From Chromera velia (Eukaryota > Sar > Chromeraceae), in NCBI GenBank assembly GCA_018398765.1, contig JAHBMJ010000967.1, positions 1 through 37,875 on the forward strand: 37,875 nucleotides of DNA, read 5' to 3'. The translations under genes were made by a program, and so were the position numbers. The notes under the pieces were generated by a model that saw only the letters and a program-made list of their open reading frames with translations, did no database searches and was not told where the DNA came from. This document shows positions 1 through 37,875 of the stretch, one piece after another. Positions within the stretch are counted from its first letter, which is position 1. Every line of letters starts with the position of its first letter.

Positions 1-614
1 AAAAGTCCTTACCTATAACCGAGAGGGAGAGTGTCAACGTACCTTCATGTATGCGTGTTCCTATGTGTGCGCCGTTTCTGCTTCTCTTCTTCATATAAAA
101 ACGAATCTGTGTAAAGCACTGCGTTGGCATTGATCCTCGGATCATTGCTAATAAAGGTTGAGGAAGCTGTTTTACTCCCGGCAAACCGTTTAGCATTGTG
201 TCGTTGCTATGTAAACGGACTCAGTCTGCTTACTCAGCTTCTTGACTCAAACCTGTTGTTCTGGTCCTTTTACCTTGGTGCACTTCTCGTTGTCATACGT
301 GTACATGCAGTCGTTTCTGTTATATAAGGCAGCCCATAAAACAGTTCTCATGCTGCAAAGAGAAGAGGTTTTCATGTTCCAATGGACTTGATTTCATGCA
401 GCACATGCGTTGTCGAGCATGCGTTCAGTGCATGACCTCTGTAGCCGATTTTTATCTCAAAAATCGGCTGACCGGATTTAATTGTTCCGCGCACCGCGGC
501 CCGGCAACACGCGCACGTTTGCATGTATGGGGCCGCGCGGGGAGCTGCAAGGGCAAGGCCGCGGCGCGTTACATGGCCATGACGCTGACACTTTTCACCC
601 TATTCCATTCAATC

Positions 615-706
615 AGGTGCAAAACAGGTGCATCAGGTGCATCTGGTGCAAAACAGGTGCATCTGGTGCAACTTCTTGGTTTGCACCTTTTCTGGGGTGC
701 ACCTTT
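615..706. repeat. AGGTGCA short-repeat cluster with inverted copies
   Basis: The heptamer AGGTGCA or its variant TGGTGCA occurs six to seven times in direct orientation between about 616 and 680. Inverted copies (TTTGCACC, GTGCACCT) follow at 681-706. GGTGCAA and TTTGCACC around 667-690 can pair as a short hairpin. It lies in noncoding DNA just before the first AT-rich island. Confidence 0.6.
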
Positions 707-739
707 TCCAAGCCCTAACCTGGTATAACAGGCTAGCGT

Positions 740-1060
740 TATACTTTCTAGTTTATTCTTTGTTTAATTTGCTATAATTGTTTTGCTCCTTCTGTTCTTT
801 TCACAACTTTTAGTATATCGGCCGTAGGTCATTCTAGCTAGCATTCTATATATCAGTTCAATGATTTGTTCGTTGATTTCATTGATTTGTCATTTGTGAT
901 ATGATTTTATATCCATATTTTTTAATGCTTTTTGATACCGAATCATTGACAAGTCTAGTGACAAGTTTTCCGACAAGACAATGTCTTTTCTTAAAAATCA
1001 TTTTTTTAAAAAAAGCTGAGTTGTCTTTCAATCTTGAATTGCATGAGCTCTATATTCAAG
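740..1060. other. AT-rich island 1
   Basis: This stretch is visibly AT-rich, with TATATA, TTTTTTAAAA and CTAG motifs and no coding potential. It contrasts with the GC-balanced DNA on both sides. It resembles the other AT-rich islands in the window, all of which lie at the 3' sides of genes. Confidence 0.6.
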
Positions 1061-1292
1061 GAGCACAATGATCATCACTCGATCGTTGCCTGTCACTGGT
1101 CACGGTATGAAACAACAGGTATTTTAATTCTTGAGACGACAAGTGTGGATGTGCACGGAGATCCATCTGCACAGGTCTGCCTCTGCTGGGACGAGTCAGG
1201 GGTCTGAAACCCGACCTGTCCTGTTCCTGTCTACGAAGCTCTCTGCCTGCCCGTCTGCCTGTTTGTGTGTCTATCTGTCTATCTACCCTTTC

Positions 1293-1296
<4 letters not shown>

Positions 1297-1350
<54 letters not shown>
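1297..1350. repeat. (CT)n-(GT)n compound microsatellite
   Basis: An uninterrupted CT run of about 28 bases is followed by a GT run of about 28 bases. The same CT-then-GT arrangement recurs in several introns in this window, for example just before the acceptor at 16109. Confidence 0.85.
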
Positions 1351-1527
1351 CAATTGTCTGCTTGGCAATGGCCTTGTGTTTCTGTCTGGCTGCCCCTGTC
1401 TAGCAGCCTCTCTCTGAAACATCAGCCTGTCTCCCTTGTCGCCTCTCTGTCTCTCTCTCTTGCCCTAGCCGCAGTGTAACTCTTCTCTGCTCCTCTCTGG
1501 GGCCAGCCTTTCTCCTCTTTCCTTCAC

Positions 1528-1573
1528 GTACCTACCTACCTGCCTACCTACCTACCTACCTACTTACCTACCT
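1528..1573. repeat. (ACCT)n tetranucleotide microsatellite
   Basis: About ten copies of ACCT/TACC with occasional TGCC and TACTT variants lie in noncoding DNA, probably in the 3' flank of the RNA-binding protein gene. Confidence 0.8.
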
Positions 1574-2202
1574 GCCTTTCTCATGCCTGCCTGCGGACCT
1601 CGAATGCAGACAAAACGAAACAAGGAAGGAAAACATGCATTTCGCCCGAGAGCCTCGCTCAACAAGGGGGAAAGAGACAGACAAAAAGACGGAGACGAAA
1701 ATAGGCGGATGAAGGAAGGAACAGATCTCCAACATAGATAGAGACTCCGCATGCCCCTCAGGCACGAACACCCCCCCTGCAGGCATTGAAAGCTTCTTTT
1801 GTTCTTGGTCTCCTTTCGCCGCGTAGTTTGCCTCAACGAGACGACAAGTGACAACAATGACCTCACTGACGCATTCCCCCTTCCTTTTTTCCTGTACGTG
1901 GACACTTTATTAATCAGGAGAAGAAAAAGACAAACCAACCGCAAGACTTCCGAGCGAACATTTTCAAAAAGTCCTAAACAGAAAGACTTTCTCTCTGTCT
2001 CTCTCACACGAGAATTCTTTCGCGTGAGCATCTACTAACGGTGGCGGCAACAGCCAAGAAAGAGAGAACAAGAGAATCGACCTTTACCGTAACCAAAGCA
2101 CTTAATCTCTTTCTCTCTCTGCAGTTCTCTTCCGTCTCTCTACGAAATAGTCAGTCAGGCGATTTCCTTTCCCTTGTCGATCACCCGTCCCCCCCCTCTC
2201 AG

Positions 2203-3651
2203 TCAGTAACGTCGTCCATAGGCATCCGTTCCCCCCCCTGCCCACTGAGGAGCAGCCGTCGCCTGACCCCCCCCACCGGTCGCATAACCTTGTTGGGGTA
2301 CCCCATACCCCACCCCCCCGTTGATTCCTAACCCTCCTGTGTAGTCCTGCTGCTGCTGCGCCGGCGGCACGGGGGGTACTGCCTGCTGAGGCTGCTGCTG
2401 TTGCTGCAGGGTCTGCTGTACGGGCTGGATGGCCATTTGCTGCTGCGGTTGAGCTTGCGGTTGTTGCTGCTGCATGGCCTGTTGTTGTTGCGGTTCCGGT
2501 TTGTTCATAGGCTTCGGTGGCCTTCCTCTTCCCCCCCCTCCTAACGGCATGTGCGGGTAAGGAGCTGCGGTCAGACAGGCAGGGAAGAGAGAAGCAGACA
2601 GTCAGACAGGCAGGCAGGCAGGCGGGGAATTGAAGGAAGGAGGAAACACACGAAAGACGGGGGGCATCAATTCTCTTCAATGCAATAAGGGGAGGAAAGT
2701 TGGAGAGGCAAAAATGTGACAGCGTGGACAAGAGTGCACGTCTCCACTTCACTCACAGCTGGAAGGAAAGCGTTCCTTCCTCGTCCGTGCGGGAGGGATT
2801 GCGGGTCTCCCTCGCCAGACTTCCTTCCAAAAACTCACGGCCTCTGATGCAACCAGCATGTGAAACGAACGCCATATCATGTGAACGCAACCACGCAGAG
2901 TCAACCAGCACAGCGGGGCGCTCAAAAGAACATTCCTTCCAACAGCAGGTAAGAGAAGCAATGAAATCAGAAAACGGCCCATTCCGACTCCTCCATGCAC
3001 TCCCTCACTCATTCACTCACTCACTGACCGTGCATTTGCATCGGATGCATGGGGTACGCAGGCCCGGGGGATCCGTACGGCATTGGTGCCATCGGATAGT
3101 ATCCTGCATGCATGCATCAGTTGCGTTGATATCGGCAAGACTTTGCATGCATTCACACGGCACCTCGGAGAAGTGAGCGCGGATGAGAGAGACGGACTTA
3201 ATACAGAGAAGAAGTAAGAAAAGAAATCAAGACCAGTCCCATGAAACACAAAATATGGACGTCGAAAACAATGGGAGCGACAGCCTCTCAGCGTCATCAG
3301 GACCCGAAGGAAGGCACCGATGACGATGAAACCATTTGGGAAATCGGACAGAGAGAAGCGGCCGCTCAGGGGAGGGTGGGAGGAGACAAGCGAACAGACA
3401 AAGGAAGAAAGAAGGAGTGCAGGAAGAGGAACGCACACGTGACAGGAGGACATCCATCCGTAGGACAGCGAACAAATGTGAGAAACTGTAGTGAGAAGGG
3501 AGGTGTGCAGGAAACACAATCAAAAAGAAGGAATGAATGCATGACTGAATGAATGAATGAATAGCTAAATGAATGAATGCAGAAAACAAAAAAAGCACAG
3601 AAAGAAAAGGGAGTGACGGAGGCAGAAAGAAAGAAAGAAAGAAAGAAAGAA

Positions 3652-3690
<39 letters not shown>

Positions 3691-5313
3691 GGAGAGAAAG
3701 AAAAGGACACTCACACACGCACACACACACACACACACAGAGAGAGAAAAAGAGAGAGAGAGAACAACGGAGAAAGCAAGGCAACCAAATCCAATCCCAC
3801 CGACCGACCCATTGAGGGATCCATGTGGTATCCTCCCATTGGTCCCATCGGACCGTGGTCATACATGTTCGGAGGGGGTCCGTATCCTCTTCCCATTCCC
3901 CCCCTGCCCCCCCTTCCGCCTCTGTAAGGGCCCCCCGGCCCTCCCCCCCTCATTTCCCTCGGCACTCTGGGTACGTCTCCGATTCTGTTTGGCTCTGCTT
4001 TCTTCGTCTCACACATTCTTCCTTTGATCTGATGAGTCCCCACTGCTGAGTTGGCTGCCTCTTCTGTTGTGAAGATCACAAACGCAAATCCTCTAGGGCG
4101 TCTGGTCAGTTTGTCGCACATGATCACGACCTCCTTCACCGTCCCGTAAGGAGAGAACGTTCGTCGAAGGTCGTCTGCTCAGAAGGAAGGCACACGGATG
4201 GTCGTGAACAATGGACAACTTGGGAAACGGTATTTTTGACACAAAGCCATTTATAATCACAGTCTTTAAGAAACACGCACAGAGACAGAAAGCGGGACAC
4301 ACACACGCACTCACACACAAACACACACACTCGCGCGCTCTCCCTATCACACAAATTCCATCGCACGCACCATATGCACAAATCGACCAGAGCGCATGAA
4401 AAAGCAGGCAGCAAGGCGGAGAGGGTCCAAGCAACCCGTAGGCACATACCCAGAGGATGGAGGGAGGGCCTCAGGGAGTGCTCAGGGAGTGAGCAGGAGA
4501 AGAGCGAAGCAAACGTAGGCTCCGAACAAGTCACGTGGCAGAGGGTCTCAAGCAGCTGAAGAAACGGGGAGGTCATCAGCCGAAGAAAAACACGTAGGCT
4601 AACCAGACAGAAGGGTGAGGGACACCCACAGACGTCTGGGGGTCAACAGACAGGGAGACAAGGGAGTTAGTCTCATCCTGACCTTCCGTCACATCATCAC
4701 CCAAACCGCCCACGAAAAGTTTTTCCGGCTGCGGAATGGTGTCTGGAGGAGGCTCTTGCCTTGCTTCGTCTCGCGGGACCGCACGTCGAACGTCCGCCTG
4801 CACGGCCGATGCGCAACACAGGGATGGATGGACAGGCAGACCGTCAGAATGCATGAGCACGGACAGAGGAGACGGAAAACAGAAAGGAGGGGAGAGGTGC
4901 ACTGAGTAGACCCGTATCCGCCGAAACCCCGTTCACATAGATGCACCCAGACATCTGCATCGGGTGCACTGTCAGCCCGCACGTTCTCGGAGTGAACTGA
5001 CCACGACGCCATCGATTCTGTGCACAGACTTCGCCATCACATTCTCCACAGACGACTCCTGCTGGAAGATGATGAATCCAAATCCACGACTCTGCCCCGT
5101 CCTCTTGTCAATCACAACCACACAGTCTTCCAGAGCACCAAACTGGGAGAAGTACACCGTCAGATTCTTCTCACTTGTTGTCACTTGCAGGTTGCCTATG
5201 AAAATCTTCCGCGGGTTCTTCTGTTGGTCATCGAGAGTCCGCCTGTCTGCGAACGGTTTGGCCACGTGACGAGGGCCAGGGTAGCCCATCGGCCCGGGTG
5301 GCATGTAATACAT
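2203..5313 (-). CDS. Two-RRM RNA-binding protein (hnRNP A/B, DAZAP1, Musashi-like)
   Basis: Five exons join in phase on the minus strand: 5313-5002, 4797-4683, 4174-3809, 3103-3029 and 2564-2203, giving 409 residues. RRM1 (about residues 35-110) has RNP2 KIFIGNL and RNP1 RGFGFIIF. RRM2 (about 131-206) has RNP2 KLFVGGL and RNP1 RGFAFVIF. An RGG/Gly-Pro-Tyr segment, a Met/Pro/Tyr-rich segment and a Gln-rich C-terminus ending in GRRY follow. This is the layout of hnRNP A/B, DAZAP1 and Musashi proteins, which bind single-stranded RNA in splicing, mRNA transport or translation control. The low-complexity tail suggests condensate formation (inference). The second intron splits RRM2 directly after RNP2. 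Three donors match GTCAG and one is GTCGGT; all acceptors end in GCAG. The ATG at 5313 is the first in frame, but CAG lies three bases upstream, so an extra 5' exon is possible. The gene diverges from the GST gene. Confidence 0.9.
3622..3765. repeat. (GAAA)n, (CA)n and (GA)n microsatellites in an RRM-gene intron
   Basis: GAAA repeats (about 3622-3690), CA repeats (about 3715-3738) and GA repeats (about 3739-3762) lie in the third intron of the RNA-binding protein gene. On the sense (minus) strand they read CT, GT and TTTC, the usual polarity of repeats in introns of this window. Confidence 0.85.
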
Positions 5314-5890
5314 CTCTGTACGTACGTCGGGGGAAGGTGCAAACTGATGCGGTCTGGAGGAGCTCGCGCACTCAAGAGCGTTGACGGAACATGCAGAGCG
5401 AAACCTCTATTTGGGAACACTCCGCGCTGGCACGACCACTTCAGATTCCTCCCCTGTTGCCTAACTGAAAGCTTTCACTGTGTGCCCTGTAGTGACCGCA
5501 ATCTGTTGGTCGGACAGAAGCAAACCCTGTGTGTCCTCTTCTGTGGAGTCCGCCGTCTCATGAGTCGACCGCCAAGCGTCTCCAAAAACGGGAGGCCGGC
5601 ATAGCAATGCATAGCACGGCGTCGCCCATGCACTTCTGCCTTTCGGGGCCGCGTACTGGAGACGGAGACGGCCAAGCTCACTTCTAAGTCACTGCCTTCA
5701 CTGAGTTTCTCTTTGACTGTGACTCTGTGTCGCCAAGGTTTCCTTAATTCAGCGGAGCATACGTAGCTGCGCAGTGAGGGCCCATTTTCTGTCCGAAGAT
5801 TTCCTGAGACCCCACCACCGTCTGCAAAAATTGCAACTATTTTTTTTCCCCCTCCCCCGAGCGCCCTAAGCCTCGTGCTCCCTTGTCACA
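5314..5890. promoter_or_regulatory. Shared divergent upstream region, RRM protein and GST
   Basis: These 577 bases separate two divergently oriented start codons, so promoters or 5' UTRs of both genes must lie here unless far-upstream exons exist. A T-rich/C-rich run (about 5839-5856) lies shortly before the GST start. I see no canonical TATA box. The assignment is by position only. Confidence 0.45.
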
Positions 5891-7212
5891 ATGCTCTCCA
5901 AGCAGCAACCCAAGCTCCAGCTCTATTACTTCGATATCAAGGGCAAGGGTGAGCCCCTTCGTCTGCTGATGAACCACGCAGGCCTGGTTTTTGAGGACAT
6001 CCGTATTTCCAAGGAGACGTTTTTGCAGAAAAAAGAAAGCGGCGAGTTTCCCTTCGGACAGGTGCCCTGTCTCATTGTGGATGAGAAGCACGTTCTGGTG
6101 CAGACTAACTCGATTGCGCGATTCATCGGGAAGCTCTCAGGCCTCTACCCATCGGACCCTGTCGAGGCCTCAATGGTTGACGCGGTCATGGACCAGGAGG
6201 CAGACATCACAATGGGCCTCACGTGCACCCGATACGCTGAGCGGAACGGATTTGCTGCGATTGGCTCTGCGGAAGATCCAGTATACGCTGCAATCAAGAA
6301 GTCACTCAATGATGAGGTCCTGCCCAGGCATCTCGGTCAGTTGGTCCAGGTGTGCTCGATTGCTGCTGCCGTGTACCTTATTGGCAGTCAGCTCACCTCT
6401 AATCGCAAAAACCAGAGTTCATTCGCACCCATGACAGTGCATTCGCACCCACCAGAGTTCATTCGCACGCGTGAGAGTTCATTCGCATCCACCATGTCAT
6501 TGAGAGTTCATTCGCCTCTTTCAGAGTTCATTCGCACCCACAAGAGCTCATTTGCACCCATGATGGTGCATTCGCACGTGTGAGAGCTCATTCGCACCTC
6601 CGAGAGTTCATTCGCACCTGTGAGAGCTCATTCGCACCTGTGAGAGTTCATTCGCACCTGTGAGAGTTCATTCGCACCTGTGAGAGCTCATTCGCATCCA
6701 TGAGAATTCATTCGCACCTGTGAGATTTCATTCGCACCTGGAAAAGGTCACGCATTGAGCCTTCTTTTTCATATCTCCTTTTCTGGGCTGATTCTTTTTT
6801 TTTTTCAACTTTATTTACGCACTTGCTTTTCTTCTTTTTGAAACGTCTTGCTGCAGGGAATCTTGAAAAAATCCTCAAGAAGTCCCCCTCCGGGTGGATC
6901 GGAGGAACACCCGAAGCGTCCATTGCAGATTTCGTCATGGCTCCAAGACTTGAGTGGATCCCTTCCAATTTTGGTCAGTAGCTCTGTGCATGGTGTGTGT
7001 GGGTCCGGGACTCTGACACTTTACGTTGGGGGGTGGGAATGAAGACTGCATGGAGACGTTATTGTTCTTCAACGGGATTGATCTTTCTTCATTCCCTGGG
7101 AGTATTCTTCTTATCTGGTGGGCTTCTTGTGCATCTCTAAGAGTTTTTGCAGTTCCGTTCAATTCTATTCGTGTGTGCACGCGTGCCTGCATATCTCTCT
7201 CTCTCCCCCTCC

Positions 7213-7251
<39 letters not shown>

Positions 7252-7677
7252 CTGTGCTCTGTGCTCTGTGTAAAGGAGTGCTGTGTGCCTTTGTTTGAGT
7301 GATGTGTGAGAGAAGCAGATCTTAACATCTTTACGTGTGTCTGTTTCCGCGCGCGCGCGTGTGTGTGTGCGTGTGTTCTTGTCTATTTGATTGATTTCAA
7401 GTGATTTCAAACCTGTGTTTTGCTTTCTCTTCTCCCCATCCCAACTCCGCCCCCCCTCTCCAGCACTGTAGCATGCGTGCGTGCGTGTGCTGTTTTTCTT
7501 TCGTGTGCGAGTGTGGATTAGTAAGTGGGTGAGGATCGAAGTGAACGGTCGCTTGCTGCTGCTGCAGGAATCGACCCTGACATTCTGGCGAAGTTCCCTG
7601 CCGTCAGCGCATTCATCGACAAGTTCAATGACCTGGACTCTGTTAAGAAGTACTACTCTGAGAAGATCATCAACTGA
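5891..7677 (+). CDS. Glutathione S-transferase, sigma-like
   Basis: Three exons (5891-6335, 6857-6973, 7568-7677) encode 223 residues, the normal size of a cytosolic GST. The N-terminal thioredoxin-like domain starts LYYFDIKGKGEPLRLL; the Tyr preceding Phe (about residue 13) matches the catalytic Tyr of sigma/alpha/mu/pi GSTs. The cis-Pro glutathione-site motif QVPCLIVD and the QTNSIARFIG motif (equivalent to QSNAIARYL) follow. The all-helical C-terminal domain continues across both introns with DFVMAPRLEWIP and ends in SEKIIN. The family conjugates glutathione to electrophiles, and some sigma members isomerise prostaglandins or reduce peroxides. Both donors are G|GTCAGT and both acceptors CTGCAG. 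An in-frame continuation past 6335 is intronic and runs into a minisatellite. The junction HLG|NLEKIL fits the family alignment, which fixes the donor. Confidence 0.93.
6413..6740 (+). repeat. 20-bp minisatellite inside GST intron 1
   Basis: About 16 tandem copies of a unit close to GAGAGTTCATTCGCACCTGT fill most of intron 1. The 3' copies (about 6590-6690) are nearly identical. The 5' copies are degenerate (ATGACAGTGC, CACCAGAG, TTCGCCTCTT variants), which suggests recent homogenisation at the 3' end. Confidence 0.9.
7193..7372 (+). repeat. (CT)n, CTCTGTG and (GC/GT)n repeats in GST intron 2
   Basis: A CT run (about 7193-7246), four CTGTGCT-type units (7243-7270) and a GCGCGC-GTGTGT tract (about 7350-7372) lie in intron 2, all reading pyrimidine or GT on the sense strand. 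Confidence 0.75.
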
Positions 7678-7899
7678 TCGACACACCAGCAAAACAATTT
7701 TGTCATGCCCATGCAGTGCATGGGTGTACGGAGCTGACGTTAAGAACGCTGAAACCATATCAATGTTTTTTCACCTGAAAAGAGAGTGTTTAGTCTGAAC
7801 TTGAGTGGAATTCAATCTGCATGCAAAGCTGCACGTGCGTGGAAAGGTTTCCTTTGACATGCTGCGTGACACTAAGTTACACATGCTCTAGGACATGCT

Positions 7900-8330
7900 G
7901 CTATCAGTGCTATGCGGATATAGTAGAAAATGATATGAAATTTGTATAGTAATTTAAACATGATATTCAAGTAGCTAAATTAAAGGCAATTTAAAGCACT
8001 TAAGATATGATAGGACAGGATTTATGTATGATTTGATTGATTGATAGTAGTAGATTTATGTTCGGAAGATTGGCTTTCCGCCCGAATGCCGAATGTTTGA
8101 CGTGCATGTAACATTCGAGGTTCACTTCTGGTTAATCCCAGGGTTAATATCCCGTCATAAACGCTTTTCACATTTAATTTTCGATTTATTTCAAAACGTT
8201 TCTAAATATTTTGACAATATTTTATAAGTAAATATTGAAAGAAGTCTTAAAAAATGGTATAAACTTATATAAACTAGTATAAACTACTAGGGTATAAAAC
8301 CATAGCATTGAACTACAGTAAACTACAGAA
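7900..8330. other. AT-rich island 2
   Basis: AT-rich DNA with TATAAAC and ACTAG repeats starts roughly 220 bases after the GST stop. It shares GGTTCACTTCTGGTTAA-like wording (about 8130-8146) with AT island 3 (about 11244-11260). No coding signal was seen. The following 8331-8919 holds a C-rich tract with one undetermined base (8420), TGCATGCATGCG at about 8620 and CTATAAAAC at about 8647, and is the presumed upstream region of the next gene. Confidence 0.6.
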
Positions 8331-8919
8331 GGAAAAAATACTACAAAACATGTATACCGTATGTTTGCTTCTCCCCCTCCCTCTCTCTCTCGCTCGATCT
8401 CTCTCCTCCCCCCCCCCCCNCAGAAGGACTCGAGATCCCCTCTCTAATCCCTCTCTTAGAGTCTGTCCCTCCCCCTTTTCTACCCTTTTCTTACTTCTCT
8501 CCTTCTGTATCTTGTCTGCATGGGTGTTTGAGAGTCTGACACACGGTGTGCATGGGTGCATGGTCATGCAGGCCGCGCGCATTCCGCGCGATTTAGTATT
8601 TTGATCGGTTCTTTTTTTTCTGCATGCATGCGTGCGAAAAAAAAACTATAAAACTCGAATTTTGTTCGTCATGCAGTTGAATGTGTCATTGACGTGGGAG
8701 CAATCCGTTCCGCAAGATCCGCAGGTGACTGTCAAAGCCTTAAAAGCTCTTCCAGATCCCCTGCCTCCTGCACTCCCTTCTGCAGAAGCACCCAAAGATC
8801 TCCGAGGAAGAGCGACACTAGAACAAAGCAACTCATTAATTCCCGTCTCTTCGATCGTTCCACTTGTCTCCATCAAACATTTCATCAGGCATAATCAATC
8901 AAAGAAGCATCAGATCAAC

Positions 8920-10165
8920 ATGAAGCTCTTCTCTGTTCTGGCCCTTGCCGCTGGGATCCAGCAGGTACATCCACACGTGCCTCGTTCTGTCCCAGGAAAT
9001 TCATCTATATATTCTTTGTCTCTGTTTCGGTCGCTTTGTCTCTCTGTCCGTCAGCTGATTTGTTCATCTGTTTGTCTGTATGTTCGTCTGTCTCTCTGCT
9101 TATTTCTGACTGACCAACTGACTCACTGTCTCACTCACTGACTGACTTGTCATCTGTCAGTTGACACTGTGTGCGGTCGGCCGGTCGCGAAAAGGAAGCT
9201 AGGAAAGAAGAAAAACGACACAGGAGAAAGAAGTTGCCGAATGGTCTCTCTACTGGTCCATTACTCTCAATCTCCACATACGTCCACAGTCTACCAATTG
9301 GGCTTACACGGATGTGCCGGACTTCCATGTGCATGTTGCAGGCTTCCCTCGTTGCTTCTGCTCCTGTATCTCTCCGCACAACCACCTTGAGTAGGGGGTC
9401 TTCCTCTTTGGCGCTCACCCAGCTCGCAGAAAGGGACAGGCAGAGAGCGACCCCCCCCCACGCCTGTGATGCGGCAGTGGACAAGTCAATGGAGCTGTTC
9501 TTCTGGGTTTACGACATCGCAGCCGTGACGTGGAACGAAAGGAAGGTCAAGGAGCTCGAGTCCAATGAAGGTTGCAAAGCCGCGTACGTGAAGAAGCAGT
9601 ATGACATTGTGGACAAGGTGCAAGAAGTAATGGATGCAGTTACGACGGGGGGGATGGAGAAGTGCGTTGCCCATCTGTCTGCTCTGAGCATTGCGAAAGT
9701 CTGTGCTGAGAAGAGGAGCACCAAGCAGCGCGCCTATTGCATCAGAATGAAGCTGAAGAACCCCATGAACGAAAAGATGGCTCAGCTGGTCAGTTTAAGT
9801 TTGTCTTTGCGACTCTACCCTCTAGGAGTCAAATCGACTGCGTGAGGGGGCTTCATGAAACAGACTTCGCGGTGTTCTCACAATTCGATCAAATTCTCAA
9901 CCTTAGTAGTCTCTCTGTCGGGGACGTGCTTCCTGTCTTTTCATGTGTCGCTCGGCAAGGAGCACGTCGGCATGGTCCTTCATTTTTTTGGCTTTTTCAG
10001 GGAGGAAGCAAGACAATGAATCAAAGCAAAGAAAGCTAAGTTGCACACGGCCGGGCATCATGGTCGAGAGCTGCAGCCTGCTCGTGCCACAAATGCTTTC
10101 GTCCTTGATCCTATTAACTATCCCGCCTCAAAATGTACGGGTGATCTTCTCATTTCACGCATACC

Positions 10166-10201
<36 letters not shown>

Positions 10202-10703
10202 AATTGTTGCATGTATGCAGGATGTGATGAATCAGAGCTTCATGGTTCTCGCTCTGCTTTCCCCCAAGCTGTCGGTGTGGATGATGAACCCTGATGTGGC
10301 CACAAACGCTGATGAAGGGCCGTCGTTCGAGAGCCTCCTTCAGACCGCAGAGGAGGACGACGCCTTTGCAGACACGTGTCCTTATGACCCAGCAAAGTCG
10401 GCAGTCAGCAAGGCCGGGGACGGGGGTGGATTTTTGGAAATCGGGTCCGGAGAGGCCCAGATGACCCCGGCATTCCTCCAGAAGGGAGTGGGCCCAGGCA
10501 TGTTTGACGGCTTGTTCAAAGGTCTCAAGGCCGCGCCGTTTGCAGCAATCACGCTGATCGTTGGGGGCGTTGCGCTTTTCATTTTCGGCGGTGTGATTGC
10601 GAAAGTCGTCGCGTGCGTGATTGCAGTGATTGGAGCTGCGATCGGGATTGCAGCGCTCGTGGTGGTGATTGCAATAGGCAACGCTATGCGAAAGCACTTG
10701 TAA
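8920..10703 (+). CDS. Secretory-pathway protein with hydrophobic C-terminal membrane segment, unknown family
   Basis: I do not recognise this protein. Three phase-0 exons (8920-8964, 9342-9788, 10221-10703) encode 324 residues. Exon 1 encodes only the first half of a signal peptide, MKLFSVLALAAGIQQ; exon 2 continues it with ASLVASAPVS. The middle (residues about 50-165) is helical and charged, with conserved-looking Cys positions (HACDAA, NEGCKAAY, EKCVAH, KVCAEK, AYCIRM) suggesting disulphides. Exon 3 adds an acidic Cys/Asp segment, then a Gly/Ala/Val/Ile-rich stretch of about 48 residues near the end (about 270-317) that could form two membrane helices, ending RKHL. It is probably a lumenal or extracellular protein anchored at its C-terminus (inference). 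Donors are GTACAT and GTCAGT; acceptors are TTGCAG and ATGCAG. AT-rich islands lie on both sides, so it stands alone. Confidence 0.75.
10151..10201 (+). repeat. (CA)n microsatellite
   Basis: CA repeats lie about 20 bases upstream of the exon 3 acceptor of the secretory-pathway protein gene, in an intron where a pyrimidine tract would be expected. Confidence 0.85.
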
Positions 10704-10744
10704 AGGTTCTCGCTTCAAGAGCCGTTTCATGCAAAGAAGTCACA

Positions 10745-11790
10745 ACGACAAACAGGAAGCACTTGATTCCCACTTGAGAGATAATTGATTCAATAATAAA
10801 TTTGGACCCAGCGTTTCGTCGTGAAAGTTCGTGGATTGCATGTGCTCTCCTGTGAGTCAGGCCGAACTTGAAAGGCAGGGAATAACACCTCTGGAGCTCG
10901 TTTACTGCCCCGGTCTCACGCTGCCAGTGATAGAAAAACGCCTAGAAAGATAGAACTACAAAAACACGCTCTAGAACAAGCTCAGTGCAACCATCCTTAC
11001 CCATGAAAAAATAAGACGAAACGGCGCTAGTAGTGCTTACATGCAGGCATCAATAAATCCCCTATCCTTTAATACCAGACCCTTATCCCTATTGACTCAT
11101 TCGACTCATATATAGTTCGACTTACGAGAAGGCTCCAACAAAGTGCATGATTGACAGATGCTTGAGACTTCAAATTTGAAAATAACTTAGTACGAAATAA
11201 TAAATAATTTTTGGGCATATATAGATTAGGGGTATTCACTTCTAGGTTCACTTCTAGTTAAGTTCCACTAAGTTCTTCAAAAGTTTACTTCTAGTTTCCG
11301 TCGGTGTCTCTTAAGTTTTATTCAAATCTGTTCTGGTTTTCCCATATAGTTACTAATATTTATTGTTTATTTTTTTAAAATGCATGTATGTCGAGTCATT
11401 GTCGATGACTTTCCTACTAGATTTCTTAGCAAATTTCCTACATATTCAGTTATATTCAGTATATATAGGATATTGAATCATATTATTGATTAATTAATGT
11501 ATGCAATATGAATTCCTAGATGAATCCTTTGTTTGGTGCTGAACATCTTGGCCCTAGTCTTGGCTTAGATCTTGGCATAAGCTTATGGAGATAAAATGCC
11601 AAGTAAAATATCATTAGGCAAAAAACAAAACAATGAGACTTCGTTTAATAACTCAGGCTAGTCCAACATGCAGAACCCTTTTAGATTAAGTCAATATATA
11701 CTGCTGCATATGAGCTAGCTGAATATCATTTCACTTTTGAAACGATCTATCAACTTAATCCCGTTTGCCAGTGACGTCATTTTGCCACAA
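10745..11790. other. AT-rich island 3 (convergent junction)
   Basis: This roughly 1 kb noncoding stretch lies between the 3' ends of the rightward secretory-pathway protein gene and the leftward acetyltransferase gene. It is AT-rich, with TATATA, TTTTTTTAAAA and ATTAATTAAT motifs, and repeats of TTCACTTCTAG and TTTACTTCTAG at 11236-11300. No gene was seen. Confidence 0.65.
10795..10800 (+). terminator. AATAAA polyadenylation signal candidate
   Basis: AATAAA lies about 92 bases after the stop codon of the secretory-pathway protein gene, at the edge of AT-rich island 3. Position fits a poly(A) signal, but the motif is expected by chance in AT-rich DNA, and many alveolates do not rely on it. 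Confidence 0.35.
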
Positions 11791-11801
11791 GCACGTGATG
11801 A

Positions 11802-13021
11802 CTAAGAGCCTGCCAGTTTTGGAATGCCCTCATTCACAAGTCTGAGGAGGACCCAATCCGACATCTGAGACGCCCCTATCTTCTCGTAGAATTTCAAAGC
11901 AGGTTCGTTCCAGTGTAATGCAGACCACTCCAAACGCTTCACCTGAAGCAAATCCCCCACGCGGGCGAACGCCTTCACCATCTGCAACGGCATTCAATGA
12001 GAAGCTCATTGGGCAGTCTCAGGCTGGCACGGGGCATCTCTTAGTGGACTCTTATATTGAGTGTTGCATCAGGAAGAAGAAAAAAGGCGACGCAAAAAAA
12101 AAGCATTTCACCAAAACGACCTCCTGACTGTCATTTGACTGTTCAATAAAAAGATTCGCAATCAAGAGAGCTCACATCACTCTGCGGGAAAGGGCTACCT
12201 GAAATATGCTTTTGTGTGCGCAAGAAATGCAAAAACACTTAATGACAAGGCCTGGAGAAGATCAACACACAGGCCTTCCCACGCCTCACTCGAAGAAACA
12301 CGGCCATACGAGACTCAGTATGAAGGCAACAGGCAGATTTCAATAACGTAGCGGGAGAAACTCGGGACTGCGCTCACAAAACCAATAGATCACCCCCCGT
12401 GCACACAAATGCAGCCAGCAGACTAAACGAAACATAAAAAACAAAAACAATGCTCCTCACTAGATTGCTCAAGTGACGGCCGTGTTCTTGAAGCTCTCAA
12501 TGAGACAGAGACAGACAGACAGACACAGACAGACAGACAGACAGACTGTATGGTTTCTTTCCCTCCTTTTCTTCATGAACACAACAGACAAAAAGAAAGA
12601 AAGCAACAAAGACAAAATAACATCACGACAGACAAAGTGGGCAGGGGGCCCGAAAGGTGAGAGTTAAGGGCCCCTTGCCTCTCCACCTCCCGACACACTT
12701 TCACGTGATCACTGGGTACACACGTTGATCCTCTGCTCCTTTCACTCAAGACAGGTGAGAGAAAAGAAAAAAACAAGAAAAAACAGCAAAGAAAAGAAGA
12801 AAGAGGGAACAAGTGCACGTGGGAACCGGCACCGTCATGGTCTTTAGACAGGGGTGGGGGGTGCGGGGGCGCGCCAGACAGACAGACTGACTGAATGACT
12901 GCTTTCCGATAGCAAGAGAGAGAGACGGAATGTTTCTTTTCTTTCTCTTTCCGTCTCTATGAACAGTCAATAGCCAGAGGGACAGACAGACAGACAGACA
13001 GACAGATACACACACACGCGT

Positions 13022-13058
<37 letters not shown>

Positions 13059-13328
13059 CGCGCGTGCGTGCGTACGTACGTACATATATACACACATCGT
13101 GGAGATGCACAGGCGAGTTCAACTAGATGAACGGACAGGCAGGCCATGCATTTTTTGCCCTTTCTTTCTCTTACAAACAGAGGCGGCCAGAGACACACAG
13201 AGACATAGGCAGCCAGACACAGATAGAGACAGACAGAGACACAGACAGACACAGACAGAGACTCTGTCAGACAGAGACAGGCAGAAACCGAGAGAGACTT
13301 CTTCTCCCTCCTTTTCTTGATGAACACA

Positions 13329-13366
<38 letters not shown>

Positions 13367-14230
13367 TATATGTTTCTTCTTCTTCTCCCTCCTTTTCTTC
13401 ATGAACACAACAGACAGACAGACAGACAGACAGACAGGCAGACAGACAGACAGAAACAGACAAGCCTGGAGAGAGGTAGGAAGATGACTGACAGACGGAC
13501 ACTTCTTTGTGTTGTCTTTCTTTTTTGTGTTTCTTTCGTCTTTCGGCACGCTTTCACTAAGGCTCTGGGTCCTTGCTGCCCCTTCTTTCATTCTGGCGGT
13601 CGGGAAAAGAATACGTAGGGTCATAAGACTCTTTTGTTCTCACATGGTCAAGAGAAAAGGAAGAAGAGAAAGTAAGAAAGGAAGGAAGAAAAGCATGAAG
13701 TAGAAAAGAGCGACACAGTCAGACAGCAGGACGGAAACCTAGTTGACTGACCTTTATTCCGACTCCTCTCTTTCTATACTCCGGTCCCACAAACAGGTCC
13801 TCTAGGTACAGATACCGTCCCTTCCAGGTCGAGTAGGCCACGTAGAAGAGACAGAAGCCTGCGGGTGCGGAGTCAGCCTCGGCCAGGAGGCAGTAGAAGA
13901 GCGGCGTCTCTCCCTCAGTAAAGCCATCTCGTCGCAGCGTTTCCTCTGTCATTTCGACTTCGTGGGGCTCCTTCTCATACTCCGCAAGACCTGCGCGCAA
14001 ATCGAATAACGTGCAGCAATTAGCTGTCCGATCAAGAAGCCAAGGTATACAGCAGAATCCTCCTATTTTTTTCCGTTGACGGATGATATGCAGTGCCGGC
14101 ACGTACCCCGAATGTGCTGCAAAATAACGGGAACGTCATCAGCAGTGGCGAGACGGAGGGCCACACCCTCCCCTGTGTGCTCTCGAGCAGCTGTCGCAGT
14201 CGCTGCACTCACGTCACCTGCCCCAGACAT
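11802..14230 (-). CDS. Diamine/polyamine N-acetyltransferase (SSAT-like, GNAT fold)
   Basis: Three exons on the minus strand (14230-14107, 13990-13752, 11981-11802) encode 180 residues, against about 171 for animal spermidine/spermine N1-acetyltransferase. The alignment to SAT1 is clear along the length: [20 protein letters not shown] near the start, [20 protein letters not shown] containing the acetyl-CoA motif RxxGxG, then [14 protein letters not shown], the GNAT motif B with its conserved Tyr. The family transfers acetyl from acetyl-CoA to spermidine, spermine or related diamines, driving polyamine catabolism and export; some members use thialysine. Substrate cannot be settled from sequence. 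The start is the first ATG giving this frame; the upstream in-frame codons lack another ATG nearby. Intron 2 is about 1.8 kb and repeat-filled, and it interrupts the acetyl-CoA-binding helix right after GVGIK. The gene diverges from the dioxygenase gene. Confidence 0.92.
12494..13470. repeat. GACA microsatellites and a degenerate higher-order repeat in SSAT intron 2
   Basis: Runs of CAGA/GACA alternate with a non-simple core of about 35 bases, CCCTCCTTTTCTTCATGAAC followed by ACAACAGAC. Clear cores start near 12561, 13307 and 13388. More degenerate versions are near 12935 and 13160. A CA run (about 13023-13056) lies between them. The unit is therefore core plus GACA tract, amplified unequally. 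Confidence 0.75.
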
Positions 14231-14953
14231 GCCAGATTGCCAACAACTCAGTGAATTTCGTTCTTCTTGCAGCACCACTGTATGTATATCTGGTGTGACA
14301 CGAGGAGGCAGAGGAGACGAAGTAATTGATCTGTCAATACCTGTTTCTGCTCTGTGTACACAATGACCTCTTTCTGCAGATGATCCGTATACACTTCTCT
14401 TCTGTTTGGAGCTGCATCAATTGTCCACTCAGTTGGATGCCTGCATGAGTCAAAGTTCAAACGTCTGCAAACATTTTCCGTGTCTGTTGATCGGCTCAGG
14501 TTTAGCGATGTTTATCGTCTCCATGCATGGAGACCATGCATGCATGGAGACGGGATGCTGCATGAGCGGGCCGAGCTAAGTTCAGCTCCCCCGGAATCGG
14601 CTGCGGACTTGTAACGACTTTCTATCTGTACGTAGCTCAGTGCCACTCGGATTCTGCTACTTGAGGTTTCGTCGAGAGCAGGTCCAGTGCTGTGGTGCGC
14701 AGGTGGTGACCTGTCATTGCAATAATCATAGCTGCGGAGGCAGGTTCGGAAAGAACCTCTCCTCCAGTCTCCACCGTCTCGACTGCCCGCAGTCCTTGAA
14801 TCCCGTCTCCAGCTCTCTAGAAGTGAACCAAAGGGCGTTGATATACACCAGGAACTGACGTTGGAATCCCGTCTCACACAGACAAGGCGGTGGTGACGCT
14901 GCTGTCCGTGTGGCTGGCACTTTCATAGGCGCTGTCAGACCGCTGGGCGTTTG
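14231..14953. promoter_or_regulatory. Shared divergent upstream region, SSAT and dioxygenase
   Basis: These 723 bases separate the two divergent start codons. They contain a perfect 18-base palindrome, GTCTCCATGCATGGAGAC, at 14517-14534, followed immediately by a partial second copy (CATGCATGGAGACG, about 14539-14552). Short open frames on both strands show no domain. Function as promoter or 5' UTR is inferred from position. Confidence 0.5.
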
Positions 14954-16071
14954 ATGAACTCAGCATCAACCTTGTTAAGGTCACGCGTCTCCTTTGCCCG
15001 CTTTCTTATTGCTCGCCCTCCCCTTCTCTCTGTCCTCTCTGGAGCTTCCCGAGGCGTGGCGGCTCTTTCTTTGGTTAGACTAAAGGAATTTGACAGCAAG
15101 GGTGAAGGCAACCACGCAAAAGATCTCCGAAGCCCCCGGAGCCTGCTGCACGTTCCCCGTCTACGACGGCCCAACAAGTGCAGAGACAATCTTACCCCTC
15201 AGGTACAATTCCCGTCCCAGAAAAGTGGGGCCCTGAATTTTCAACAGCTTCCACGACTCATGACAACAGAAGAAGCGCCTGCAGCCTCTACCTACTTCTC
15301 CCTGGAGAACAGCCTCTGCCCCCCTCCCGGGGAACCACCAGATGAGTGCCTTGCCGCGAGACGTTTCAGTCCGCTTGTCCTTTCTTCAGAAGGGAGTGGG
15401 GGGCTCGGTGACCGGTCCCCTCTGGAAGAGCTCATAGAGCGTTTGAGGTGTTTTGGTTTTGCAGTGCTGAAGGTGTCAGCCCAAGAGGGAGAGGTGGTGC
15501 GGGATGCACTCGCTGGATCGAGAACGTTCTTCGAGGCCGACGTCTCCACGAAGGAGACCTTCAAGTGCTCTGCCAAACTAGGGTTCAAACAGCATTTGCC
15601 AACGAAAGAGCGGCTTCAGTTTCAACATACCGACTCTGCGTCAAAGTGGCTTCAGAGTTTGCGAATAGGAGAGGAAAAATGCGGAGAGAAACTCGAGAAG
15701 GTCGGTACTCTCTGTTGATGAAATGATAAGGGTGGAGCAGGAGAATTTTCATAGTCTTCGTGGATGTGTGCGTTGGAAAAGGTGGGCATGCAGACAGATG
15801 GAGGGGGCGGAGGAGAAGGTCAGCCGAAAGAAGGCCCGAAAGGGTAAACTACGCTGCATTTGAGAAAGCCATTTTCAATTCAGGATGCATGTTTTGCCTT
15901 CTGCTGTGCAACATTTCAAGGCAATGCTTGACAGGATCTGGCTTCTCTCCCGTCCCCCCTCACCCGCCCGCCCCCTTCTGTACATATCTGCTCGTCCGTC
16001 CATGTTTGAGTGTGAGCGTGTTTGTGTGTGTGCGCCTCTCTCTCTCCCTCTGTATGTTTCTCTCTCTCTCG

Positions 16072-16103
<32 letters not shown>

Positions 16104-16469
16104 TCACAGGTCCGCAAAGTTTTCAACAGTCTCGCTTGGGAGGTCCTGAAGGCTGTTGTGAGTTTGAAGGACGGCCCCCTTCACATGGAGGCCGACAGTT
16201 TCGGTGAATTCATCTGTGCGTATTGGAAGGCTCCCCCATCACAATCTGATGGAGAGGAATTCTCTCACCCGTTCGAAAATGGAAAAAGCACCTTCAACGT
16301 ATACCACTACTTCAACAAGCCAGAAGAAGATGGGGGGAAAGAAGAAGTCGAAGAAGGCGGAAACTGTTCCGAGCATATTGATCCAGGCAAGTGACTGTAC
16401 TTTGGTGCATGTGCTTCTTGTCCTCCCTCCGAACCGATCTGCTTCCCCGCAAATTGAAACTGGGTTAGT

Positions 16470-16504
<35 letters not shown>

Positions 16505-16595
16505 NNNNNNNNNNNNNNNNNNNNNNNNNNNNNNNNNNNNNNNNNNNNNNNNNNNNNNNNNNNNNNNNNNNNNNNNNNNNNNNNNNNNNNNNNNN

Positions 16596-16630
<35 letters not shown>

Positions 16631-17688
16631 ACACACAGGGTCGCTCTTTGCTCTCTCGTTCGCTGACTCGCTCACTCCTGCTGAATAGATTCGGTTTCCC
16701 CCGACGAATTAATGGTGCTGATGTACTGCATGTGCAGGCTTGCTGACGGTTCTCTCGTGTCCCGAGATACCTGGACTTGAGATTTTCGATCCCCACGCGT
16801 CCGAGTGGACCCTTGTGGAACCCCGTCTCCTTCAGGAGAGCCTGACGGAACAGGCAGGGGGGCAGGTGCTCTTGGTGCTTGCAGGTGAGGGGGGGGGGCC
16901 GACACTTGGACACTGTAGGGGAGCGCCTAGCTGTGTTTGCGTACGTGTGGTCTCAACGCAACAGCTCTGTGTGTGTGTGTGTGTGTCAGAATGGAAGCGA
17001 CACCCATGTAAACGCACGCACCGCCTGCACTAATTGGAACGTCTCACTCCCAACTGAAAAAAGTCGCTTTGTCCTCTGATGATGCTCCTTCATATGCGCA
17101 GTGTCGACGACGGCCGACGGTCTGGGAGAGTGGATTTCACATTCAAGGAAGTCAAACTGTATTTGTATCGATCTGTCTGCAGGGCAGAGTCTATCCCGTC
17201 TCTCAGGTGGGCGCATCTGGGGATGTCTCCATAGAGTGTCGACCCCCCCCGAGGCCTCGGGCAAACCGAGAGTGAACATGGTTTACGAGGTCAGGCCCTC
17301 AGTGCCCCTCTACTACTCCTGGGGGTCTGTGGAGGAAGAGAAGGAGCGCAGTAGACGCCTGGCTTCTTTTTCTGCCGCATCTGCACGGTATGACAGGCAG
17401 AAGCAGAAGCAAAACTCAACGCTGAAAAAGGATGAATCAGATGGGAACAGACCTGCAAACTCTACACCAACCGATGGCCTGCCCGCTTACCAAGAGGACG
17501 AAGCTGAGAACTTTAGACAACCCATCAACCAGTCAGAGGACGAGCCTCCAGAACAGCGCACTAGAGACTTGAAACTTTTGTGTGTACAGAATTTGGCTGT
17601 TGATGGAAAAAACGAAGCAGGGGGTTCCAAGTCCCATGTAAGTGGACAAAATAGTTCTTTCACTCAACTTGGGTCAACAGCGAACTAA
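14954..17688 (+). CDS. 2-oxoglutarate/Fe(II)-dependent dioxygenase, isopenicillin-N-synthase-like
   Basis: Four exons (14954-15700, 16110-16386, 16738-16884, 17183-17688) encode 558 residues. Residues 1-45 are rich in Arg, Ser and Leu with almost no acid, like a mitochondrial presequence. The DIOX_N-like part includes LRCFGFAVLKV and TFFEADVSTKE. The catalytic barrel has the iron ligands H338 and D340 in CSEHIDPGLLTVL and H407 in SGGRIWGCLHRV, and R420 at the place of the 2-oxoglutarate-binding Arg, but as R-V-N instead of the usual R-x-S. The family hydroxylates, desaturates or cyclises small molecules using 2-oxoglutarate and O2; the substrate is unknown. A Ser/Gln/Asp/Glu-rich tail of about 120 residues follows the core. 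Intron 2 uses a GC donor and holds the assembly gap. The start is uncertain because later in-frame ATGs exist, for example at 15258. Confidence 0.88.
16030..16102 (+). repeat. (CT)n-(GT)n tract serving as polypyrimidine tract
   Basis: A CT run grading into GT ends seven bases before the CACAG acceptor at 16109 in dioxygenase intron 1, so the microsatellite occupies the polypyrimidine-tract position. Confidence 0.8.
16473..16637 (+). repeat. (CA)n microsatellite containing the 91-base assembly gap
   Basis: CA repeats border the Ns at 16505-16595 on both sides, so the gap is a collapsed or unsequenced CA array inside dioxygenase intron 2. True intron length is unknown. Confidence 0.9.
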
Positions 17689-18952
17689 TTCATGTTCTGA
17701 GAATGATTGAGAGGCAATTTGAGCCACCTTATCAGGGCCCGGCTAATATCAGCGACCGTCCCAGTCATCTTCGGCCACGCTAGCGGCCACACCGCCAAGG
17801 TGAGTCAATCTAAGTTGACTTCATGCAGTAATTTGTATTATCTTAAATTAAGTAGCAGTGGCTGGAAGTTTCTATATAATATAAGCCAACTTTGCTAGCA
17901 ACTTTGAAGTTTTCCTATTCAAAGTCAGCCTGTTATGCCTACTATCTTTGCTATTCTTTGCTATTCAAAGTCAGCCTGATGGAGTGCTGGTACCAGGCTA
18001 CTAGCCAGAGTACTGATGATGATGATGATGTTGACTAAACCCGGCAGCCATCGTGTCCCAATGGCAGAGGGCACTATTAGCCAGCCTACTACTAGGCCTA
18101 CTAGCTAGGTGGTTTAACAGTGCCATTGTAAACTAAGTAATAAAAAAATTCATGAGTCGTCTAACGACGTCTATTTTTCATACACATTTTTAAATAATGA
18201 TAATTTTTTAAAGGCTACTATAATCTACTACTAAGTATAGAGAAAAATTCTATACTTTAAATTATTAATTTTTCTAGTAATTTTTAATAAAATCTAGAAT
18301 CTAGACTAAATCTTTGAGTCTTAAATTCTATGCAAGGTTTTTTGTTTTCAACAATTCCACAATGAATTCATATTCTAAAGTTATGATAAGTGAAATAATT
18401 GATTTACGAACAAATCTGTGACATAGCAGACCTCCAGTAGCATACGCGATATATTTTAGGATTTATACATGTTATACGTGGTCACCTAGGTGGTTACATG
18501 CAGACAAGCGCTGCAGCACTTCCATTCTGAAACATCGTGAAAGACGGCTGTTTGGATGGCTTTTGAATGCCACCTTCTATATCAATTCAGATGATCTTCG
18601 GGTTATGTACGGTATGAAGCCCAATCGATCGACTATATGCAGGTACGAGTCCCCGGACATCCATGCAGAAAACAGACCATCGGCACGAAAGCGAGACTGG
18701 GCAAAGGGAATCAGTGACATGTTGCAGTCCCAAAAAATTATTTGTATGTACACGGGGAACTGCGTGACCACCCACCCCCGTTCCGAATATCCAGAAGGGC
18801 AAAGACAGCTTGACTCCCACTGAATTTCCATGCTCCTTCGGAACCGGAGCTTTAGGTCGTCAGACACATCACCTTCCTCGATCCTCTGCACAGGTATTCA
18901 CTCAACAACTCATCGCATGAATTCTAAATTTTGATCTAAAAGTTGAATGTTC
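17689..18952. other. AT-rich island 4 (convergent junction)
   Basis: This noncoding DNA lies between the 3' ends of the rightward dioxygenase gene and the leftward EGF-protein gene. From about 17800 to 18500 it is strongly AT-rich, with a (GAT)n run at 18014-18030, repeated CTACTAG-type motifs (about 18090-18115) and duplicated TTTGCTATTC/AAAGTCAGCCTG wording (about 17920-17980). An open frame at 18563-18823 has no recognisable feature. Confidence 0.6.
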
Positions 18953-21900
18953 TCAACCACTCTTCACCAAGGTCCACCCCCCACTGTCTTCTGATGAAGA
19001 TGCCGAGCCCCCCCCTCCTGTAGAGGTCCACCCACTCTCTGCACTCCCCCCCCTCTCTCCACTCGGAGACGGACTCCAAGTCCCCGCCCCTTCTTCTGCC
19101 CCCCCCGAATTTGCCCCCGTCTCCTGACCGGTCTCCGATCCCACAAGTCTCCACCCCCCCCCGTCTCCACCTGACGAGACCCCCTCCATTTTCTTTGAAG
19201 TCTCAGATGGACCAGCGGGGGCAGATGAAGACGCAGAAGCCGACACCGAATGTTCAACAGAAGGGGGCACGCTCTCAGCCTCTCCTGCTGGCTCAGCTGA
19301 CATGAGACCCGTCCCCGAACCCCCCCCATCTGCTGAGAGCGCAACCACTACCGCATCCTCCTCAGACCCCCTCTCGATCGCCCTCAGCACAGAGGTGTGC
19401 GAGACACCCGAACCCGAAGCGACCTTGAAGCCAACACCCGAATGCCCCCTCTCAGTGCCCATACCGTGACTGTGGGGCCTCTGCCCCATCCCCCCCATAT
19501 TCATTAGTTGATGCAGAGCGTTGAGGGATGCAGAGTCAAGTGAGACGGATCCGCCTGTCTCTGTCTGCGTGTCTGCTCTCAGGGTTTTCTGAGCTCGCCC
19601 ACCCGCGGGGCTCCTTCCGTCTACAGATACCGACACATCGGCTTCTGCACCCACTGTGACTGCTGCTGTGTCGCTCTCCTCTGTGCGGGATTCTGTTTCA
19701 GTTGAGGGTTCTTTTTTGTTTGGTTCTTCTCGGCTCTCTTTTTCCCCGTGGCCTCTCTGCCGATTCAGAGCCTCCTTAAATCTCTCAAAAAGTCCATCCC
19801 CCTTTGCCTCTTCCGTTTTCTCCTCTTCAGTCGGCAACCGGATCTCCACTTCTTTTTGAATCTCAATCGGCTCTTCGTTTGGAGGCTGCCAGTCAGAGGG
19901 AAGAGGGAAGGGCGGCAGGGAGGACGTGGAGGGGAAGTAAAGGGGGGGGGCCTCATAGCTATTCAGCAGAGTGCGGACCGGCCCGGGAACTGGGAGCAGC
20001 TTTGGCGGAAGGCTGTGTATCTGCAGGTGTGCAAACAGTTTCAGTCGTCCCTCAATCTTGACCAAGTCGGGGTTCTTCAAGGGAAAGGCAGAAAGAAGAA
20101 GCGATGTTGAAATATCAGAGAGGAATATTGACATCGGCAGAACAGAGACTGCCCCCTTCGCTCCGTCTTCCACAGAGAGACACTGAAAAAGAATTGGCAA
20201 AGGAAGCTGAAGGAAGACAATTTGGGCAAGTGGTGTGAGGTCTTTCACTTTTGACTCCCAGTTCACATCCCCCCTGTCTAGAGCCAGAAGGTCATGCTCA
20301 AGAACTCCCCCGAGGATATTTCCCCCATCACCCTCATCGACATGCAACAGCCGTCTTAAGTCTTCTAGACTTTCACACTCGTTCAAAAGACCAACACGCA
20401 GAGCCGAAGGAAGACGCAACACACGTCGTTTTGTCCGCATATCCGCATTGCCAAGAAACAACGCCAGTGATGAAACACTGTTGTACTTTGGGGGCGATTC
20501 CACTTCACGAGCAATGAGGAAAGTGCGTGCAAAGGACCCTTCTGACTCCATCTGCCACCCCACACTCTTTGCAGCACCTGCCCACCCCACTTCCTCTCTC
20601 ATCATCAAAATCGAGGGGTCATCAGACGGTAATGTCAGGAAGGGTGTGACAACCCTGAGGAATCGATCTCGATCCAGAGTATGCCGAAGGGACCCAATGG
20701 CATACTGAGGATCTAAGGGGAGGGCTTTGAAGACATCGGTGGCTTCTTCAAGGACCTCTCCAGAATTTGACAATATCGGGTCATTTGCCGCTTTGCGTAG
20801 AGCGGCACAGACGGCAACAACCTTCAGAAGGGTCAGTGCGACTGGGGCGTTGAGTGCAATGTCGTCCCAGAACTGCAGTGACTGTCTGTACCACAACTCA
20901 ATCTGAAGCCACGCCTCCTCCCACTCTGATGCCATCAGGTCTACAGCATGCAACCACACGTCGACCTGTCCTTCGTCGGAAGACAGGAGCTTCTTGACAG
21001 TTACGTGACTGGAATCTGGCAACACACCCATGCCCTGCCATTTGAGAACCCCCAGAACACCCCCCATGGTTGCTGTTCGGTCGAAGGACGGTCGTACCTG
21101 CACTCCGGAGGGATGCCCTCCTTTTCCAAGGAAGTCCGCAACCGTCTCCAAGTCCAGCAACGGCTCGAGGGTCACCCCGGGCTGTCCGGGACCGTTCGAG
21201 AACGGCGAGGAGAGTTCAGGCATCTGCAGCTCTAGTACTGTGGATGCAATGGCTTCTGTCCTTGCCTTCCGCTGTTCTTTTGCCCATTCCACGACGTCAG
21301 CAGGCGTGGGGGCTGAATGAAGTGCGGGTAATGTTAGGGGAGGGAGGTCTCGTGGGAGGCCGAACACAACCCTGAGAACGTACTCGGGTAAAGGGAGAAG
21401 CTCTGAGGGGACGTCAGGGGCGTCCTTTTCGAGAAGTTCCCTCGTTCTCTCATCTGATAGAAGAGGGATCTCCTGAAAAGAGGCCCGGAGGATGGAGACG
21501 GGGATTTCGCTGATGAACTCAGAGGCAGGGAGACCTCTGAGTGTCTCCGCAGCTCTGTCTCTTGCTTCTTCGTCTGTCTCAGCGGCTGCTCTGGAGAAGA
21601 GAACAAGAGCAAGCAGCATCGAGGGGGGAAGCTGCAACGCCCTAGCTTTTTCTGAGAGTGCGAGGCCCTCCAGTACAAGACGCCAGGGGGGGACTGAACG
21701 GTCGAGAAAGAGGAGATCACGGGATCCAGACAGAATTTTCCCACCTAGTTGGCGAAGCTCTTCAACCCCCTCACGCACTTTGACAACCCCTGCCCTTACA
21801 CAACCCGGAAGACGCCAAAAGACTCTTTGCATCTCTAGCGGGAGCTGCTTGAGGCTTTCGGACACTTGCAGAAACGAAAGTTCACAATCTTCATTCCACA

Positions 21901-24150
21901 CCGCGCGCAAGTGATCGATAATTGCTTGCACCTTCTCACCCCCCCTTCTCTCTCCCACCAACCATGAAAGCTCCCCCTCACCCTGATCCCGAGCATCCCA
22001 CATACGTGCGAGCCCTCCTACTACTGCTCCCTTTGTCTTGAGAAGATAAGGCGAGACTGTCGAGATAAAATCCTGCAGACCGAGTGCCTGTCCGCACTCC
22101 AAAAGAACAAGCTGCAGCGAGGGGGGAAGTGCAGCAAGAGCTGCGTATGCGTTCTCCCCCATCTCCGGTAACGGAGCAAGTACATCTGTTGCCCAATCTC
22201 GAACCTCATCTGCCTTCTTCACCGCTCCGATCAGGGGACCCATCGCATTTCCATACACGACCGCTGACTCTCTTTCTGCCACAAGGATCCACCTCCTCAC
22301 ATCCGACCACCCTGCTCTGACTCGCACAGTTGCCTTGTCCAATGAAGCCCTCCACAGGCTCAATTCAGGCTTGGACAGGCCGAGTGCTTCTGGAAGCACT
22401 GAAGGCGGACCGAAACCACGACGAAGGACTTCCAAAGTCCTGCCCAGACCCGAATCTGAAATGTCCTCTTGGGATTCCACCCACTGCGTGACACGGTCTG
22501 CCACGGATTCCTTATCCATCTGCAGGGCGTTGGCAAGTTGTGGAAGCCCACTTGTCTCGATCAGTGTGTTTACAGAGGTGACTGCTTCAAAAAAGATGTC
22601 CCCAGGCCCACTCATAGATCTTTCGACAGAGACTGAGGGAAGCATCAGGTTGAGACCCGGAAACCGGATCTCTGGGATGGCAGGCAGTCCAGGGATCTCG
22701 GCTGTTCTCCAGTCCCCATCAAAGTTTCTGCTCTGCTGGCCGGAATCAGAGGAGAAAGGACTGGGAACGTCTGGAGGGGGGGCGTAGGATCCTGAGGGAA
22801 GGGGGGGGTCTTTGAATCTAGGCACTTGGGGGGCCCAGGACCGGTAATTTGACCTAGGTCTGATGGCCAGATTGGGGTGTATTTCTCTTTCTGCCCAGAC
22901 AAAAGCCTCCCCTGCATCTGGAGTGAACCTGTCTTGAGAGGCGATCATTGTTGCAGCCTCTTCCAGAGACATCCCCCCAGGGAGGCTTTCGAGAATTTGA
23001 TCGATTTCCTCCTGCGTGACTGCTTCTGCGTACTCGGGAAGGTATAAATCCCCCCTGTTCTTCAGATAATAAGCGTCGTTGGGACTCACATACCCCCCCA
23101 CGTCGAACGCTGTGGCCTTCCCGATCGCCCCGTGTCCTATGACCCCCGGCCGTCTGGAGCCTGATGGCCGATCGAAGGCGTACAGGATGGCTTCTATGAG
23201 ACCCTTATTCGACATCCATTCGTAGTAGGGTAGATCGATTTTGGGGGGGGGAGGGGGAAGGTCTTCCAAGGGGGGAGGGGTGGGCGGACTCGGTAGAGAT
23301 GCGAGGGGGGCCCTCTCTGCTCTATTTGCAGAAGGGACTCTCAGTTCGAGAGGGATCGGGTCCGTCCCGCAGAGAGACGGCAGGACGAAGGCAGGAAGGA
23401 GCGGGTACTCGTCCCAGGAGACGGTCACGATCGTTTTCGAAAACTCTCCACCAGAAGTCCCTGAAGCAAACTCGAGGGATCTCAGCATGGAACTGTCAAA
23501 CAAATGACGCCCATCAACCTTCATGGCAAACTGTTTGTCTCCAGACCGCCGAGCAACCAGTCCTGCAGTCACACACCAACAACCGAGCCACAAAATTCAA
23601 ACTTTGTAGAGCTCTTTGACGAATGCATTGACCGCTACCCTCCCTTTCCACTGACCTCCTCCCATAGAGCTCAAGTCAGGATCCAATGAGGAAGGAATCC
23701 ATCCGCTCCTGAAGCCACCCAGCTCAGTCAGAAGGCTCTCCGCGTCATCTGGAAGTTCTGGAACGCCGAGAACCAGGAATGCGAGTTCTTGAACATGAGA
23801 ACATACAGAACGTGCGAGACCATTCAATACGTCCAAAGCGGATACACACGTTTCTTTTCCGTCTCCAATGTACCCAGGATTGCACACGCATCCCTCAAAT
23901 TCCACGATTCTCGCACATGAGGCATAAGCATGGCAGCTAACCCTCGACATTCCATCGCAGTCTCCTGCAAAAACAGATACAGATAAAGGTAAGTCAATTT
24001 GATTCCAAGTCGGGCATCCTCACCGCATTCAGAACGGAACTTACCAAAGCGGGGAACATAAGATGCTGTCATTGGTAATGCAAGAGACAGGAGAGAGATA
24101 AGAAGGAGGAGTCTCTCAACCGTAACACTCCTCATCTCCCTCCAGATCAT
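18953..24150 (-). CDS. Large secreted EGF-domain protein with internal duplication, unknown family
   Basis: Three exons on the minus strand (24150-24045, 23964-23656, 23562-18953) encode about 1674 residues. Residues 1-30 form a signal peptide with the core LLLLISLLSLALPM. A single EGF-like domain (residues about 36-76) has six Cys spaced C-x7-C-x5-C-x8-C-x-C-x11-C and the typical CNPGYIGDGKETC end. A Pro-rich linker (PPPLEDLPPPPPK, about 235-250) precedes a long Leu-rich helical region that I do not recognise. That region contains two diverged copies of the same module, about 515-875 and 980-1345. The last 280 residues are Ser/Gly/Glu-rich and disordered, with GWRLV and a terminal GWTLVKSG. 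No transmembrane segment was seen, so secretion or a vacuolar or surface matrix role is inferred. An ATG at 24135 also leaves an intact signal peptide. The 4.6-kb last exon is unusual beside the short exons of its neighbours. Confidence 0.85.
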
Positions 24151-24895
24151 TTTCGCTGTCGACAACTGTTGTTCAAGTCGGTGCCTGTTTTTTGCCTGAA
24201 AATCATGAAACGCTTCGAAGGGGGACAAAGACTCAGCTGAGTGGAACTCGTCTCCTAATTGTGGCTTCTGCATACGCACGAAAGCAGTTGTAGGCTAATC
24301 CTCTCTCTTCCTCTTTGGATTATAATCGGCTGCATTCCATCATCCGTCATGCGGGCACATCGACCCGAGGCACGCCGGGGCCCATTGCATTGGACGCCGG
24401 GGGATCGTGCATGGGGGCATATGGGGGCTCTTCATGCAGACTCGCAAAGAAATAAGGCACGCAGATCTTCGATCGATCTACGTCCTTTACCAGCTTCTTC
24501 TGAGAGCTCTTTTCTTTCGGAAAAGTTCCACCATTTGCAGGTGTACGTTTGCGACTGTCATACTCCAAGCAGTTCGGAAGAGTGCGATTGAGGCATTGGT
24601 GAACAGCTAGGAGTGATCTCTTTCTGCAGGACCTGACGCAAAGTTTCCAGCAGCTGAAGATTTCGGAGACGGCATTGTTGTGCGAACTTCTTGTCTTGGT
24701 TGAGGTCTCAATTTTTCCCAGCAACCAAAGACCCCGACTGCTCGCTTGCAAGGTCTCTTTCTTGAGTTCGCACCGCAAGGTATTCATCTGAGACGTGCCT
24801 GCTGGAGAGAATCTCTTATCAGGACTTGAGGCTTGCTTCCGTGCTTCTTTCCTTTGTTGTTCTTTTGTCTCCTGACGATTAATTAAGATTGACCG
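24151..24895. promoter_or_regulatory. Shared divergent upstream region, EGF protein and RanBPM homologue
   Basis: These 745 bases separate two divergent start codons. Open frames are present on both strands but have no domain or consistent splicing. The in-frame upstream ATG of the EGF-protein gene at about 24273 would bury its signal peptide and is not preferred. Promoter function is by position only. Confidence 0.4.
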
Positions 24896-27800
24896 ATGAG
24901 TTGGCACCCTTTTCCCCCAGGAGGATCTCATCCGGCGGGAGAGGATCAATCAGAGGGAGACGAACCTTCGGAAATCAACACACGGAACCATCAGCATTTT
25001 GCGGAAGTGCTGAAGGACAAGCTTACAGTTGTCTACACCGGAAAAGGAAACCACACGGACTTTTGGGTGAGTGCCTCGATCCGCGTTCTGTGACCAATGC
25101 GTTGACACATCGATTGACTTCCACCTCTTCAGCACAGCTTGCCACTTGCACAAAGACGCCATCCATTGACACAGTCCCCTCAACCTGATGTACGTGTTTG
25201 CAGTGTGTTCAGTCAGACAAGCCTGCGCCTACCGAGCGATTGGTTTACTACTTTGAAGTCGACATCATTGACTCTGGAACGAGGGGATCGATCGTGGTCG
25301 GGTTGGCAGACAAAACGTTCCTGCTCAACCGCCAACCGGGATGGGAAGCAAAGTCAGTGGAAGAGCAACTCGGAACAGTTATAGGATGGAGGATTGATTC
25401 AATTCCTGGGTGCTCTCCTTTGTGGCAGGCACCCTTGGTGGCGTATGTCCAAACATTTTTTCGTCTCCTCTTCCTTTCCCCTCTTCCTTCGTTTTCTCTG
25501 CTTTCTCGTTCCTCTTTTGGTTTTAAATCTTCATCTGTTATATCGGTCTGGTGAAGTTTGCAGGGCATGGAAGGCGAGTGTACTCTCGTATCCGTTGCGG
25601 AGCGTATCCGGTCTACGATTTGCTTTCTGCATGCCGGCTTGCTCCTGTATCCTTGACCATCACCCTCTCTTGCCTGCTCTACTTCTCTGCATCCCCCCTG
25701 CAGCTCTTACGGGTATCGAGCGGAGGACGGAAAGAAGTTCATCTCCTCGAACAGGGGAGAACCGTACGGCCCCCCCTTCACAAAGGGCGACACGATCGGG
25801 TGCGGCATCAACTACCAGAAGGACTCAATCTTCTTCACACACAACGGAGTCGACCTGGGTGGGTGGGTGGGGGAGTGGATGGATGGGGTTTGTGTGTGAC
25901 TGTCCTTGGGAAGAACAAAGGGATCTACTAATCCTTCTTCTCTCTGCGCTTCTATCGTCTGTTCCCTTTCCTGCTTCTACTTGTGGTTTCATTCGCACCT
26001 TCCCTGAAGACCTCTCTTTTTCTTTCTTTGTTTCTGGAGCCGTCTGCCTCGTTGTGTGTCTCTGTGAAGCCCGCCCAATGTGTGGACAAACCCCGTGCTC
26101 ATGCAGGGAGGGCGGGAACCCTCGGGGACTCAGAGTACTTCCCGACGATCGGACTGCACTCTCCCGGAGAGAAGTGCAAATTCAATTTCAAGGGGCCATT
26201 CGTGTTCGACATCGATGAGTATGTGATGGTGAGCAGGCCCCTTTCATTCTGCTGGACCGCATCAAGAGATCCGAATTCCCTCCTTCTTTATGTTCGCGGG
26301 TGCTCCATTGTGTTTGGCTGCCCTCCAGTCTCGTCCACGATGCTGGTCGGGGGCATTCTCTCTTGCACAGGCTCTCATTCTCAGAAGGAGAAAAAGACTT
26401 GGGTCTCTTGGTGTCCTCTTTTCTTTCCTTCTGCACATCCAATGATACTTCATCCGCTGGATCGCAATGAGGGCACACAAACGTGACGGGTTCAACTGAA
26501 TCGCTCTATCTGTCTGTCTGTCCCTTCCTTCGTCCCTCCCTGGCTTGTGTAGAATGTGGTGAGGGAGGAGCGAGAGTTAGTGAGCCAGATGGAGGCGCCA
26601 GTGCCGGATCTGACAGAGGCCGTCCGGCTGTACATGCTCCATGCGGGTCTAGAGAACTCCCTCAAGGCCTTCGAGAAATCCCTCAGTCAGTCAGTCTTCT
26701 TGTTTTCTCTGTATTGCTTCGCAGGTCATCCGAATCCGACAGGAATTATTTCCCCGCCTCCGTCTCAAGGCGGTGCTTTCTTAGACTTGTCAAATTGATG
26801 TGTGCTGCCTTCTTGCTGTTGCATTGAGTTTTGCTAAGGTTGTCACTTCACCACGGCTTCTTTCTCCTTTCTTCCCCTGTCCAAGAAGCCCTTCTCTGTT
26901 GCCCTCCTCTGTCTGTGCAGACATCCCCCCTGATTCGGAGAAGTCCCTCCTTCCAAAACGACAACAACCAAGTACTGAAAACACTCTAAACGGCACAACA
27001 GGGACCCATGGGGGACCGGGAGATGCGGCCGCCTCCTCTTCCTCTTCCTCTTCCAGTGCATCCTCCAGCTCTCCCCCAATGGCCAATGGGACAGGCGCCC
27101 CTCCTCCTCCTGCTTCTGTGGGTGTGCCGCCTGAAGGGACAGAGGGAGGACAGAAGGAAGCGACCGAAGGGGACCCAAAGGTTGGTGCGTCCTTGTGTGG
27201 GTCTGAATCTGTGAATGGGTGGGTGTACGTGCGTTTGTGTAGGGAACAAAGGTGAGGGAGGCAAGGGGAACGACAGCAGTGCGGCAGTATTTCTGGGTGC
27301 GCAGAGAACGGAACCGAACGGGCAGCAAGTGGAAAAACAACCTCCCCTTAGTCTTCTCTTCCCTCTCTTCACTTACCCGCCTGTTAATTCACAATCAAAA
27401 ATCCGTGCAGGAAGGAGCCGTCGTGTCATCGGGTTGGACTGCCCATCCCGACCAGGGGGGGCACTGGATGGATGGAGGGGGGAAGGGGGCAGAGAACGGT
27501 CACGGAGAACAGAACGGGACTCGAGGGGGAGAAGAGAGCGCCCCCATGACGGATGGTCCACAGAGCCCCTCCAAGAAGCCACAGGAGGGGGGGGCAGAAG
27601 TGAAAGTAGAACCTGCTCAGATGGACGGTGAGAAGGCGAAAGAGAAGAAAAGAGCCCCCCGTGGCATGGAGGAGATCCACCTCGGGCCCGAAGAACAGAA
27701 GGCACTGGCAGAGTCGCTTGCAATCAGAAAACGTACGTGGATAACGTTCGAAGTGATAGTCGGCCTTTGCGTGCTTGTAAAACATTCATTGGTGTTTTTG

Positions 27801-29009
27801 ATTCACTCACTCCCAGACCTTGCTTGGCATCTATGTTCCGTAAGTCTTCCTCCTGCATGCCTCTTTTTCTTTCTGATCAATCGTTGTGTGCAGAAATTCG
27901 AAGTCTGGTGATTGACGGAGACCCAGAAAAGGCCATCGAACTGTTGGGTGACCATTTTCCTGAAGTGCTCTCAGAACAACCGACCTCGCTGGCAGTGGTT
28001 CTCCTTGTCACCCAACCAGTAAGTCGCCACTCCTACTTTCATCCTCTTCTGAAGTCTTCAATTATTTCGGGTGTGTGCCTAGATACCGACGACCCTCACT
28101 GTCTTTCTTCTGCCTGGCTTTCTTGCTGCAAAGGGTATTTGCACCTGCTCGACTCACATTCTGGAAGTGCAAAAAGTTCTTCTCTGGCATAGGAAACTGA
28201 AGATTCCTCCCACAACTTATTGAAGGGCTCAATTGCTTTGGCGTACTTACTTGCACTCGTCTTCTTTCTCGTTTGCGCATTTTCTCGCGTTCTCTCCCCT
28301 CTACTTCCCTCCTCTTACGTGATGTCCCTCCTGCAGGTAATCGAACGACTGAGGAAAAATGAAGTGCGAGAGGCGGTTGAGTGGTTGAGGACAAAAGTCT
28401 CCAAAGTGCGAAATTGCAGACCGAGCGCAATGCCAATTCTCATGGTCCGTCTGTCTGTTTGTCTCTTTGCGATGTCTCCTTTCCGTGTCTCTCCTTTTCA
28501 CGTAGGAAGGAAACTTGTCCCTCTCTCTTCAGAGGTCGGTGGCCCTTCTCTTTTGGTTCACGGGCGTAGAGTCAATTCTTCTGGGCTTGCGTCAACCCTG
28601 CACTCTGTCAGCAGTCTGCATTGTGTTGTTCACCGCCCTCTTTTGCATGCGCTCTCCGCTGTGTGTTCTGCTGCACAATGCGATGCCTGCAGGAGACGGC
28701 GGCTCTTCTTGCCTACTCGTCCCCCGAGAACTGCGCGTTGAGAAGTCATTTTGACACCAACAGAAGAGGAATTGCTGCCGAGCTGATCAACCAGAGCATC
28801 ATCAGTCAGTCAGGGCACTCACGAGAAAGTAGTGATCTGAAGAGAAAGACATGGAGGAGTTCTATTCCCCCCTTTCCCCCCACATTTCTCTTGCTCTCTT
28901 TCTTGCACAGGGAGGGGGGGGGGGGAATTTGCCGGCAGTCGATCCATATGTCGCTTTGCCTCACACCACCATCATTGTGTGTCCGTGCCTTGCCTATGAG
29001 ACCCTGGGC

Positions 29010-29048
<39 letters not shown>

Positions 29049-30668
29049 CAGTGCGGTCTCTCCGCGCGTGCCCATGGAGTCCTCTCCACTGTTTGTTGAA
29101 GCACCTGGTCGCCGCAAAGTCGGTTTCTTCATTGCATCTTGGGCTGTTTTCTGACATGCGAAGGAAAACCCGGAATCGTCTACTGGAAAGACAGAAGCCT
29201 CTCGCTAGACTGCGAGCCCTGCTGACTCTCCCGTTAATTCAAAAGGACACGATCAGCGTGACGAATCGAGACGCTTGGTCTGCTTTCCTCCCTTTCTCTC
29301 CTTGACTGTCTTTTTTCAGCTCGCCGCGATCTCGACTGCCCACAAATTTGATACTCTCTGCACCTTCTTAATGATGTCAAATGGACCATTCGGCCGTGAA
29401 TTGCTTCTCTCCCCTTACGTCCCTCGACGTGAATATGCAGGCTCGCGTTCAGAGCGAGGAATCATCACAGAGGCCCGCTGCCAAATGCAAGGGCCTTCTG
29501 CCTCCCTCTCTCTCACGCCAACGCGTCCAACGCTTTCAGAACGACGACAGCAAGACGACCGCTGCCTGAGGAAAATGGGTGTACAGAGAACGGGACGTCA
29601 TCAGGGGGCGCGCCTGGAGAGGCCAGCGAACAGACAGGGGGAGGGGAGGCACAGCGAGCCGCCGCAAGTTCTTCCGCAGCAGCCGCTGCCGCAGCAGCCG
29701 CTGCACCGAGGCCGCGCGTGTCCCCAGGCGTTTCTAGCAGCGGCAGCAGAAGTAGCAGAGACCCAATGGGCCACGGCATACCACTTCCACAGCCCATGCC
29801 GGGGCCCTTTCCCTTTTTTGGAGAAGGGGGGGGCCCGAGAGGTTTTGGGGGGCCGGGACCCTCCTATCGCACTTGGAGGGGCGGGGGCACGCTCGGTGTG
29901 CCGGGGCCTCCTGGAGACCCGGCGTCGCGGTGGGGGCATGGAAGTCGGCCTGGGCCCTCAGGCATTCTGTCTACCCCTCCGGGGAGGCAGAGACTCCAGT
30001 CTGCCGAACTTCCTCCTCCGTCTGGGTCGTCTGGGCCCTCTCACCGGCCATCTCCTCTGAGAGACTCTAGGATGTCAGCACCAGCTCAGAGACACACACC
30101 CCCAAGAGGATGGGGGGGAATTGGAGCCCCAATGGCAGGCGCAGGAGGGGGGGGTATTGCAGCTGTTTCCGCTTTCACGGGCGGCTTTCCGGGGACAGTC
30201 CCTGACCCTGCGCTTGCGAGTTGGCCCCTCTTTTGGGGCTCTCGGCGTGGTGAGGTTCTGGGAAGAGGGGGTGGGGGGGGGAGGGGGTCCACAGAGATGG
30301 GGACAGACAGTGCAGGCAGTGCTGCTGGGCCTCCGAGAACGGGGACAGGGTGGGGGGAGGGGGGCAGGTAGGCTTTGGTTTGCTTCTTCAGCTGAGTGAT
30401 GAAGAGAGGAGACAACAGGAAGGAGACAGGGGAGGGGGGCAAACTGACATTGATTGATCTAATCAAGCGGGCATTCCAGAAAGCACACGGGCTTTTCGTC
30501 TTCGTTTCTGTTTGCTGATTTGTTTCATTGGCTCGAGTGAGCCTCATGTTGTCCCCCCCTTCTTTCAGTGCAACCACGGTGCTGGACTCTTGGCGTATCG
30601 TGGGAGAGAAAGAAGCTTGCGACAGTATGAGTGAGTGTGCATGCTCGAGTCCTGTTAGGAGAGCCTAA
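24896..30668 (+). CDS. RanBPM/Gid1 homologue (SPRY-LisH-CTLH-CRA), CTLH E3 ligase scaffold
   Basis: Thirteen exons are proposed: 24896-25066, 25204-25352, 25704-25858, 26107-26228, 26553-26685, 26921-27180, 27411-27732, 27894-28018, 28337-28444, 28693-28804, 29052-29118, 29441-30367, 30569-30668, giving about 916 residues. The SPRY domain (about 58-200) closely follows RanBP9: YYFEVDIIDSGTRGSI, PGWEANSYGYRAEDG, GDTIGCGINYQKDSIFFTHN, YFPTIGLHSPGE and FVFDIDEY. LisH (about 220-245) is EAVRLYMLHAGLENSLKAFE. A disordered Ser/Ala/Gly/Lys-rich insert of about 190 residues follows, then CTLH (about 435-500; IRSLVIDGDPEKAIELL, VIERLRKNEVREAVEWL) and CRA (about 516-575; ALLAYSSPENCAL, SPLHCLLKHLVAAK). 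Such proteins scaffold the GID/CTLH ubiquitin ligase and recruit substrates through SPRY. Exons 1-11 are well supported by homology. Exons 12-13 (poly-Ala, Gly/Pro-rich tail) rest on phase and splice sites only; without exon 13 the frame stops at 30371. Confidence 0.9.
29005..29050 (+). repeat. (CT)n-(GT)n tract before RanBPM exon 11
   Basis: CT repeats followed by GT repeats end at the GTGCAG acceptor at 29051, another case of a compound microsatellite in the polypyrimidine-tract position. Confidence 0.8.
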
Positions 30669-31209
30669 AGTCCATAGGCTGCTTGTTGTAAACAGAGAAA
30701 AGGTCAAAGGTTTGTTAGTGAGAGTAAGGAAAGAAACTTCATTTTGCAAATTGTACACTCATCACTGGCTTGTTTGTGAGGCGGTACAGTTTTGTGGAGG
30801 CTGGGTGGAGGGCCGGTTTCCTTCGTTGTCTGTCTCTCTTGCCGATGCCGCTTCAAACGGCTGGGAAGGGAAAGAGGTCAATACGGCCCTTTGGGGAGTT
30901 AAGGGAGAAAGTGGGGAGGGAAGAAACGGAAAGGGCCGGCGGGAATGGGCACAAATTATTTGTCTGTATGGCTGCTTCCTTGCAATTCAGCTACTCTCTG
31001 AACACCGTCGGATCAGACAGATCGGTGATCGCATGAGTACCAGCATGCAGGGGTGCGCAGGCCGCATGCAGGCTTCTTCTTTCTGGCCATAGAAGGGTAA
31101 AAGGGGCGGGAAACACCATTGGAGCGCCGGTACAGAGATGGCAGCCAAAGGGCTGCTGTACAATAGGAAGGGCGGGAAAGTAAATTGCTTTCCTTGTTTG
31201 TTTGTAAGG

Positions 31210-31702
31210 GTACACAGTACGGTTAGGAGTAACGAATGTAGGACGGTTACTAGGCGGCCGCTAGGCCGCCCGGTTACCAATTTTGTGGTTACGGTAGTAG
31301 TGTTCCAATGGTAATGGTAGTAGCTAAAAACAGGCAGATTTGGCCACATTCTGAGTCAAACTTAACTTATAAAACCAATTTTAGACTAGTAAAAATCATA
31401 TTTTTGACATTCATCAAAAGTTTATTCTAGTAAAACTCAATGTTCATCCTTTTATGACTGAACTCTAACTCACTCTAACTAGTATATCATTATGTATAGC
31501 ATATACTATTTGAGTATGATCATTTCAGGGCTTTAAACTCTTAATGAGTTAAGTGATCAGGATTAGGATTAGCTTTAGGATAAGATAGGATTAATGTCTG
31601 GAGGGTTTAAGTCCGCTGGTTACCATCTCATGGTTACCAAAGTGACGGTAACTCGCTACTAGCTAAAAGGAGCCAGTAGTAACCCCTAACCGTATTGTGT
31701 AC
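31210..31702. mobile_element. MITE-like element with terminal inverted repeats
   Basis: A 24-base left end (31210-31233, starting GTACACAGTACGGTTAGG) matches the reverse complement of the right end (31679-31702) at 21 of 24 positions. Both ends are followed inward by several GGTTACC/GGTAAC motifs, as subterminal repeats of nonautonomous DNA transposons often are. The interior is AT-rich and noncoding. The outermost four bases GTAC are palindromic and could be a target-site duplication or part of the inverted repeat; no longer flanking duplication is visible. Superfamily cannot be named. Confidence 0.5.
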
Positions 31703-33316
31703 GTGTTTTTATATGTGCTTTCTCCTCTGGGGGAGGGCTGCCGAGCTTGTCTCTTGCTGAACGTTTGGAAGCCTCGAAGGCTAGGCCGCTAGTGTAGGTA
31801 GACAACGATGGTGAACTGAACTACCTAACTTACTAAAGACCGCGCTGAGCATAACTATAGTACTTATGTACACATAGTGCTTTAATCTACTTAGATTCTA
31901 CTACATACGTTTGTAGAGTTGCACTGGGCGGCCATTGGCAGATTTAAATTTTAAGCTTTGGTCTAGAATCAGTACTGCCAGTGTGACAGTACATATATAG
32001 TGATATACACCTAGATATACACTTAGTACACTATTTAATTTAATGATCATTAGCAGACGGCAGCCTCACCCCGATAAGTGATACAGGTCTGACAAAGGGG
32101 CAATAAAGGCATTATAAAGCATTGTTCTAGACTCATGCATCGCATGATGGCCTATAGACCGATTAATAATGATGATGATGATGATAAATTTAAAATAATT
32201 TAAATTAATTTAAAGTAATTTAAAATAGTAAACTGAAATAATTTCTAGAGTAATTTAGAAAGCTAAATTACTAATTTTGGTTATAAACTTTAGAAGTCGA
32301 TTTCTCATTTTAAAAAAAGGTTAAATTCTTTTAAAATCAAGCTGCCAGTAAATCAATGTTCATGCAAAGCCGCCAAATCGGAAAAGAAATCAGAATTTAA
32401 GATATAAAGATATACAAAAAAACATTCACTGACATATATATGCACAAATCATACTTAGATACACTTGACGCTTCCAGGTTGACGTCCTGCCACGGTCTTG
32501 GTTGACGTCGGACGCATGTAAGTAATAATTGATACAAAACATTCACGTCCTGGGACGGTCTAGCGTAATGACCAACATCTCACAACTTGAAGGGCTGCAT
32601 CCACGGCAACGCTGCAGTAAGGCAGTGTGAAACGCACCAGGCTCGGCTAGAGGCTCGGCAGTCTCAGCTGCGCAGTGAACTCTCTGTGAGCAAGATCCAA
32701 TACGCAAGATCTGAAGAACGCATTGGCTGCATGTACTCAATACGTGTGTCATTTGCTTGCATGCCCACGTCCACAATTTAATTTCAATTTCAGGAAGTTA
32801 CAAAAAAAGAAAACGCAAACAAGAACAGGTTGACGCCTGTCTTGTCAGCACGAACACTCTGCCGACAAATAGTACGTACGCACGGTCACACACCCAACGA
32901 CGTAGAGCCCAAGCGCCACGAGTCGAAAGGTTCCAGATGGAACGTCCATGCACAGTACCACAAATGACTCAAGGGCCCTTTACCATGCACACACCACCCT
33001 TTGCTTTCTTTAACATGAACAGAGGATGACGCGACTATCAGACAGGGGGCAAGGAAGCCACTGAGGGTACACTCTCACTCGAACCGTCGAGCAAGATCAA
33101 AGGGACAGACAGAATGAAAAGAATAAGAGAAGACTGAGGAAGAGAAGAGGAATCATTCTCTACCGACCGCTTCTATTGTACCGCCTTTTCCACCCATTAC
33201 TTGCTGAGTCTGTTTTGCTTGCCACACATTTTGCATTCAGTCAACGCGCTTTCACGGATCGATCTCTTCGCCTCAGTCGACCGATACATGCGCACACGCA
33301 CTGCCCCATTTCTTTT

Positions 33317-33317
<1 letters not shown>

Positions 33318-33356
<39 letters not shown>
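33318..33356 (+). repeat. (CT)n microsatellite
   Basis: About 19 CT units lie in the intergenic region between two TTTCTTTTGC flanks, a short direct duplication of the flank (ATTTCTTTTG before and after the run). Confidence 0.85.
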
Positions 33357-33361
<5 letters not shown>

Positions 33362-34259
33362 CTTTTGCGCTTTCTTTCTCTGCCCCTCTCTTTTCCGAAC
33401 GCAAAACCCTGCATGCTGAAGAATCGTGACGGGGCACTTGTGGAACAGCACACGGGATAGATAGATCTCTTTCCTTCTCCAGAACTGAATGCCCTCCTCA
33501 AAAGAATTCAGAGGGAGGGTGTGGTCGTTTCGTTGGGGTCAGACGCCTTAATTCCGGACATGCAACGCTGGCAAAGCCGTAGAGCACCTCCTCGGTCTTC
33601 AACTCAACTCCCTCACGACCGCACCGCCTCATTCCCTCCCTGCAGTGGACAGACAGACAGAGAGAAGGGTTCACCACAGAGCATGTGACGGCTTTCATTT
33701 GTGCACCTTGAATTGACGACACCTCTCCCGTAGCAGGATCAACGATGGTGGCAGAGAGGGACAAAAGGCAAGCAGAAATGGGAAGGGTGAACCAAGAAAA
33801 GGCAGATGAGCACAGACACAGAGAGAGACCTTTCACGGCATTCCTTCTCATAGCAGATCCTTTTCTTGTGCCAATTTTGAGGCCTAACAGGGCGCAGACA
33901 GACACGTAAGCACACACGGTTGCTTCAACAAGTGACCCCATGCCAAGCGCAGAAGATGAAGGGAGAAGAATCAAACGACAACGCTCTCTGCCTCCGTCTC
34001 TCTTTCAAAAGGCATACGCAACAGAACCACACACTCCTTCTCCCGTGAAAACCACTTCCCCACCCACCCTCCAGCAGGGAGAAAGAGAGCCCGAGTGGGG
34101 GGAGACAGAAAGAAAGACGCCGAGGTAGGGGGCGTAGGAGAAGTAGACAGAGAGACAAAAGGTGCAGAAGGAGAAATCTCATAGACGCAGATGCACAAAA
34201 GCAGGCAGACAGGCAGACACGTGCTCAGGCTATTGAGCACAACCCACCTGATTTTTTGT

Positions 34260-35729
34260 CTAACCAATGACAGCATCAACGATGCCGCCAACGAGGCCCT
34301 GGCGGGGAGGGGGGTCTCTGTTGTCAATCACGACAACATCGGGGCCGTCACGGGTGCTGCCGTACCCGTCACGAGAGTCACGGGGATCGGACCCGTACTG
34401 CTTCTCCTCTCCCTCACCCTCCTGCAGTCTCCTGCCCACAACAGCATCAACGATGCCACCAACGAGTCCCTGGCGGGGAGGGGGGTCTCTGTTGTCAATC
34501 ACGACAACATCAGGGCCGTCACGGGTGCTGCCGTACCCGTCACGAGAGTCACGGGGATCGGACCCGTACTGCTTCTCCTCTCCCTCACCCTCCTGCAGTC
34601 TCCTGCCCACAACAGCATCAACGATGCCACCAACGAGTCCCTGGCGGGGAGGGGGGTCTCTGTTGTCAATCACGACAACATCGGGGCCGTCACGGGTGCT
34701 GCCGTAGCCGTCACGAGAGTCACGGGGATCGGACCCGTACTGCTTCTCCTCTCCCTCACCCTCCTGCAGTCTCCTGCCCACAACAGCATCAACGATGCCA
34801 CCAACGAGTCCCTGGCGGGGAGGGGGGTCTCTGTTGTCAATCACGACAACATCGGGGCCGTCACGGGTGCTGCCGTACCCGTCACGAGAGTCACGGGGAT
34901 CGGACCCGTACTGCTTCTCCTCTCCCTCACCCTCCTGCAGTCTCCTGCCCACAACAGCATCAACGATGCCACCAACGAGTCCCTGGCGGGGAGGGGGGTC
35001 TCTGTTGTCAATCACGACAACATCGGGGCCGTCACGGGTGCTGCCGTACCCGTCACGAGAGTCACGGGGATCGGACCCGTACTGCTTCTCCTCTCCCTCA
35101 CCCTCCTGCAGTCTCCTGCCAAGGACAGCGTCAACGATGCCGCCAACGACACCCTGGCGCGGAGGGGGGTCTCTGTTGTCAATCACGACAACATCGGGGC
35201 CGTCACGGGTGCTGCCGTACCCGTCACGAGAGTCACGGGGATCGGACCCGTACTGCTTCTCCTCTCCCTCACCCTCCTGCAGTCTCCTGCCAAGGACAGC
35301 GTCAACGATGCCGCCAACGACACCCTGGCGCGGAGGGGGGTCTCTGTTGTCAATCACGACAACATCAGGGCCGTCACGAGTGCTGCCGTAGCCGTCTCGG
35401 GAGCCATAGCCGTCACGGGGACCGGCACCGTACTGCTTCTCCTCTCCCTCACCCTCCTGCAGTCTCCTGCCAAGGACAGCGTCAACGATGCCGCCAACGA
35501 CACCCTGGCGCGGAGGGGGGTCTCTGTTGTCAATCACGATAACATCAGGGCCGTCACGAGTGCTGCCGTAGCCGTCACGGGAGCCATAGCCGTCCCGGGG
35601 ACCGGATCCGTACTGCTTCTCCTCAGTGGTCACAGGGGGCACAGCGGCTCCACGAAGGGCGGGGGTCTCGGGTGCCTCTTGAGCGACCGCCCCGATCACG
35701 GCAAAGACTGCGAGAGCTGTGAACTTCAT
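34260..35729 (-). CDS. Secreted tandem-repeat protein with RRLQE-punctuated 57-60-residue units
   Basis: One uninterrupted frame of 489 residues starts at the ATG at 35729, chosen because it begins a clear signal peptide (MKFTALAVFAVIGAVAQ); the frame also extends 18 codons upstream without a better start. After a short pro-like segment (EAPETPALRGAAV) come eight tandem units. Each runs EEKQYG, Asp/Arg/Gly/Tyr-rich RDGYGSTRDGPD, VVVIDNRDPPPRQ, the hydrophobic GLVGGIVDAVVG, then GRRLQEGEGE. The last unit stops right after VDAVIG, before the RRLQE. There are no Cys and no transmembrane helix. RRLQE is dibasic and fits RxLxE, the pattern cut by PEXEL/TEXEL aspartyl proteases of apicomplexans. 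A polyprotein precursor releasing peptides, or a repetitive wall or matrix protein, are both possible. It is the only intronless gene here, and I do not recognise its family. Confidence 0.82.
   Translation of the reverse strand: MKFTALAVFAVIGAVAQEAPETPALRGAAVPPVTTEEKQYGSGPRDGYGSRDGYGSTRDGPDVIVIDNRDPPPRQGVVGGIVDAVLGRRLQEGEGEEKQYGAGPRDGYGSRDGYGSTRDGPDVVVIDNRDPPPRQGVVGGIVDAVLGRRLQEGEGEEKQYGSDPRDSRDGYGSTRDGPDVVVIDNRDPPPRQGVVGGIVDAVLGRRLQEGEGEEKQYGSDPRDSRDGYGSTRDGPDVVVIDNRDPPPRQGLVGGIVDAVVGRRLQEGEGEEKQYGSDPRDSRDGYGSTRDGPDVVVIDNRDPPPRQGLVGGIVDAVVGRRLQEGEGEEKQYGSDPRDSRDGYGSTRDGPDVVVIDNRDPPPRQGLVGGIVDAVVGRRLQEGEGEEKQYGSDPRDSRDGYGSTRDGPDVVVIDNRDPPPRQGLVGGIVDAVVGRRLQEGEGEEKQYGSDPRDSRDGYGSTRDGPDVVVIDNRDPPPRQGLVGGIVDAVIG
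34266..35640 (-). repeat. Eight-copy 171/180-bp coding tandem repeat
   Basis: Repeat landmarks (CAGCATCAACG or CAGCGTCAACG on the plus strand) fall at 34271, 34442, 34613, 34784, 34955, 35126, 35297 and 35477: six spacings of 171 bases and one of 180. The 180-base spacing comes from an extra DGYGSR-type triplet group in the two N-terminal units. Copies at 34442-35125 are nearly identical, including silent positions. Confidence 0.95.
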
Positions 35730-36566
35730 TTTTGTCGCGGGAGAGACGGCGCCTACAAGTTTCGAAATGCTAACGGAGACCAAAAATGAGTTCAGAACAC
35801 CCTCTGAAAGTGCAAACTCCTACAGTGGACTTGAGCGTGCGTGTATGTGGAAACACGGAGGCTGTGTGGGGACAGAGAAAGATGGCTTGGAGGGAAGAAA
35901 AAGGGAAAGCACAGGGGGAAAGTATATTGCATGGGAAAGCCGGAAATTTTCGAAATTTCGGGCAATTTTAAGCATGCCGTCTCGCAGGAGACGGCGGCCA
36001 TTGCGGGGCCACTCTTGCAAGGCCCGCGAAAGAGAATTTTTCTGGGCCGGCGGCGCGGCCCGCCGCGGACCGAACATGCATGCACCCCGCGCCGCCAATA
36101 TCGATCAAGCAAATTTTAGAGGCGTCTCCTATCGTCTCTTCCTGGGAAGTCCCCCATTCTCCTCGGTGATTTCTATCACTGTCGTTTCCAACAGAGGCAC
36201 TTTACGATCCGTCTGTTTTTGCTCGTGATTTTCAGACGGATATTATGGAAGCCACTCGGGGCACTCCCGACTTGCACAAAGAGGTTTTTTGAAAGCTGCT
36301 GACTGGTTATCCGAGCACACCATAAGGACGGGTGGAGGAAGCTCCAGGTCGAACTTGCCTTACACACCTCCCCTGGCCACTTTGTGGCAGAGTGAGTCCA
36401 ACAAATTGCGTGGCAGCTGTCGTCTCGGTATCTTTGGTGAGAGATTTCTGCGACCAGCAGCCAAACGTTGCCCGTCGCCGATCCATCCGTCTCCGTTCGT
36501 TCGATTTCAATTGTGATCACGAGGAGAAGCGCTCCTTGCGGGCCAAAGGAAATAAAAAAACACACC
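35730..36566. promoter_or_regulatory. Shared divergent upstream region with serial palindromes
   Basis: These 837 bases separate the starts of the repeat-protein gene and the rightward last gene. Between about 35938 and 36062 lie GAAATTTTCGAAATTTC (near-palindrome), CCGTCTCGCAGGAGACGG (7-bp stem, 4-base loop), GGGCC-n10-GGCCC and CGGCGGCGCGGCCCGCCG. ATGCATGCA follows at about 36076. This dense, GC-rich run of inverted repeats is unlike the rest of the window and is a candidate regulatory or 5' UTR structure. Function is inferred from position. Confidence 0.5.
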
Positions 36567-37665
36567 ATGGACACAAAGAGAGTGAAAAATAACGGTGGTC
36601 GCCCCGGTTCGACCCCAGAGAGAACTTCCAACCCAGAAGTGGATTTTGATCCGTTCGAAAAGTTTGAAACTCTTCCTCCCGAGGAGGAAAGGAAGCGGTG
36701 CAAACGAATGGCAGTCTTTGTTGACGGAGAATATTTCTACAGCCACTTGTACCAGCAGAAACTTCCGTACGATCAGAGAGAGTCTCTGAAACCGTTCAAG
36801 GATGGGGAGATTCCCTCCGCACACACTTTCGTTCACACCGCACTGCCCACGCTGAGGGAGTCACTGGGTCTCCAGTGTCCTGAAGACTCACTGGAGGGGA
36901 ATGTCACGGGTGCGTCTCTTGGAGGGGGCGGGGCTTTTTTTTTTTTCGGTCACCTTGCGAAGACAATTGCGTACACCTTTCCGTTTCCTGCGATCTTTTG
37001 TTGGCCCATTGTTTTCCTGTCTCAGTACCCTTCCATTTTCCCTGTTCTTCTTCCCTTCCGTTCGTTTTCACTTCATTTTCCGTTTCTCATTCTGGACAAT
37101 GGCCGCCTTGTTGTTGACCCCCAGAACTCATGTGGGAAGGTTCGTGTGGCCTCTTCTTGCCTGTAAATGATGCAGACGGAGTCCTGCACATTTTTTGGTT
37201 TGACGGTAATCAGAAAAACAGATTCAAGCAGGAGCTGGGGGGGGATTACAGGGGGGCCCAGGCTAAGGCGTGCAACGAGAGACACGCTTTCCAATGTGAC
37301 CTTGTGAACGAAGGTGTGTCTGTCATCCAGTACAAGTTCAAACCTGAGACCCCATGGCACGATCACTTCTGTGCGCTCTTCTTGGAGTGTGCTTTTCTCC
37401 ACCCGTCTGACTGTGATTCTCTCATGGTCATGTGCAAGGGAGAGAGAAGCAGGCAGGCGACGGAACCCGACGCGACTGACGGCATGTTCACAGGACTGAG
37501 GTTTGCCCTGAACCAGCTGAGCAGGGCGAAGAAGGACGGGTGGTACAAACCGATCTACTACGTGGGAGAGGATTGGTCGGACCTCACGTCCCACGCCCTG
37601 GAACTGTTGACAGGCAAAGGAGATCCGATCCAATTGCTCGCGGACGGGGGTGCGAGACTGCTCAG
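36567..37665 (+). CDS. Possible NYN/PIN-like domain protein, 5' part only
   Basis: Two exons lie in the window (36567-36909 and 37125-37665), about 294 residues, and the frame continues past the window through a GTGAGT donor at 37666. After a basic, disordered N-terminus (residues 1-45), KRMAVFVDGEYFYSHLYQ resembles the first strand of NYN/PIN-type RNase domains, where an Asp in V(F/I)DGEN binds metal. VLHIFWFDGN in exon 2 resembles a later strand of such domains. The rest (CNERHAFQCDLV, HDHFCALFLECAF, DSLMVMCKGE, YKPIYYVGEDWSDL) I cannot assign. If the family call is right, it would be a metal-dependent RNase or RNA-binding protein. It may equally be an unrelated fold. The start is the first ATG giving a continuous frame to VFVDGE; an upstream open stretch lacks support. 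It diverges from the repeat-protein gene. Confidence 0.6.
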
Positions 37666-37824
37666 GTGAGTGACGGTTGAGTGAGTGAGCGAGTGAGTGG
37701 GATGGTAACAGAGCGAACAGAGAGGTCAGTTCCTGAGAGAAAAACAAAGCAAGTGAGCGAGAAAGTAATTGAGTGAGATTGAGAGTGAGAGTGTGCCTGT
37801 GCCGAGTAATTGAGTGAGAGTGTG

Positions 37825-37858
<34 letters not shown>

Positions 37859-37875
37859 CCTCCCCCCCTCCCCCC
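37666..37875 (+). repeat. GAGT-rich intron start and (CT)n microsatellite at window end
   Basis: The intron opens with GTGAGTGA and continues in TGAG/GAGT tetranucleotides (about 37676-37700 and 37750-37815), then a CT run (about 37826-37856) and a C-rich end. The window stops within this intron. Confidence 0.7.

Follow-up and report, generated by a model that had tools for sequence, protein, structure and literature searches.

The locus described here raises the question of whether a secreted protein built from tandem, near-identical units is cut between those units in Chromera velia and, if so, by which enzyme. The window (the whole stretch of DNA that was analyzed, 37,875 nucleotides) is one entire contig of the assembly, and searches of the organism's own genome covered 177.8 Mb in 4040 contigs. 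The protein is encoded on the minus strand by an open frame of 489 residues, which runs from an ATG at 35729 to a TAG at 34260 in a single exon as read and opens with MKFT, the first Met of the frame. The coordinates of its parts, together with those of a candidate protease gene located elsewhere in the genome, are collected in Table 1.

Coding potential was assessed from the substitutions that distinguish the units from one another. A total of 14 of the 19 variable sites were at codon position 3, and pN/pS in the minus frame was 0.07 to 0.23 in the unit pairs compared (8 of 28). This third-position bias and the low pN/pS show the minus-strand frame to be a real gene; the unit is under purifying selection, and the residue changes between units in its hydrophobic stretches are Val/Leu/Ile swaps. 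Further frames of the array are open too, including one of 532 residues on the plus strand (34191-35789), as would be expected if there were no protein at all and the open frame had arisen from a GC-rich tandem repeat whose period is divisible by three. In the register of the plus-strand ORF, pN/pS was 0.60 or more in the 8 pairs, which led to its rejection as a gene; it is explained by composition as a by-product, given that random synonymous recoding of the unit left it open in 4675 of 5000 trials. The substitution pattern of the minus frame argues against the absence of a protein, as do the signal-peptide-like start of the frame and the antisense frames, whose lowest pN/pS (0.14 to 0.60) exceeded the minus-frame value in each of the 8 pairs, in some of them only slightly. 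It is thus very improbable that no protein is made. Searches with Rfam and for tRNAs returned no matches.

The initial annotation had described a signal peptide, followed by eight near-identical units of which all but the last end in GRRLQEGEGE, and this layout was confirmed. The predicted signal peptide (MKFTALAVFAVIGAVA) has a hydropathy of 2.5 to 2.8 over residues 3 to 16 (9-residue windows) and is predicted to be cut before QEAPE, with A-V-A at positions -3 to -1. From these features we infer that the protein enters the secretory pathway and is secreted. Tandem Repeats Finder reported 7.6 copies of 171 bp with 96% matches. Over their last 60 bases, units 1 to 3 share one sequence and units 4 to 7 another, and the end of unit 8, which stops at Gly before any RRLQE, is a third type with silent and replacement differences of its own. 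A recent truncation is not suggested by the stop at Gly, because the final codons of unit 8 match neither of the other two unit types. The identical DNA of units 4 and 5 makes the copy number uncertain in a short-read assembly.

Table 1. Features of the repeat-protein gene and of the candidate protease gene. Positions are those of the window unless a contig is named.
Feature	Position	Strand	Remarks
Whole coding frame, 489 residues + TAG stop	34260..35729	-	Coding from substitution pattern
Probable signal peptide MKFTALAVFAVIGAVA	35682..35729	-	Hydropathy and A-V-A
20-residue leader QEAPETPALRGAAVPPVTTE ahead of unit 1	35622..35681	-	
Unit 1, 60 residues	35442..35621	-	End GRRLQEGEGE
Unit 2, 60 residues	35262..35441	-	End GRRLQEGEGE
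Unit 3, 57 residues	35091..35261	-	End GRRLQEGEGE
Unit 4, 57 residues	34920..35090	-	End GRRLQEGEGE
Unit 5, 57 residues	34749..34919	-	End GRRLQEGEGE; DNA identical to unit 4
Unit 6, 57 residues	34578..34748	-	End GRRLQEGEGE
Unit 7, 57 residues	34407..34577	-	End GRRLQEGEGE
Unit 8, 48 residues + stop	34260..34406	-	End GGIVDAVIG-stop
RRLQEGE, junction 1/2	35448..35468	-	
RRLQEGE, junction 2/3	35268..35288	-	
RRLQEGE, junction 3/4	35097..35117	-	
RRLQEGE, junction 4/5	34926..34946	-	
RRLQEGE, junction 5/6	34755..34775	-	
RRLQEGE, junction 6/7	34584..34604	-	
RRLQEGE, junction 7/8	34413..34433	-	
Plasmepsin V/ASP5-type aspartyl protease	Contig C500 18801-19689 (L073:2802-3689)	+	PDB and Pfam matches

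After the signal peptide the protein consists of 18% Gly, 13% Asp, 12% Arg, and 9% Pro, and Cys, Phe, His, Met, and Trp are absent. The segment ahead of each junction had been called amphipathic or hydrophobic; it is hydrophobic, and the amphipathic part of the description was dropped, as the helical moment is 0.24 and a low-confidence model places a strand there rather than a helix. In that single-sequence structure model, strands were predicted at both hydrophobic stretches of the unit, with a mean pLDDT of 47.9 and a pTM of 0.49, which are weak values. No match to the array protein was found in the PDB by sequence search at E up to 1, and its Pfam matches (TSP3_bac, Plectin, and Lactamase_B_3) were judged to reflect composition. 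Like the calcium-binding thrombospondin type 3 repeats, represented by TSP3_bac, the units are rich in Asp and Gly, and the whole protein scored 54.7 against a cut-off of 25; unlike them, it contains no single stretch that passes, the best match covers 10 residues, and the likeness appears to be one of composition and repetition.

Composition and predicted strands bear on a second reading, in which the protein remains uncut as a secreted repeat protein of the cell wall, mucilage, or an adhesive and RRLQE is merely part of the repeat. The Gly/Asp/Arg/Pro-rich chain would then work whole, perhaps through stacked short beta strands (DVVVID and LVGGIVDAVVG). The composition fits such a protein, the weakly modeled strands recur at the two hydrophobic stretches, and the array has been homogenized through recent duplication, as happens in structural repeats. 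Exposed dibasic sites in flexible, glycine-rich chains of the secretory pathway are often cut, however, and in this protein the dibasic pairs are confined to the junctions, with the array stopping immediately short of the site. A stop in that position was counted as suggesting cutting between units. Weighing these points, we regard the uncut protein as a serious alternative that falls somewhat short of an even chance; a secreted precursor cut between its units, by whatever enzyme, stands at about even on the sequence features and is a little preferred.

The junctions themselves were examined for specificity and conservation. RRLQE begins at residues 88, 148, 205, 262, 319, 376, and 433, and the protein contains 7 dibasic pairs and 7 RRL.[EQD] words, every one of which is at a unit junction. 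When units were shuffled, RRL.[EQD] was present in 0.7% of the products, RxLx[EQD] in 6.7%, G[KR][KR] in 17%, and any dibasic pair in 68%; RRLQE can thus be regarded as reasonably specific, a dibasic pair alone cannot. The consensuses given in the available text of PMC4764566 are RxLxE/Q/D for plasmepsin V and RRLxx for ASP5, and RRLQE agrees with both, which bears out its earlier description as a PEXEL/TEXEL-type site. Silent sites, too, do not vary among the seven copies of the junction, and random placement produced a stretch of 13 invariant codons, like the one seen there, in 11% of cases. Junction identity was therefore rejected as a sign of selection: because the silent sites are identical too, the sameness reflects copying of the array and is no proof of selection on the motif. 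RRLQE was not observed independently seven times, and a single ancestral motif explains all the copies.

Across the genome, a degenerate DNA pattern for RRLQEGE matched at 16 places, 7 of them in the array and 9 elsewhere. Enrichment of RRLQEGE, as a genome-wide secretory signal would show, was rejected, as the backward control gave 7 places against the 9 outside the array, in what is a low-power comparison. By the matched letters, 6 of these 9 places read RR and 3 hold Ser; 8 of them (L011 and L019 to L025) were inspected. A secreted-looking, multicopper-oxidase-like frame on contig C2379 (L075:2927-3862, minus strand; Pfam E 0.0029, below cut-off) carries an insert, RRRRRRLQEGEGG, that contains the same word as the array junction.

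A search for a plasmepsin V or ASP5 homologue in the same genome had been proposed, and a candidate was obtained. The Pfam aspartyl-protease search gave 20 matches, of which 3 were compared with the PDB; two (on C3698 and C583) were pepsin-like, and the third, on C500, was of plasmepsin V type, with plasmepsin V as its best match at 9.1e-36 and BACE2 as the next family at 6e-9. The alignment of the C500 frame to plasmepsin V retains DTGS, the flap Tyr-x-Glu, and the GCHxEE...LF..Q region, and a weak second alignment (4.0 bits) reaches the second DSG. The flap Glu of plasmepsin V contacts the P3 Arg. By eye, the start of the frame resembles a signal peptide, and further same-strand pieces resemble the remainder of the second lobe. 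No report of a plasmepsin V/ASP5-type protease for Chromera was recognized by title or abstract opening in the literature searched; Chromera is part of the tree in PMC8540915, and the accessible portion of that paper mentions two enzymes of clade B.

With this enzyme at hand, the following mechanism may be proposed. The precursor would enter the ER through its signal peptide and receive one cut in each of the seven Gly-Arg-Arg-Leu|Gln-Glu junctions, most likely by the plasmepsin V/ASP5-type protease, which in the ER or Golgi would cleave on the C-terminal side of Leu (RRL|QE). The eight products released would be acidic, nearly identical to one another, and about 54 to 74 residues long (predicted lengths 74, 60, 57, 57, 57, 57, 57, and 54), and would serve as multiple copies of a single small extracellular protein; given signal-peptide cleavage at the predicted place, all 8 would begin with QE. 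Among the possible ways of cutting, the ASP5-like route has in its favor a motif of higher specificity, an enzyme that could do the cutting, and a tidy set of products. That the alga's own plasmepsin V/ASP5-like enzyme does the cutting is nevertheless put forward tentatively, at well below an even chance. The full proposition is somewhat more doubtful still: that in a photosynthetic, free-living organism related to the apicomplexans, a plasmepsin V/ASP5-type protease processes a tandem polyprotein, cleaving it at seven RRL|QE sites into many copies of one small secreted protein. If it is true, the PEXEL/TEXEL protease would have been a general secretory maturase, and even a polyprotein processor, before it served the export of parasite proteins to host cells.

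Comparison with known ASP5 and plasmepsin V substrates revealed both likenesses and differences. Shared features are the signal-peptide-like start, an RRLxE-type site agreeing with both consensuses, the presence of the protease type in the genome, and several candidate sites in one protein. In contrast to those substrates, the putative sites of the array join tandem copies of one unit, and the array belongs to an apparently free-living alga with no export and no host. In usual PEXEL proteins, moreover, the site is closer to the signal peptide than the first one of the array, at residue 88. The presence of several sites is in itself no novelty, since Toxoplasma proteins are already cut at several TEXELs, as reported for GRA44 in the text available from PMC10900883. 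A TEXEL-type polyprotein in a free-living alga would be new if the ASP5-like route is right. The job of the PEXEL-cutting protease before parasitism could be tested here, as the algal genome combines a protease of this type with a protein that looks secreted and offers seven candidate sites.

The junctions also admit a third reading, which the initial annotation overlooked: Gly-Arg-Arg is found at 7 of 7 internal junctions and a bare Gly at the C terminus, and together these form the classical amidation layout. In an amidated-peptide precursor, a convertase would cut after Arg-Arg, a carboxypeptidase D-like enzyme would trim the Arg pair, and PAM would amidate the exposed Gly (...DAVV-NH2); the last unit, with its Gly-stop, would need no cut. 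Candidates for the later steps were found in the genome. A PHM frame on contig C487 had PHM as its best PDB match (7.1e-13, versus 7.8e-6 for dopamine beta-hydroxylase) and keeps FAYRxHxH and EMCNxY; in Pfam, Cu2_monoox_C was over its cut-off, while Cu2_monooxygen reached 22.5 bits, below the cut-off of 30. Adjoining it on the same strand is a PAL-like frame with a Pfam NHL match, for which the best match was PAL (1.1e-29, residues 81-227 of a 329-residue chain) and the NHL-repeat protein Thin scored 1.5e-29. As Thin scores almost equally, the PAL reading depends on the adjacency to PHM and on the stretch that aligns better. A carboxypeptidase of the D/M/N type, on C453 (1 of 3 M14 matches compared), gave 8e-39 with carboxypeptidase gp180 (D-type) versus 2.9e-11 with carboxypeptidase A4.

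The PAM-like gene, consisting of the PHM frame and the PAL-like NHL frame, is on the minus strand at L067:5770-8908, where L067 denotes C487 92500-101800, and its PHM frame has a membrane-anchor-like start by eye. A second copper monooxygenase, on C29 (L026:547-2067, minus strand), has a signal-peptide-like start by eye and lacks the EMCNxY residues of PHM in a weak alignment. Among alveolates, only partial sequences of the dinoflagellate Karenia brevis are named as PAM in the available text of PMC6529398.

The amidated neuropeptide-type precursors proposed for Chlamydomonas resemble the array protein in their signal-peptide-like start, repeated G-R-R, and terminal Gly; they were called by the same logic, including the bare C-terminal Gly, according to the part of PMC6313938 available. 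The genome of the array may likewise supply both enzyme types, judging from its PAM-type and carboxypeptidase D-type genes. Against amidation stands the motif itself, since G[KR][KR] is common both in the shuffled units and in Chlamydomonas, where 331 of 771 secreted proteins contain it (PMC6313938, same part), and it is therefore weak evidence. The near-equal match of the PAL-like frame to another NHL-repeat protein likewise counts against this reading, and unlike the Chlamydomonas case no prohormone-convertase-type subtilisin was recognized and the products of the array would be acidic. They would measure 55 to 73 residues before trimming, and this is long for amidated peptides. On balance, amidation is unlikely; if it does occur, the protein would be a multi-copy amidated-peptide precursor, and its source an alveolate equipped with PHM and PAL parts.

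The convertase was sought exon by exon among 36 subtilisin matches, 15 of which were opened, and none of the 15 was recognized as kexin-type in this search, which could miss one. HGTH was read in 13 of the opened loci and the His stretch was not seen in 2. The motifs DDG and HGT[RK]C are typical of kexins, and neither context was seen in any of the 15. The sole P_proprotein match (C879, L002:507-1860, plus strand) is beside a weakly trypsin-like piece (below cut-off) and not beside a subtilisin.

The same result bears on a comparison with fungal KEPs, which are processed by Kex2. The sequence rule for these proteins, as stated in the available text of PMC7329392, asks for a signal peptide and 3 or more tandem repeats, each 8 to 100 residues long and lying between dibasic sites. 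The array protein falls within it, having 7 RR, with 57 to 60 residues in each of the six RR-to-RR stretches; it differs from fungal KEPs in coming from a non-fungal organism in which no kexin-type enzyme was recognized and in having RR sites only, each of which is also RRLQE. Among 69,264 fungal secreted tandem-repeat proteins, only 7878 follow the rule for cut repeats (same text), a proportion that favors the uncut protein. No family was assigned, because the KEP rule is followed without a recognized enzyme and in another lineage, and because cleavage is putative for the TEXEL/PEXEL motifs and the protease.

Relatives of the protein were sought in several ways. No paralogue was found in the genome with the whole protein (2 candidates scored) or with the DNA of the unit, all 8 matches of which were within the array. 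The N-terminal 96 residues gave 10 matches at E up to 10, of which 8 were in the array and none was accepted; the two outside were on C3126 (E 0.305) and C2566 (E 4.33). The C3126 candidate was rejected after its six frames were inspected by eye and nothing resembling the unit was seen. Scans that reach close relatives only yielded 1 pattern match in IMG/VR and 54 in a prokaryote genome set, none of which was confirmed.

Three other features of the window were recorded. An open frame of 1546 residues at 18953-23593 on the minus strand had no Pfam match at E up to 1. On the plus strand, a frame at about 8921-10700 has a signal-peptide-like start (MKLFSVLALAAG) and a hydrophobic end; no Pfam match was obtained for its last part, the part searched. 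A 20-bp tandem repeat present in about 16 copies occupies 6414-6740, where it either forms the end of a glutathione S-transferase exon or follows it.
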